Source: Candidatus Saccharibacteria bacterium HGW-Saccharibacteria-1
GTDB taxonomy: Bacteria > Patescibacteriota > Saccharimonadia > Saccharimonadales > Saccharimonadaceae
DNA length: 64,000 nucleotides
Direction: 5' to 3'
Assembly: GCA_002839415.1 (NCBI GenBank)
Contig: PGXZ01000005.1
Location: 1 to 64,000 of the forward strand
The notes under the pieces: generated by a model
What the model saw: the letters and a program-made list of their open reading frames with translations, nothing else
Database searches by the model: none
What the model was told of the DNA's origin: nothing
Position numbers and translations under genes: made by a program
Part shown: positions 1 through 64,000 of the stretch, in pieces
How the letters are laid out: each line of letters opens with the position of its first letter
How positions within the stretch are numbered: position 1 is the first letter of the stretch

Positions 1-19
1 CTGGTATGCCTCGGGGCAT
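1..19 (-). CDS. 5' end of a CDS leaving the window (MPRGIP...)
   Basis: Minus-strand ATG at 19 preceded by a good SD (AAGGAGA, 27-33); only 6 codons visible. Confidence 0.4.
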
Positions 20-81
20 GGTTAATTCTCCTTATTTAGATTTATTATACTGCCTTTTTTGGAATAGACAGTGTGTCTAGT

Positions 82-272
82 ATAAGGGGAGCCTGACAGA
101 CGGTATAGTTTACAAAACTGATAATGGATGCCTGGAAGCGACCAGTAATCTTGTGGGGCTCATTGATTTATTAATCGAAATTAATAAGAATCAAAAAGAA
201 AAACCAACCTCAAAAGATGATGACCCGCGTATGTATTTCATTGACAAAAATGGAATAAAAATATTACTTTAA
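82..272 (+). pseudogene. Possible truncated 3' gene remnant (...DGIVYKTDNGCLEATSNLVGLIDLLIEINKNQKEKPTSKDDDPRMYFIDKNGIKILL*)
   Basis: Open frame with protein-like composition but no ATG and a stop just upstream; located near the possible left edge of the accessory element. Confidence 0.25.
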
Positions 273-292
273 CAAAATAAGCCTTCAGGTGG

Positions 293-850
293 TCAGCTAT
301 TCTTAACCCTCCCCTTAAGTCTTCCCTCGTCTATTAAACTGTTCAATACCTTTCCCGAAAAATTCAAAAACTCTAGTACTTCTGCGGTAGTTAGCTTAGT
401 TTTTCCGACAATAATTAAATCAACATCGAATGCTATTGATACGAGAAGGTTCTCGTTAACGCCCAATTTTTTAGCCCTCGTTATCCGACCTTTATTTGAT
501 TCGTGGGTAAGGTTGTCTCTTAGGTCATGCCTAATGTGATTCCTCATGTTTAAAATCTTCTCATGTAATTCATGGTTCTGCCCACACATAATCACATATC
601 TATCGACAGTATCAAGGTCCTCTAAAAGTAACGACGCCTCATGTAAGCATTCATAGACGTATGCTATGTTTTTTTCTTTTTTAGATGCTTCACTGAATCG
701 TTGCAGGCTTATACTAGAACCCCGTAGATAAGGAATTGCTATACCACTTACCATATATCTCAGAGTCTCCACGCTTCTGTCAGGTTCACCACTCCTTTTG
801 TCTTTGTCCAAGTCGTAGCCTGATTGAGATATTTGTACTCCCTGTGACAT
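293..850 (-). CDS. Hypothetical protein, possible HEPN-like (RNHIRH = RX4H motif)
   Basis: 185-aa ORF with SD (AAGGAG) upstream; helical protein with MRNHIRHD motif. Confidence 0.6.
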   Translation of the reverse strand: MSQGVQISQSGYDLDKDKRSGEPDRSVETLRYMVSGIAIPYLRGSSISLQRFSEASKKEKNIAYVYECLHEASLLLEDLDTVDRYVIMCGQNHELHEKILNMRNHIRHDLRDNLTHESNKGRITRAKKLGVNENLLVSIAFDVDLIIVGKTKLTTAEVLEFLNFSGKVLNSLIDEGRLKGRVKNS

Positions 851-1167
851 AATAACTCCTTATTATTAATTTGAAATTTCAGCATTAAGCTGCTTTAGTG
901 GTATTATTTTAAGTTGTTCAATGAGTCACTTAAACACAGACTCTCGTTAAACTTTTTATCATAAGAACATTATAACTACTTGTCTATAAAATTGATATTT
1001 ATAATATACAAATAACTACAATCAAAAATCCACTACATTCAATTCGGCAGTCACTCAAACTATTTATCATTTTCAATAACCTTGTTATTAGAATAAACAA
1101 ATACTCGATTTAATCCACTGTAGTACTAACGCTCCCCTTTTAGCGACTGGGCTAGTATACTAATAGG

Positions 1168-2436
1168 GTGTCAGACCGAATTGATAATCTTGATGATTAC
1201 ATAGACCTCACTAACCCTGAGATTGACTTAGGTGCGTATAAAATATTTGTTAAATCGTTTGATTGCCAACTAATCGGACCTTCGGGCGAAGTCTACAAGG
1301 GTTTTATTTTAGCAAAAAGCCCCAGCGGACTAGCTTATACCGTAATCGATACTAGCTTTCAATACTCGAATAAAGACAAGCGGTTCCCTGTTCGTTTGAC
1401 TTTTCGCCGAACAAACTCAAAACTTGAAGACAAGCCAATAAACAAAGGAAACCGTTTCCAGCGAATTGCTATGGAAGATGGCGGTGATGGATACAGGGAA
1501 TTTTGGAAAGTTATCGCCTTTCTGATGCAATTCGAAGAAGTTGTCGGTACAGCAAAAATGTTAGACGTCTTTCAACTAGTGAGTAAAGATGCTGTAATCC
1601 GTAGCCTTAAAGATAAAAAAATAAGTGACCAAAAGCAAGAGCTTCTTGATTATATTGAAGAATCAGACGTTACAATCGAGGATATAGTAAACGCATTGGT
1701 TAATAAAACACGAATTTCTGACTTAGAAGAATTTCGAAAACTACTCACGGATGAAAATGATTATATAAATAAATACCGAATAAACCACAGCTCAGAAATA
1801 CCAAGACCAGGCAACGAAGCAGTTTGGAACCATTTCTTGATGAATCATAAATGGATTTTTGGGCTTGGTCTAGATTTACGTTTTATGAACGACTTCGTAG
1901 GAGAGGCGGCAGTCGGTAATCCTGCTACGGATGGCAAGGGCAACCCTCATGTTGATATGCTTGGCTGGACCGACTACACTACACTTGTTGAAATAAAGAC
2001 ACCTGATGCAAAATACTTCACATCTACAAAATCAACAACCGCACGAGCTAATACCTGGAGCTTCACACCTGGCTTTATTGATGGTATTAGCCAAGTATTA
2101 GCACAGAAAGATGACTGGCTCGCAACTCATAATTTCACACCCATAATACATGAAACAAATGGCGTTAAGGAGATATTAAATAATACACTCGTCCGCACGG
2201 TCGACCCAAAAGCTATATTCATTTACGGCAACAAATCAGTTGAGCTACCTCCGTCATCCACCATTTTAGACACCCTAACCAAGCGTGACACCCTTGAGCG
2301 TTATTCTCGCAATAATCGAAACGTCACTATTATCTCTTTTGATGAACTATACACACGTGCCTATCATATTGTGCACGGCAAGTTACCGCCTTTAAACGAA
2401 ACAGCCGCTCAGCCTGACCCTTTTGATGGCTGGTAA
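1168..2436 (+). CDS. sduA: Shedu-type anti-phage defence protein (DUF4263 nuclease domain)
   Basis: GTG start; C-terminal block VWNHFLMNHKWIFGLGL...VDMLGW...TLVEIKTPDAKYF...W matches the Shedu/DUF4263 PD-(D/E)XK-like core. Confidence 0.8.
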   Translation: MSDRIDNLDDYIDLTNPEIDLGAYKIFVKSFDCQLIGPSGEVYKGFILAKSPSGLAYTVIDTSFQYSNKDKRFPVRLTFRRTNSKLEDKPINKGNRFQRIAMEDGGDGYREFWKVIAFLMQFEEVVGTAKMLDVFQLVSKDAVIRSLKDKKISDQKQELLDYIEESDVTIEDIVNALVNKTRISDLEEFRKLLTDENDYINKYRINHSSEIPRPGNEAVWNHFLMNHKWIFGLGLDLRFMNDFVGEAAVGNPATDGKGNPHVDMLGWTDYTTLVEIKTPDAKYFTSTKSTTARANTWSFTPGFIDGISQVLAQKDDWLATHNFTPIIHETNGVKEILNNTLVRTVDPKAIFIYGNKSVELPPSSTILDTLTKRDTLERYSRNNRNVTIISFDELYTRAYHIVHGKLPPLNETAAQPDPFDGW

Positions 2437-2489
2437 CTACATATATTGCTCGTATACCCCTAAGTAAATCATTTATATCAAATTTCGCA

Positions 2490-2717
2490 CTAAAACCCTT
2501 TAAATATCTGCTCCAAAGATACATTTAGCGAATTTGATATCTTAAATAAAGTCGATAACGTAGGCTTACGTCGCCCTTGCTCAATAAAACCCATATGAGT
2601 CCTGTCTATACCACTACTAATAGCAAGCTGTTCTTGAGACATGCTTTTTGACTTACGAGCTTCTATTATTCTTTTACCAATTTCTTTATAAACTTCTTCA
2701 ATCGTTACTACATTCAT
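2490..2717 (-). CDS. XRE-family HTH regulator (R-M controller-like)
   Basis: IGKRIIEARKSKSMSQEQLAISSGIDRTHMGFIEQGRRKPTLSTLFKISNSLNVSLEQIF; internal Met at 2717 preferred because the 2753 start would put operator repeats inside the CDS. Confidence 0.85.
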   Translation of the reverse strand: MNVVTIEEVYKEIGKRIIEARKSKSMSQEQLAISSGIDRTHMGFIEQGRRKPTLSTLFKISNSLNVSLEQIFKGF

Positions 2718-2731
2718 AAATATAGCGTATT

Positions 2732-2804
2732 GATTACATAAGTAAGTAACCACTTACATTTGTAATCATTATAACAATACTATACAATTACTTACATAAG
2801 TAAG
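2732..2804. promoter_or_regulatory. Three operator-like inverted-repeat sites between divergent XRE and DUF4352 genes
   Basis: GATTACATAAGTAAG (2732-2746), CTTACATTTGTAATC (2753-2767), CTTACATAAGTAAG (2791-2804); arms CTTAC/GTAAG with AT-rich 4-nt centre. Confidence 0.65.
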
Positions 2805-2830
2805 CATTTTATAATAAAGGAGCGTTTTTT

Positions 2831-3403
2831 ATGAAAAATAATAAACAAAACTGGTTCATGAAACACAAAATATTAACCGTAATTGGCATAATCTTTATGA
2901 TAGGAATCATAGGTAGCGCAACTAGTAGCAATAAGACAACTACTTCATCCAGTACAAGCAACAATTCAACCACAAAACAGGATATAAAAGCCAAAGAAGA
3001 AGTCGCTAAAATCGGCACACCTGTTACTGACGGTAAGTTTGAATTCACTGTTAAAAGTATAGAGTGTGGTAAATCTTCAGTCGGAGCGAGCCAGTACCTT
3101 ACTAAAGAGGCTCAAGGTCAATTCTGTCTACTTAATATAAGCGTAAAGAACACAGGCGATGCCGCTCAGAGCCTATTCTCAAGCAATCAGAAGCTATTAA
3201 ATACTCAGAACCAACAATATGCAGCTGATGATACCGCTACAATGTACGCCTCCCCTAATAGCAATGCTTGGTATAGCAATATAAACCCCGGCAACAGTGT
3301 CGAAGGTTCAATAGTATTTGACATACCAAAAGACCAAACGCCAATTACTGCGGAATTACACGATAGTGCGTTTTCGGGTGGAGTTAAAGTTAATTTGCAA
3401 TAA
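2831..3403 (+). CDS. Membrane-anchored DUF4352-domain protein
   Basis: N-terminal TM helix, Ser/Thr linker, then FTVKSIECGK...LLNISVKNTGDAAQ...PGNSVEGSIVFDIPKDQTP typical of DUF4352; SD AAAGGAG. Confidence 0.75.
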   Translation: MKNNKQNWFMKHKILTVIGIIFMIGIIGSATSSNKTTTSSSTSNNSTTKQDIKAKEEVAKIGTPVTDGKFEFTVKSIECGKSSVGASQYLTKEAQGQFCLLNISVKNTGDAAQSLFSSNQKLLNTQNQQYAADDTATMYASPNSNAWYSNINPGNSVEGSIVFDIPKDQTPITAELHDSAFSGGVKVNLQ

Positions 3404-3463
3404 AACAACACAGATAACATTCATTAAATACATTTATATAGTAAATGTAATAAAATAAATAGT

Positions 3464-4171
3464 ATGTTTGATGAAAATATAGACACTAGCGGCCCCAAAA
3501 GGCTTGTTCTTATGCGTATCATCAATAGACGAGCTCTCGGCTATACTAAAAACCACTTCTCAAAAGACACTCAACTGCCCGTTTATATTACTCCCGAAAC
3601 AGAAGCTGCAATATACGGAATTAACCTCGAAACGATTCAATCATGCTTATTAAGCTTAACCGAGTTAAGCCATATAGAGATAGACCAATATCCAGATAAT
3701 AATCTTCCATTTGAACGAAGAATCAAAAAAGATGATGAGCGTGACTATTATCTTATTAGCGTCAATGAAAGCTTTTTTAATTATTATAAAATTCTAGAAG
3801 CTTCTACCCCATTCTTAAATGCAAGCGATACAACTACACCAATAGAAAAAAATGAAGCTAAAACAATAAACAAGAAGAAAAGAAAAGCTAAAGTTTTTTT
3901 CAATGAAAACACACGGAAATTAACCTACGGAGAAAAAGATATCCTGATAACTGGACCATTACAAATTGAAATATGTAAACAGGTATTTAAATCACGAAAG
4001 ATTTCTGTTTTTTACGATGATATCCTTGAAGTTGTAGATGTTAACAAAAAATCAAGGTCCGTAAAAGACTCCGTAAAACTAATTAATGCCAAAATTAAAG
4101 AAATATTTGGCTTAGACGAACTACTGATATCGAGAGAAGAAGAAGTTAAAATAAGCAAACCATACCTATAA
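3464..4171 (+). CDS. Hypothetical protein, possible replication/DNA-binding protein of the element
   Basis: 235-aa ORF just upstream of a RepA-like ATPase. Confidence 0.5.
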   Translation: MFDENIDTSGPKRLVLMRIINRRALGYTKNHFSKDTQLPVYITPETEAAIYGINLETIQSCLLSLTELSHIEIDQYPDNNLPFERRIKKDDERDYYLISVNESFFNYYKILEASTPFLNASDTTTPIEKNEAKTINKKKRKAKVFFNENTRKLTYGEKDILITGPLQIEICKQVFKSRKISVFYDDILEVVDVNKKSRSVKDSVKLINAKIKEIFGLDELLISREEEVKISKPYL

Positions 4172-4398
4172 AAAACGTGAGTCACTTTGCTCCCGTTTAC
4201 TCAACACGACCTTCTTTATAATCAGAATCATAAAGCTCGAACGAGACTTATAAAACAATTAGCCCAGTGTGAAACTAGCAAATATTAATGCAGTGACGCT
4301 GTCAAAATAATACGTATCGATACGAAACGTAGGTTAGTTTAAGTATGTCCGAATCCTGCTTTTAAAATAAATTAACAAAGAAAGAACAGAGGAATCAT

Positions 4399-5391
4399 AT
4401 GGATTTAGAGTATTCAAACGAAAAACTCTCTCTCGTGCCTCAAAGCCTTGAGGTACTAATGGAAAAGAATTTTCCATCCAATCAATGGCTAGTAGATGGC
4501 TTAATACCGTCTCAAGCAATAACAATATTATCAGGAGCTCCAACATCATGTAAGACGTGGATAATGTTAGAAATAGCGACCTGTGTTGCACAAGGTAAGG
4601 ATTTGTTCGACCGCTTTCCCACTAAACAAACCGGGGTTCTGATAATCGACGAGGAGAGTGGTGAACGCCTATTGCAAGATAGGTTTCGCACATTACGCAC
4701 ACTGAAAGATTTGCCAATTTATTGTCTATCAATGTGTGGTCGTAAAATTTCAACTAGCTATGTTGAAGAGATTATAAAATGGTGTCAAGAAAACAAAGTA
4801 AGTTTAATTATGATAGATTCACTAGTAAGAATTCATGACGGTGATGAAAACGCAGCTAGGGATATTGCAAAACTATTTGGCTTAATAAGGAAATTTACAG
4901 TAGCAGACTTGTCTGTCTTAATAGCACACCATAATCGTAAATCTAATAATAGAGACGTTGGTCCACAGCAAATGCGTGGCTCATCAGACATACTAGCTTC
5001 AATCGATTGTCAGATTGCAGTAAACAGACCCCATAGAAACGAACTTCTAACTATGGAACAAACCAAATGTCGAATCGCCCCAGAATTGCCATTATTAGAA
5101 ATAAAGTTCAACCAATACAATGATTATAGCGAGTTTGAATTTCTAGGACAAAAGGATGTGGTCAATAAAAAGCTAGCCTTTAGAAATACATTGTTAGAAA
5201 TAATATCTAGTAATGAAGGCCTAAGCCAGACTGATATATCCAATAGCTTAGAAAAAATAAATCAAAAGAAAAACCCAAAAACAATACGTACCATTCTTGA
5301 AGCTATGGAACTTGAAAATATAATATCTACGTCTCAGGGACCAAAGAATTCAAAATTGTATTCAACAAACAAGAGTTCGGTAAAAAAGTAA
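4399..5391 (+). CDS. RecA-like AAA_25 ATPase (plasmid RepA/replicative helicase-like)
   Basis: Walker A-like GAPTSCKTWIMLEIA, Walker B VSLIMIDSLVRIH, IAHHNRKS, QQMRGSSDILASID. Confidence 0.75.
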   Translation: MDLEYSNEKLSLVPQSLEVLMEKNFPSNQWLVDGLIPSQAITILSGAPTSCKTWIMLEIATCVAQGKDLFDRFPTKQTGVLIIDEESGERLLQDRFRTLRTLKDLPIYCLSMCGRKISTSYVEEIIKWCQENKVSLIMIDSLVRIHDGDENAARDIAKLFGLIRKFTVADLSVLIAHHNRKSNNRDVGPQQMRGSSDILASIDCQIAVNRPHRNELLTMEQTKCRIAPELPLLEIKFNQYNDYSEFEFLGQKDVVNKKLAFRNTLLEIISSNEGLSQTDISNSLEKINQKKNPKTIRTILEAMELENIISTSQGPKNSKLYSTNKSSVKK

Positions 5392-5549
5392 TGTCTTATA
5401 TGAACAACATTTTACCTAAGCCCCAAGAATCATATAAAAAACCTGCTAAAAAAGGCATGGAAATAAAATACCAGTATATTTCAAATGACAAAAAGTCAAT
5501 TAATGAATTATATACAACTCTGTTTGGAAGACTTCTTAAAAGATTATAA
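5391..5549 (+). CDS. Small 52-aa protein translationally coupled to the AAA ATPase
   Basis: TAATG stop/start overlap; MSYMNNILPKPQESYKKPAKKGMEIKYQYISNDKKSINELYTTLFGRLLKRL*; below the cutoff of the supplied ORF track. Confidence 0.55.
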   Translation: MSYMNNILPKPQESYKKPAKKGMEIKYQYISNDKKSINELYTTLFGRLLKRL

Positions 5550-5617
5550 GATGTCATCAGACGAAACCACAACAGTGGTAAATAATAAAAGATAATTAAT
5601 TATAAGAAAGAAATAAT

Positions 5618-7255
5618 ATGAAAGCAGCAATGTATGCACGAGTTAGCACCGAAAGACAAAAAGATGAACAAACAATTGAAACTCAATTAGATGAGGTAAA
5701 AAATGCAGTCGAAAAAGATGGCAATACCCTATCTGACGAAGATATTTATACTGACGATGGCTGGTCTGGGGCTTACCTTCCAAGGCCCTCCCTAGACAAG
5801 CTCAGGCAAGATGCAAAAAACCATAAATTCGATATCTTATATACCTACGACAAAGGTCGAATATCACGTATGTATATTCACCAAGAAATTGTAATTAATG
5901 AATTAAAAGATATAAATATCGAATTTAAAAGCTTACATGACATTAATGGTAAAACTCCCGAAGAACAAGTCATGGGTGGTGTTATGGGTATATTCCATGA
6001 ATACGAAAGAGTTAAAACTTCTGAAAGATTTCGCATCGCTAAATTAAATAAAGTAAAAAATGGCAAATTATTGGGTTACAACCCACCATATGGATATGAT
6101 TACATACCAGTTAGTGGTAATGGTATGTCAAAAAGAAATGGCAAGTTTGTAATTAATAATATTGAAGCAGAAAATGTCAAAAAGATATTTAATTGGGTTG
6201 GTATCGAAGAAATATCACTCAGAGAAGTCATCCGTCGACTTTACGAAGAAGGAATACCACCCAAAAAAGGTAAACGTAATTCTTGGACCAAAGGGCCAGT
6301 AATACGGTTATTGAAAAACGAAACCTATATCGGCGAACATTACTATAATAAAAGTGAATCCTGTATACCTACTAAACCGAGAAAGGATAGAAAGCACTTT
6401 AAACATACAAACAAAACCAGCCGACGTACAAGAGATAGGTCTGAATGGCTAAGCGTTAAAGTAATTCCAATTATAGAGAAAGACCTATTTGATAAAGTCC
6501 AACTTAAACTAAGAGAAAATTTAAAATACGCCAAGCGTAATACAAAACACGAATATCTCTTCGGAGGGCTAACCTATTGTACGTGCGGATGTAAAAGGTC
6601 GTGTGATGGTGCTCGTGGCAATTATTATTATCGTTGCACCGAAAGATTGCAAAGATTCCCCGAGCCATCGCTATGCACCGAACGAGGCATAAATGTTTCA
6701 GCCATGGACGACGCAGCCTGGAATAAGATAGTTACATTACTGACCGAACCTTCTCTTGTAGAACAGCAGCTAGAACGCTATATAAAGGCCCGTAAGGAGG
6801 CTAAGTACACCGAAGACGATACAAGCAGCATATCTAAAGAACTAGCCAATTTATCGGCAGAAGAAAATAGATATGTTGGCGCTTTTGGGCGCGGTAGTAT
6901 AACCGATGAAATGTTCGACAGCCAAATGGCTAATTTGAATAATCGTAAATTAGATTTAAAAAACAAACTTAATAAAATTAAGAATAAAAAATCCCAAAAT
7001 AATTTCGATATAGACACTAGTAGTGTTCAAGAGCAATTCAAATATCTCCTTGATGACCTCAATTTTGAGGATAAGCTTTTTACTGTTCGCAAGATTGTTG
7101 ATAGAATAGTAGCAACGAAGGAAGAAATAACAATATGCGGAAATATACCAATAAATCAAACACTAACCCCAGAAAAGGCAGGATTACATGCTAAGTATAG
7201 GCATCGTCGGCCTACCAAACGTAGGCAAATCAACATTATTCAACGCACTAACTAA
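5618..7255 (+). CDS. Large serine recombinase / site-specific integrase
   Basis: Resolvase N-terminus MKAAMYARVSTERQKDEQTIETQ...YTYDKGRISR, recombinase domain, zinc ribbon (GGLTYCTCGCKRSC...YYYRCTER), coiled coil. Confidence 0.93.
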   Translation: MKAAMYARVSTERQKDEQTIETQLDEVKNAVEKDGNTLSDEDIYTDDGWSGAYLPRPSLDKLRQDAKNHKFDILYTYDKGRISRMYIHQEIVINELKDINIEFKSLHDINGKTPEEQVMGGVMGIFHEYERVKTSERFRIAKLNKVKNGKLLGYNPPYGYDYIPVSGNGMSKRNGKFVINNIEAENVKKIFNWVGIEEISLREVIRRLYEEGIPPKKGKRNSWTKGPVIRLLKNETYIGEHYYNKSESCIPTKPRKDRKHFKHTNKTSRRTRDRSEWLSVKVIPIIEKDLFDKVQLKLRENLKYAKRNTKHEYLFGGLTYCTCGCKRSCDGARGNYYYRCTERLQRFPEPSLCTERGINVSAMDDAAWNKIVTLLTEPSLVEQQLERYIKARKEAKYTEDDTSSISKELANLSAEENRYVGAFGRGSITDEMFDSQMANLNNRKLDLKNKLNKIKNKKSQNNFDIDTSSVQEQFKYLLDDLNFEDKLFTVRKIVDRIVATKEEITICGNIPINQTLTPEKAGLHAKYRHRRPTKRRQINIIQRTN

Positions 7256-8267
7256 TAACGACATTTTGGCGGCTAATTACCCCTTTGCAACTATCGAACC
7301 AAATACTGGTATCGTCCCCGTCCCAGACGAACGGCTTGCAAGGCTTGCCGAGATGTATGGCTCGACCAAGTTATTGCCAGCAACCGTTACTTTTGTCGAC
7401 ATTGCCGGTCTTGTCGCTGGTGCCAGCAAAGGTGAGGGGTTAGGAAATAAGTTTTTATCAAATATCCGGCAATGTGACGCTATCGTTCATATTGTCCGAG
7501 CATTCCACAATGATGATGTCATTCACGTCTCGAACCGAGTCGATCCAGTTGCCGACATGGAAACAATCAACACAGAGCTAATCTTGGCCGACATGCAAAC
7601 AATCGAGACTAGATTACCGAAAATAGCCAAAGAATCGAAAGCTCAACCCAAGTTAATACAAACGGCCGAATACTTAAACCAACTACTTGATCATTTACGA
7701 GCCGGAACTCCGCTATCAAATGTGACTGATTTAGACACAGATATAATTCACGACCTACACCTTTTAACCGCCAAGCCAGTTATCTATGCTTTTAATGTCG
7801 ATGAAGACACATTAACTGATGAAACCATCAAAGCCGAACTATCAAAACTAGTTGCCCCAAACAGAACAATTTTTGTATGCGCCAAATTAGAAGATGAAAT
7901 AAAAAGTCTAACACCCGAAGATTCATCTGAACTACTAGAAAGCTATGGTGTTAAAGAGACTGGACTATTACAGATGATTCACGCCGCCTACGATATATTA
8001 GGTTTGCAAAGTTTTCTTACCGCTGGACCAAAAGAAATTCATGCTTGGACTATCAAAAAAGGTGATACCGCTCCACAAGCCGCCGGAGTAATCCACACTG
8101 ATTTTGAAAAAGGATTTATCGCCGCCCAAATCGTTGATTACGATGATCTAATTGCCGCTGGTTCAGAGGCAGCCGCTAAAAGCGCCGGCAAAATGCGCAC
8201 CGAGGGCAAAGATTACGTCATGCGACCGGGTGATATAGTTGAATTCAGATTTAACGTCAGCAAGTAA
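7188..8267 (+). CDS. ychF: Redox-regulated ATPase / GTP-binding protein YchF
   Basis: MLSIGIVGLPNVGKSTLFNALTN...; TGS domain and C-terminal DYVMRPGDIVEFRFN. Confidence 0.97.
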   Translation: MLSIGIVGLPNVGKSTLFNALTNNDILAANYPFATIEPNTGIVPVPDERLARLAEMYGSTKLLPATVTFVDIAGLVAGASKGEGLGNKFLSNIRQCDAIVHIVRAFHNDDVIHVSNRVDPVADMETINTELILADMQTIETRLPKIAKESKAQPKLIQTAEYLNQLLDHLRAGTPLSNVTDLDTDIIHDLHLLTAKPVIYAFNVDEDTLTDETIKAELSKLVAPNRTIFVCAKLEDEIKSLTPEDSSELLESYGVKETGLLQMIHAAYDILGLQSFLTAGPKEIHAWTIKKGDTAPQAAGVIHTDFEKGFIAAQIVDYDDLIAAGSEAAAKSAGKMRTEGKDYVMRPGDIVEFRFNVSK

Positions 8268-8993
8268 CTATTTTTTAAGCGGTTGGAGTAAATAAAATCG
8301 TTCTTGATTGCCTTTTGCACCAGCCACGTCACTATCGCGCTTGTTTTTGACTACGAAATAATCACGCGACCAATCTTCAAAATCTTTCAAAATCTGGCGC
8401 CGTATGGCGTCATTTTTAATAATGCCCTTATTGGTCTGGTTTTTTCCAGCCTCAAATTGCGGTTTTACCATCGCAACAACTTGCGTATTTTCATCTGATA
8501 AATAATTATATAAATGTGGCAAAATCTCGCGTAAACTAATAAAAGACACATCGATTACGACAATATTAGGGATATCTTTGCAATAAAAGTCACGAATATC
8601 AGTCTTTTCATGTAATTCAATCCGCCTGTTTCGACGCAAACTCGGATGCAACTGATTAGTCCCAACGTCGACTGCATAAACTTTTTCTGCACCATTTCTG
8701 AGTGCATAATCAGTAAAACCACCAGTACTACTGCCAACATCGAGGACTATTTTACCCTTAAAATCTAAACCCAATATATCAGATACAGATTCTAATTTTA
8801 AACCAGCCCGACTAACATATTGATTTTCAGCCGCTAGATTAATCTCGGCATTAGAGGCAACAAAATGACCAGGTTTAGTAATAACCTGGCCATTAACTGT
8901 TACTTTGCCCATTTTAATCCAGCTCTCGGACTGAGAACGACTTGCGGTCAATTTGCGCTGAGTTAGCGCCATATCAAGCCGTTGTTTTGTCAT
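8268..8993 (-). CDS. tlyA: TlyA family rRNA 2'-O-methyltransferase/hemolysin-like
   Basis: S4 domain MTKQRLDMALTQRKLTASRSQSESWIKMGKVTVNG + KIVLDVGSSTGGFTDYAL...DVSFISLR. Confidence 0.93.
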   Translation of the reverse strand: MTKQRLDMALTQRKLTASRSQSESWIKMGKVTVNGQVITKPGHFVASNAEINLAAENQYVSRAGLKLESVSDILGLDFKGKIVLDVGSSTGGFTDYALRNGAEKVYAVDVGTNQLHPSLRRNRRIELHEKTDIRDFYCKDIPNIVVIDVSFISLREILPHLYNYLSDENTQVVAMVKPQFEAGKNQTNKGIIKNDAIRRQILKDFEDWSRDYFVVKNKRDSDVAGAKGNQERFYLLQPLKK

Positions 8994-9003
8994 CTTAGCC
9001 TGA

Positions 9004-9570
9004 TTAAGCCTTTTTGCGCTCGCGATAATCGCCAGTTGTAGTATCAACTGAAATCACATCGCCAGTCTTGATAAACGCTGGAACCTTTACGACTATACCA
9101 GTCTCCAAAGTCGCATCCTTTAGAACGTTACTACTGGTGTCGCCCTTAACAACATCTTCGGCATAAGTCACCTCAAGATATACGTTTTTAGGAAGTTCAA
9201 CATTTATAATATTGTCGTTAAACGATTGTAAAGTCAGACTATCGCCCTCTTTCAAATAACCAGCAGCGTCCTCAACGATATCGGCCGATAATTGAAATTG
9301 TTCAAAAGTTTCAGGATCCATAAAATGGAAATCCGTTCCATCTGTATACAAATATTGAACAGTTCGGCTGGTAACTTCAGCTGAATCAATTTTTTCTTGA
9401 CCCTTGAAAGTTTTAGGGATAACACTGCCATCAATCAAGTTTTTAATCTTGACGTTAACAATGCTACCACCGCGGCCAACAACTTTTTGGTTATATTCGA
9501 CTACTTTAAAAGGCTTGCCGTCCAGTTGCAGCACAACACCTTTTTTTAGTTCAGTTGGTGAATAAGCCAT
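9004..9570 (-). CDS. efp: Elongation factor P
   Basis: KGVVLQLDGKPFKVVEYNQKVVGRGGSIVNVKIKNLIDGSVIPKTFKGQEKID. Confidence 0.97.
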   Translation of the reverse strand: MAYSPTELKKGVVLQLDGKPFKVVEYNQKVVGRGGSIVNVKIKNLIDGSVIPKTFKGQEKIDSAEVTSRTVQYLYTDGTDFHFMDPETFEQFQLSADIVEDAAGYLKEGDSLTLQSFNDNIINVELPKNVYLEVTYAEDVVKGDTSSNVLKDATLETGIVVKVPAFIKTGDVISVDTTTGDYRERKKA

Positions 9571-9573
9571 CTT

Positions 9574-9777
9574 CTAACCCTGAGTAACGAATGGTAATAG
9601 TGCTAGGTGTCGAGCACGCTTAATAGCAACTGCTAGCTGGCGTTGTTGCTTTGCGCTTAGACCAGTTTTACCAATTTGCTTAATTTGACCATAAATGTCG
9701 ATAAATCGTTGCAAAGTTTTTACATCTTTGTAGTCAAAATATACTGGTGTATCTTTTTTAAATCTTTTAATTGCCAT
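9574..9777 (-). CDS. rpsR: 30S ribosomal protein S18
   Basis: [50 protein letters not shown]; start moved to MAIKRF. Confidence 0.96.
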
Positions 9778-9797
9778 AATAATATTCTCCAATATCC

Positions 9798-10253
9798 CTA
9801 AAAAGGAATTTCACTTAAATCAATAGGTTTGTCATCGACGTCTTCAATTACGACGTCGCCACTTTTCTTCGACTGGCTACTGCCACCACCTTGTTCAAAG
9901 TCGCCATCATCGCTACGTCCACCGCCAACGAAGTTAAAGTCTTCGACAATAACATCAACAGCTGAGCGTTTTTGACCTGAATCTTTGTCATCCCAAGTTC
10001 GTTGCTCGAGGCGTCCGCTTACTAGAACTGGACTGCCCTTTGACAAATACTGCGCGATAACTTCGCCAGTTTTTGCCCAAGCTACACAGTTAATATAACT
10101 AACTTGGTCTTGTTTGGTGCCGTCAGCACCCTTCCAACTTCGGCTTACTGCGAGACTAAAATTAGTAACGCTTTGCCCACCGGACGTGGAACGAGTTTCG
10201 GGATCACGTGTTAGGTTTCCCATCAAAATAACTTTGTTAAATCCCTTAGCCAT
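9798..10253 (-). CDS. ssb: Single-stranded DNA-binding protein
   Basis: [35 protein letters not shown]; acidic tail ending DLSEIPF. Confidence 0.96.
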
Positions 10254-10256
10254 TGT

Positions 10257-10607
10257 CTACTCCTCTTCTTTTACATCATTTTCAGATGCGTTTGCTTTTG
10301 CTTCCTCTAGAGCTGCTCGGCCCTTTTCGTCAACGGTTACAAGTAGATAACGCAATACTTCGTCAGTAATGTTCAATGTATTGCTAATCTTCAAAAGTGC
10401 GTCAGCTGGTAATTTTACATCAAAGTAAACATAAACAGCGAAGTCTTCTTTTTTAATGCGGTAAGCAAGTTTTTTCTTGCCCCAGACATCTTCTTTGATA
10501 ATGCTACCGCCATGAGTCGTAACTAGACTGCGCACCTTTGCAAGTGGCGTCTCTAGGTCAGTCTCTAGGTCGGGGTGAATCAGAACGGTTAGTTCATATT
10601 CTTTCAT
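10257..10607 (-). CDS. rpsF: 30S ribosomal protein S6
   Basis: YELTVLIHPDLE...GKKKLAYRIKKEDFAVYVYFDV. Confidence 0.95.
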   Translation of the reverse strand: MKEYELTVLIHPDLETDLETPLAKVRSLVTTHGGSIIKEDVWGKKKLAYRIKKEDFAVYVYFDVKLPADALLKISNTLNITDEVLRYLLVTVDEKGRAALEEAKANASENDVKEEE

Positions 10608-10701
10608 ATAGATTTCCTCCTCTGGAATCCTTATGGATGCTTATATCTGGTATAAGCCGAGTTAATAACAGACTAATTATAACAGTTATCTGTGGATAAA
10701 T

Positions 10702-12951
10702 CTAGAGCTTATCTTCCAGGCCAAGTTCGTCCATACTCGAAATTAACACCTCACGTGGCCGTGCGCCATCAGCTGGTCCGATCAGCCCCTGATCTTCCAT
10801 AGTTTCAATTAGTCGAGCTGCGCGAGCATAACCAACCCTCAGCCGTCGCTGCAACAAGCTAGCGCTGGCTTTGCCGCTATCAATCACAACCCTAACGGCG
10901 TCCTTGTACATATCATCTTCATTGTCACTACCAGTGCTAAAGTCCATTACTACCCCGCCCTTGCCATTCAATTGAACTGGCTGGCTAACGACCTCGTTGT
11001 TATATTGCGGCGGCGATTGCATCTGCAAATGATTAGTAATTTTCGTAACTTCCTGATCAGTTACCCAAGCACCTTGAATACGCTTTGGCTTACTCATACT
11101 TGGCGTCAACAGCAGCATATCACCTTGTCCAAGCAGTTTCTCTGCCCCAATCTGGTCAAGGATAGTACGACTATCCACCTGAGATGCCACCGTAAAGGCA
11201 ATCCTGGCAGGTATATTAGCCTTAATTAGGCCGGTAATGACATCAACTGATGGACGCTGTGTCGCTAAAACCAGGTGAATACCAACTGCCCTGGCTTTTT
11301 GAGCCAGACGTACAATCAAAGCCTCGACATCACGGGCGGCAATCATCATCAAATCAGCCAACTCGTCAATTACAATCACAATGTATGGCATAGCGCCATT
11401 TTCATGCTCTTGTGGAATGCCATCTTCGTCCGAAACGGTAATTTTTTTACTGCCCGAGGTAATCATTTGATTATAAGTTTTAATATCCTTAACTTTATGA
11501 CTAGCTAGTAAGGTATAACGTCGCTCCATCTCGTTAACAGCCCATTTTAGGGCACTAATAGTCTTGTCAGGTTCAGCAATCACTGGCGTCAACAGATGCG
11601 GAATATCAGCATAAGCCGCCATTTCGACTTGCTTTGGGTCAACCAAAATCAATTTCATTTCGCTTGGACTATTGCGATACAGTAGTGATGTCAATAATGT
11701 ATTGATCATAACTGACTTACCTGAACCAGTTTGACCAGCGATCAACAGGTGGGGCATTTTGTTTAGCTCGCCAACCACGGCTTCACCAGATATATCTTTA
11801 CCAATTGCAAAGGATAGTGGCTCATGGGTGTCTTTCCATTGTCGACTAGTTAAAATCGAGTGCAAGCGTACATCAGCCGCTTTGCGGTTAGGAACCTCAA
11901 TACCAACCGCCTTTTGGCCAGGAATTGGCGCTTCGATACGCAAGCTTTGGGCCGCCAAATTGAGAGCAATGTTAGTTTCAAGGGCTGTAATTCGGGTCAA
12001 TTTAACACCGCTAGGAGGTTTAAGTGTATATTGCGTGACCTTAGGCCCAATATTTGCCCCTTCCATCTCGACATCAATATTAAATTCACCCAATGTATCT
12101 TTGATAATCAAAGCATTTTGTTGAACATCGCCAGCATCGGCCGGAGACTGCTTCTTTTCCAACAAATCAACACTTGGCGCCTCCCAATTAGGGTCGCTAA
12201 TTGTAACAAGCGCCGCCTTATCCTCGGCAACCTTATCACGCGTTACGCTACCCTTTAGGCTCGATAGTTTGGCTTGTTTTTTGTCTTTGGCTGCAACTTC
12301 ATTAGCATCGAGTGTTGGCACGCCAGCGTTCATCTTGAAATTACCAATCATAGTTGTTTTAGGGCCATCAATCGCGGCTGCGTTGCGCATAACTTTAACG
12401 TTAGCCTCTTGCTCTTCTGATTCATGGCGACCAAGCTGCAAAATCTTTTCAAAAACCGTAAAAGGTGAAATCTTAAAGATAAACAAACCAGTAATAACAA
12501 TTAACAATACGTAAATAAAGGCCGCGACAGTGGTGTTAACCAGTGCCAACACGCCGCTATTGACCAAATCGCCAACAAAACCGCCAGTTGATTTGCCTGT
12601 CTTGTCCTTAAGTAGTCCAAACAGGGCTGAAAACCAAATTATCTCTGATATCGAAGCTAATTTAATAACAAACGGGATGCGATTGTCTTCGGACCGAAAA
12701 ATCTCAACCGCTATATATACCGAAATAATCGGTACAACATAGAACGCATAGCCCACGCTCAGCAGCATTGACTGTTGCACCCACTCGAGCACTGGACCAC
12801 CGGCGCCAAACCAAGCCACTACAAACAGAATCGAAATAGCTATCAAAAAGACAGCGCCAACCTGAGTCCAAAAACCACTCGGCAAGCTATGCTGCGGAGT
12901 TGATTTTATTGGAGTTTTTTTTCGGGATGATCGTTTTTTCTTTTTTGGCAT
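10702..12951 (-). CDS. ftsK: DNA translocase FtsK/SpoIIIE
   Basis: N-terminal TM helices, Walker A HLLIAGQTGSGKSVMINTLL, C-terminal winged-helix gamma domain. Confidence 0.95.
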   Translation of the reverse strand: MPKKKKRSSRKKTPIKSTPQHSLPSGFWTQVGAVFLIAISILFVVAWFGAGGPVLEWVQQSMLLSVGYAFYVVPIISVYIAVEIFRSEDNRIPFVIKLASISEIIWFSALFGLLKDKTGKSTGGFVGDLVNSGVLALVNTTVAAFIYVLLIVITGLFIFKISPFTVFEKILQLGRHESEEQEANVKVMRNAAAIDGPKTTMIGNFKMNAGVPTLDANEVAAKDKKQAKLSSLKGSVTRDKVAEDKAALVTISDPNWEAPSVDLLEKKQSPADAGDVQQNALIIKDTLGEFNIDVEMEGANIGPKVTQYTLKPPSGVKLTRITALETNIALNLAAQSLRIEAPIPGQKAVGIEVPNRKAADVRLHSILTSRQWKDTHEPLSFAIGKDISGEAVVGELNKMPHLLIAGQTGSGKSVMINTLLTSLLYRNSPSEMKLILVDPKQVEMAAYADIPHLLTPVIAEPDKTISALKWAVNEMERRYTLLASHKVKDIKTYNQMITSGSKKITVSDEDGIPQEHENGAMPYIVIVIDELADLMMIAARDVEALIVRLAQKARAVGIHLVLATQRPSVDVITGLIKANIPARIAFTVASQVDSRTILDQIGAEKLLGQGDMLLLTPSMSKPKRIQGAWVTDQEVTKITNHLQMQSPPQYNNEVVSQPVQLNGKGGVVMDFSTGSDNEDDMYKDAVRVVIDSGKASASLLQRRLRVGYARAARLIETMEDQGLIGPADGARPREVLISSMDELGLEDKL

Positions 12952-13035
12952 AATATATTCTTTATTATAAGTGTTTTAAACTTTATTTAATATATATTAT
13001 AGCAAAATTTACTACGTTTTGCAAGTGGCTTAAGC

Positions 13036-15168
13036 TTAGTAGCCGCGAGTATCAATTTTGTTGCGAGGTTCAACCGCTTCGGTGTCTGGCACCTGTGGGG
13101 CTGGGAACCGTTTAGGGGCTGGCCGTTTAAAACCAGCATTATCGTCAGATTGTGGGTTTTGGCGTTGTTGATTGCGGTTGTTATTACCAGCATTGCTACC
13201 ACCCACTTCGTTGATAACAGGTATGACGATCGGTGTTCGACGCGTCTGGTCATACAAAATATGCGTAATTTCTTCTTTGAGTTCTTTTTTGACTACATCT
13301 AAATCAACATGCTTGCCCGAGAAAGTTCGAGCAACTTTTTGCTTTAGATATTGCCTAATCATACCCATTAACTCTTCGCTGTCGCGCAGATAAATAAATC
13401 CACGGCTGATAATATCCGGGCTGGTCATCAAACGGCCACTGCCGCGTTGAATCGTTAGAACTACCACAAACATGCCTTCGGTCGCCATGTGAATGCGGTC
13501 TTTTAGGACAACTTCGGATACAACTGCACCGCTGTCGTCATACATAATACCACCAACTGGGATTCGTCCGGCCTTTTTAGCGCCTTCGGTGTTGATTTCA
13601 ATCACATCGCCACTGTCACAGACAAAGATATTTTCACGTTTAATACCGGCGTACTTTTCAGCAATTTCGGCGTTGTTGGCAAGCATGTGAAACTCGCCGT
13701 GAATAGGCATGTAAAACTTTGGATTAAGGGCGTTAATCAGCTGAACATGGTCATCGTGATAGGCATGTCCTGAAAGGTGCAGCGGACCAATCCCGGTCAA
13801 ATGAGTTTTACCGTTTTGAATAACCGAGCTGCCCTCGCGCATCAAACCATCAACCGTTCGGGCGACGTATTTTTCGTTACCAGGGATTGGGTTTGAACTA
13901 AAGACAATTACATCAGAGTTTTTAATCTTGACGAATTTGTGACTACCGCTAGCCATACGATTAAGCACAGCGTTAAATTCACCTTGTGAACCGGTACAAA
14001 CGATAGTTACCTTGCTGTCTGGTAGCTTCACGACATCTTCCATTTTAACAACAACGTCTTTTGGAATCTTAATAACACCAGCTCGCAGCGCAACTTCGAG
14101 GTTTTGGATCATACTGTAACCAGCAAAAGCCACTTTGCGATCAAACTTCTTAGCCTCGTCCAAAATAATTTGCATACGGTGAACTTGGCTACTAAAACAG
14201 CTTAAAATCAAGCGGCTGTTTGGATGTTTTGTCATGACTTGACCAATACTGTCCTGAATGTCGAATTCGCCAAAAGTATGCGTACCGGCTGATTCACAGT
14301 TGGTCGATTCGTTCATAAGTAGCAGGATGCCTTCGGTCGTAGCAATCTCGGTCAAGCGCGCAATATCAAGCTTGCGACCATCAACCGGATTCTCTTCGAA
14401 ACGCCAGTCGCCTGTGTTAATTAGCACTCCAAGCGGCGTACGAATAACAACGGCTGCACAATCTGGAATTGAGTGATCCATTCGGACTAACTCAATATTA
14501 AAGCTATCACCTATTTGAATACGTTCATGTAAGTCCGGATTAACTTCAATATATTCAGGTTGATAACCGCTAGTGGCCTCCTCCATAGTTCGAGCCACCA
14601 TACCTAGCGTAAATTTAGTTCCATAAACAGGCGCCGGTATCTTGTCAGCCATGTGCCTATATGCGCCAATGTGGTCAAGGTGACCGTGCGTAAAAATATG
14701 CGCCCGGATCTTGTGCTTATTTTCCTCAAGATAAGTAATATCAGGGGTAATATAATTAATTCCAGGATAATCTGCACCTGGGAATAAAAAGCCCGCATCG
14801 ATAACGATAATGTCATTATCATATTCGATAGCCATCATGTTTTTACCGATGCCCATTTCACCCAAGCCACCGATTGGCATGATTTTAATCTTTGGGCCTT
14901 GAGCTCTTGGCTGTTTCTTTTGATCAGCCAAACTAAATTGACGACCATCATAGCCGTTATAAATTGATTTATTAACCGGCACATTGATTAAGTGCTGGCT
15001 AGCACGTTGATTAACATTTTCACTAACGCGACGTTGCGCACGGTAGGACTCACCCTTGCGAGTAGTCGTGTTATTCAGTACTGTATTGCTTGATTTTTGA
15101 CGAGGTTGAGGGTTTGGCCGTTTAGCTTGGTCATCACCTTGTACATTAGAGAGTCTTCTTTGACCCAT
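13036..15168 (-). CDS. rnj: Ribonuclease J
   Basis: Metallo-beta-lactamase/beta-CASP: HIFTHGHLDHIGAYRHM, VICTGSQGEFNAVLNRMA, HLSGHAYHDD. Confidence 0.95.
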   Translation of the reverse strand: MGQRRLSNVQGDDQAKRPNPQPRQKSSNTVLNNTTTRKGESYRAQRRVSENVNQRASQHLINVPVNKSIYNGYDGRQFSLADQKKQPRAQGPKIKIMPIGGLGEMGIGKNMMAIEYDNDIIVIDAGFLFPGADYPGINYITPDITYLEENKHKIRAHIFTHGHLDHIGAYRHMADKIPAPVYGTKFTLGMVARTMEEATSGYQPEYIEVNPDLHERIQIGDSFNIELVRMDHSIPDCAAVVIRTPLGVLINTGDWRFEENPVDGRKLDIARLTEIATTEGILLLMNESTNCESAGTHTFGEFDIQDSIGQVMTKHPNSRLILSCFSSQVHRMQIILDEAKKFDRKVAFAGYSMIQNLEVALRAGVIKIPKDVVVKMEDVVKLPDSKVTIVCTGSQGEFNAVLNRMASGSHKFVKIKNSDVIVFSSNPIPGNEKYVARTVDGLMREGSSVIQNGKTHLTGIGPLHLSGHAYHDDHVQLINALNPKFYMPIHGEFHMLANNAEIAEKYAGIKRENIFVCDSGDVIEINTEGAKKAGRIPVGGIMYDDSGAVVSEVVLKDRIHMATEGMFVVVLTIQRGSGRLMTSPDIISRGFIYLRDSEELMGMIRQYLKQKVARTFSGKHVDLDVVKKELKEEITHILYDQTRRTPIVIPVINEVGGSNAGNNNRNQQRQNPQSDDNAGFKRPAPKRFPAPQVPDTEAVEPRNKIDTRGY

Positions 15169-15775
15169 ATTTTATATTCTCCTTTTCATTTTTATGAAAA
15201 TCTATTATTTTTGATAACTTGTTAAAATCTTCGACAAGAGTTGACCTAAGCCCACCATTATAAAGCGCGGCGGCTGGATGATACAAAGGCACGATTGTCA
15301 ATTCTGTTTCGCCAAACTTTATTTGGCTGGGCTGTCCGTGAATATCACCAATCTTTTGATTTGGTAAAAAATATTCCATGCTATGCCTGCCTAACGTCAC
15401 CACAACCCGAGGTTGTATGGCGTCCAACTGACGTACCAGATACGGCCAAAAAGCTTCCTTTTCACTTATCTTTGGGTCGCGATTATTTGGCGGCCGATAT
15501 TTTACAATATTCGTTATGTACACATCGCTACGGTCTAAATCAATAGTAGCTAGCATTTCATTTAAAAACTTGCCAGCCGCGCCCATGAAGGGCAAACCTG
15601 ATAAATCTTCTTTTTTACCTGGCGCTTCACCGATGAAAACAACATCAGCATCAATGTTACCGTCCCCCATCACAAGGTTCGTGGCTTCTCGAGCCAAATC
15701 CGGGCAGATATTATTTGATACAATATCTGCCTTAATTTGCTCAAGAAATGCTTGTTTTCGGTTAGTCATAGACAT
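15146..15775 (-). CDS. Type 4/5 uracil-DNA glycosylase family protein
   Basis: VVFIGEAPGKKEDLSGLPFMGAAGKFLNEML...VYITNIVKYRPPNNRDP...VPLYHPAAALYN. Confidence 0.92.
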   Translation of the reverse strand: MSMTNRKQAFLEQIKADIVSNNICPDLAREATNLVMGDGNIDADVVFIGEAPGKKEDLSGLPFMGAAGKFLNEMLATIDLDRSDVYITNIVKYRPPNNRDPKISEKEAFWPYLVRQLDAIQPRVVVTLGRHSMEYFLPNQKIGDIHGQPSQIKFGETELTIVPLYHPAAALYNGGLRSTLVEDFNKLSKIIDFHKNEKENIKYGSKKTL

Positions 15776-15825
15776 TTACAAGATTGCGATCAGTAACTCT
15801 ATATTATCACAAAATCGTCTTGAAA

Positions 15826-17943
15826 TCAAGCCTTGGCCGCTTTGATACTTAAACTTAGTCGGCCGCGATCGTCGATTCCGATTAGCTTAACCTTAACAAT
15901 TTGACCTTCGGTTAGGACGTCAGTTACTTTTTCGATACGCTCATTTGCAAGCTCACTAATGTGAACCATACCGTCAATACCCGGCATAATATTAACAAAT
16001 GCACCGAAATCTTTAATACTAACAACCTTACCCTCGTACATCGTGCCCACTTCTGGCTCTTCGGTCAACCCCTTAATCCAGTTCAAGGCTTTTTCAATAG
16101 CTACCGTATCAACCGCTGCGACCGTAATTAAGCCGTCTTCGGCAATATCAATTTGCGCGCCGGTTTCTTGAGTAATTTTCTTGATCACCTCCCCGCCCTT
16201 GCCAATCACTGCACCAATTTTGTCTGGATTGATTTTAATCTTTTCGATTCGTGGAGCATACTGGCTAAGCTTTTCACGTGGTCCGGCTAGTGTTTCGAGC
16301 ATGTGACTCAGTATAAAGGCACGGCCAGGCTTTGACTTCGTCAAAGCTTCGCCAAGGGTTGAAACTGGCAAGCCATGAACCTTCATGTCCATTTGAATGG
16401 CCGTAATGCCCTTTTCTGTACCGGTAACCTTAAAGTCCATATCTCCTGCAAAATCCTCAGCATCAGCAATATCACTTAAGACATAAAAATTGTCGCCATC
16501 AACCATTAAGCCCATGGCAATACCCGATACTGGGGCTTTTAGAGGCACACCAGCATCCATTAGAGCTAAACAACTACTGCAGGTTGCCGCCATCGAAGTC
16601 GAGCCATTTTGACTCATAATCTCAGTTACGCTACGAATTGCATAAGGAAACTCCTCGGCGGTTGGGAAAACCGGCAATAATGCACGCTCAGCTAGAAAGC
16701 CATGACCGATTTCGCGTCGGCCAGGACCACTAAGGCGACGAACCTCGCCAACTGTAAAGCCAGGGGCATTATAGTGGTGCATATAACGTCGTTCACCTTC
16801 GGTTACTTCCATAGTATCTACAATCTGAGAAAAACTAAGTGGCGCAAGAGTTACAATATTCATAGCCTGAGTTAGACCACGGGCAAATAAGCTTGAGCCG
16901 TGGGTACGCGGCAAAACACTAACTTCGGATGACAATTGTCGAACTTCGTCTAGTTTTCGACCATCTGGGCGCAAACCGTGAGCGACAATACCCTTGCGGA
17001 CGTCTTTGTGTAATGCACTAGTAAAGGCTTCGTCGTACTCGTCATGAAGAGCTTTATAATCATCAACGCCAAGCTTCTTGCTCATTTCTTCGTGGAAAGC
17101 CCAACGTAAAGTTGAAACTAATTCATTGCGTTCTGGATAAGCCTTGCGCAAAGCCTCGCCCAATTTGCCGTCAACCCATAAATCAACTTCAGCTTGAATT
17201 TCTGCATTTGGCAAAATCAACGTATATTCCTGGGCAACAGGCGCAATTTTTTCAACTAGTTGTTTTTGCAATGCAATTGCTGGCTGATAAGCCTCGAACG
17301 CCCAAGCAAGAGCCTCGGCAATAACCTCTTCACTAACCTCATTAGCACCAGCCTCAACCATAGTAATACCGCTTTCAATACCGGCGACTACAATGTCGAG
17401 ATCACTAGCTTCGCGCTCGGCAGGTGTTAAGAACGCTTTGAATTCACCATCGACACGGCCAACGCGTAGTCCCGAGACTGGACCATCAAATGGTGCACCG
17501 GTTAGCATTAGAGCGACGCTAGAGGCAATCATTGCAATTGCATCAGGTCGGAAGCTTGGGTCAAGAGAAAGCACACTTGAAACAACCTGAACCTCTTGGC
17601 GATAACCTTTCGGAAACAACGGACGAATCGGACGATCAATCAAACGGCCAATTAGAATTGCTTCGTCACTTGGACGACCCTCGCGTTTAATAAACCGACT
17701 ACCAGAAATTTTACCAGCTGCATAAAACTTTTCTTCATAATCGATACTAAGTGGGAAATAATCCAAAACGACTGGTCGGCTGCCGACCATAGCCGTACCC
17801 AATACTACGGTTTCACCGTAAGTTACTAGTACACTGGCAGTAGCACGAAAGCCAACACGGTTTACCTCAAGTGTTAATGGGCGTCCGCAAAAATCAGTAG
17901 TAACTGAAAATATTTCTTTACCACTTGGGTTGATAGTAGACAT
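15826..17943 (-). CDS. pnp: Polyribonucleotide nucleotidyltransferase
   Basis: RNase PH domains, KH and S1 domains; start M33 has a strong SD (AAGGAGGA). Confidence 0.96.
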   Translation of the reverse strand: MSTINPSGKEIFSVTTDFCGRPLTLEVNRVGFRATASVLVTYGETVVLGTAMVGSRPVVLDYFPLSIDYEEKFYAAGKISGSRFIKREGRPSDEAILIGRLIDRPIRPLFPKGYRQEVQVVSSVLSLDPSFRPDAIAMIASSVALMLTGAPFDGPVSGLRVGRVDGEFKAFLTPAEREASDLDIVVAGIESGITMVEAGANEVSEEVIAEALAWAFEAYQPAIALQKQLVEKIAPVAQEYTLILPNAEIQAEVDLWVDGKLGEALRKAYPERNELVSTLRWAFHEEMSKKLGVDDYKALHDEYDEAFTSALHKDVRKGIVAHGLRPDGRKLDEVRQLSSEVSVLPRTHGSSLFARGLTQAMNIVTLAPLSFSQIVDTMEVTEGERRYMHHYNAPGFTVGEVRRLSGPGRREIGHGFLAERALLPVFPTAEEFPYAIRSVTEIMSQNGSTSMAATCSSCLALMDAGVPLKAPVSGIAMGLMVDGDNFYVLSDIADAEDFAGDMDFKVTGTEKGITAIQMDMKVHGLPVSTLGEALTKSKPGRAFILSHMLETLAGPREKLSQYAPRIEKIKINPDKIGAVIGKGGEVIKKITQETGAQIDIAEDGLITVAAVDTVAIEKALNWIKGLTEEPEVGTMYEGKVVSIKDFGAFVNIMPGIDGMVHISELANERIEKVTDVLTEGQIVKVKLIGIDDRGRLSLSIKAAKA

Positions 17944-18113
17944 AATTGTCCTCCTTTTTAATATCATTCGCCTAATACTAATTTCGGCGAGTAAGTAACG
18001 GGTACAGAAATTTGTAGTACAAATCACTCTATCCACCACTTAATTCGCCCTAGCGTATGATGTAATTATTATAGCATGATTAGGCTAGCTACGTAATTTA
18101 ATCGATAGAAAAA

Positions 18114-19016
18114 CTATCTTTTAGAATTTGAATATTTTGCTGAAATCACACCACTTAAGTCTCGCCATGCAGATGTCATTTGATCAATATCACCCGAAGT
18201 TACAATACCAAGCTCACCGGGCAGATTCTCCATTTTACCAACCAAATCGTTAAATTCGGACTTTGCCAATGTCAAAGCCTCATAATCAGCCGCTGAATGT
18301 GTTTTGTTATACGCCGCAATCGTGCCATACATTTTCTTGGCTAATGACGCATAATTTTGACCAAAATCTTTTAATTTAGCGTTTTTTGACGACACCAATG
18401 AACTAACCAAATCATCAATCTCAGCATCAGTCAGCGTGGCTTTAGTTCCTAATTTAGATACTTTTTGCGAAAAATTATAAATGGAGGGTTCTACATCAAA
18501 ATAAACTTCAATCTTTGGCACAATTACGTCAACTTTTTTTATATAAGTATCGTACTTTAACTTTATCTCACCATCCTTAAGCATCGAAGTCTCTTCAAGC
18601 TTTTTATATGATGATTTAAATTTATCAAAAGCAGCTTTTTCCTCACTTAATTTCTTGTCAAAATCACTAACCTCTAAATTTAACGAATCAGACACCTCAT
18701 TATGCCTGGAGCTAAAACTATTCCAACTATCCGTTACTTCATTTGACTTTATATAGGCATCTTTGTAATTGACAGAAAAAGTTGCAACATAAATCACAAC
18801 GGCAATAAAAACAATCAATAATACAGACAATACTGAAATGAAAATTATAGCCAGTTTTTTTGATAGCTTAGTCTTGGGTTTTGATTGCACGTCGTCGTTG
18901 TCTTGAGGCTGCGTTTCAACTTGCTGATGAAATTCAGGCTGTGGCGTGAATATAGGCTGAGGAGGCTGAGTCTCAACTGGAGTATTAGCTTGGCTTTCTT
19001 GATTATTTGGATCCAT
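18114..19016 (-). CDS. Hypothetical membrane protein (Pro/Gln-rich N-terminus, one TM, extracytoplasmic helical domain)
   Basis: ORF with TM KKLAIIFISVLSVLLIVFIAVVIYVATF. Confidence 0.7.
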   Translation of the reverse strand: MDPNNQESQANTPVETQPPQPIFTPQPEFHQQVETQPQDNDDVQSKPKTKLSKKLAIIFISVLSVLLIVFIAVVIYVATFSVNYKDAYIKSNEVTDSWNSFSSRHNEVSDSLNLEVSDFDKKLSEEKAAFDKFKSSYKKLEETSMLKDGEIKLKYDTYIKKVDVIVPKIEVYFDVEPSIYNFSQKVSKLGTKATLTDAEIDDLVSSLVSSKNAKLKDFGQNYASLAKKMYGTIAAYNKTHSAADYEALTLAKSEFNDLVGKMENLPGELGIVTSGDIDQMTSAWRDLSGVISAKYSNSKR

Positions 19017-19105
19017 TTTTACCTATTTATTTTGATTTATCTCTATTTACGATTCTAGTTCAAGAACTATAATTAAACAATAGCACTTTTTGATATAATG
19101 ACATC

Positions 19106-19582
19106 ATGATAAAACGACGAGTAAACGTACGTGGAATAATTTATAAGAATGGCAAAGTAATGGCTCAACAACTGACGCCCGATCATGAAGGCAATGAGCG
19201 CAATTATTGGTGCACTCCCGGTGGTGGCATGGATAATTTCGAATCGCTTCACGAAGGCCTAACTCGTGAGATGATCGAAGAAACTGGTATTACACCTAAA
19301 ATTGGAAAATTATTATTCATTCAGCAATTTTCAGATGAACGCTACCACGACGGAGAGGTCGAACAACTTGAGTTTTTCTTTCATATCGAGAATGCTGATG
19401 ATTATGGGGTAATTAACTTGGAAAACACCTCTCATGGATTACTTGAAATTAAGAACGTCGATTTTATTGACCCCAAAAAACATGATTTGTTGCCAGATTT
19501 TTTACAAACAATAGATATTGAAAAATATATTGTAAATGACACGCCAGTGTTTATTAGTAATAAATTAGAATCTAAAAAATAA
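19106..19582 (+). CDS. NUDIX hydrolase
   Basis: Nudix box GGGMDNFESLHEGLTREMIEETG. Confidence 0.92.
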   Translation: MIKRRVNVRGIIYKNGKVMAQQLTPDHEGNERNYWCTPGGGMDNFESLHEGLTREMIEETGITPKIGKLLFIQQFSDERYHDGEVEQLEFFFHIENADDYGVINLENTSHGLLEIKNVDFIDPKKHDLLPDFLQTIDIEKYIVNDTPVFISNKLESKK

Positions 19583-19683
19583 TACTACCACAGCCGAACT
19601 ATTAAATATAACTCCTGACGGAGTTATATTTAAAAAGTGCGCCCCTTGCGTAGGTATGGTAGTGTTATTTTTTAGATTCTAAT
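19564..19683. repeat. Nested inverted repeat: 26-bp outer arms (one mismatch) around a perfect 12-bp hairpin
   Basis: ATTAGAATCTAAAAAATAATACTACC ... GGTAGTGTTATTTTTTAGATTCTAAT; inner AAATATAACTCC-TGAC-GGAGTTATATTT (19604-19631). Confidence 0.85.
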
Positions 19684-19690
19684 AGACAAA

Positions 19691-19721
19691 CAAAAAAAGA
19701 ACTCCGCAATTACTTGCGGAG
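19691..19721 (-). terminator. rpsO terminator
   Basis: CTCCGCAA-TTAC-TTGCGGAG followed (minus strand) by U-rich tract. Confidence 0.75.
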
Positions 19722-19976
19722 GCCTAATGCTGCTACGGTTTTCTTGTAACTATCGAAATCTTTAGCTTCAAGATATTTAAGCAGTCTTTTGCGACGACCT
19801 ACCATCTGAATAAGTCCGCGACGAGCCATGTTGTCGTGCTTGTTGCTTTTTAGATGCTCGGTAATCTCTTTGATACGAGTTGTCAGAACAGACGCTTGTG
19901 CCTGTGGGCTGCCAACGTCGGTTTTGTGGGTTTGCGTCAAAGCAAATGCTTTGGCTTTATTCTCTGCTGTAATCAT
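19710..19976 (-). CDS. rpsO: 30S ribosomal protein S15
   Basis: TDVGSPQAQASVLTTRIKEITEHLKSNKHDNMARRGLIQMVGRRKRLLKYL. Confidence 0.96.
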   Translation of the reverse strand: MITAENKAKAFALTQTHKTDVGSPQAQASVLTTRIKEITEHLKSNKHDNMARRGLIQMVGRRKRLLKYLEAKDFDSYKKTVAALGLRK

Positions 19977-19985
19977 TAGTTATGT

Positions 19986-20014
19986 ATTGTATCAAAGTTT
20001 TACACAGGTTTCAA
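19986..20014 (-). promoter_or_regulatory. Sigma70-type promoter of rpsO, -35 TTGAAA / 17 bp / -10 TACAAT
   Basis: Read on minus strand; -10 ends 9 nt from ATG. Confidence 0.65.
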
Positions 20015-20144
20015 TACCTGTTTTAATAATCGTCTTATCTTGCGACCCTAAATATTACCCGCAAAGTCCCAAATCACCTCGCCATTAGATAGATAAATTC
20101 AATGCTCGACACTGACCACCCGATGATTGGCTGGTTTTAGAATG

Positions 20145-20804
20145 TTAATCCAAAACACCAAACTCAGGCAACGTTACCGACTGACCGACATTCCATTTAT
20201 CAATACTAATACGCCTCAGTTGCGTACAATACGCACCAGTCCCAAGTATGCCACCGATATCTTCGGCTAGCGTTCTGATATACGTTCCACTTGAAACATT
20301 GGCTCTGACCTTAAGTTCAGGATAGCTATAATCAATCAGGTCTAACTCGTACACCGTCACCTGACGCTCTGGCATCTCAACAGTCTTGCCTTCACGAGCT
20401 AATTTATAAGCCCGTTGACCATCAATCTTGATCGCACTATATATAGGCGGACGCTGGTTAATAGTACCCGTGAATTTATTTAATATTTCTTTGATTTTTT
20501 CTTCGGAAGGAGCTTGGTCTGAAACACTAGTAATCTCACCCTCGGGATCACCTGTCGTGCTCACCTGCCCCAACTTGATTATAGCTTCGTAAATCTTGTC
20601 TAATTTACTGTAATTTCCTGCGTTTTTACATTCTTTGCCGATAACAAGTATCATCAGACCGGTTGCAAATGGGTCAAGCGTGCCCGTGTGCCCCACTTTA
20701 ACCTTCTTGCCTTGTTGGTTTGATAAAACCCGTCGTACGCGCGCTACCACGCCAAAACTGGTCATACCAGCTGGCTTATCAATCAATATTACTCCATTTT
20801 CCAT
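20145..20804 (-). CDS. truB: tRNA pseudouridine(55) synthase
   Basis: GVILIDKPAGMTSFGVVARVRR...KVGHTGTLDPFATGLMILVIG. Confidence 0.95.
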   Translation of the reverse strand: MENGVILIDKPAGMTSFGVVARVRRVLSNQQGKKVKVGHTGTLDPFATGLMILVIGKECKNAGNYSKLDKIYEAIIKLGQVSTTGDPEGEITSVSDQAPSEEKIKEILNKFTGTINQRPPIYSAIKIDGQRAYKLAREGKTVEMPERQVTVYELDLIDYSYPELKVRANVSSGTYIRTLAEDIGGILGTGAYCTQLRRISIDKWNVGQSVTLPEFGVLD

Positions 20805-20831
20805 AATGGTAGTATATCAGCAAACGATGAT

Positions 20832-22514
20832 TTATTGCTGACCGGGAATTCTAAATTGACCAGGGTCGTTCGAGGCCGGAGCTTGCGGCGCCTGCTGCTG
20901 AACAGGGGCACTATAACCAGCAACGGCCGGACCGATTGGAGGAAGTGTTGAAAAATCTGGTAATTGCGGCGGAAGTGGCAAATCAGGCACCGGAGGTTGC
21001 GTGATTGGTTGAATTGAGTGTTCCGATCCAATCGCAAAACTGTTATTTGGCGACGAAACCGCTGAAAAACCGTTACTGCCCAGATTGCTATCAGGCGAGC
21101 CAGTCGAATTATCACTAAAGATGTCAACTGAATTTGGTTCTGGCTGACCAATGCCGTTAATCGGGTTAGCATCGACAACTGTATTTACATTACCATCTAA
21201 ATATGAATGCGTTAAGATCGTCTTATTTTGGTCATTCTTTAAATCTTGCTGCTTATCTTCAAGCGCCTGATTAGTAGTAGCGCCAAATGCACCACCAAGC
21301 ATTGGCTCGGACACTGCCTGTGGAGCTACTAGGGCTTCAATCTTTGGAGTTTCACGGATAAACTCAGGTGGAGTTACTATCTTCTCTGGGACTTCAATGA
21401 ATAGTGGCGCATTTTCCAAGTTAATATTTGGTTGCGGCTGAGGCTCTGGTTGAGGCTGTTCAGCCATCGCTTCTTGTGGCTTTGGCTGAGCTTGAACCTG
21501 AGGCACGACTGGTGCCTCTTTTAATAAATCTTTTGGTAATGTATCAACAGCCGGTTCCGAAACTGCGTTATCAAGTTTCTTTTCAACAGACGCCGCTTGA
21601 GCATCATGCTCAATAACCAGACTTCCAACTGGTAATGTCGAGGTTGGAATTATATCTTCCTCCTCCACTACTGGTTCAGCGGGTTTATTAACAACAGTTG
21701 GCCTTTTTGGCTTTTGAACTGCGGGGATTTTATCTAGTTTATCAATTTCATGAGACTCTTGGAGTCTAGCGGCGATTAACTGTTGATCCGCCCCGGCAGC
21801 CATCAGTTGTGCAGCTGTTGTCATTACTCGTGACGTTGTTAGCAAATTACTAAACCTATCAGTAGCGGCAACGATGCCTGTAAGTAGTGCTGTTGAAATT
21901 TGCTTATCCAAAATTGGCTTGTCGACCTTAAGCAATTCGCTAAAATTTGCCACCATTTCACTCAAGCTACTGGCGCCACTATCGCGCAAATCCATCGAGC
22001 CAAGCTGACTTGATTGTTTACCGGCACTAAATGTAACAATTGAAACGTCATGTAACACTTGGCCATGAGCAGTCAACGCCGCATCCAAATGATCCTGGTT
22101 GTCAACACCGAGGGCGATAACTAATTCGATATTATAATCACCCTGGCTAAATTCAAGATCATCACTAGTAATAGTTGTTCGATATGGTGTAATAAAAATC
22201 TTGACAACATCACCGTCAACTTTGTAGCGCAAATGATCGGCTTTTTCTTTATCTAGGGCAATAATAAAATCACGTAGGCTGTCGGCTGTATTTTCAAAGA
22301 CTTTGTTTGGCTCTAAAAAGTTAATAGCGGGCGGAATCTCTCCACTAAAGATGGCTGTACCATGTTTATTTAACTTGTTTAAAATTGTCGTAAGCCCAAT
22401 AGCCGCTGACAAGGCATCCACCGACGGGTCCTTACTTACAGTAACTAAAATATTCGTCGAACTTTTTATCTTGTCGATAACTTGTTGTTTGGTTTTAGGG
22501 CCAGCTTCATTCAT
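20832..22514 (-). CDS. DHH/NrnA-like domain protein with long Pro/Gln-rich C-terminal region
   Basis: ILVTVSKDPSVDALSAAIGLTTIL...IELVIALGVDNQDHLDA resembles a degenerate DHH phosphoesterase fold; low-complexity C-terminal half. Confidence 0.6.
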   Translation of the reverse strand: MNEAGPKTKQQVIDKIKSSTNILVTVSKDPSVDALSAAIGLTTILNKLNKHGTAIFSGEIPPAINFLEPNKVFENTADSLRDFIIALDKEKADHLRYKVDGDVVKIFITPYRTTITSDDLEFSQGDYNIELVIALGVDNQDHLDAALTAHGQVLHDVSIVTFSAGKQSSQLGSMDLRDSGASSLSEMVANFSELLKVDKPILDKQISTALLTGIVAATDRFSNLLTTSRVMTTAAQLMAAGADQQLIAARLQESHEIDKLDKIPAVQKPKRPTVVNKPAEPVVEEEDIIPTSTLPVGSLVIEHDAQAASVEKKLDNAVSEPAVDTLPKDLLKEAPVVPQVQAQPKPQEAMAEQPQPEPQPQPNINLENAPLFIEVPEKIVTPPEFIRETPKIEALVAPQAVSEPMLGGAFGATTNQALEDKQQDLKNDQNKTILTHSYLDGNVNTVVDANPINGIGQPEPNSVDIFSDNSTGSPDSNLGSNGFSAVSSPNNSFAIGSEHSIQPITQPPVPDLPLPPQLPDFSTLPPIGPAVAGYSAPVQQQAPQAPASNDPGQFRIPGQQ

Positions 22515-22684
22515 ATTTTGCTTCCTAGCTTTGTCTTTTTATATTTGCCTAGATTTTGATGTTACTATAACATAAGTAGTTTAAACACGTCAACATATTT
22601 GACCCCTATTTACAATCTGGTCATTTTGCTTTATAATTACCGATTGATTGTATTTATAATTTTAAAGAGGCGAAGGAACCATTT

Positions 22685-23041
22685 ATGCCAATTATCAAGT
22701 CCGCTATCAAGCGCGCAAAACAAACTATCAAACGACGTGACCGCAATGTCGGTATTAAAAAGGACATCAAGGACGCAACAAAAGCGTTTATTGCTACCCC
22801 AACAGCAAAAAATCTAAGTGCCGCACACAGCGAACTTGATACTGCTGTTAAAAAAGGCCTGCTAAAAAAGAACACTGTAGCTCGTCGTAAATCTCAGCTT
22901 TCGAAGATCGCCAAAGATGCTGGTGTTAAGCTAGAAACTGGCAAAAAAACTGCCGTTAAAGCAGCCGCAGCCGAGAAACCAGTGGCTAAAAAGCCAGTTG
23001 TTAAAAAAGCTCCTGCCAAAAAACCAGCAGCTAAAAAATAA
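22685..23041 (+). CDS. rpsT: 30S ribosomal protein S20 with K/A/P-rich C-terminal extension
   Basis: MPIIKSAIKRAKQTIKRRDRNVGIKKDIKDATKAF; tail EKPVAKKPVVKKAPAKKPAAKK. Confidence 0.9.
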   Translation: MPIIKSAIKRAKQTIKRRDRNVGIKKDIKDATKAFIATPTAKNLSAAHSELDTAVKKGLLKKNTVARRKSQLSKIAKDAGVKLETGKKTAVKAAAAEKPVAKKPVVKKAPAKKPAAKK

Positions 23042-23042
23042 T

Positions 23043-23948
23043 CTATATCTTCGCCATCTTTAAAAGCGCGCGCTCAACCAAAAACCACGGTTCGGCGCGC
23101 GATTTTTTCATATCATCGTCAGCTTCGGCAAATATTTCAAGGATTTTATTAACATTATTTCGCCCGATTTTTTTAACTATTTGCTCAAGTTTAGAGACAA
23201 CATAAGGATGAATGCCGAAATCTTTGGCAACATTATCACCATCTGAGGCCGCAGCAATAACCGCCATCTGAAAAGCTTGCGTCGAAATAAGTGCAAATAA
23301 TCGATACGCGTCCTCAGTTTGTTCAAGAATCTCAAGAGTGCCCTGCAGTTTACCTATGTCACTCTTTATAGCTAGTTCAAACAGATTAAAAACATTCTCG
23401 ACCGGATTAGCCTCGATTAAATCATTTATAATATCAAGCGAGATATCATCAACAAGCGACAGCTTTTCCAGCGCATTTGCAAGTTGCCATTGGTCAACTC
23501 CAACTCTTTGAACTAATGATTGAGCACTTTTTTTATCCAGATTCATACCAAGCTTATCAGATTCGCCAACCACCCACTTTTCAGCCACTAGATAATCACG
23601 ATCTGTCCAAGCTGAAAATTCTTTAACCTGGGCGGCCTTTTTCAGGGCCTTGAAAGTTGAAGTTCGCTTATCGGGTTTTGATTCGATAATCACCAAGTGA
23701 ATATCGTCAGACACCCTATCCATCCAATCACCAAAGACCGGCCAAACAGACTTGTTTTCACCCAAATTTCTAACAACAACCAGCCGTTCAGTCGCAAATA
23801 AACTAGTCCCCATCAAGATGTCTGGCAATTGTGACAGTTGCAGGCTTTCACCACTAATTCGCTCGGCCTCACCGTTAAAAGCGCTAGAAATACCAGCTAA
23901 AAAACGCTCAATCTCAAAAGAATTATCACCTATCAATAATGTAATCAT
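23043..23948 (-). CDS. holA: DNA polymerase III delta subunit
   Basis: MITLLIGDNSFEIERFLAGI..., HolA-like architecture. Confidence 0.8.
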   Translation of the reverse strand: MITLLIGDNSFEIERFLAGISSAFNGEAERISGESLQLSQLPDILMGTSLFATERLVVVRNLGENKSVWPVFGDWMDRVSDDIHLVIIESKPDKRTSTFKALKKAAQVKEFSAWTDRDYLVAEKWVVGESDKLGMNLDKKSAQSLVQRVGVDQWQLANALEKLSLVDDISLDIINDLIEANPVENVFNLFELAIKSDIGKLQGTLEILEQTEDAYRLFALISTQAFQMAVIAAASDGDNVAKDFGIHPYVVSKLEQIVKKIGRNNVNKILEIFAEADDDMKKSRAEPWFLVERALLKMAKI

Positions 23949-23964
23949 TATCTAATATTATAGC

Positions 23965-24834
23965 TTAGATTTGCTGACAGTGGGGACAAATGTGCGTACC
24001 ACGACCCGCGACCTTAATTTTGATAATTTCCGTCTGGCAACGCGGACAAGGCAAGCCCTCACGGCGAAAAACCCTGGCAAAATCCATATAACTACCTTTT
24101 TTACCTTCAGCATTTACATAATTTCGATTAGTACTACCACCCTTTTCAATCGATAAATTCATAACTGCTCTAACTTCGTTATATAATTTATCAAATTCGC
24201 CAGTCGTTATATCACCAACTAGACGACTGGGATGTATCTTGGCCCCCCACAGCGACTCATCAGCATAAATATTACCAACCCCTGCAATTACAGTCTGATC
24301 AAGCAAGGCGGCCTTTATGTTGGTTCGAGCACGCCTAGTAAAGCGAGCCATAAAATGCTCGGACGTAAAATCAGGCTCGAGCGGCTCTGGGCCAACTTTT
24401 TTCATAAAATCCATATCAGAAACCGCCAATGTCGGTATTAGCTTGACCCAACCAAATTTTCGCTGATCATTAAAATATAAATCAGAACCATCATCGAAAC
24501 CTATAGTAACTCGCGTCGATTTATCAGGTAACGAGTCAATTAAACTGTCGTTTGGATGTCCAGCACCGAAACGAGTTGCTTTATCGACAAAAACCAGCTG
24601 CCCTGTCATCTTTAGATGTATAACTAGCGTATATTCAGTTGATAAATCAATCATTATCACCTTGGCGCGACGTCGGACGTCCTTAATAGTCGAACCAATC
24701 ATAAATTGTTCAACATCATAAATAGAGTTTGGAAAACTTTTTGGATTATCATTTACAGCTGTAGATATCTTGCGATCAATAATTAGTCGATTTAACCCAT
24801 TTTTGACAGTTTCGACTTCTGGTAGCTCAGGCAT
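23965..24834 (-). CDS. mutM: Formamidopyrimidine-DNA glycosylase
   Basis: MPELPEVETVKNGLNRLI; C-terminal zinc finger CPRCQTEIIKIKVAGRGTHICPHCQ. Confidence 0.96.
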   Translation of the reverse strand: MPELPEVETVKNGLNRLIIDRKISTAVNDNPKSFPNSIYDVEQFMIGSTIKDVRRRAKVIMIDLSTEYTLVIHLKMTGQLVFVDKATRFGAGHPNDSLIDSLPDKSTRVTIGFDDGSDLYFNDQRKFGWVKLIPTLAVSDMDFMKKVGPEPLEPDFTSEHFMARFTRRARTNIKAALLDQTVIAGVGNIYADESLWGAKIHPSRLVGDITTGEFDKLYNEVRAVMNLSIEKGGSTNRNYVNAEGKKGSYMDFARVFRREGLPCPRCQTEIIKIKVAGRGTHICPHCQQI

Positions 24835-25408
24835 TTGACGACTCAACTATTCGTTCAAATTCTTTGCGAGCTTGAGCGGTAGTCGCAAACAAAATTCCCT
24901 GCATATCAGCTAGTCTTGCGCCCTCAATATTAACAGCCAAGTCATCAATCATGACACATTCATTAGGTTGAGTGTCGAGTTTTTCGGCTGCGATTTTAAA
25001 CAAATCAACATCAGGCTTAATCAAACCTACGTCACTCGACAGAACAACTTCATCAAACAAATCAACTTGCTCAATCTCTGTCAAAAAATCATCTAGCCAG
25101 CCTCGACCAACATTACTTAGCAAACCTATTTTATATTTACCAGACCGCTTAAGTTCGCGAACCCATTCAATTGCTTCGCTATTATGAATATTGACATCGT
25201 AATAACGCGATTCGACCTCTGCGGCGGCAATCCCAACGAGCTCTGCAATCGATTTATTAAACTCTGTACGGGAAATCATTCCATAATCAGACTGGTGCTC
25301 TAGGTCGCTAATATCAATTGCATGCTCAGGAAAAGATCGATAAAGCAAGGTTCGTCCTGGCATAATTAAGACGCCAAAACAATCAAAAATTACTGATTTA
25401 ATTACCAT
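24827..25408 (-). CDS. HAD family hydrolase
   Basis: IFDCFGVLIMPGR...GLLSNVGRGW...VLSSDVGLIKPDVDLF...MIDDLAVNIEGA. Confidence 0.9.
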   Translation of the reverse strand: MVIKSVIFDCFGVLIMPGRTLLYRSFPEHAIDISDLEHQSDYGMISRTEFNKSIAELVGIAAAEVESRYYDVNIHNSEAIEWVRELKRSGKYKIGLLSNVGRGWLDDFLTEIEQVDLFDEVVLSSDVGLIKPDVDLFKIAAEKLDTQPNECVMIDDLAVNIEGARLADMQGILFATTAQARKEFERIVESSNA

Positions 25409-25998
25409 ATATTATTTATTATATCCCGCGAACCGGGGATTTGTGCAACAAATAAGCTATTTAATTGCACCGAACTTGCATTTAACGTCCCTCTAGAGCC
25501 AGAACAGCTCGAGGTCCAAAGTCCTTTTTGTACTACATCAGATTTAAGTGTTTGGTATTCGTGAATGTTACCAGGGGCGCATACACCACGAAGGTCATTA
25601 TTATTTTTGACTTCAACCCCCTTCATCATGTTCGCCTTATCGAGTGCATAAACAAATTGTTCATAAGCTTTAGTGTTATTAGTCAGCGTAATAGTCTTTA
25701 TAGGCTCTTCAATGTAACCCTTATAAACCACCAACGATCGGCCAGTTGGAGACACCTTGATTTGATATGATCGGAAAGATTCATCCGCTACAATTGGGCC
25801 GCGAACAGTCAAGCTAACCGCTCTATCGGCCGAAGTATTGATTAAAGATGAATTACCGATATCAGTTGTCGAATTGCTAGTAGTCGGCCCTGAAAAGAAA
25901 ACAAACCTAATCAATGAAATAAAGGCAGCAATAATAACCGCCGCAATAACCAAAGTTAAAGCGATTGGTATAATTCTTGAAATTTTACTCCTGTCCAT
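25402..25998 (-). CDS. Hypothetical membrane-anchored protein
   Basis: N-terminal TM helix IIPIALTLVIAAVIIAAFISLIRFVFF. Confidence 0.65.
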   Translation of the reverse strand: MDRSKISRIIPIALTLVIAAVIIAAFISLIRFVFFSGPTTSNSTTDIGNSSLINTSADRAVSLTVRGPIVADESFRSYQIKVSPTGRSLVVYKGYIEEPIKTITLTNNTKAYEQFVYALDKANMMKGVEVKNNNDLRGVCAPGNIHEYQTLKSDVVQKGLWTSSCSGSRGTLNASSVQLNSLFVAQIPGSRDIINNIW

Positions 25999-26063
25999 GC
26001 CGTTTATTATAATATTCTTTGAATACTATGTCAATTATTTTACAGAGGTAAGCTCAAGCATTA

Positions 26064-26513
26064 TTAAGAATTAACACCAGTACTACCGTAACCACCTGTG
26101 CCACGATCCGTTTCACTAATAGCCCCAACCTGGCTCCAATCGATACATTCATATTTTGCAATTACCATTTGCGCCACACGCATACCAGGCTCGATCGTAA
26201 ATGGCTCTTTACTTAGGTTGATTGCCAAAACGCCTACTTCACCCCTATAATCAGCGTCGACTGTACCAATCCCATTAACCATGGTAATACCATATTTAAT
26301 GCTCATACCGCTTCTTGCGCGAATCTGAGCCTCAAACCCTGCCGGCAATTCAATCGCAAAACCAGTTGGAATCATCACCCTTTCCAGCGATCCAAGCACT
26401 ATTGGCTCGTCAATACATGCATGCAAATCCATTCCAGCCGCTTGTTCGGTCTGGTAACTTGGGATAATTGCGTTTTCTTTAAGTTTTACAATATTTATAG
26501 ACGTTTTAGCCAT
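26064..26513 (-). CDS. dut: dUTP diphosphatase
   Basis: AGMDLHACID...RSGMSIKYGITMVNGIGTVDADYRGEV...GTGGYGSTG. Confidence 0.96.
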   Translation of the reverse strand: MAKTSINIVKLKENAIIPSYQTEQAAGMDLHACIDEPIVLGSLERVMIPTGFAIELPAGFEAQIRARSGMSIKYGITMVNGIGTVDADYRGEVGVLAINLSKEPFTIEPGMRVAQMVIAKYECIDWSQVGAISETDRGTGGYGSTGVNS

Positions 26514-26571
26514 AATTACCCCTTTTAGAATATCAAATTACTCTACTAATTATACTACGGCCTGGCGATCA

Positions 26572-26599
26572 TTGACAGCAACGTAACAAGGCCTATTAT
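26572..26599 (+). promoter_or_regulatory. Promoter -35 TTGACA / 16 bp / -10 TATTAT
   Basis: -10 ends 9 nt before ATG of the flavodoxin gene. Confidence 0.65.
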
Positions 26600-26608
26600 A
26601 GAAATAGG

Positions 26609-27022
26609 ATGAATACAAATATCTATTACAAATCAATTTTTGGCTCAACCAAAAAATACGCAAATTGGCTACAAATAACCACAGGCGCTAACCTATTCAA
26701 GCTGAATAAAATCGATACTAAAAATATCGATGCGGCCGATAATATTATTCTCATGAGCGGTACCTATGCTGGTCAAATGCCCCTAATCAAAACCCTGGTG
26801 AGCAATTGGAATAATCTAAAAGACAAAAACGTTATAGTAATCGCAGTCGGAGCCGCCGCGGCCAGCGACAAACAAAGCGAAATATCATACGAGCTAATCC
26901 CAGCTGAAATTCGTAAAAACATTAAATATTTTAAACTACCCGGTCAAACATTAAATCAAGTTAAAAACTGTGTCAAAAAAGATAATATATTACCAATAAT
27001 AAGCATTTTGGAGGAAAAATAA
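26609..27022 (+). CDS. Flavodoxin-domain protein
   Basis: NIYYKSIFGSTKKYANWL...IILMSGTYAGQMP. Confidence 0.8.
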   Translation: MNTNIYYKSIFGSTKKYANWLQITTGANLFKLNKIDTKNIDAADNIILMSGTYAGQMPLIKTLVSNWNNLKDKNVIVIAVGAAAASDKQSEISYELIPAEIRKNIKYFKLPGQTLNQVKNCVKKDNILPIISILEEK

Positions 27023-27234
27023 TGGACCCAAGCCAACCGTTTGAAATATTAAAGATGATTTGGCCAATCATTGTACTGCAACTTGGCTTTCAAATCTATG
27101 CCCTAATCGACTTAATTATAGTCAAGAAAAAAAGAACTAAAAATTTATCAGCCTTTATTTGGGGCATAATAATTGTACTCGGTGAGATTGTCGGAGCGGC
27201 CGCTTACTTTGTTCTTGGTCGAAGCGAGGAATAA
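27022..27234 (+). CDS. PLDc_N-domain membrane protein
   Basis: Two TM helices; FIWGIIIVLGEIVGAAAYFVLGR. Confidence 0.8.
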   Translation: MDPSQPFEILKMIWPIIVLQLGFQIYALIDLIIVKKKRTKNLSAFIWGIIIVLGEIVGAAAYFVLGRSEE

Positions 27235-28160
27235 TGTCAGCGATATCGGTAAAAGGTCTAACCAAAAATTTCAAAACATTTACAGCTGTTGATGATTTAA
27301 ATTTTGATATTCCAAAAAATCACGTTGTTGGATTCTTGGGTCCGAACGGTGCCGGTAAGACCACAACTCTTCGTATGCTCGTTGGCTTGTCTAAGCCAAC
27401 AAAAGGCAATATTACAATCTGCGATAAGCAAGTGATATTTGGCAAATCAGACACAAATCACCATATCGGCTATTTGCCAGAGCTACCATCAATGTACGGT
27501 TGGATGACGGGTTATGAATATTTATATCTCATAAGTGATATTTTTAAACTGACAAATCAAACCAAGATTTCACGAATCAAAAAATTACTCGAACTTGTCA
27601 ACTTGACCGCTGCCAAAGATAAAAAAATCTCAACCTACTCGGGCGGTATGAAGCAACGACTAGGCATAGCCCAGGCCCTAATCAATAACCCCGAAGTCGT
27701 CATTCTTGACGAGCCCGTGTCCGCCCTTGACCCAATCGGCCGCAAGGAAGTCCTCGAGATTATCGAAAAGCTTAAACAAAACCACACAATTTTATTATCA
27801 ACTCACATCTTGTCAGATGTCGATAAAATTTGCGACGATGTAATTATTATCAAAGAAGGCAAGTTGATCGTCGCTTCACCACTTACTAAATTAAAAGAGA
27901 AATACGCTTCGCCAATTTTAGAAATTGAATTTTCAACTGACCCAACTAAAGCACTAGAGAAAATCAAAGGTCAAAAATGGGTAAAACACACCGAACAAAG
28001 TGGCAAAGCAATTAAAATCTGGCTATCAGATGAAACCGTAATTGATAAAAACATTCCACTTGACTTTCTGCTATCTCAAAAAATCGGCATATTAAGATAT
28101 GGCCTAACCCTTCCAGAAACCGAAGATTTATTCATCGAATTATTAGGAGAAAATAAATGA
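27234..28160 (+). CDS. ABC transporter ATP-binding protein
   Basis: GFLGPNGAGKTTTLRML, YSGGMKQRLGIAQAL, VVILDEPVSALDP. Confidence 0.95.
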   Translation: MSAISVKGLTKNFKTFTAVDDLNFDIPKNHVVGFLGPNGAGKTTTLRMLVGLSKPTKGNITICDKQVIFGKSDTNHHIGYLPELPSMYGWMTGYEYLYLISDIFKLTNQTKISRIKKLLELVNLTAAKDKKISTYSGGMKQRLGIAQALINNPEVVILDEPVSALDPIGRKEVLEIIEKLKQNHTILLSTHILSDVDKICDDVIIIKEGKLIVASPLTKLKEKYASPILEIEFSTDPTKALEKIKGQKWVKHTEQSGKAIKIWLSDETVIDKNIPLDFLLSQKIGILRYGLTLPETEDLFIELLGENK

Positions 28161-28927
28161 CAGATTTGTTTATTTTAATCAAAAAAGAGCTGACCGAACA
28201 ATGGCGAACTAAAAAAATACTCATTATGATAATTGTGTTTTTATTCGTCGCCATATCATCACCAATCTTTGCAAAATTAACACCCGAGCTCCTAAAAGGG
28301 TTGTCCGTCCAAGGTATGAAAATCGAACTACCAACACCAACCTATCTGGATGCGCTCGATCAGATCATTAAAAACATCAGCCAAATCGCCCTGTTGGTCC
28401 TAGTTTTCGTCGTTGCGGGTGCGGTTTCTGACGAGAAAAATAAAAAGACCCTCGAAATTTTATTAACCAAACCAATTTCGCGAACAAATTTTATATTGTC
28501 CAAGTTCTTTAGCAATTACATCAGTTTGGGATTAGTTTTTATATCATCAATGATATTATTCTATTTATACACAATTTCACTATTTAAAACATTTAGCTTG
28601 GCCAATTTTGTAATCATGTCAGCCGTCGTACTGTTATATATCTTTATGATTATTTCAATTACCATCCTAGCCAGCACAATCGTCAAAAGCTCAATCGCTT
28701 CTGGCGCGGTGGGCTTTGTCAGTTTTATAGTCTTTGGAACTGTTTTTGGCATGATAGACGTAATTAAAAGATTCTCTCCCAATCTTATCTTTTCAGATTA
28801 CAAAGGTGTCATTGCAAACGGGTACATACAGGAGTTGAACGAGCCAATCATAATCATCTTATTAGTAACTACTGCTTCGATAATTTTAGCCGTCAATCTA
28901 TTCAATCGTCAAGAAATTGAACGATAA
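28157..28927 (+). CDS. ABC-2 type transporter permease
   Basis: Six TM segments; overlaps the upstream ATPase by ATGA. Confidence 0.88.
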   Translation: MTDLFILIKKELTEQWRTKKILIMIIVFLFVAISSPIFAKLTPELLKGLSVQGMKIELPTPTYLDALDQIIKNISQIALLVLVFVVAGAVSDEKNKKTLEILLTKPISRTNFILSKFFSNYISLGLVFISSMILFYLYTISLFKTFSLANFVIMSAVVLLYIFMIISITILASTIVKSSIASGAVGFVSFIVFGTVFGMIDVIKRFSPNLIFSDYKGVIANGYIQELNEPIIIILLVTTASIILAVNLFNRQEIER

Positions 28928-28928
28928 A

Positions 28929-31466
28929 TTACAGCTCACCCCAATTTTCACCAATCGTAACGTCAACTTTTAATTTGATGCCTAATTGTGGTGCGATATT
29001 CTCCATAGTCGATTTCAAGATTTCAGCAATTTTATCAGCATTTTCAATTGGAGCCTCGATCATGATACTGTCATGAATCTGAAGAATCTGTTCGCCCAAG
29101 CCTTCAATTTTTTTATCAACTTCTAACATCGCTAATTTCATCAAATCAGCCTCAGTCCCTTGAATTGGCATGTTAGCTGCTGCTCTCTCGGCACTTGAAC
29201 GAACAATAAAATTACTGCTGTGAACATCGGGCGTCGGTCGACGACGACCAAAGAACGTCTCGACATAACCATCAGTTTTTGCCTTTTTAATAGTATCGTC
29301 GATAAAACTGCGAATCGCACCGCGTATTTCAAAGTATTGATCAATAAATTTCTTTGACTCTGTAAAATTCATACCAGTTGCTGCGCTCAAGCCATGAGGG
29401 CTCATGCCATAAAGCACGCCAAAATTGATCACCTTGGCATTACGACGCTGCAACTTTGTAACTTCATTCATCGGCACGCCATATACTTCACTTGCAGTCT
29501 TGGTATGAATATCAATGTCACCATTAAAATCATCAATCATCTCTTTATCACCGGCTAAAACCGCCGCCAGTCGTAATTCGAACTGAGAATAGTCAGCGCT
29601 GACAAAAATCTTGCCTTCACTTGGGATAAATGCACTTCTAATTTTGCGGCCAATTTCAGTTCGAACTGGAATATTTTGCAAATTAGGATTAGTACTGCTC
29701 AGACGACCCGTACTGGTTACGTCCTGATTAAATGTCGTATGAATTCGATTATTCCCATCAACTAATTTTGGGAGAGCGTCAATGTAAGTATTCTTAAGTT
29801 TAGCCAGTTCTCTAGTTTGCTCAATCAACTCAATAATTGGGTGCTGCCCACGCAATTTATCCAGCTCTTTTTGGCCAGTGCTGTAGTTAGTTTTGCCTTT
29901 TTTAATTCCAGTCGTCGGTAATTGTAATTTTGTAAACAACACTTCAGAAAGTTGCGCCGGACTGGCAATATTAAACTCATAACCAACCATGTCAAACATC
30001 TGTTGCTCAAGTTTTTGATGCTCACCGCCCAGTTGAACACTCATTTCACCCAACAAATTTGTATCAAGTTTAACCCCAAGTCTTTCCATCGAAAATAGCA
30101 CATGAGTTAACGGAAAATCAAATCTGTGAGCAATATCACTAATTTTTGGTTCCGCTTCAAATACTTTTAGCTGCTCCTGATAAATATACCAAATCGCAGC
30201 TACCTCGTCATGAGGTGAGTCGCCAATTACAGAACCGACCAATCCCGCTAGTGACCTATCGCGTTTCAACGAATCAATCAAAAACGCCGCCTGATGTATA
30301 TCATGAAGCCCACCAAATTCAATCATCACCCCACAGCCAGCCAACTGGTGATATAATGCCTTGCTATCATAACTAATCACCGTCGCAAGTTCAAAAACAC
30401 GCCAAACACTTCTGTCCAGCTCACTAATCTTTGCCTGCATAATAGTTTTATTATCTGTCAACAGCCAAACTATATCATCCTTGATATAAATCACCACCGG
30501 GCCTTCAATACTCAAAGTCTCAGGCCACGTCACTTCCTTTAAAGCCTCGATTTCAATCTTTGGCTCAATATCAATAGTATCCGCCGTAGCAGCTTGCATG
30601 TGTTTTGGCAATCGCCTAACCAAAGACGTAAATTCTAGCCTCTTCAATATTTCTGCCACCTTTTCTAAATTAGTGTCATTAACATCAGCTATATCCCAAT
30701 CCAGTTTTATCGGCGCATCTGTCCAAATCTGGCCAACTTGCTTGCACATATAAGCCAGCTCTTTGCCGTCTGCTAATTTTTTAGCTACACTTGGTTTTAT
30801 TTCATCCAAATGAGCATAAATATTATCTAGTGTTCCATATTGTTGCAGCAATTGAACACCATTTTTCTCGCCAATCCCAGGTACGCCAGGCAGATTATCT
30901 GATGAATCACCCTTAAGCGACTTTAGGTCCAAAAACTGTTCAACCTGAATACCATATTTCTTTTCAAAGTATTCAACATCAAATTCCTCGATATTAGATA
31001 GGCCGTTTTTAAGAGCATACAACTTTGTCATTGGACTAATAATTTGTAATGCATCCAAATCGCTTGTTAGCAAACAAGTCTCCACCCCTTTTGCCTCAGC
31101 TTCTTTCGCAAAAGCACCCAATATATCATCGGCCTCATAATCGTCCAGTTCGTATAGTGGCCAACCAAAAGCATCCAACAACTCATGCAATATCGGAATC
31201 TGTGCATAAAAATCATCTGGCGCTTTCTTGCGACCCGCCTTATACTCAGGATAAATCTCCAGCCGCTTACGAATATTTGTTCCCTTTTTATCCCAGGCCA
31301 CAGCTACATAATCAGGTTCAAGCTTTTTAATTAGTTCAATCGCCAGCGATACAAAACCAAAGACACCGCCTGTTGGTGTACCGTCAGCGGTCGATAAATT
31401 CGGCATGGCGTAATATCCACGATAAAATACAGATTTTCCATCAATAATTGCAAGGCGTTTTGTCAT
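28929..31466 (-). CDS. polA: DNA polymerase I
   Basis: 5'-3' exonuclease domain RLAIIDGKSVFYRGYYAM plus Pol A motifs FVSADYSQFELRLAA, LQRRNAKVINFGVLYGMSPHGL, QIHDSIMIEAP. Confidence 0.95.
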   Translation of the reverse strand: MTKRLAIIDGKSVFYRGYYAMPNLSTADGTPTGGVFGFVSLAIELIKKLEPDYVAVAWDKKGTNIRKRLEIYPEYKAGRKKAPDDFYAQIPILHELLDAFGWPLYELDDYEADDILGAFAKEAEAKGVETCLLTSDLDALQIISPMTKLYALKNGLSNIEEFDVEYFEKKYGIQVEQFLDLKSLKGDSSDNLPGVPGIGEKNGVQLLQQYGTLDNIYAHLDEIKPSVAKKLADGKELAYMCKQVGQIWTDAPIKLDWDIADVNDTNLEKVAEILKRLEFTSLVRRLPKHMQAATADTIDIEPKIEIEALKEVTWPETLSIEGPVVIYIKDDIVWLLTDNKTIMQAKISELDRSVWRVFELATVISYDSKALYHQLAGCGVMIEFGGLHDIHQAAFLIDSLKRDRSLAGLVGSVIGDSPHDEVAAIWYIYQEQLKVFEAEPKISDIAHRFDFPLTHVLFSMERLGVKLDTNLLGEMSVQLGGEHQKLEQQMFDMVGYEFNIASPAQLSEVLFTKLQLPTTGIKKGKTNYSTGQKELDKLRGQHPIIELIEQTRELAKLKNTYIDALPKLVDGNNRIHTTFNQDVTSTGRLSSTNPNLQNIPVRTEIGRKIRSAFIPSEGKIFVSADYSQFELRLAAVLAGDKEMIDDFNGDIDIHTKTASEVYGVPMNEVTKLQRRNAKVINFGVLYGMSPHGLSAATGMNFTESKKFIDQYFEIRGAIRSFIDDTIKKAKTDGYVETFFGRRRPTPDVHSSNFIVRSSAERAAANMPIQGTEADLMKLAMLEVDKKIEGLGEQILQIHDSIMIEAPIENADKIAEILKSTMENIAPQLGIKLKVDVTIGENWGEL

Positions 31467-31518
31467 ATTACCAGTATAACCTATTTTCATCTTAAAAATC
31501 ATGTTCGGAAGAACATAA

Positions 31519-31547
31519 TTGACAAATAAGCCATTATATGATATTAT
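31519..31547 (+). promoter_or_regulatory. Promoter -35 TTGACA / 17 bp / -10 TATTAT
   Basis: Consensus -35 and near-consensus -10 38 nt upstream of ATG 31585. Confidence 0.65.
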
Positions 31548-31584
31548 TCAATCAACATATCGTGAACAGGCAAAAAATAAAAAT

Positions 31585-33020
31585 ATGAAAAGAACACCCG
31601 AATCAAACAACAATAACTCTAATGAAAAGAATAGGCCAGAAAAAACTGAGCTGCATTTTTTCTAGAGCGCACCCTCGCTAGTGCGGCCATCTTGTCATTA
31701 TTTGCAAGTCTTGGCGCTACGTATGAAAAAAATATATCAAAAAATAATTCCGACACAATAAACCAGCGCACTATCACAGAAGAAATCATTGACTTACCTC
31801 TCGATACAAGTATTGGGCAAGAGCTTTCAGCTGGAATGTTTGATATCATACCTGGCAAATCACAGTTTAAACTTCCAGGTTTAGAAAAAACCACCTCATT
31901 GACGTTTCCTGACTTTTCCGATCGTTCTAGTATTGAAAATAGCAAGACTATTGATGTTGATGTGCAGTTAATGGAATGGGCAAAAGAATTTAGCGCAGAC
32001 CCCAAAGCAATTGAGCCACGCGGTCCAGAGGCTATCCAAAACGTAGTTTTAAAGATTAACGACCTAACCGATAATGGATGGACTATCAATGAAATTACTG
32101 CCAAAGGTTTCGCGTCAGACGAGCCAACTATCGTCACAAAAGACCCCGCCAATAACGAATTATCATACACTCGAGCTAACGCGGTAAAAAATATATTGAT
32201 TGGGCAACTCGAATCTAACTTTATCAACAACAATAACGACCAGCTAAAAAATATCGAAGACTCAATAAGCGTTATTGATGGCGAAGAGATAATCGACACA
32301 GAACTCAATAGTAATATCGAAATAATAGCCGAATCGCTAGACCTTACTACGGAAGATTTAATATATCAATATAATACCGCGCCAGATAGCCTTCCTGATT
32401 CCGCGAAAAGCATATTGCAGAATCTAAAAGATGATCGCTACGTGCAAATCGAAATTAAAGCCAGCAAGCAGGGCGAGCATGCGTTCGGCACTAATACAAT
32501 TGAGTCAAGCGCAGTCATCATTCCTATTATCATCCCCATCTTTAGGCTTAAGAAAAGAGATAAGTATAATTCAGCTTACCCCAAGAGGGAACCCACAAAT
32601 AAAAAAGACCCGCACACAAACAACAATGTTTATGGTACTAGCCATATCGGAATGGCCTCAACGGGTAATTTCTCGACATCAAAATCTGGATTTCAAAATA
32701 TGCCAGTTGCAAAACTAGTCCAAACAAGCAATAGCATAGGTGTCGTAGCCAATAATCAGAATCTAAATACCTCACAAATATTGTCATCAGCCAAAGCACT
32801 CAACGCTAATGAGTATATGGCAAATAAGATATCAGAAAACAAAATTGACGGGACAAAACCTAATGAATATTTGAAAAAATACAACTATAACCAGAATCAA
32901 ATTAAAGAATCTCAATTTTCTGCTAATATAAATTATAAAATCAAACAACCAAATACTAGTAATTTCAATACAATAAGTGGAACTAGAATCAACAGTACAA
33001 AGCGCGGACATAAACATTAA
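31585..33020 (+). CDS. OmpA-like membrane-anchored protein, read only if a -1 shift occurs at 31659-31662 (5' ORF 31585-31665; main ORF in the 31692 frame)
   Basis: 5' frame MKRTPESNNNNSNEKNRPEKTELHFF* is followed in the -1 frame by LERTLASAAILSLFASLGATYEK (TM helix) continuous with the 442-aa ORF; OmpA-like GFASDEPTIVTKDPANNELSYTRANAVKNIL. Confidence 0.65.
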
Positions 33021-33074
33021 ACCACCAACCATGATAAGCAGTCTTGTTTTGCTAATCTGTTACAATATTAATAT

Positions 33075-33650
33075 ATGAGTATTGAAAAAAATGTTAAAGT
33101 TATTGCTTTCGTCGGTCTTGCTGGCGCTGGCAAGAGCGTAGCTGTCGATTACATAACCGAAAAAGGCTACCCAAAGGTATATTTTGGAGGAATTATTTAC
33201 GCAGCTATGAATGAAGCCGGAATCGAAATCACCCCAGATAGTCAACAAAAATTCCGTGAAGAAATCCGTGAAGCTGAAGGAAAAGATTTTGTCGTAAAAC
33301 GCGTAATCAAACAAACCAACGATCTAATCAATGCTGGTCAACACCGCGTCGTTCTTGACGGATTATACAGCTGGACTGAATATAAAATTCTAAAACACGA
33401 ATACCCCGGCGAGCTATCCGTCGTTGCTGTGGTTGCACCTAAAAAACTACGCCATCATCGCCTCGCCAACCGACCAGAACGTCCATTTACCCAAGAAGAA
33501 GCCGATAAACGCGACTGGACAGAGATAGAAGGCCTCGAAAAAGGTGGGCCAATTGCTATCGCCGACCACTATATCATCAACAATAGCCACCTTGATAATA
33601 TGTACAGGCAACTAGATGAAATTTTAGAGGAAGAAAAATTCTTGAACTAA
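33075..33650 (+). CDS. AAA/P-loop kinase-like protein (dephospho-CoA kinase/NMP kinase-like)
   Basis: VIAFVGLAGAGKSVAVDYITEKGYPKVYFGGIIY. Confidence 0.8.
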   Translation: MSIEKNVKVIAFVGLAGAGKSVAVDYITEKGYPKVYFGGIIYAAMNEAGIEITPDSQQKFREEIREAEGKDFVVKRVIKQTNDLINAGQHRVVLDGLYSWTEYKILKHEYPGELSVVAVVAPKKLRHHRLANRPERPFTQEEADKRDWTEIEGLEKGGPIAIADHYIINNSHLDNMYRQLDEILEEEKFLN

Positions 33651-33682
33651 ATAACTCCGCTATAAAAAGCGGAGTTATTTAG
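33647..33682. terminator. Bidirectional terminator between the kinase gene and rpoD
   Basis: CTAAATAACTCCGC-TATAAAAA-GCGGAGTTATTTAG, 14-bp perfect stem. Confidence 0.8.
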
Positions 33683-33694
33683 TTATTGTCTACA

Positions 33695-34699
33695 CTACCC
33701 TAAATATTCGTGTAATTTCTTGGCATCTTTATGCTTGCGAAGTTTCGCAAGAGCCTTGGCTTCAATTTGACGAATGCGTTCGCGGGTTACGGCAAATTCA
33801 CGACCGACTTCCTCTAGAGTATGACTTTTGGTACCCTCGAGACCAAAGCGCATTTTGACTATCTTTTGTTCACGATCAGATAATGTCGAAAGAACCGATT
33901 GAACCTGCTCTTTTAAAAGTTGTGACGTGGCTGATTCTTCGGGGGTTACATTACCTTCATCCTCAATGAAATCACCAAGAACTGAATCTTCGTCTTCACC
34001 ATCACGACCAACACCAGCATCGAGTGATGTAATATCTTGTTTAATCTTGATAACGTACTCGACCTTAGCAGGCTCCATCTCAAGCTCTTTACCGAGTTCT
34101 TCGATAGTTGGCTCGCGGTTTAGCTCTTGCGTCATGCGGCGTTGCGTACGTAGTAATTTGTTAATAGTTTCAACCATGTGAACCGGAATACGAATCGTGC
34201 GGGCCTGGTCGGCGATAGCACGGGTAATCGCCTGGCGAATCCACCAAGTGGCGTAAGTTGAAAATTTAAAACCTTTATCTGGGTCAAATTTTTCAACTGC
34301 GCGCAAAAGCCCCGTATTACCCTCTTGAATCAAATCAAGAAAATCAAGTCCACGACCACTATATCGCTTGGCGATTGAAACCACTAAACGCATGTTGGCT
34401 TCGGCCATTTTATCCTTGGCTTTTTTATCACCAGCTATTACGCGTTGTGCTAAGGCTAATTCTTCTTCTGAATTTAAAAGTGGAATCTTGCCGATTTCGC
34501 GTAAGTACAAACGAACGCTATCATCACTGGCATCATCAAAATACTGACCACGATTAAGCGTATCTTCATCTTCCTCTTCTTCGTCAACGAGGTCTTCGGG
34601 ATTTGGCTCATCTACTAAACTTAGTGGGCCACCACTAGCATCAATCACCACTACTTCATCAAGGACAGCTTCCTCGACTTCTTTTTTACCTTTGACCAT
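33695..34699 (-). CDS. rpoD: RNA polymerase primary sigma factor
   Basis: Region 2 [42 protein letters not shown]; region 4 HTH. Confidence 0.97.
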
Positions 34700-36434
34700 G
34701 TTGTATCTCCTTAATTAGTTTGTTCAGCATACTTCGGATTTCATTCGCCTTGACGTCGTCACCAAGAGTCTCGGCGTCACGCAATTGTTCCGTTAATATG
34801 TCTTTTTGTTTTTTTCTGTGTTCATTTGCTACTTGGCGGATCAATCGTGCCGTTTCAAAGTAACGATCTTGGTCGTTCCAATCAGCATATCGAGCGTCGG
34901 CCTTTAATAATAATATTTTTACATAGTTGTCGAATTTTTGCAACTGCTGAGGAGTTTCTTCAAAGGTTTTACCACCATTTATAGACAGATAATTGACTAT
35001 CGCCTGCCTTTCATCGCCAATAAACATATCGACGTCTGCTGTTTTGATTAAATCGTGAGTTGATTTATCAATTAGAACTATTGATAGTAAATTATCTTGA
35101 TAAGAAGCCGGATCCGAGTCCTCGACAGATGGTTGAACAATTTTTTTATATGATTTTTGAATTCGATCATCATTGTTGTTCATTTTCTCTTTTAGAGTGT
35201 CGATTGATGACTCGCTATAACCTGAAATTTTAGACATATAATGCTCTTGTTCGACTGGGTCTTGTAACATTTTAACTACGTCAAGTGCGGCGGTCGTAAA
35301 GCGTTTTTTACCGGTAGCTGTTTTCAGATCTTCCCTTAAAGAGTACTGTTTAATTACCCAATCTACCGCTGGCTCAGCCTGGTCAATCGCCTTTTGCCAC
35401 AAATCAGGATCCTGTTGAATTAACTCGTCAGGATCTTTGGCGAAATCAGGTAAGGAAATAATCGTCAATTCAACACCAACATTCTGAGCAATTGGAATCG
35501 CCCTTTCGGTGGCGGCTAGTCCAGCCTTGTCGCCATCAAAAGCCAACCTAATTTTGCTACTAAGTCTGACTAAAGCCTTTAGATGATATTCGGTCATTGC
35601 CGTTCCAGCAGTTGCGACCACCTGGGAAATACCAACTTGATGACTACTGACGACATCTAAATTACCTTCAACTATTACAGAGTAATCACCGGCTCGTATA
35701 GCCTCTTTGGCCTGCGATAAACCAAATACATGTCGACCCTTGTCATACAATAGAGTTTGCGACGTATTTAAATATTTTGGCGCTTTTTCATCGTCAATGA
35801 TAATACGACCCGTAAAACCGATTACTTGCCCCGTGCCGTCCATTAGCGGCACCATCATTCGGCCACGAAAAAGATCAGTTCCGTAACGATTGACCAGTCC
35901 TGACTCAGATAGCTCCGTTGCTGAAAAACCTTTTTTCTTAAGAAATTGAACTAAAGCGTCACCGCTAACTGGCGCATAACCTATCCTGAAATCTTGAACA
36001 ATTTGTTTGCTTAATTTACGTTTTTTGAAGACATATTCAATCGCATGTTGGTTTTTGATTAAACTTTGTTGATAGTAATTCGCTGCTAAATCATGAGCCT
36101 CTAGTATGCGCTTTTTTCGTCTAGCTATTTCTTGGCTACCCTGTGTATCATATACCGTCAAATCAACGCCAGCTTTCCTAGCCAGATGCTCTAGACTTTG
36201 TCGAAAATCCATTCCTTCGACTTCCATTATAAATGAAAATACATCGCCACCCTTATTAGACGAAAAATCATGCCAAATGTGCTTGTCGGGGCTGACGTAA
36301 AAACTAGGGGTTTTTTCACCAGAAAAAGGACTTAGCCCCTTGAAATTACGACCTGCACGCTTAAGTTGGACGTATTCACCAATAACGTCCTCAATATTTA
36401 ATCGTGCTCGCACTTCCTCTTTGGCGTCCTGCAT
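34686..36434 (-). CDS. dnaG: DNA primase
   Basis: [67 protein letters not shown]. Confidence 0.96.
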
Positions 36435-36517
36435 TATATATATTATACCTCTGTTAGATGAGAACTCAAAACTATGATTTTGATTTTTGCAATGATTATG
36501 CTTAAATTAACAGTAGT

Positions 36518-37123
36518 ATGTATCAAGATAATAATCAAGAAAACCCCATAGACTATCTGGATCAGATAGCTCCGAAAAGCCAGAGCAACAACTGGTTGTT
36601 GTCAAAAAAACCACTGATAATTGGTTTAATTGCCATGGCGGGTCTTCTAATTGTAATCTCGGCCTTTAGTATGCTGTCTGGCAATAACGCTTCAACCGCT
36701 CGGTTAGCAGCCAGATTATCAAGTACCGGAACACTGGCTAAAAATTCCACTAAGAACATTAAAAGCACACAGCTGCGTGCAACCAACGCTAATCTATCTA
36801 GCTATTTAACAAACGCAATTCGTGATATCGAGCCTTTTTTGGCTAAGGAAGGTATTAAAATTAAAAGTATCGATAAAACCATCGTAGCTAGTGAAGCAAC
36901 GACCGAATTAGACACCGTACTAGAGAACGCCAGACTTAACGCTATTTATGACCGAACCTATGCGCGTGAAATGGCTTATAAATTAGACACAATTATCACT
37001 CTAATGAATAAGGTCAATAAAAATAGTAGTAGCAAGTCGTTAAAGCAATACCTAACGACTTCGGTCGAAAACCTGACCCCAATAAAAGATTCAATGTCTA
37101 ATTTTAATGCCGACAACAGTTAA
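36518..37123 (+). CDS. Hypothetical membrane-anchored protein
   Basis: ORF with TM KKPLIIGLIAMAGLLIVISAFSML. Confidence 0.65.
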   Translation: MYQDNNQENPIDYLDQIAPKSQSNNWLLSKKPLIIGLIAMAGLLIVISAFSMLSGNNASTARLAARLSSTGTLAKNSTKNIKSTQLRATNANLSSYLTNAIRDIEPFLAKEGIKIKSIDKTIVASEATTELDTVLENARLNAIYDRTYAREMAYKLDTIITLMNKVNKNSSSKSLKQYLTTSVENLTPIKDSMSNFNADNS

Positions 37124-37124
37124 A

Positions 37125-37472
37125 TTAAGCTGCCTTGCCGCCGTTCACTAAATTATAGCTAATAGTAATTAGGCTTCTAAGTTCATCATCTGGCACCTGG
37201 CCGGTACAAATAATTGTGTTCCAATGTTTTTTGCTGAGGTGATAACCTGGCAATATCGTTTCGTATGTCTCGCGTAATTTCTCTGCCAGTTGTGGGTCGC
37301 ATTTTAAACTAACCCGAAGTGGATTTGAGCTTTCTGCAATTAGCGCAAACATTTTGCCCTTACCTTCATCCTTGTGTCCGATCTTATAAACCGAAGTATC
37401 TTCACCAAATGGGAAATCAAGCCAGGCGTCTGAAAAGCTCAATATATATTCTTCAATTTCTTTGTGTGTCAT
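37125..37472 (-). CDS. MmcQ/YjbR family DNA-binding protein
   Basis: WLDFPFGEDTSVYKIG...KMFALIAE...LKCDPQLAEKLRETYETILPGYHLSKKHWNTI. Confidence 0.88.
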   Translation of the reverse strand: MTHKEIEEYILSFSDAWLDFPFGEDTSVYKIGHKDEGKGKMFALIAESSNPLRVSLKCDPQLAEKLRETYETILPGYHLSKKHWNTIICTGQVPDDELRSLITISYNLVNGGKAA

Positions 37473-37481
37473 AAATCTATT

Positions 37482-38702
37482 TTACAGACTACTGTATGGT
37501 GCTTGCAAACTATTCATCGTCGATTGCCAATTTAAACGTTGTAAAATACTATTTTGTTGCTCGGGTGAGGCCGGTTTTACAATTTTATCGGAATCATTTG
37601 TACCAACAACGCCAAATTTATAAGTTATTGATAATTTTGATAATTGTTGCCGTTTTGCACTCGCCAAACAACTATCCTTAAATTTTGAGCAACCCTTACC
37701 AAGTTCAAGCCACTTTTTAAGGTTAGTGTCGTCAGATTTACCTAAATTCATAACAACTTTAATACCAGCCGAGCGTACAACCTCTGGTGTGTCTTGCTGA
37801 TCAAACATAAAATTACCCATTGAATATGCTATCAAATGGCCCTTGTAGCTTTCGGTATTTTGAATCCAGTGTGGGTGATCACCCAGTACCATGTCAGCCC
37901 CATTATCAATCAAACTTCTATAAAAACCTGACTTAATTTCATCAGGACTGCTTTTATATTCAGCACCCATGTGTGGCATGGCGATAACCGGCATATAAGG
38001 GCTATACTTTGCGATTTCAGCCACGGCTTCGGCAGGAGGGATGCCAAACACGCCATGATAAGCGCAAATCGCAACGGGCAAATCACCTTTTGTTGTGGTT
38101 TTATCATCATTAGCAACAGTAACTGGTAAATCAATCACCTCACAGGCATCATCGACTGATTTGTAATCATAATTACCAAAATATTGAATGCCATTTTTTT
38201 CCAGCTGTTGTTTTGTTTCGGTAAATCCATCGGCACCCTGGTTATCAGTGTGATTATTGGCAAGCGTAAAGGCAGTAAACCACTTAGCCGCTTCTGGTAA
38301 ATAATTTGGCGAACAATTAAATTGCAAAGCAGCTTCTTGTTGAGCCGACGTCATATCAACACCCGCCACAGTTGGACATTCTAGCCCTGAAATCCAGGCA
38401 TCATATTGATTACGATTAAACTCGTTTAGTCTTGAGAACGGATAGGAATATTTAAATGAACTCGCAAGTGACCAATCATTTATATAGCGACCCCAAAAAG
38501 TATTACCTAAAAACAGCACATTTGACGAGAAGCTCTTAGGCGCAGGCTTTTTAACAATTTCTTTTACAATCTGAACATTCTTATTTGTAACAGTTTGACT
38601 ATTCTTCCACCAAAAATAAGCCGCTGGCAGACCAAGTATTAAAACGCACACAATAATTATTAAAATTTTAGGAAAATTGCGGTGCGGCTTTACACTCAAC
38701 AT
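37482..38702 (-). CDS. CapA family protein (PGA synthesis-like metallophosphatase fold)
   Basis: FTLANNHTDNQGADGFTET, MPVIAMPHMGAEY, ADMVLGDHPHWIQNTESYKGHLIAYSMGNFMFDQ. Confidence 0.9.
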   Translation of the reverse strand: MLSVKPHRNFPKILIIIVCVLILGLPAAYFWWKNSQTVTNKNVQIVKEIVKKPAPKSFSSNVLFLGNTFWGRYINDWSLASSFKYSYPFSRLNEFNRNQYDAWISGLECPTVAGVDMTSAQQEAALQFNCSPNYLPEAAKWFTAFTLANNHTDNQGADGFTETKQQLEKNGIQYFGNYDYKSVDDACEVIDLPVTVANDDKTTTKGDLPVAICAYHGVFGIPPAEAVAEIAKYSPYMPVIAMPHMGAEYKSSPDEIKSGFYRSLIDNGADMVLGDHPHWIQNTESYKGHLIAYSMGNFMFDQQDTPEVVRSAGIKVVMNLGKSDDTNLKKWLELGKGCSKFKDSCLASAKRQQLSKLSITYKFGVVGTNDSDKIVKPASPEQQNSILQRLNWQSTMNSLQAPYSSL

Positions 38703-38720
38703 AGTAATTTAATTGTAACA

Positions 38721-39278
38721 CTATTTGATGCTAGTTAAATAGTACTGAAGCTCTAATATGCTGCCCCTGATGTCACTAAGAGCACGATGTTCATCGGGTT
38801 TGTTAAAAGATTTTTTGAATTTAGCATCGAAAACTACTTTCCAAGCACTAACGTCTAACATTCGATAATGAAGTCGGGCATCGAACCTTGGCCATTTAGC
38901 CACAATAAATCGCCTATCCATGTGGATTGAATTACCTGCCAACAAAACCGGCAAACCTGGCTTGAAGTGCTCGTCAATAAAGGCTAATATTTCATCCTCT
39001 ATCTCGAATAAATCCTTGCCGCCAGGATTTTGCTTAAGCAAATTATCCCTCGTAGCTGGATTCGCATCCCAAAATGAAGCGTTCAGCGCTAGCCTCTCCA
39101 ATAGTTGCTTTGAGTCGCTCTTAACAACACCTTCATAAGTTGCAATTTCAGTAAAATTCCAATCAGTTACAATCGCTGCCGCCTCTAAAATTAAGTCATT
39201 TTCAGCCGACAAACCAGTCATTTCAAGATCAAGCCATAAAATTCGCTCAGGTCGTTTGTTCGCAAGTTTTTTATTCAT
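38721..39278 (-). CDS. orn: Oligoribonuclease
   Basis: ILWLDLEMTGLSAENDLILEAAAIVTDWNF, HRALSDIRGSILEL. Confidence 0.94.
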   Translation of the reverse strand: MNKKLANKRPERILWLDLEMTGLSAENDLILEAAAIVTDWNFTEIATYEGVVKSDSKQLLERLALNASFWDANPATRDNLLKQNPGGKDLFEIEDEILAFIDEHFKPGLPVLLAGNSIHMDRRFIVAKWPRFDARLHYRMLDVSAWKVVFDAKFKKSFNKPDEHRALSDIRGSILELQYYLTSIK

Positions 39279-39280
39279 TT

Positions 39281-39715
39281 TTATACTTTCTTTTTATCAA
39301 ATTGATCAAATTTTAATAGTTTTACAACGAAATACACAACCAAGGCGATAACCATAAAATTGATAAAATCATTTAAAAATATCCCGTAGCGCAAGGCAAC
39401 AACTTGACCTGCGCCAGTTTTGCCAATCGTCAGCGACAAACCCTTTAAACCTTCTGCAGAGCCCAAGACCAAGCCTAGTGGAGGCATAACGACATTATCT
39501 ACCAAAGACTTAACTAAGACGCTGATAGCACCTCCAAGCACTAACCCAACAGCCAGACCGACCACGCCCTGTGTGCGAATAAAATCAACAAAGCCCCTTA
39601 AGTGCGTTCTACTAACGCCAGAAACCGCCTTTGGATTTACTTCAGTGATTTTCTTGGCAATTTTTGATTTTTCAATTATCTTATTCTGCTTAATTGGTTT
39701 ATTCGTACCGGCCAT
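39281..39715 (-). CDS. mscL: Large-conductance mechanosensitive channel
   Basis: FVDFIRTQGVVGLAVGLVLGGAISVLVKSLVDNVVMPPLGLVLG. Confidence 0.92.
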   Translation of the reverse strand: MAGTNKPIKQNKIIEKSKIAKKITEVNPKAVSGVSRTHLRGFVDFIRTQGVVGLAVGLVLGGAISVLVKSLVDNVVMPPLGLVLGSAEGLKGLSLTIGKTGAGQVVALRYGIFLNDFINFMVIALVVYFVVKLLKFDQFDKKKV

Positions 39716-39769
39716 AATTAACTCCTACTAATCCTAGGTTTTATTATAACATTTTTAAAATAACCTAAA

Positions 39770-40960
39770 TTAAGGCGCCGGGGCTGCAACCCTAAAGCCA
39801 ACCGCTCCACCCTCGAAATCAGGCGCAAAATTAATATATAAAGCCATAATACCAGCAGCGTCTCCAGTTGCCCAAAGACCACCACGAACAAACCCTTTCT
39901 GAGTTATATCTTTTACGTCACTAACAAGCTGGCCAATACCCTTTGTACTATTCCAGCTAGCAGCACCATCAATCCCTGTCATTACAGGCGTTGGACTCGG
40001 AGATAGGCTACCATTAACATTGATAGTTGGCCACTCAATCCATGATAAATAAGTATTATTTATGTCGCCAGGCTTATCATTTGTTGACTTGCCAGCCGTC
40101 CATTCCCAAACATTACCCGCCATATCCCAAATAACTTGGCCATTGCTCAACGTTAGCGTGCGCTTTTGATTTGAAGGCGAACCCTGCCAGGTGCCAGAAT
40201 AGCCGTCATTGTCAGCACTGGCGGCCAAAGAATTGTCGGGCGTTCCGTCATTATGACCCGAGTATATATAACCCGTTCCAACTACACCACTACTCCAGTT
40301 ACTAGCAACACCAAGTACATTTTGGGCGATAGTCAGCCACTCGGCCTCGGTAATTAGATGACAGCCAGTGCATCCAGCGACATTCGCACTATTTATTATT
40401 GCCATATTCTGAGTTATGTCTACCCAAGGACTTCCAGATGCGGCACTGACAGGCACGTTACCACCGGCATTTTTTGCTTCATATTTCATTACGCAAAAAC
40501 CTGAGGTGCCGTACGTCAAGCTTCCAGGAACTGGTATGAAACCAGATGGACAAGCCTCTGGCTGAGCCAAAGCAATTGCAGCCGGTTGCGAATCATTTGT
40601 TATTACATAACTAGTATTTGATTTTGTCTTGGCTAATATATACGAGCTTGGATCGTTTAATCTGTTTGGACTATAATTAAAACTATCGCCGGAACCAGTT
40701 TTGATACATTTATTAGTTGAGCTGTCTGGAATATCGCACCTTATGGTGTCTGGATATTTGTCATTCTCAGCTTGGAATATTGATAACTGTTTTTTTGCAT
40801 TATCCAGATCTGACACCAAAGCGGCCTCTGTCGCCTTTTTTGACAGATTTGTATACGAAACAATAGTTATCGCCGCTAAAATACCGATTACGACTATAAC
40901 TACTAGTAGCTCTACTATTGTAAAGCCCGTCGATAACCGTGAAGAAGCTTGCTTAGTCAT
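39770..40960 (-). CDS. Type IV pilin-like protein fused to FGE-sulfatase/C-type-lectin-like domain
   Basis: Prepilin motif GFTIVELLVVIVVIGILAAITIVSYTNL; C-terminal VIWDMAGNVWEWTAG...GFVRGGLW...VGFRVAAPAP typical of FGE-sulfatase fold. Confidence 0.88.
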   Translation of the reverse strand: MTKQASSRLSTGFTIVELLVVIVVIGILAAITIVSYTNLSKKATEAALVSDLDNAKKQLSIFQAENDKYPDTIRCDIPDSSTNKCIKTGSGDSFNYSPNRLNDPSSYILAKTKSNTSYVITNDSQPAAIALAQPEACPSGFIPVPGSLTYGTSGFCVMKYEAKNAGGNVPVSAASGSPWVDITQNMAIINSANVAGCTGCHLITEAEWLTIAQNVLGVASNWSSGVVGTGYIYSGHNDGTPDNSLAASADNDGYSGTWQGSPSNQKRTLTLSNGQVIWDMAGNVWEWTAGKSTNDKPGDINNTYLSWIEWPTINVNGSLSPSPTPVMTGIDGAASWNSTKGIGQLVSDVKDITQKGFVRGGLWATGDAAGIMALYINFAPDFEGGAVGFRVAAPAP

Positions 40961-41082
40961 ATTAAACCCACTAATTTTAAATTAATAATAAATTTTCGTG
41001 CAATACCGATTCTAAACAAACCACCCTCCTAAATTACGAGTTAATTTAATATAGATTAACATAAGCTATATTTAAAAATCAA

Positions 41083-42774
41083 TTACATTTTCGAAGGAAC
41101 TTCGATACCAAGCAAATCTAATCCATTAATAAATATTTGGCTGACTTTCTGCAATAAATTTAGCCTTGCTTGCTTTTCAATTTCAGTTACATCACCAATT
41201 GCAACTGGTGTGTTTTCGTAGTAGCGATTTAGTTCTTTAGCAAGTTCATACAGGAACATTGCGACTTTATGAGGCTCGAGGTCCCTTGCGGCCGTGCGTA
41301 CAACTTCAGGATATTGTAATAGTTTCAATATAACTGATTTTTCGGACTCAAAATCATAATTTTCATCATAATCAACGACCGTATTATCATTTAAAATTTT
41401 ATTAACGCGCACAGCGGCGTATTGAATGTATGGGCCGCTAAAACCTGTCAGTGCAAAAATTGAATTCCAATCGAACAAGATGTTTGTACGACGGTCGGCT
41501 GCAAAATCGCTAAATTTAATCGCACCTAATGATATTTTTTTAATATCATCATCTGAGATATCACCAGATTTAACTACCTCGCGGGCCTTAGCCTCGGCAG
41601 TATCGAGCAATTCCTCAAGCGAAACTACACCCTTACGACTGCTCATTTTTCCACGCGTACCGTCATCATTTATTTGATCGATAGCGCCAAACCACAAATG
41701 ATAAAGTTCAGTTTTTATTCCAATTTTCTCTGCCATAGCGAATAGCTGAGTAAAATAAAATTGTTGTTCAGAGCCTACACAGTAAACTACTTTATCGGGA
41801 TGCCAATTTTCCTCACGATAATATAATGTCGCTAAATCGTTCGTAGCATATAATGCAGTGCCATTACTTTTCTGAATTAACATTGGCACATCAAAACCAT
41901 ATTCATCCAATGAAACGATTATTGAATTATCGTCGTTCTTAACCGCAACGCCATTTTCTACTAGTTTAGCTGCTATTTCCTTGCCCATTGGCGCAAAAAA
42001 GGCCTCACCTAATTCGTAGTCAGTTGGAATTTTTAGACGATTCATAATGTCATGAATATGCTCAAGCGAAATTTTATTAAACTTTTCACTGTACATTTTT
42101 GCCGTAGCATCACCCTGTTCAAGTTTAATTAACCATTCTTGGGCTAAATCAGCTAGCCCAGACTCACCTCGCTCTTTTTCTTCTTTTAAAGCTTTTTTAG
42201 TTTGGACATACACCCGTCCTAATTCATACACGCCATCGCGTGCCAAAGCCTCGTCGTCGCTAAACTTTAGGTATCCAGCGACCCAGATACCAAATGGCGT
42301 ACCGTAATCACCCAGGTGATTATCAGTTATAACCTTCCAGCCAGTCGTTTCCAGCAGCCTCTTAACAGCCCAGCCTTGATTGCCTGATCTTAAATGACCA
42401 ACACTAAACGGCTTGGCCATGTTTGCGCTTGGATATTCAACCACAGCAGTTTTAGATTCTCCATCGCCATTACCACCATAATTTTCCGACCAATTGTCAT
42501 CCAGTGATTTTGCCAAAGATTTTGCCGAAACGCGTAAATTGATAAAACCAGGCCCGGCAATTGTAACTTCAGTAAAAATATCCGTTTCACGAAGTTTATC
42601 CGCAATCAGCTCGGCAATCTCACGCGGATTTTTGCCAACTTTTTTGGTTAATTGCATAGCAATATTAGTTGCATAATCACCAAATTGTGCGTCTGGACGA
42701 CTTAATTGGATACCTACTTCAATATCAAAAAGATGTTTAATAATTTGTTGGATGGTATTAGTAATTTCATTCAT
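41083..42774 (-). CDS. argS: Arginyl-tRNA synthetase
   Basis: VVEYPSANMAKPFSVGHLRS; KMSSRKGVVSLEELL. Confidence 0.97.
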   Translation of the reverse strand: MNEITNTIQQIIKHLFDIEVGIQLSRPDAQFGDYATNIAMQLTKKVGKNPREIAELIADKLRETDIFTEVTIAGPGFINLRVSAKSLAKSLDDNWSENYGGNGDGESKTAVVEYPSANMAKPFSVGHLRSGNQGWAVKRLLETTGWKVITDNHLGDYGTPFGIWVAGYLKFSDDEALARDGVYELGRVYVQTKKALKEEKERGESGLADLAQEWLIKLEQGDATAKMYSEKFNKISLEHIHDIMNRLKIPTDYELGEAFFAPMGKEIAAKLVENGVAVKNDDNSIIVSLDEYGFDVPMLIQKSNGTALYATNDLATLYYREENWHPDKVVYCVGSEQQFYFTQLFAMAEKIGIKTELYHLWFGAIDQINDDGTRGKMSSRKGVVSLEELLDTAEAKAREVVKSGDISDDDIKKISLGAIKFSDFAADRRTNILFDWNSIFALTGFSGPYIQYAAVRVNKILNDNTVVDYDENYDFESEKSVILKLLQYPEVVRTAARDLEPHKVAMFLYELAKELNRYYENTPVAIGDVTEIEKQARLNLLQKVSQIFINGLDLLGIEVPSKM

Positions 42775-42799
42775 TACTAATAATTATAACAGATGGTAA

Positions 42800-44389
42800 C
42801 TAGGTCTTTTTGGATGCAGCAGCTTTAATTAGCCCAACAAATAACGGATGAGCCTTGGTTGGCCTAGAGCGAAACTCTGGATGTGCCTGAGTTGCAACAA
42901 AATAATCACAATTTGTCGCTTCAACATATTCAACCAATTTTTTATCAGGTGATAAACCACTTATAATCAAACCGCCCTTTTCAATCTGAGGCAAGTAACT
43001 TTGATTGACTTCGTAACGATGTCGATGTCGCTCGGTTACATCATCGCTATTATATAATTTTGAGACAAGCGAACCTTTAGCTAACTTAGCCGGATAATCG
43101 CCTAATCTTAGCGTTCCGCCAGTCGATTCCTTACCCTCTTGACCTTCCATAATATAAACAACAGCATCTTTGCAATCAGGATCAAACTCTGTGCTACAAG
43201 CAGTCTTCAGACCAGCTTTTCTAGCTGCGGCAATTACCGCCACCTGCAAACCAAGGCAAATGCCTAGATACGGCGTATTATTTTCAAGCGCATATGTTGC
43301 GGCTGCGATTTTACCATCAACGCCACGTTGACCAAAGCCACCAGGCACTAGCAACGCGTCAACTTGTTTAAAATCAGAATTACCCGCCGTTTCGGCGTTA
43401 ATCCATTTAATTTCAAGACCAACTTTTTCATGCCAAGCGGCCGATTTTAAAGCCTCTACAACCGAAATATAAGTGTCTTCGTTATCCATATATTTTGCTA
43501 CTAAACCAACAGAGACAATCTGCTTTGGCACGCTAGCTTGACGCTTAATTACATCTTCCCAGGCTGATAGATCAGGCTCGGTGTGAAAATCAGTAAAGTC
43601 AGACAATAATTTATGCATTTCACTTTTAGCTAAATTAAGGGGTATGCGAAATACCGTATCGGCATTCGGCATCAACAATACACCCTCTTCGGCGACACCA
43701 CCAAATAAGCTAATTTTTTTAGCTACGCTATCCGGCGCTGGGTTTTCGGTTCGAACAATCACCGAATCAGGCACAATCCCAAAACCACGTAGGTCATTTA
43801 GGGCGTTTTGCGCAGGCTTGGTTTTAAATTCTTTGCTTGTACCTAAAAATGGTACATAAACTACATGCACAAATAAACAATTGTTACGACCTACTTTTTG
43901 AGCAAATTCACGAATAGCCTCGATAAAACTGAGCCCCTCATAATCGCCAACTGTGCCACCAATTTCTACAATATGAACATCACTACCTTCAGCAGCCTCA
44001 GAAATCGCACGTTGGATTGATTGAGTTAAATGCGGCACTAGTTGAACAGTCTTACCACCAAAGCGACCGGCCCGCTCGTCAGCTATCATCTCGGACAATA
44101 GTCGTCCCGATAATGTCGTGTTTTTACGAGTTAATTCAATATCCAAAAATCGTTCATAATGCCCCAGGTCAAGATCAGTCTCGGCACCATCTTTGGTTAC
44201 AAAGCACTCACCATGCTCGGCTGGATTTAACAGACCTGCGTCGACGTTCAAATATGGGTCGCACTTTTGGATAGACACATTCGCACCTTTTGACTTTAAT
44301 AACGCGCCCATGCTTGCAGCCGTGATACCTTTGCCTACCCCTGAAAGAACTCCGCCAGTTACAAATATATATTTCTGATTTTTAGCCAT
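42800..44389 (-). CDS. pyrG: CTP synthase
   Basis: KYIFVTGGVLSGVGKGITAASMGALLKSKG; GATase LGICLGLQVAVIAAAR. Confidence 0.97.
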   Translation of the reverse strand: MAKNQKYIFVTGGVLSGVGKGITAASMGALLKSKGANVSIQKCDPYLNVDAGLLNPAEHGECFVTKDGAETDLDLGHYERFLDIELTRKNTTLSGRLLSEMIADERAGRFGGKTVQLVPHLTQSIQRAISEAAEGSDVHIVEIGGTVGDYEGLSFIEAIREFAQKVGRNNCLFVHVVYVPFLGTSKEFKTKPAQNALNDLRGFGIVPDSVIVRTENPAPDSVAKKISLFGGVAEEGVLLMPNADTVFRIPLNLAKSEMHKLLSDFTDFHTEPDLSAWEDVIKRQASVPKQIVSVGLVAKYMDNEDTYISVVEALKSAAWHEKVGLEIKWINAETAGNSDFKQVDALLVPGGFGQRGVDGKIAAATYALENNTPYLGICLGLQVAVIAAARKAGLKTACSTEFDPDCKDAVVYIMEGQEGKESTGGTLRLGDYPAKLAKGSLVSKLYNSDDVTERHRHRYEVNQSYLPQIEKGGLIISGLSPDKKLVEYVEATNCDYFVATQAHPEFRSRPTKAHPLFVGLIKAAASKKT

Positions 44390-44531
44390 ATACCTCAACC
44401 CCTTTTATAAAATATAATTGTAACACTCAACCGAAATAACCGCTACATCTAGCGTCAATGTTGTTTATTCTACGCTGACATACGCTACATCTGGTGTATG
44501 TATAAACGTAAGTGTTATATAATAAACTGTT

Positions 44532-45668
44532 ATGGATATTTACGAAAAATCACTTGAATTACATAAACAATTAAAAGGCAAAATCACAACCGCCCTCCGT
44601 GATGATGATAGCCTCGACCAAGCCAAACTCAGCGCCTATTACACTCCTGGCGTAGCTGCACCCTGCTTGGCAATCGAAAAAGACCCTAGCCTGCTGCCAG
44701 TCTATACCTGGACTAACAACCTGGTTGCCGTAATCAGTAACGGCACAGCTGTTTTAGGCCTCGGTAATATCGGCCCCAAGGCATCAATGCCCGTTATGGA
44801 AGGTAAGGCCCTACTTTTTAAACATTTTGCCGATATTGATTCCGTTCCAATTGTAATCGATGCTCAAACTGCCGATGAAATTGTTGATACAATTACCAGA
44901 ATTGCCCCCAGCTTTGGCGCAATCAACCTTGAGGATATCGCCGCCCCAATTTGTTTTGAAGTCGAAGATAGATTAAAGGCCACACTTGATATTCCAGTAT
45001 TTCACGATGACCAACACGGTACAGCCGTGGTTGTCCTAGCCGGACTAATTAACTCTATGAAAGTAACCGGCAAAAAACTAAGCGAATGTAAAATTGTTAT
45101 GGTTGGCGCTGGCGCTGCTGGAACGGCAATTACTAAATTACTACATTTATATGCACAACCTGAAATCATATCAGTTGATAGTAAAGGTATTATTAGTAGC
45201 GACCGCGACGACCTGAACCCCGAAAAAACTCAATTACTCGAGATTACTAATCCGAACAACATTTCAGGCAGCCTAGCCGAAGCTTTAACTGGTGCAGATA
45301 TCTTTATAGGTGTCAGTAAAGGTGATCTGCTAAACGAAGAGCTTGTCGGCTTAATGGCCGAGAATCCAATTATTTTTGCTATGGCCAACCCTACGCCCGA
45401 GCTTAGTTATGAAACAGCTCAAAAATGCAATATCGCCGTTTACGCCACCGGCCGCAGCGATTATCCAAATCAGGTTAATAACGCTATCGCCTTTCCTGGT
45501 ATATTCCGAGGCGCCCTCGATCATGGTGTTAAAAAAATCACCGACGATCACAAAATTGCCGCCGCCGAAGCAATTGCTAGCTTAGTTGCCGACCCAACTG
45601 CCGACGAAGTCATTCCATCAGTCTTTAATGCAGATTTAGTCAAAGCTATTGCAGCTGTAATAATTTAA
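44532..45668 (+). CDS. NAD(P)-dependent malic enzyme
   Basis: [57 protein letters not shown]. Confidence 0.95.
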
Positions 45669-45669
45669 T

Positions 45670-46107
45670 TTATTTAACTGGCAAAATCTGGTACTTAAAT
45701 TCAAAACCAGCATTTTTTGCCAGTTCCTCGATTTTAGCCCTAATATCTTTGTAATCAAATTTGTATTCAAACTTTTTGCCAAACAGATTTGATTGTTCTT
45801 CGATATTACCTTCGCGCGCGCCACTCATTGTATTATAGGTCTCGGCCTTAAATCCAAAACCGGTCGACATGCCATCATCAAATCCGCCGCCACCAGATGA
45901 CAAACCCGATCCGGCCTCAATCAACATTTCCGAAAAATTAATAATTTTATTCACACTATCAATTCGCATTTTCGCCTGGTAAGTTAATTTCTTTTTCGAT
46001 AAAAAAGCTTTTCGCTCGGCAATTACAGAGTTAAATTCCCAAACGCCATTCTTTTCTTTCCACGTACCATCATAGTTACTTAGAGCTTGCTGTACTTCTT
46101 CGATCAT
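45670..46107 (-). CDS. Hypothetical protein
   Basis: 145-aa ORF with SD-like upstream. Confidence 0.6.
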   Translation of the reverse strand: MIEEVQQALSNYDGTWKEKNGVWEFNSVIAERKAFLSKKKLTYQAKMRIDSVNKIINFSEMLIEAGSGLSSGGGGFDDGMSTGFGFKAETYNTMSGAREGNIEEQSNLFGKKFEYKFDYKDIRAKIEELAKNAGFEFKYQILPVK

Positions 46108-46176
46108 ACTTTATCTCCTAATTATAGTTATATATTAACAATAAATTAGAATTAAATGAACGCCAAAATGCTACGA

Positions 46177-47718
46177 TTATTTAAAAATCTTGCTAAATTT
46201 ATTAAAGATATTTTTAGTGAACTGCTTGGCCTTATTAGTGGCATGCATAAAGCCAAGTTTTTTAGTAAACTTCGTAAAATCTTTTGAATTTGTACTATTT
46301 TCACCCAATTTTCTAAATGAACCTTTACCAAAAGTCTTTTCAATTATACGAGCTACCGGCAGGTAATTTCCCGTTACATTCACATCTACAAACATATCAA
46401 AAACTTCTTCATTTGTATGATTAGTATATTTTGCAATTTTACTAGTTAAATTATTAAGGCTTTGACGATCCTCACGATAGCTATCGCCATACACCTCCAT
46501 CATACCGTCCTCAGATATTCGGGCAGCCAGTGCGCCATCCGACGTAAATACTCTTGGCCCCATTTTACGCTTGCCGTGCTTTGTAAAGCGCGGATAACGT
46601 GCATTCAGATTTTTACTCTTCACAACTTCAGCTTCGGCGACTTCATCGGCATAGTATGGATTGTTTTCAAGCTCTGAAGTAACTAGGCTCCTAAGCCTCT
46701 CTAATGTAACCGCCTCACTAATCATCGAAAAGTACATCAGACTATCTTTTTTCATAGAAAAGCCAATCCTATTAACCTCGGATGCTTTGCCTTGTTTCTT
46801 TGTAATGGCATTATAATCACCACCGTGAATCAATTCATGACCAATCACATCAAGTAAGCCAATTTTACTTTTTGGCTCAATCGCGCAACTGCTTTGTTTA
46901 GCTGGGTCAAACCAAGCATTATGATTTGGATATTTCTTTTTCCAAGCCTCTTTCTCAAAAAAGTGAACAAATCTATTATCAATAAAAAGCTTTTCTTGAC
47001 CGCGAGACAAACGTTCATTATTTATAATATTGATTATGCCATCAATTTGCGCTTTTTGACTGTCTGTTTTAGGAACTTCGGCCTGCAATAAATCCGTTTC
47101 ACTACTAGTGTGCTTATCAAGTAATCTCGAATGATATTCGCTAAATTCCTCGGCCTGATCACCCCTAAAGCTGTCGACCAAAGACGATTTGTTAATAACT
47201 ACATTTAAATTTTCATTATTATATGATGACAAACCGTTCTCTTTGTCATAGCTATACCCAAGCGGCAAGTTAAGCTCTGTCAGATCAACTGACGACATTA
47301 AATACTGATCGCTGGCACCAGTCTCGCTTGAAAGTCTGACGTCTTGGTTTAGCGCATAAAGCTGATCAACAATTTTGCGCGCATCTAAGGTTTTGCTTAG
47401 TTCATCTTCAATGAAATCGCCACCCGAGCTAACAGCAGAGGTTCCTCCCTCAACCAAACTAAATGTGGGCAACGGCGGCAATTCATAATCAGTCGCATAG
47501 TTTTCAACGTAACGTAGCTTGTTATCATCAGATTGATCAATTGCACGAATGTCGACAATATTTAAGATTTTTGCGCCTATTTTTTTATATTCACTAGCCG
47601 ATTCGTCCCGCTTTTCACGAAAATCATCAAGGTAAAACAACCCAGATTCCGTATTATTTTCATGTTCGGAAGTTGAGTTTTTGTCCGAAGGCTTGTTGGG
47701 GTCAAATCGTTCGCTCAT
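46177..47718 (-). CDS. Hypothetical protein with zincin-like HELIH motif
   Basis: IGLLDVIGHELIHGGDYNAITKKQG = HExxH metallopeptidase signature. Confidence 0.6.
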   Translation of the reverse strand: MSERFDPNKPSDKNSTSEHENNTESGLFYLDDFREKRDESASEYKKIGAKILNIVDIRAIDQSDDNKLRYVENYATDYELPPLPTFSLVEGGTSAVSSGGDFIEDELSKTLDARKIVDQLYALNQDVRLSSETGASDQYLMSSVDLTELNLPLGYSYDKENGLSSYNNENLNVVINKSSLVDSFRGDQAEEFSEYHSRLLDKHTSSETDLLQAEVPKTDSQKAQIDGIINIINNERLSRGQEKLFIDNRFVHFFEKEAWKKKYPNHNAWFDPAKQSSCAIEPKSKIGLLDVIGHELIHGGDYNAITKKQGKASEVNRIGFSMKKDSLMYFSMISEAVTLERLRSLVTSELENNPYYADEVAEAEVVKSKNLNARYPRFTKHGKRKMGPRVFTSDGALAARISEDGMMEVYGDSYREDRQSLNNLTSKIAKYTNHTNEEVFDMFVDVNVTGNYLPVARIIEKTFGKGSFRKLGENSTNSKDFTKFTKKLGFMHATNKAKQFTKNIFNKFSKIFK

Positions 47719-47799
47719 AATAGTGTTTCAATGTTATATTATACAATATTAGACCATAGATAGTCAACTTTTGCATACCTGGAGGGTCCAAACATATTC

Positions 47800-48399
47800 T
47801 CAATTAGTTTGATTTAGTAACTGCTTAATCTTTGTTAGATTGCTATCAATAAACTCAACGTTCTGAACACGCCTAGGATTGAGTGGTGATGGGTGATATA
47901 TCGATAAGACATTACGAACGTTGCCACCAATTTTAAAGTCTGTCAATTCACCCACTTTTAAATCTAGCGTAGCAAGTTTATTAAAAATATCAGTGGTCTT
48001 TTTGCCGAGCAATATTATTAAATTTGGATTCACATAATATATTTGTTCAATAAAATGAGGCCAGGTCTTTTTAGCGCAATTGTCTAATTTATTTCTATTT
48101 GTACCTATATAGCATTTAGATATTTCCGTAAATGAAATGTTACCTAGCTCTAAATCTGGGCTGATTTGCTTTAAATTAACTAAAAAATTCTTGCCGGTCG
48201 GGACAATTTTACCCTCAAGTGTATAAAATGCGCGGCCAGATTTCATCCAACCATTTAAGGCTGGCGATTCACCAACAACTAATAAACCTTGACCGATACC
48301 GTTGCCGATTTGTAAATATGTATCAATCGGAATGTTTAGTTCGTCACAGCAGTGGTTTTCTTGGTTTTTCATAGCTTGTTTGATAATAACATATTTCAT
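47800..48399 (-). CDS. Uracil-DNA glycosylase superfamily protein
   Basis: GLLVVGESPALNGWMKSGRAFYT...SFTEISKCYIG...NPNLIILLGKKTTDIF...LSIYHPSPLNPR. Confidence 0.85.
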   Translation of the reverse strand: MKYVIIKQAMKNQENHCCDELNIPIDTYLQIGNGIGQGLLVVGESPALNGWMKSGRAFYTLEGKIVPTGKNFLVNLKQISPDLELGNISFTEISKCYIGTNRNKLDNCAKKTWPHFIEQIYYVNPNLIILLGKKTTDIFNKLATLDLKVGELTDFKIGGNVRNVLSIYHPSPLNPRRVQNVEFIDSNLTKIKQLLNQTN

Positions 48400-48445
48400 A
48401 ATTGCCCTAGAACGAGATGTAGGCCAAAGTCTCCTCCACTCTCTC

Positions 48446-48524
48446 GCGAAAAAATGTGAACATTTTTTCGCTTCAATCGCTACGCCTAACTCGTGGCTAT
48501 TTTTACTCCGTAAAAACCACGAGT
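48446..48524. repeat. Two strong tandem hairpins in the intergenic region
   Basis: GCGAAAAAATGT-GA-ACATTTTTTCGC (48446-48471) and ACTCGTGG-cta-TTTTTAC-tcc-GTAAAAA-CCACGAGT (48489-48524). Confidence 0.85.
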
Positions 48525-48544
48525 TCCAATTTCGTATTCGTTAA

Positions 48545-48578
48545 TAAAAAATAATGACCAGAAAGTCATTATTTTTTA
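48545..48578 (-). terminator. Terminator downstream of tRNA-Ser
   Basis: AATAATGAC-CAGAAA-GTCATTATT with minus-strand T tract. Confidence 0.75.
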
Positions 48579-48579
48579 T

Positions 48580-48669
48580 TGGCGGAGAGAACGAGATTCG
48601 AACTCGTGGTAGCATTGCTACTACACACGCTTTCCAAGCGTGCGCCTTAAACCACTCGGCCATCTCTCC
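48580..48669 (-). tRNA. tRNA-Ser(GGA), long variable arm, CCA encoded
   Basis: GGAGAGATGGCCGAGTGGTTTAAGGCGCACGCTTGGAAAGCGTGTGTAGTAGCAATGCTACCACGAGTTCGAATCTCGTTCTCTCCGCCA on minus strand. Confidence 0.96.
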
Positions 48670-48713
48670 ATAACAATATTATAACAGTTGTTATTTTAAC
48701 TTCGCCATACCGG

Positions 48714-48742
48714 TTGCAGTAAGACGTCGCAACTTGCATAAT
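48714..48742 (+). promoter_or_regulatory. Promoter -35 TTGCAG / 17 bp / -10 CATAAT
   Basis: -10 ends 7 nt before ATG 48750. Confidence 0.5.
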
Positions 48743-48749
48743 AATAGCA

Positions 48750-49562
48750 ATGACAGATACCACTTCAACACCAGTCATAAATTTACATGACCTTCAAAAA
48801 AGGTTTGGCATTGGCGATGCTGAAATTTTTGCCTTAAATGGAATTAATTTATCAATAGAAAAAGGTGAATTTGTGGCTATTATGGGTCCTAGTGGTTGCG
48901 GAAAAACAACTTTATTAAATATTATTGGCCTGCTTGATCAAAGTTATGATGGCGAATATGAGCTTGATGGACAATCAGTTGCAACAATTTCAAAACGAAA
49001 ACGCGCCCGAATTCGCAGCAAGCAAATAGGATTTGTTTTTCAAAGTTTTAATCTTATAAATCGCCTTAGCGTGATCGACAATGTCGCCCTACCTCTGATA
49101 TACAAAGGCGTCACTAAAACAAAAAGACTAGTAATTGCAAGTGATATTCTACGAAATTTTCATCTGAACGAGCGCGAATACTATATGCCCCACCAACTAT
49201 CTGGTGGCCAAACCCAACGCGTAGCAATCGCTAGAGCTCTTGTTAATGACCCTTCGATTATCCTTGCCGACGAACCAACCGGCAACCTTGACTCGCGTTC
49301 AAGCCATATTATTATGGAAGAGCTTTCAGATCTACATAAACGCGGCAACACAATTATTATGGTTACACACAACCCTCGCCTTACTACTTATGCTAGCCGA
49401 GTAATTACTATGCTAGACGGCCAAATCGACACAGATACCAAAACTAACAATGTAAATGATGTAAAAAGCACACCACATATTGAAGAGCACAAAAGCGCTC
49501 AAAGTATCAAGCGTAAGAAGAAATTCTTTAGCAGAATCAAGACAAGAAGAAGGAAAAAATAA
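48750..49562 (+). CDS. ABC transporter ATP-binding protein (MacB/LolD-like)
   Basis: [54 protein letters not shown]. Confidence 0.95.
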
Positions 49563-50791
49563 TGCGCTTTTTATTACTAAACCATATTCAAAACGCTAAA
49601 CAATCACTTAAAAGCAGCCGAGTTCGTAGTACTCTTACTATGCTTGGAATAACCATTGGCGTAGCGAGTATTACCGCAATTCTGGCTCTTAGCGGCGGTG
49701 CCAGTAAGGTGATTACTAATCAGATAGACGCTCTAGGTGGAAATATTGCCGTTATTAGACCGGGAATTACTAGTAGCACCGTCGACAATGTTACTCAAGC
49801 CCAACCGAGTCGTGATTACGCCACTAGTACACTTACCGAAAAGGATATAACATATATAACCAACACTCCGCATATTCAATCGGTTGCTCCGCTTATGGTT
49901 CTAAGTGGCGTTATCAAAGCCGACTCGACTGCGCCCGAAGGCTCATTAATTGTCGCTACGACTCCAGAGCTTGAAACCATCTCCGGCTTAAAGATGCGCG
50001 AAGGACAGTTCCTAGATAGTACTGTTGATAAAAACACCGTTGCTGTTGGTTTGCAATTATCAATCAATGTATTTGGCACCGAATCTTCAATTGGAAAATT
50101 GCTATATATCAAGGGAGAGCCATTTACTGTTATTGGCGTATTAAAACGCATCAACAACCCAATCAATTACAATTCAGTTGATTTTGATAATGCCGCTATT
50201 ATCAATTTTGAATCAGGCAAAAGTTTAAATCAAAATGTAGCCCAAATTCAACAAATTGATGTCAAAGCCGACAGTGTCGAAAATCTTGAACAAGCCGTAA
50301 ATGATATTAACAAAACCATTAAATCCAGCCATAAAGGCGAAAAAGACTTTTCGGTTCTTGTAGGAGAACAGATAGCGCAGCCAACGAGTCAGCTTTTCTT
50401 TATGATCGCCAAAGTAACAACTGCCGTTGCTGCCATATCGTTAATTGTTGGTGGAATTGGAATTATGAATATTATGTTAGTGACCGTGGCCGAGCGAACC
50501 AGAGAAATCGGTATTCGCAAAGCGCTAGGAGCCAGCAACACCGACATCTCCTGCCAATTCTTGATTGAATCACTAGCTATTAGCCTTGGTGGTTGCATTT
50601 CAGGCTATTTACTTGGTTATATAGTCGCTATTGCTATTAGTAAATTTCTAATATTTTATCCTGTATTCACTTGGCAAATAGCGCTAACCGCTCTAATAGT
50701 TTCGCTGACTACTGGTATATTGTTTGGACTATATCCTGCGCTAAGCGCAGCTCGAAAAGATCCGATCGAATCTCTTCATCGATATGAATAG
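49562..50791 (+). CDS. ABC transporter permease (MacB/FtsX family)
   Basis: SSRVRSTLTMLGITIGVASITAILAL...GGIGIMNIMLVTVAERTREIGIRKALGAS. Confidence 0.95.
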   Translation: MRFLLLNHIQNAKQSLKSSRVRSTLTMLGITIGVASITAILALSGGASKVITNQIDALGGNIAVIRPGITSSTVDNVTQAQPSRDYATSTLTEKDITYITNTPHIQSVAPLMVLSGVIKADSTAPEGSLIVATTPELETISGLKMREGQFLDSTVDKNTVAVGLQLSINVFGTESSIGKLLYIKGEPFTVIGVLKRINNPINYNSVDFDNAAIINFESGKSLNQNVAQIQQIDVKADSVENLEQAVNDINKTIKSSHKGEKDFSVLVGEQIAQPTSQLFFMIAKVTTAVAAISLIVGGIGIMNIMLVTVAERTREIGIRKALGASNTDISCQFLIESLAISLGGCISGYLLGYIVAIAISKFLIFYPVFTWQIALTALIVSLTTGILFGLYPALSAARKDPIESLHRYE

Positions 50792-50879
50792 AAATGGCGA
50801 ATACGCGCTAAATTATATTGCAATAATCAATGGAACTATGCTAAAGTATTATCAATAAGTATAAACGATAACATCAGAG

Positions 50880-51326
50880 GTGGGCCACATGGATATTCAA
50901 CCAGAAGAAACAACACAACCAATTAGCGACGACCAAGAACTAGCCAAAGTACTAGCCGGAGTTTCACAATTTAACGATGCTTTAATTACCGAAGAGCCTG
51001 TAGCTCCTGCTGCCGCACCAGTTCTTCCAACCCCTGGCATTGTTCAACCTTTCAACACTCCTCGACCAGATGATAGTAATAATCTTGAAGCAATCAAAAG
51101 AGATGCTATTTCAGAGCTACGACCGCTCGTAGATAAACTAGATCTACCGCCAGAAGAGAAGTTTGACACTTATCTACTACTTATCCGTAGCACGGATGAC
51201 ACAACACTTATCGCTCCCGCTCACGAAGCAGCTCGAAATATCGCTGACGAGTCAAGGCGTGCACAAGCATTGCTAGATATCATCAAAGAAATTGATTTTC
51301 TTTCAAACCCAACCCCAGCTATCTAA
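50880..51326 (+). CDS. Hypothetical protein
   Basis: 148-aa ORF followed by a terminator. Confidence 0.6.
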   Translation: MGHMDIQPEETTQPISDDQELAKVLAGVSQFNDALITEEPVAPAAAPVLPTPGIVQPFNTPRPDDSNNLEAIKRDAISELRPLVDKLDLPPEEKFDTYLLLIRSTDDTTLIAPAHEAARNIADESRRAQALLDIIKEIDFLSNPTPAI

Positions 51327-51344
51327 AAATAGCTAAATCATTTA

Positions 51345-51372
51345 AAAATACCCACATCACTGTGGGTATTTT
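51345..51372. terminator. Intrinsic terminator (bidirectional)
   Basis: AAAATACCCACA-TCAC-TGTGGGTATTTT. Confidence 0.85.
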
Positions 51373-51396
51373 TATTTATTAGGTAAAATTAAAGGC

Positions 51397-53037
51397 TTAG
51401 TAGCCCATACCTCCACCCATACCAGCAGCGGCAGTTGGTTCTTCTTCCGGAACATCAACAACAAGTGCGCCCATAGTGGCTGCTGTTGAAGCAATTGAAA
51501 CAGCATTAATAACCGCTTCGCGAACCACCCTTGTTGGATCAATAACGCCATCTTTTTTAACGTTAACTATGCCCTTTTCGGGTGTATTTACGTTAATACC
51601 AAAACCAGGCTTTCCAGCTTCAACCTGGGCAAGCAAAGCTTCGCTGTTCAATCCTGCGTTTGCCGTAACTTGTAAGAATGGTTGTTTCAATGCATTTTTC
51701 AAAATTTGACGACCGGCACTAACCGAGTCAGAACCTTCAACCTTAATTGCCTGTGATAGGTTTACCAAAGTAACGCCACCACCAGCAACGATGCCTTCTG
51801 CAAGCGCAGCCTTTGTTGCGGCTACGGCATCATCAACCCGGAATTTCTTTTCATCAATTTCAGTTTCTGTCGCGCCGCCAACTTTAATCACTGCAACCTT
51901 GCCACTTAACGAAGCAGCTCGTTTGATATATTGGTCTTTATCGTATTCACTAATCACATTTTCAGCTTGCGACTTGATTTGTTCAATTCGCGATTTAACG
52001 GCAGCCGATTTGCCAGCACCCTCAATAATCGTCGTTGAGTCTTTGCCAACAATAACTTTTCGGGCAGTGCCAATTACGTCCAGTTCTACATTCTCAAATG
52101 TCAAACCTTGGTCTTCGGTGATTACAGTAGCACCAGTTAATACGGCAATATCATTCAAAATTTCCTTACGACGATCACCAAAGGCGGGCGCTTTCACAGC
52201 AACAGTATTGAACACGCCTTTTAATTTATTAAGCACTAGGATACTCAGAGCTTCGCCCTCAACCTCGTCAGCAATCAAGACAACATCTTTTTTACCAGCC
52301 GCAGCAAGCTTTTCCAAGATTGGCAGGAATTCAGTTACGTTATTGATTTTTTTGTCAGTAATAACAATTGCTGGTTTTTCGTAAACCGCCTCTTGACGAT
52401 TTACGTCAGTTACAAAGAACTGGCTGACGAATCCACGGTCGAACGTAAAACCTTCAACCACTTCGGATTCAAGATCTAGACCTTGGCTAGCTTCAACTGT
52501 TACTACACTGTCTTTGCCAACTTTTTCGATAACTGAAGCAATCAATTTTCCAATCGTTTCATCACCAGCGCTGATTGTAGCAACTTCAGCCACTCGATCA
52601 GACTTACCTTCGATACTCTCACTTAATTTATCAAGAGCAGCTGCAACTTCATCTCCAGCCGATTCAATACCGCGGCGAAGTTCTTGTGGGTTATGTCCGG
52701 CCGCAATCAAACGACTAGCTTCTTTTAAGATATTATAAGTTAAGACCGTGACTGTGGTTGTGCCGTCGCCAGCAACTTTGTTGAGTTTAGTAGCAGCTTG
52801 TTTGATAAGCTCTGCGCCTACTTTGTATCCCAAAGTTTCGTCATCTTTTTCAACCAAGTCAATCGATTCAGCTACGGTTACGCCGTCATGAGTAACCGTT
52901 GGTCCGCCATAGCTTTTTGAAATTACGACGTTACGACCTTTTGGACCATAGGTTACTTTTACTGCATCATATAGCGCCTTAGCCCCACCCAAAACTCGAG
53001 CGCGGGCATCATCATCATAAAATACTTTTTTTGCCAT
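51397..53037 (-). CDS. groEL: Chaperonin GroEL
   Basis: YGPKGRNVVISKSYGGPTVTHDGVTVAESI...AGDGTTTVTVLTYNI; C-terminal GMGGGMGY. Confidence 0.98.
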   Translation of the reverse strand: MAKKVFYDDDARARVLGGAKALYDAVKVTYGPKGRNVVISKSYGGPTVTHDGVTVAESIDLVEKDDETLGYKVGAELIKQAATKLNKVAGDGTTTVTVLTYNILKEASRLIAAGHNPQELRRGIESAGDEVAAALDKLSESIEGKSDRVAEVATISAGDETIGKLIASVIEKVGKDSVVTVEASQGLDLESEVVEGFTFDRGFVSQFFVTDVNRQEAVYEKPAIVITDKKINNVTEFLPILEKLAAAGKKDVVLIADEVEGEALSILVLNKLKGVFNTVAVKAPAFGDRRKEILNDIAVLTGATVITEDQGLTFENVELDVIGTARKVIVGKDSTTIIEGAGKSAAVKSRIEQIKSQAENVISEYDKDQYIKRAASLSGKVAVIKVGGATETEIDEKKFRVDDAVAATKAALAEGIVAGGGVTLVNLSQAIKVEGSDSVSAGRQILKNALKQPFLQVTANAGLNSEALLAQVEAGKPGFGINVNTPEKGIVNVKKDGVIDPTRVVREAVINAVSIASTAATMGALVVDVPEEEPTAAAGMGGGMGY

Positions 53038-53050
53038 ACTTTATAATCTC

Positions 53051-53314
53051 CTAGACGGTCGCAAGGACGTCTTCTTCTTTTACAATTAAATATTCAACAT
53101 TATTTATCTTGAGGTCAGTTGTCGAATATTCTTTATAGACAATTTTATCCTCAACTTTTAAACTTTTAACTTCAGGACCTACTGCCACGACTTTCGCGAC
53201 AACTGGTTTTTCCTTGGCGTTGTCCGGTAGATAAAGACCTGAGGCTGTTTTATTAGAAATTACTTCACGAACAGCGACAACTCTATCTGCCAGAGGTTTA
53301 ATTGGTGTATTCAT
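53051..53314 (-). CDS. groES: Co-chaperonin GroES
   Basis: IKPLADRVVAVREVISNKTASGLYLPDNAKEKPVVAKVVAVGPE. Confidence 0.97.
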   Translation of the reverse strand: MNTPIKPLADRVVAVREVISNKTASGLYLPDNAKEKPVVAKVVAVGPEVKSLKVEDKIVYKEYSTTDLKINNVEYLIVKEEDVLATV

Positions 53315-53350
53315 AATTATTCCTCCTGTTATTTTTTAGTTTGCCTTATT

Positions 53351-53379
53351 ATTGTAAACAAAATAGTTGGCACTTGCAA
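53351..53379 (-). promoter_or_regulatory. groES promoter, -35 TTGCAA / 17 bp / -10 TACAAT
   Basis: Minus strand; -35 lies inside the CIRCE element. Confidence 0.65.
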
Positions 53380-53393
53380 GGCTCGAGTGCTAA
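53367..53393. promoter_or_regulatory. CIRCE element (HrcA operator)
   Basis: TTGGCACTT-N9-GAGTGCTAA; 16/18 match to TTAGCACTC-N9-GAGTGCTAA. Confidence 0.88.
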
Positions 53394-53446
53394 TTATTTA
53401 TTCGTTAGCTTCTGTTTTATGCTCAATAATACTATAATAAACACCA

Positions 53447-54481
53447 ATGACAGTTCGATTCGCCACTCAACCAGAAATTCAAAATTGGAATCAACATATT
53501 ATCACCAATCCTGATGGCGGAAATATGTTTGCCAGCTATGAATTTGCCATACAAAAAGAAACCGGTGGTTATAAAACACATTTTGTCTTTGTTGATAACT
53601 TAGCGATAACCATATTAGAAAAAAATGCGCCATCATTAGGCAAATTCTGGTATTTACCGAAGGGTCCTGAAGTAACGTCAACTGATACACTTTTTAAAAT
53701 CCTAAAAGAATTGAAACCATTTGCAAAAAAACACGATGTCTTCGCAATTCGCATTGAACCTGAACTCGACATTAGCAATCAATCCAGATTAGAAAAAAGC
53801 GGCTTAATTCAATCCAGCCCCATAATCCCCAATCCTTCAACAATCACACTAGATATTAGCGATAATCTAGAAAACATCCTAGCAAAGCTACCTCAAAAAG
53901 GTCGCTATGCCATCAAACGCGCCGAACGCGATGGCGTAACGATTAGTCGAGTCGAACCTAATGAAGAAAATTGCAAAATTATGTACGACCTACTTTCTGA
54001 AACCGCCAGAGGTCAGTTTGGTATCCGAAATTATGATTATTTTAAAACTTTTTGGCAGAGATTTGAGGAATCTAATCTTGGGCAATTATTTTTTGCTTAT
54101 TACAACAATCAAATCGTTGCCGGCGCCTATGCTATTACACTCGGCCAAAAAAGCACCTACAAAGACGGCGCGAGTATCCGCAAGCGAACCGCCTATGGCG
54201 CTAGTCATCTACTGCAATGGGAGGTTATTAAATGGGCCAAAGAAAAAGGTTCATTGTTACACGATTTTTGTGGCTCACCACCATCTGGTGAAATCAATAA
54301 TACCGATCACAAACATTATGGCGTTGGTCTATTTAAAACCGCCTTTAATAAAACCGTAACTGACTATATTGGTTGTTATGATTACATCATCAGTTCTAAA
54401 AAATACCAAATCTGGATAAAATTTGGCGAAAAAGTCGCCAAACGGTTACATTATTACAGAAATCACGACTCATACTATTAG
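53447..54481 (+). CDS. FemAB-family peptidoglycan bridge aminoacyltransferase / GNAT
   Basis: FWYLPKGPEV...LPQKGRYAIKRAERDGVTI...GASHLLQWEVIKWAKEKG. Confidence 0.88.
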   Translation: MTVRFATQPEIQNWNQHIITNPDGGNMFASYEFAIQKETGGYKTHFVFVDNLAITILEKNAPSLGKFWYLPKGPEVTSTDTLFKILKELKPFAKKHDVFAIRIEPELDISNQSRLEKSGLIQSSPIIPNPSTITLDISDNLENILAKLPQKGRYAIKRAERDGVTISRVEPNEENCKIMYDLLSETARGQFGIRNYDYFKTFWQRFEESNLGQLFFAYYNNQIVAGAYAITLGQKSTYKDGASIRKRTAYGASHLLQWEVIKWAKEKGSLLHDFCGSPPSGEINNTDHKHYGVGLFKTAFNKTVTDYIGCYDYIISSKKYQIWIKFGEKVAKRLHYYRNHDSYY

Positions 54482-54555
54482 ATTCAGCCAAGACAATCCT
54501 GTATCATAGTATAAGCGACAATCAACTAAACAAACTGTTTTGGAGGAATCTTACT

Positions 54556-56376
54556 ATGTGTGGAATCGTTGGATATATCGGCGAACGTGATGCGCAAGGA
54601 ATTTTAACGAGTGGCCTTCGGCGCCTAGAATATCGAGGTTATGACTCAGCTGGGATAGTTACAATCGATAGTAGCGGACAAACGACCCTACTTCGAGAAA
54701 AAGGTAAAGTCAGCGAACTAGACAAGCTTGTGCTTTCACACGAAAATCACGACAAAGTCGGTATCGGACATACCCGCTGGGCAACTCACGGTGAACCTTC
54801 AGAAATAAACGCCCACCCACACCAAGCTGGTGATATTTACCTAGTTCATAACGGAATTATTGAGAATTACAAAGAATTAAAAGCTGAATTAAAAGATCAC
54901 AACTTTGTCAGTGAGACCGACAGCGAAGTATTGGCGGCTATGATTGATTCACTATACGACAAAGATACATCACTTGTCGATGCAGTTACACAGGCACTTA
55001 AATTGGTAATAGGAACATACGGAATTGCTGTAATATCCTCACGCGAACCAGAGATCGTTGTCGTTGCCCGCTCTGGTAGCCCGCTAATTATTGGCGTAAA
55101 TGACAATGAAACCCTAATCGCCAGTGACGCATGCGCCCTAATAGGACATACCGACAAAGCAATTTATCTAAACGACAACGAAGTCGCTATCTGCAAAAAA
55201 GATGGTGTTGACTTACGCGATATGAGCGCTCAACCAATCTCATCGAAAGTAGAAACCATCGAAATCGATATGCAGGCTATTCAAAAACAGGGTTACGATC
55301 ATTTTCTACTAAAGGAAATTAGCGAACAGCCACAAACTCTCCGCGCTACACTAAGCGGCCGTATCAATGAAAGGGCTAAAGACGTTCGATTAGACGGCTT
55401 AAACCTCAGCACAAAAGAGCTAAAATCAATCGAGCATATTACAATTATTGGTTGTGGAACAGCATATTATGCTGGGCTCTTAAGCTCTTACTATCTTGAG
55501 CAATTGGTTGACGGTTTAACAATCGACGTCGCAGCCGCCTCTGAGCTGAGATACCGTTCGTTTCACCTACCAAAAAACACTATCGCATTGGTCGTTTCTC
55601 AGTCAGGTGAAACCGCCGACACCTTGGCGTGTCTACGCGAAATCAAACGTCGAGACGTAAAAACAATCGGCATTATAAATACCGTTGGTTCAACAATTGC
55701 GCGTGAAGTTGACGGCGGTATATACGTACATGCCGGCCCAGAGATCTCCGTAGCCTCTACAAAGGCCTTTACCTCCCAAGTGGCAGCAATTACTATGTTG
55801 GGTATTCAAATCGCTCAAGCCAAAGGCGTGGGTATTAAAGAAACGTCAAAATACATCGACGAACTCGCAAAATTACCTGATGAAATTGATAATGTTATTA
55901 AAAACTACAAAGAAAAAATTGCCGAAATTGCAAAAAAATACGCTAAATACGAACATTCGCTGTATTTTGGACGCGACACATTGTTCCCTGTTGCTCTAGA
56001 AGGTGCATTGAAGCTCAAAGAGATTTCCTATACCCAGGCCGAAGGCTATGCCGCCGGAGAACTAAAGCACGGACCAATCGCTCTAGTCGATGACAATTTC
56101 TTTGAGGTAGCCCTACTGCTCGATAACTGGCTGTTTGATAAGGGCCTAAGCGCCCTGTCAGAAGTAAATGCCCGTGGTGGACACGTTTTTGTTATTACAA
56201 ATAGCACTAAGGATATAGACGCCGAAGAAATATTAAGAATCGACACCAAGCTCGACATCTTGGCGCCAATCGTAATTAACGTCGTTCAACAACTGTTCGC
56301 CTATTACGTAGCCGTCGCTAGAGGTAATGACGTCGACCAACCGCGCAATCTAGCTAAAAGCGTTACTGTCGAATAG
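54556..56376 (+). CDS. glmS: Glutamine-fructose-6-phosphate aminotransferase
   Basis: MCGIVGYIGERDAQGILTSGLRRLEYRGYDSAGI; C-terminal NLAKSVTVE. Confidence 0.98.
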   Translation: MCGIVGYIGERDAQGILTSGLRRLEYRGYDSAGIVTIDSSGQTTLLREKGKVSELDKLVLSHENHDKVGIGHTRWATHGEPSEINAHPHQAGDIYLVHNGIIENYKELKAELKDHNFVSETDSEVLAAMIDSLYDKDTSLVDAVTQALKLVIGTYGIAVISSREPEIVVVARSGSPLIIGVNDNETLIASDACALIGHTDKAIYLNDNEVAICKKDGVDLRDMSAQPISSKVETIEIDMQAIQKQGYDHFLLKEISEQPQTLRATLSGRINERAKDVRLDGLNLSTKELKSIEHITIIGCGTAYYAGLLSSYYLEQLVDGLTIDVAAASELRYRSFHLPKNTIALVVSQSGETADTLACLREIKRRDVKTIGIINTVGSTIAREVDGGIYVHAGPEISVASTKAFTSQVAAITMLGIQIAQAKGVGIKETSKYIDELAKLPDEIDNVIKNYKEKIAEIAKKYAKYEHSLYFGRDTLFPVALEGALKLKEISYTQAEGYAAGELKHGPIALVDDNFFEVALLLDNWLFDKGLSALSEVNARGGHVFVITNSTKDIDAEEILRIDTKLDILAPIVINVVQQLFAYYVAVARGNDVDQPRNLAKSVTVE

Positions 56377-56390
56377 ACATCTACAAACTA

Positions 56391-56426
56391 AAATACCGCA
56401 ACCTATTCATAAGGTTGCGGTATTTT
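56391..56426. terminator. Intrinsic terminator downstream of glmS
   Basis: AATACCGCAACCT-ATTCATA-AGGTTGCGGTATT + T tract. Confidence 0.85.
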
Positions 56427-56442
56427 TTATATTCTATTTAAA

Positions 56443-57708
56443 TTAAAGACTATTTGGAGCTTTTTCAAGCTTTACCTTAACTTCCTTTGTCGAGCCATCG
56501 TGCATTACTTTCAAAGTTATCGTCTGATCGACTTTCTTTTGTCTGATAATTGACGCAAATGACTTGGTTTCATCGATTTTAACGCCATCGATCTCAAGGA
56601 TAATGTCGTTTTCGACAATACTAGCCTTGTCGGCCGGAGAGCCCGGTATGACAGCTAGCTCACCGGTTTTTGAGCCTTTTGCGACAAGCACACCATAATC
56701 CACTGACAGGTTATTTTTGGACTTAATATTGCTATTTATTTGCGTATACCTAATACCCAAGTACGGCTTAACAATTTGACCGTTTTTTATAACCGACTCA
56801 ACAACCGATTTGACCATATTACTTGGCAATGCAAAGCCGATACTATTAGCGCTGTCTTCGATTGCCACATTCACGCCGATTACATTGCCCTTAATATCTA
56901 GCAGCGGACCACCCGAATTGCCAGGATTGATCGCTGCGTCAGTTTGAATTACACCATCCAGCTGTTCAGTACTGCCATTACCGTCGCTTGCTGTAATCGA
57001 CCTGGAAAGTCCCGAAACAATACCGAGTGATATTGAATTTTGGAATTCGGCTAGTGCATTGCCGATTGCAATTGCTGATTGGCCCAATTTTAACGTATCT
57101 GAGTCTGCAAAAGTTAAATAAGTAAAATCTTTACCTTCAATCTTTAATACTGCTACATCTAGTATTTTGTCCTTAGCAATAATCTTGGCAGTGTATTTTT
57201 TATTGTCTTTAGTTAAAACCGTATAATCAGCCGCACTATCCTCAACAACATGGCAATTAGTAACAATGTAACCATCAGATGAAACAAAAAAACCCGAACC
57301 ACCACCGATTTCTTGCTTTTCAGTACTATTTGAACTTGAGTTCGAATTTGAGTTTAAATTAAATAAGTAATTATATAAGCTATTATTATTTTCAAGAGTC
57401 GAGATTTGTTTTGATATTATTATTGAAACCACAGCCGGATTTGTTTTCTCAACCGTATTCATCACTTGTGAATTTTCGACTGTCGTTCCCGTTTTGACAG
57501 AGACCTGACTCACAGAGCTGCTTTGCTGCCAAGCGTTAAACGAAATTAAGTTATTTGCCATTAGTCCGATCAAAACGCCAGATATAAGCAACGTAGTTAA
57601 TACGCTTGAACCAATACTTATTAAAAGTGTCGTTTTATTATGTTTCATAGTATTTTTAAAATTATTATGCATAATATTTATATTAAAAAAAGCCGTTTTT
57701 TTAGTCAA
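56443..57708 (-). CDS. HtrA/DegP-like trypsin-like serine protease with PDZ domain (start may be an internal Met)
   Basis: GGGSGFFVSSDGYIVTNCHVV...DAAINPGNSGGPLLDIKGNVIGVN; PDZ. Confidence 0.95.
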   Translation of the reverse strand: MTKKTAFFNINIMHNNFKNTMKHNKTTLLISIGSSVLTTLLISGVLIGLMANNLISFNAWQQSSSVSQVSVKTGTTVENSQVMNTVEKTNPAVVSIIISKQISTLENNNSLYNYLFNLNSNSNSSSNSTEKQEIGGGSGFFVSSDGYIVTNCHVVEDSAADYTVLTKDNKKYTAKIIAKDKILDVAVLKIEGKDFTYLTFADSDTLKLGQSAIAIGNALAEFQNSISLGIVSGLSRSITASDGNGSTEQLDGVIQTDAAINPGNSGGPLLDIKGNVIGVNVAIEDSANSIGFALPSNMVKSVVESVIKNGQIVKPYLGIRYTQINSNIKSKNNLSVDYGVLVAKGSKTGELAVIPGSPADKASIVENDIILEIDGVKIDETKSFASIIRQKKVDQTITLKVMHDGSTKEVKVKLEKAPNSL

Positions 57709-57747
57709 TGTTGAATTATTTGAATTTTATATCGAAAAAAATATTTT

Positions 57748-59046
57748 TTAAGCTAAATCTTTGAGTAGTTTTTTGGCTATTTCAATCTCATTCCAACAGT
57801 GTTCGCCATCAGCTCGTTCAATTGTCTTTTCGTGACCCTTGCCAAGTAACACAACCGTATCATCAGCATTACTCACCCGGCTAAGTGCAAATTTAATCGC
57901 CTCTTCGCGATCCAATATCAAGAACATGTCTTTATCCTTGATTTTACCTACTTTTTCAGCACCACTTGCAATTTGCGCCAATATCTCATTGCCGTCGACA
58001 TCCCGATCATCCTCTTCGGTTAATACCACTTCATCGCAATACCTACTGGCAATTTTGCCTTGAACAGCTCGCTTTGATGCGTCTCTACGTCCAGCCGAAC
58101 CAAACACGGCCACTAATTTACCTTTAGTTGCTGGTCGAACACTTTCAAATAATTTATCAAAAGCATCAGGAGTAGAAGCAAAATCAACAATCACTTTAAA
58201 ACTTTGGCCTTCGCTAACTACGCTCATGCGGCCTTCAACACCTTCTAGCGCAGCGATCCCATTCTCAATCTGCTCAACATTTAAACCAACCTCACGCCCA
58301 ACCGTAATTGCAGCTAGCGCATTACTGACATTAAACTCACCAGGTATGTTAATCGAGATATTATATTTATCTTGCCCAGCCGTGACAATAAAAGTCGAAC
58401 CATCTGATGATAATTTTACATCACTTGCAGCAACCTGACCTTTACCTATTCCATAAGTCATAGTTTTTGGCACGCATTTTACAAACTCGGCCGAGGACGA
58501 ATCATCAGCATTAACCACTCCAAAACCATGCTTATTTTTTCCAGCTATTTTAAATAATCGCTTCTTTGCGTTTAAATAATTATCAAAAGTACCGTGATAG
58601 TCCAGATGATCACCAGTAACGTTTGTCATGACGGCAATCTGATAAGGAACTCCCCAAACCCTATATTGGGCCAACGAATGGCTCGATGTCTCTAATACAA
58701 GCCATTCTACGCCCGCTCGTTTAAAATCACGTAATTGTTTTTGCAGCTTACCAGCCGCAGCCGTCGTTACGTGTTCATTTTGTTGCTTAATGTCATTTCC
58801 AATGCCAAACGCAACCGTGCTCATCATGGCCGATTTATAACCAGCCTCAGTTAACATCCTGTGAATCAAAAATGTCGTCGTTGTTTTACCGTTTGTGCCC
58901 GTTACGCCTATCACGTGCATATTTTTTGACGGAAAGCCGTATCGGATATTCGCAACAACAGACTCTAACAGATGCCCTGTCGGTTCGATTTGTCTAAATA
59001 AGTTTACCGGGATGATTTTTTTAACAGTTTTTCGGAAATTTGCCAT
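57748..59046 (-). CDS. Mur ligase (UDP-MurNAc-tripeptide synthetase-like)
   Basis: HVIGVTGTNGKTTTTFLIHRML, TNVTGDHLDYHGTFDNY; MurE family. Confidence 0.9.
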   Translation of the reverse strand: MANFRKTVKKIIPVNLFRQIEPTGHLLESVVANIRYGFPSKNMHVIGVTGTNGKTTTTFLIHRMLTEAGYKSAMMSTVAFGIGNDIKQQNEHVTTAAAGKLQKQLRDFKRAGVEWLVLETSSHSLAQYRVWGVPYQIAVMTNVTGDHLDYHGTFDNYLNAKKRLFKIAGKNKHGFGVVNADDSSSAEFVKCVPKTMTYGIGKGQVAASDVKLSSDGSTFIVTAGQDKYNISINIPGEFNVSNALAAITVGREVGLNVEQIENGIAALEGVEGRMSVVSEGQSFKVIVDFASTPDAFDKLFESVRPATKGKLVAVFGSAGRRDASKRAVQGKIASRYCDEVVLTEEDDRDVDGNEILAQIASGAEKVGKIKDKDMFLILDREEAIKFALSRVSNADDTVVLLGKGHEKTIERADGEHCWNEIEIAKKLLKDLA

Positions 59047-59079
59047 AAGATAATTATACTCTAGATAATATCAATATAA

Positions 59080-59874
59080 TTACACATCTAGATCTCTAGA
59101 ATAATAAAATTTATAGGTTATAAAAATCGAGACAATAACTAAAATCGCTGAAATAACTAAATAGATCAGATTGAAACCACTATCCATTAAATCTTTGGCG
59201 TCGAAATATTTAAAGGGGGTAAAATAACTTAGCCAGTTTAAGTTCTCACTTATATTGATAAAAAATGTCATTACAAAAGTTAATAGAAGCACCGATGTAG
59301 CAATTGTGCCAGATAGTTTTGGCTTCTTGCAAAACCCAGCCACGGCCGTTCCGATAAAAAAGAAAATTAACTGCAGCATCAGCAATCCAACCATTAGAAT
59401 TATAACATCACTCATAAACGACTCGTCGCTTGCAAAATAGCCAATAAAATAAACTGAAGAAAGTGAAGTTACTAGATTCAAAACCAAAATGTTAAATAAG
59501 CCTGCTAAAATCTTTTCAGATAAAACCCTAAACCTTGATATCGGCTTTGCAAATAAAAATTCTGACGTTTTATCGCGCTCCTCTTTTGAAACTATTCCAG
59601 CCCCCAACAATACCGCATGAACAGTTACCATCAGGGCTATATACACATACAAAACACCAAAATAGCCACTAGCCTTGGTTAAATCAAAGCCAGTTAAGCC
59701 AAAAATAGCCTGTACAGACTTTGGAAATTGCGACATCAGCTCTACCACAGCCTGACTATTGCCTTTAAACGAGGCGTATTTTGCCATCCCCGAGGCCACC
59801 AACATTACCATTCCCAAGCACCAGAATAGCAAGCCCTTGCGATATACTTTCAATTCTCGTAAAAATATATTCAT
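59080..59874 (-). CDS. ABC-2 type transporter permease
   Basis: Multiple TM helices; KEERDKTSEFLFAKPISRFRVLSEKI. Confidence 0.88.
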   Translation of the reverse strand: MNIFLRELKVYRKGLLFWCLGMVMLVASGMAKYASFKGNSQAVVELMSQFPKSVQAIFGLTGFDLTKASGYFGVLYVYIALMVTVHAVLLGAGIVSKEERDKTSEFLFAKPISRFRVLSEKILAGLFNILVLNLVTSLSSVYFIGYFASDESFMSDVIILMVGLLMLQLIFFFIGTAVAGFCKKPKLSGTIATSVLLLTFVMTFFINISENLNWLSYFTPFKYFDAKDLMDSGFNLIYLVISAILVIVSIFITYKFYYSRDLDV

Positions 59875-60671
59875 GACGCCGCCCTGATATCTTTCCTTGA
59901 ATATATTAAATAGCTAGCAATTACTGCAATAAACACAACAACTAATTCAATATATAGATAATTTATCTCATATAAACCCTTATCAATAACGTAGTTTAAA
60001 TCATAAAATTTAAACGGACAAATATATCTAACATTATCATTGCCGACAATCGAGCCTAGCATTCCAATAATAAAAAAACCAAAAACAGTCGGCAAAGTAA
60101 CTGCAACTGGCGATTTGATCTTTTTGATTAACATTGAAAACAAAATACCTAGCGCCAAAAAGAATAATTGAATCAAAAAAAACGAAGCTAAAATCAGGGA
60201 AAATATTTGAATATCCAGTCCATCCGTGGAAACAATACCTGCAACTATATATGAAGTTAAACTAAAGACGGTATTTGTAATCAATATCAAACCAAATGAA
60301 GCAAAAAGCTTACTAGTAAACACCTTAAATCGGCTAATCGGTTTAGTCAGCAAGAAATCCACAGTTTTTCCACTATCTTCCTTTGACATTATTCCAACCC
60401 CTAAATTCATAGCTTGCACTGCCCCGGCAAGCGTGGCAAATGTAAATATATATGCAAAAAATCCATAAATTGTAAAAAAATTAGCTAGCGATATATCTAA
60501 AGCGTCCCGCATCGCCGCTGGCAAGTTAGCCATAATCGCGCGAGTTGCATCAACATCCCTAGTAAATGCCGGATACATAAATAAGAATACGGTTACAAGC
60601 GTACATAGCGACAATATCCATATTAACGTCGAGCTACGGTAAGCTTTTATCTCTCGCAAAAATATATTCAT
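59871..60671 (-). CDS. ABC-2 type transporter permease (paralogue of the neighbour)
   Basis: KEDSGKTVDFLLTKPISRFKVFTSKL; multiple TM helices. Confidence 0.88.
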   Translation of the reverse strand: MNIFLREIKAYRSSTLIWILSLCTLVTVFLFMYPAFTRDVDATRAIMANLPAAMRDALDISLANFFTIYGFFAYIFTFATLAGAVQAMNLGVGIMSKEDSGKTVDFLLTKPISRFKVFTSKLFASFGLILITNTVFSLTSYIVAGIVSTDGLDIQIFSLILASFFLIQLFFLALGILFSMLIKKIKSPVAVTLPTVFGFFIIGMLGSIVGNDNVRYICPFKFYDLNYVIDKGLYEINYLYIELVVVFIAVIASYLIYSRKDIRAAS

Positions 60672-61582
60672 TATTTTTTATCCGCCACGTAATAGTGCAT
60701 GAAAATTTCTTCTAGATCAGGCTCTTCGACTAATAGATTCGTTAGCTCAAAACCGGCAATTAACTTTATAGCTTCATTTATATTGCCCTTAAGTAAAAAG
60801 CTTGCATTATTATCGTCAAAAGCTAAATCGCTCACTCCGATAAGTTCAGTAACTTGCTTACGATCAATCTCACCCTTAAATTCTAGCTTAAATCTCTTGT
60901 GCGTGTCCTTGGCCAAATCCTTGATATTATCAATTTTTACGATCTTTCCGTCCTTAATAATCGCCACACGATCACAAAGCTTTTGCACCTCACTTAGTAT
61001 GTGCGACGAAAACAAGATTGTTACACCTTTTTTGTTCTCTTCTCGCAACAGGTCAAAAAACCGTTGTTGCATCAATGGGTCAAGTCCGCCAGTTGGCTCG
61101 TCTAAAATTATCAATTTCGGTTCGTGTAATAAACCCTGAATGATGCCAACTTTTTTCTTATTACCATACGACAGATCGTCGATCTTCTTCTTTAAATCCA
61201 GATCCAGATATTCGGCTAATTCCTTTATCTTTTTCAAAATTACCGCTTGGTCCTTTTTGTAAAAACTTCCCGAATATTTCAACAGGTCTATTACCCTCAT
61301 GCCATCGTAATAAAAGACCTCTGATGGCAAATATCCTATATCCTCTTTGATTTCAGGACCAAATTCAATAATATCCTTGCCAAATATTGTTGCGCTACCG
61401 CTGGTTGGATAAACCAAACCTAACAGTGTTCTAATCGTAGTCGATTTACCAGCCCCATTTGGCCCAATAAAACCAAATATCTCACCTTCTTTGATCTCAA
61501 GATCGATCTCACTAATACCCAGCGATTTTCCATAATATTTAGTCAGTTTTTTTGTTTCAATAATATTCACGGCAATCCCCAA
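60671..61582 (-). CDS. ABC transporter ATP-binding protein
   Basis: GFIGPNGAGKSTTIRTLLGLVYP, LSYGNKKKVGIIQGLLHEPKLIILDEPTGGLDP. Confidence 0.95.
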   Translation of the reverse strand: MGIAVNIIETKKLTKYYGKSLGISEIDLEIKEGEIFGFIGPNGAGKSTTIRTLLGLVYPTSGSATIFGKDIIEFGPEIKEDIGYLPSEVFYYDGMRVIDLLKYSGSFYKKDQAVILKKIKELAEYLDLDLKKKIDDLSYGNKKKVGIIQGLLHEPKLIILDEPTGGLDPLMQQRFFDLLREENKKGVTILFSSHILSEVQKLCDRVAIIKDGKIVKIDNIKDLAKDTHKRFKLEFKGEIDRKQVTELIGVSDLAFDDNNASFLLKGNINEAIKLIAGFELTNLLVEEPDLEEIFMHYYVADKK

Positions 61583-61635
61583 ATTATTACAAGTTATCTG
61601 TAATAATCATAATTCTTATGTGAATTATTATCAAT

Positions 61636-63169
61636 CTAAGCTCTATTAAAGCGCACAACTACCGCCGTTAATATAGCGGCAAACAAAGCGCATATAGTTG
61701 CGACTATAACATTTTGTATCGCATCATTGGATTGCTCGCTTAAACTTTTTGCGGGTACTATTTCTTTTTTAGTCGTTGCTGTCGATAAAATAGATTGATC
61801 TTGGTGGCTGATACTCGTAATATTATTGTCAATAAACATTCCGCCAGACCAAACACCAAAGCTATCTTTCATCGAATCACCATCGCCCACTCGGACAACG
61901 TCATCGGTTCGAATGTCATTGTTAGCAATCGAAACAATCTGATTTTTTGTATCATTCTTTGTAACAGGCAGCTGAACCACTGGCTCTTTATTCGTTGGGG
62001 ATTCTGGTTTAAAACAACCTATCACCTGGTATAAATCAACATTTTCGCCTGAATATGACTTACCGTAAATATGCACCGTATGGTACCCCTCTTCTAAGTC
62101 CTCAGGTAAATCAATTTCAGTGTTAAACGAACCATCGTCAGCGACTGTATATTGACCAAGTGAACGCGGAGTTGAATTGATCTCTACATCAATTATCGAA
62201 TACGGCATCAGTGCGTATTTTGCCAATCTTAAATTCATCTTAGCATATCTCACTTCTATCCAAGCAACATTGCTAACAAAATCAACCAATTTCTGTTCGG
62301 GATAATTATGATAAGCGCCCGGTAACCAATAAGATGAAGGCTCTGGCGCTGAAACATTTTGCGGGCACGAAACTTGTCCATTGCAATAATCATAGGTTTC
62401 GATATTACCGTTAGTAGCGGCCAGTATTGCCCCGCCGCAAGCTGGTGTCCCAAGGCATTAGGGTGAAAACTATCTTGACCAACCAATTTAACCCAGCTCA
62501 GCCAATCACCAGGAAGGCCAATATCATCACCCGCTTTTATAAAATTAGCCGCCTCTTCAGGGCTACTTCCACACATTCTGTGATTACCATAGCTATCCTC
62601 AAAACTAATATATTTTATTCCAACCTTTTTCGCTGCAGCTTTAATTATTTGATTAAGGTAAATTACCCCTTCATCAATAAACCTTCGTTCGACCGAATCA
62701 AGCAACAGCTCTCTTAGTGCGCTACACTCCCCTGACGGCTCAATAAATCTTGGGTATACAATAGCGTATATTTTTGAGTTAGGCGAGTCATTTTGTAAAT
62801 TCTGATAAGTTGTTACTAGTTTATTAAACAAACCTTTCATTTCAACCGCAGTTTTTTCTCGACCCTCAATTGTCCCAGCCCAACTACATGTATCAGGACC
62901 TAAGCAAGCCCGTAATTTATCTGCAAATCCAACGTCATTTCCACCAATACCGACAGTAATCACTTTTGGTTGATAATCTCTCACAAAAGTTTCTTGGTGA
63001 ACCCTGCCTGGCAAGAAACCGTCCTTAGCAACTGACTGAAGATTTTCTTTTTCAACTAAACTTTTATTCGGAATTAGACTAATCAAATCTGTTATCTTTA
63101 TCCGCGCCAACAATATATGAGGCTGTAGCAAACAAGCAGGCCAATGCTTTTATTATTGTTTAAATTCAT
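61636..63169 (-). pseudogene. SGNH-hydrolase surface protein split by frameshift (ORFs 62256-63131 and 61636-62289), lacking a recognisable GDS block
   Basis: VITVGIGGNDVGFADKLRACLGPDTCSWAGTIEGR...DSFHPNALGHQLAAG | (-1) AILAATNGNIETYDYCNGQVSCPQNVSAPEPSSYWLPGAYHNYPEQKLVDFVSNVAWIEVRYAKM...; C-terminal TM anchor. Confidence 0.75.
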
Positions 63170-63315
63170 ATTAAACGCATACAAATATACACGAATAATC
63201 TCCAAAAAAACACCATTCATTCTTAAAGTTAAACCAGACAATACAGTTTTAGATTATTTAGTATTAAATTTATCAAAATATACCTAATTTTAAATATGAG
63301 CTATATAGTTTTTAA

Positions 63316-63894
63316 TTATTCACAGCCCCAGCCGTCGCCATCTCTATCAAGCCCATATATATCTGTGCCTATTACCTGCACCGGACCATAGGCATAGGCG
63401 GGTCCGTTACCACTTCCACCCGCACAATCTACATCGCTAGCAATAGGAACGCAACCTGAATAATTAGAATCACAATTAGAGACTGGTTTAACATACGTCC
63501 CCAGAATAGTTACTTCGTTAATCGGATTAGTTGTAATAACTTCATTAGAAGTTCGGTTTTTTTCAATTCCGTCAACTAGCGTAATTGTATATGTAATTGT
63601 TTTTACACCCTCAACGCCAACTGTTTGTATTTTAGTAGAACCTTTTGTCATATCAGCACTCTCAATTGTTTGTTTTTCAAATGGTATTTTTTCTGTCTTA
63701 ACTTCAGTTTTTGTTGTCGTAACTGGCTCAGATTTCGCCTCCACCTTTGTAGTTTTAACCGTGTCTACTTCTGTGGTATTTGACTTTGGCGACATAGCGG
63801 AAACCGTAATAAGACTTCCTGCAGCAAGCGCAAGAACTAAACTCGTTCTACCGACAACAGTTAATTCACTTAACCATTTTTTTATATTAACCAT
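63316..63894 (-). CDS. Secreted protein with G5 domain and Excalibur-type calcium-binding C-terminus
   Basis: Signal/TM; IPFEKQTIESADMTKGSTKIQTVGVEGVKTITYTITLVDG (G5); IYGLDRDGDGWGCE (Excalibur); start M9 with SD AAGGAGAA. Confidence 0.88.
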   Translation of the reverse strand: MVNIKKWLSELTVVGRTSLVLALAAGSLITVSAMSPKSNTTEVDTVKTTKVEAKSEPVTTTKTEVKTEKIPFEKQTIESADMTKGSTKIQTVGVEGVKTITYTITLVDGIEKNRTSNEVITTNPINEVTILGTYVKPVSNCDSNYSGCVPIASDVDCAGGSGNGPAYAYGPVQVIGTDIYGLDRDGDGWGCE

Positions 63895-64000
63895 ACACTT
63901 CTCCTTATTTTGACCCAAGTATGCTCTTATTTTTATAACAATTCAAGCAATACAAAGTATTGTGTAGTTTTTTATTCATAGAAACTAATCCTATAAGTAT

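What the first reader, a model, noticed from the sequence alone, without database searches (positions are those of the whole stretch)
1168..2436. Shedu-type (DUF4263) defence nuclease on an integrative element in a CPR-like genome
The 422-aa protein has a C-terminal block (VWNHFLMNHKWIFGLGL...HVDMLGWTDYTTLVEIKTPD) matching the Shedu PD-(D/E)XK-like nuclease core, preceded by a ~200-aa sensor-like N-terminus. Shedu is an established single-gene anti-phage system. It is carried here next to an integrase, in what looks like a reduced Patescibacteria genome where mobile defence cargo is poorly described. Its N-terminal region may define a lineage-specific subtype.
Basis: partly seen in the sequence, partly recalled or inferred. 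Interest (0 to 1): 0.7.

Follow-up and report, generated by a model that had tools for sequence, protein, structure and literature searches.

The report
Shedu nuclease on a ychF-targeting island
The gene is a genuine, intact-looking Shedu anti-phage nuclease, a known type of bacterial defence, carried by a mobile element that inserts itself into the start of the host gene ychF in a small-genome bacterium and that seems to carry a second defence system as well.

Summary
Window 1168-2436 (+) encodes a 422-aa SduA: Pfam SduA_C E=1.4e-16, PADLOC SduA E=2e-57, and PDB Shedu structures match by profile (1.6e-37). D263, E275-x-K277 and Q309 are conserved. The gene lies on a serine-recombinase element whose integrase gene runs 68 bp into ychF. 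I found the other junction on contig C18 of the same genome: a ychF start cut after about 23 bases, beside its usual upstream neighbour. The C18 side carries a CBASS-like cyclase and a 1TM effector. The middle of the element is unassembled because IS copies break the contigs. The same ychF site is used in relatives: a complete 9.4-kb element in G237, and a 95%-identical core in two genera whose adjacent ychF genes are 72% identical. The N-terminal domain (residues 10-128) matches no Pfam, PDB or fold entry. It is not lineage-specific: Aminicenantes and Roizmanbacteria carry it, attached to three separate nuclease branches, which points to domain shuffling. Nine of 24 related Shedu genes abut or overlap restriction-modification genes; the window copy does not. 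Verdict: a new member of a known kind on an informative element; biochemical function is inferred.

The parts
1..98 (.). Terminal ~98 bases of a multi-copy insertion sequence; contig edge
   Evidence: Same 98 bp at 9 contig ends of the own genome, flanks diverging after TGACA
293..850 (-). 185-aa hypothetical protein, element cargo
   Evidence: No Pfam, PADLOC or NCBIfam family over threshold
1156..1161 (+). TATACT, -10-like box 6 nt before the GTG start; transcript probably leaderless
   Evidence: Read from sequence; inference
1168..2436 (+). sduA, Shedu nuclease, 422 aa
   Evidence: PF14082 1.4e-16; PADLOC SduA 2e-57; PDB 8ti8/8ps4
1195..1551 (+). N-terminal beta-rich domain, residues 10-128 (putative sensor/clamp)
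   Evidence: 42-53% identical across Saccharibacteria, Aminicenantes, Roizmanbacteria; 6 strands + helix, pLDDT 67.5; no Pfam/PDB match
1552..1809 (+). Helical middle segment, residues 129-214
   Evidence: 12-32% identity to relatives; helices in model (low confidence)
1810..2382 (+). PD-(D/E)XK nuclease domain, residues 215-405; D263 (1954-1956), E275 (1990-1992), K277 (1996-1998), Q309 (2092-2094)
   Evidence: Invariant in the six-sequence alignment; E275 matches the residue that is A in the 8ti9/8tia chains
2490..2753 (-). HTH_3 regulator, 87 aa
   Evidence: PF01381 2.8e-12
2831..3403 (+). DUF4352 membrane-anchored/exported protein
   Evidence: PF11611 3e-30
3464..4171 (+). 235-aa protein; relatives of similar size precede AAA_25 in other ychF elements
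   Evidence: Position; no family
4399..5391 (+). AAA_25 (RecA-like) ATPase, part of the element core
   Evidence: PF13481 2.2e-27; similar 322-330-aa ATPases next to the LSR in G124, G339, G439, G488, G305
5618..7255 (+). Large serine recombinase; 3' end overlaps ychF by 68 bp
   Evidence: PF00239 2.5e-26, PF07508 1.6e-19; CcrB model 3.3e-30, below its cut-off
7188..7210 (+). attR: element-side ychF start ATGCTAAGTATAGGCATCGT joined to host ychF
   Evidence: Counterpart attL at G000:C18:2450
7188..8267 (+). ychF, host GTPase, target gene, reading frame kept
   Evidence: PF06071 1e-37; 76-81% identical to genus relatives

Best explanation
The gene encodes a Shedu-type anti-phage nuclease. Its C-terminal PD-(D/E)XK domain would cut phage DNA (metal-dependent, D263/E275/K277) and its N-terminal domain would gate or aim the nuclease, as in the solved Shedu proteins. 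It is cargo of an integrative element resembling staphylococcal cassettes in layout: a serine recombinase plus AAA ATPase core that inserts within about codons 6-8 of ychF and supplies a replacement start, so ychF stays in frame but is now read behind the integrase gene. The other side of the element carries a CBASS-like cyclase with a transmembrane effector, so the element is a mobile defence package. Shown: family membership, conserved catalytic residues, both attachment junctions, target-site use in relatives, and cargo genes. Inferred: nuclease activity, phage protection, DNA-end sensing, and that C18 and C15 are the two ends of one element.
For: Family. Catalytic residues; the 8ti9/8tia chains carry A at the position of E275, consistent with deposited catalytic mutants. 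Junctions: LSR overlaps ychF; attL ATGAGTTTATCAATCGGTATAGT|GAAATC on C18 next to the TPR gene that precedes ychF in relatives. Only one ychF copy in the genome. Complete 9.4-kb element with the same kind of attL/attR in G237. G390 has an empty ychF contig end and an occupied one sharing exactly 99 bases, as expected of an assembly bubble in a mixed population. Elements in G124 and G339 are 95.4% identical over 4620 bp while adjacent ychF is 72% identical. C18 cargo: SMODS/AGS_C cyclase and 1TM effector.
Against: No experiment. The full-length model was poor (pLDDT 50), so the fold of this very protein was not confirmed; Foldseek ranked 8ti8 only 4th with a non-significant score. The C18-C15 link is inferred from attL/attR logic; IS copies interrupt the assembly and other contigs could lie between. 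Identity to characterised Shedu proteins is low (single-sequence phmmer E=1.5e-4).
Confidence: 0.8

Rival explanations
1. It works like E. coli Shedu specifically: the N-terminal domain is a DNA-end clamp and the protein nicks at a fixed distance from linear ends.
For: End sensing reported for EcSduA (PMC12904381 citing Loeff 2025); homology to 8ps4 in the nuclease part; related Shedu genes abut RM genes that would make DNA ends.
Against: The N-domain has no detectable sequence or fold match to any solved Shedu N-terminus, and N-termini differ between Shedu subtypes.
Confidence: 0.4
2. A Shedu nuclease used by the element against competing plasmids or elements rather than against phages.
For: Encoded on a mobile element at a recurrently used site; elements with different cargo use the same site.
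Against: Characterised Shedu proteins defend against phages (PMC12137116); co-carried CBASS is anti-phage by family.
Confidence: 0.2
3. A decaying or inactive remnant left on an IS-disrupted island.
For: The element is interrupted by IS copies; a relative in G684 appears frame-shifted in its N-terminus.
Against: Open full-length frame with all catalytic residues and conserved N-domain motifs; recognisable -10-like box.
Confidence: 0.08

Closest known systems
BcSduA, Bacillus cereus Shedu (PDB 8ti8)
   Same: Helical middle plus PD-(D/E)XK nuclease, EIKTP motif, C-terminal TFDEL-like motif aligned
   Different: N-terminal ~130 residues do not align; low overall identity
EcSduA, E. coli Shedu (taken here to be PDB 8ps4), DNA-end sensing
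   Same: Nuclease domain homologous (1.7e-9)
   Different: More distant; no N-terminal match, so end sensing cannot be transferred by homology. That 8ps4 is the E. coli protein is from memory
VcSduA, type I-D Shedu on VSP-II (PMC12137116)
   Same: Single-gene Shedu carried on a genomic island with other defence genes
   Different: Has a GHKL ATPase N-terminus; here the N-domain is a small beta domain
Staphylococcal cassette chromosome (CcrB recombinase)
   Same: Ccr-like serine recombinase beside an ATPase, site-specific insertion in a conserved gene, defence/accessory cargo
   Different: Score 105 vs cut-off 900; target is the 5' end of ychF; ATPase is AAA_25
Pneumococcal prophage upstream of ychF (PMC8637289, citing Chen 2019)
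   Same: Integrase gene immediately upstream of ychF, reported to switch its expression
   Different: A prophage at a site beside ychF; here a serine recombinase inside the first codons

Membership tests
Shedu (SduA) | SduA_C / DUF4263 domain over the curated cut-off | tested here: met
   61.5 bits vs 27; PADLOC SduA 2e-57
Shedu (SduA) | PD-(D/E)XK catalytic residues | tested here: met
   D263, E275, K277, Q309 invariant in six sequences; align with 8ti8
Shedu (SduA) | Single-gene system with an N-terminal regulatory domain | tested here: met
   Stand-alone ORF; separate 10-128 domain; that the domain regulates is not shown
Shedu (SduA) | Protects against phages, nuclease-dependent | not testable with these tools
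   Needs expression and phage challenge
A characterised Shedu N-terminal subtype | N-domain related to a solved or catalogued one | tested here: inconclusive
   No PDB, Pfam or fold match, but PADLOC PDLC00391 aligns from residue 69; the Shedu subtype paper (Gu 2025) could not be read
SCC element | CcrA/B/C recombinase over the NCBIfam cut-off | tested here: not met
   105 bits vs 900
CBASS (on C18) | CD-NTase plus effector side by side | tested here: met
   SMODS 6.8e-8, AGS_C 5.7e-7, PADLOC cyclase 7.5e-21; adjacent 1TM effector 1e-12

The most novel reading that the evidence does not exclude
In Patescibacteria, Shedu nucleases carry interchangeable N-terminal specificity domains and often act as an extra subunit of restriction-modification operons, finishing off DNA that the restriction enzyme has opened, while ychF-site recombinase elements move Shedu and CBASS between genera of ultrasmall bacteria.
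Probability: 0.2. Interest if true: 0.65.

Novelty: new member of a known kind. Interest (0 to 1): 0.42.

Why it matters
Shedu itself is known, so one more member is modest news. What adds value is the setting: a defence-carrying element at a recurrent ychF site in ultrasmall, probably episymbiotic bacteria, with evidence of recent movement between genera; a domain that has moved between nuclease lineages, which makes the idea of swappable sensors testable; and a strong tendency of Patescibacterial Shedu genes to lie next to restriction-modification genes, which suggests a partner for an end-sensing nuclease. Only one paper in the held library names both Shedu and Patescibacteria, and not as a finding about them.

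Tried and rejected
Lineage-specific N-terminal subtype: rejected. Phage or viral carriage of this Shedu: no match in 50,697 phage records or in two viral-contig scans. N-domain fold identification: two models and two PDB fold searches gave nothing significant; OB-like hits of the first search were not reproduced with the better N-domain model. N-domain fused to other effectors: the G344 hit lies in a low-complexity surface-like protein and was dropped; the phylum-wide N-domain search found only the window, a weak G175 match and a marginal G361 match. Pairing contigs across IS copies by target-site duplications failed. IetAS and a type IIG enzyme on C7 are IS-bounded too, but I did not assign them to the element.

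Full report
Observation. The ORF at 1168-2436 (+) is 422 aa with a GTG start. It carries SduA_C/DUF4263 at residues 217-395 (61.5 bits, cut-off 27, E=1.4e-16) and matches 14 PADLOC SduA models (best 2e-57). It is the only SduA_C match in its 1.10-Mb genome, and none of the 14 control genomes has one. A single-sequence search reaches the solved Shedu 8ti8 at 1.5e-4; a profile of six relatives reaches 8ti8 at 1.6e-37 and 8ps4 at 1.7e-9. D263, E275, K277 and Q309 are invariant in the alignment. The chains of 8ti9/8tia read A where the window has E275, consistent with deposited catalytic mutants.

Architecture. Residues 10-128 form a beta-rich domain with a final helix (model pLDDT 67.5). Residues 129-214 are helical and poorly conserved, and 215-405 are the nuclease. 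The N-domain has no Pfam, PDB-sequence or PDB-fold match. The full-length model is weak (pLDDT 50), and its best Shedu match, 8ti8, was not significant, so identity rests on sequence profiles.

Domain shuffling. The N-domain is 42-53% identical among the window, a Saccharibacteria MAG (L036), an Aminicenantes MAG (L037) and a Roizmanbacteria MAG (L038), although the nuclease domains of the distant pairs are only 24-28% identical. Conversely, L050 shares 39% in the nuclease but 22% in the N-domain. On a nuclease tree of 24 proteins, well-supported branches force at least three changes of the N-domain label, and its carriers sit on three separate branches. In the class-wide search 21 of 393 genomes hold a Shedu protein; of these only the window and G684 (apparently frame-shifted) match in the N-domain. 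The N-domain is therefore a shared, mobile module, not a lineage-specific subtype. PADLOC model PDLC00391 aligns from residue 69, so a distant relation to a catalogued N-terminus is possible.

The element. A large serine recombinase (5618-7255) runs 68 bp into ychF (7188-8267) in another frame. Most genus relatives have ychF directly behind its own promoter-like sequence. In this genome the missing left junction is on contig C18: ATGAGTTTATCAATCGGTATAGT then unrelated sequence, preceded by the TPR gene that precedes ychF in relatives; there is no second intact ychF. The right junction reads ATGCTAAGTATAGGCATCGT then host ychF. Integration thus replaces about the first seven codons and keeps the frame, while the original promoter stays at the left end. 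That ychF is then expressed from the integrase transcript is inference; a pneumococcal prophage is reported to act on ychF in a comparable position (PMC8637289).

Mobility. G237 has a complete element of about 9.4 kb with matching junctions, carrying an AAA_13 ATPase of PADLOC candidate family PDC-S06. G390 shows an empty ychF contig end and an occupied one that share exactly 99 bases, which fits a mixed population or excision. G124 and G339, of different genera, hold 95.4% identical 4.6-kb cores while their ychF genes are 72% identical: recent transfer. LSR relatives were found in 9 of 199 family genomes, and in all nine the LSR lies beside ychF. The C18 side of our element holds a SMODS/AGS_C cyclase with a 1TM effector and a PIN protein. 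Because the window begins with an IS end present at nine contig ends, the middle of the element is unresolved; joining C18 and C15 is inference from the two att sites.

RM association. In 9 of 24 Shedu loci with context (the window included), the Shedu gene lies next to or overlaps type I or III RM genes on the same strand (L037, L038, L051, L137, L145, L146, L147, L149, L155). With the same queries, none of 30 ychF loci shows RM genes; those have shorter flanks but would reveal abutting genes. The window copy has no RM neighbour on its contig side. An end-sensing nuclease (PMC12904381) next to an enzyme that makes ends is an attractive but untested pairing.

Assessment. This is a Shedu family member (tests met except function), on a ychF-site element that resembles SCC in layout but fails the Ccr cut-offs. 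Anti-phage activity is likely by family but not shown. Novelty of the gene is low; the element, the shuffled N-domain and the RM linkage give it moderate interest.

Noticed in passing
L037:568-7548; L038:1-8611; L051:4862-10002; L137, L145, L146, L147, L149, L155: Shedu genes of Patescibacteria and Aminicenantes frequently abut or overlap type I/III restriction-modification genes (9 of 24 loci); in L037 and L038 a RhuM-family gene is also in the cluster.
   Followed up: partly
window 1-98; ends of contigs C3, C6, C8, C14, C16, C27, C29, C30 of the own genome: Four classes of IS ends, each at five to nine contig edges, break this assembly: many IS copies for a 1.1-Mb genome.
   Followed up: partly
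L083 (G000:C18):2473-7216: CBASS-like cyclase, 1TM effector and PIN protein behind the attL junction in ychF.
   Followed up: yes
L103 (G000:C7 end): IetAS-like AAA/subtilase pair and a type IIG restriction enzyme on another IS-bounded contig; linkage to the element unknown.
   Followed up: no
L053:4583-9200 and L054 (reverse strand) about 7900-12520: 95.4% identical ychF-site element cores in two genera whose adjacent ychF is 72% identical: recent transfer.
   Followed up: yes
L013:400-620: Two ychF-start-like sequences in tandem behind an LSR 3' end, as if two elements had inserted one after another.
   Followed up: no
window 1156-1170: A TATACT box lies six bases before the GTG of sduA, and similar boxes lie just before ychF ATGs in relatives, suggesting leaderless transcripts.
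   Followed up: no
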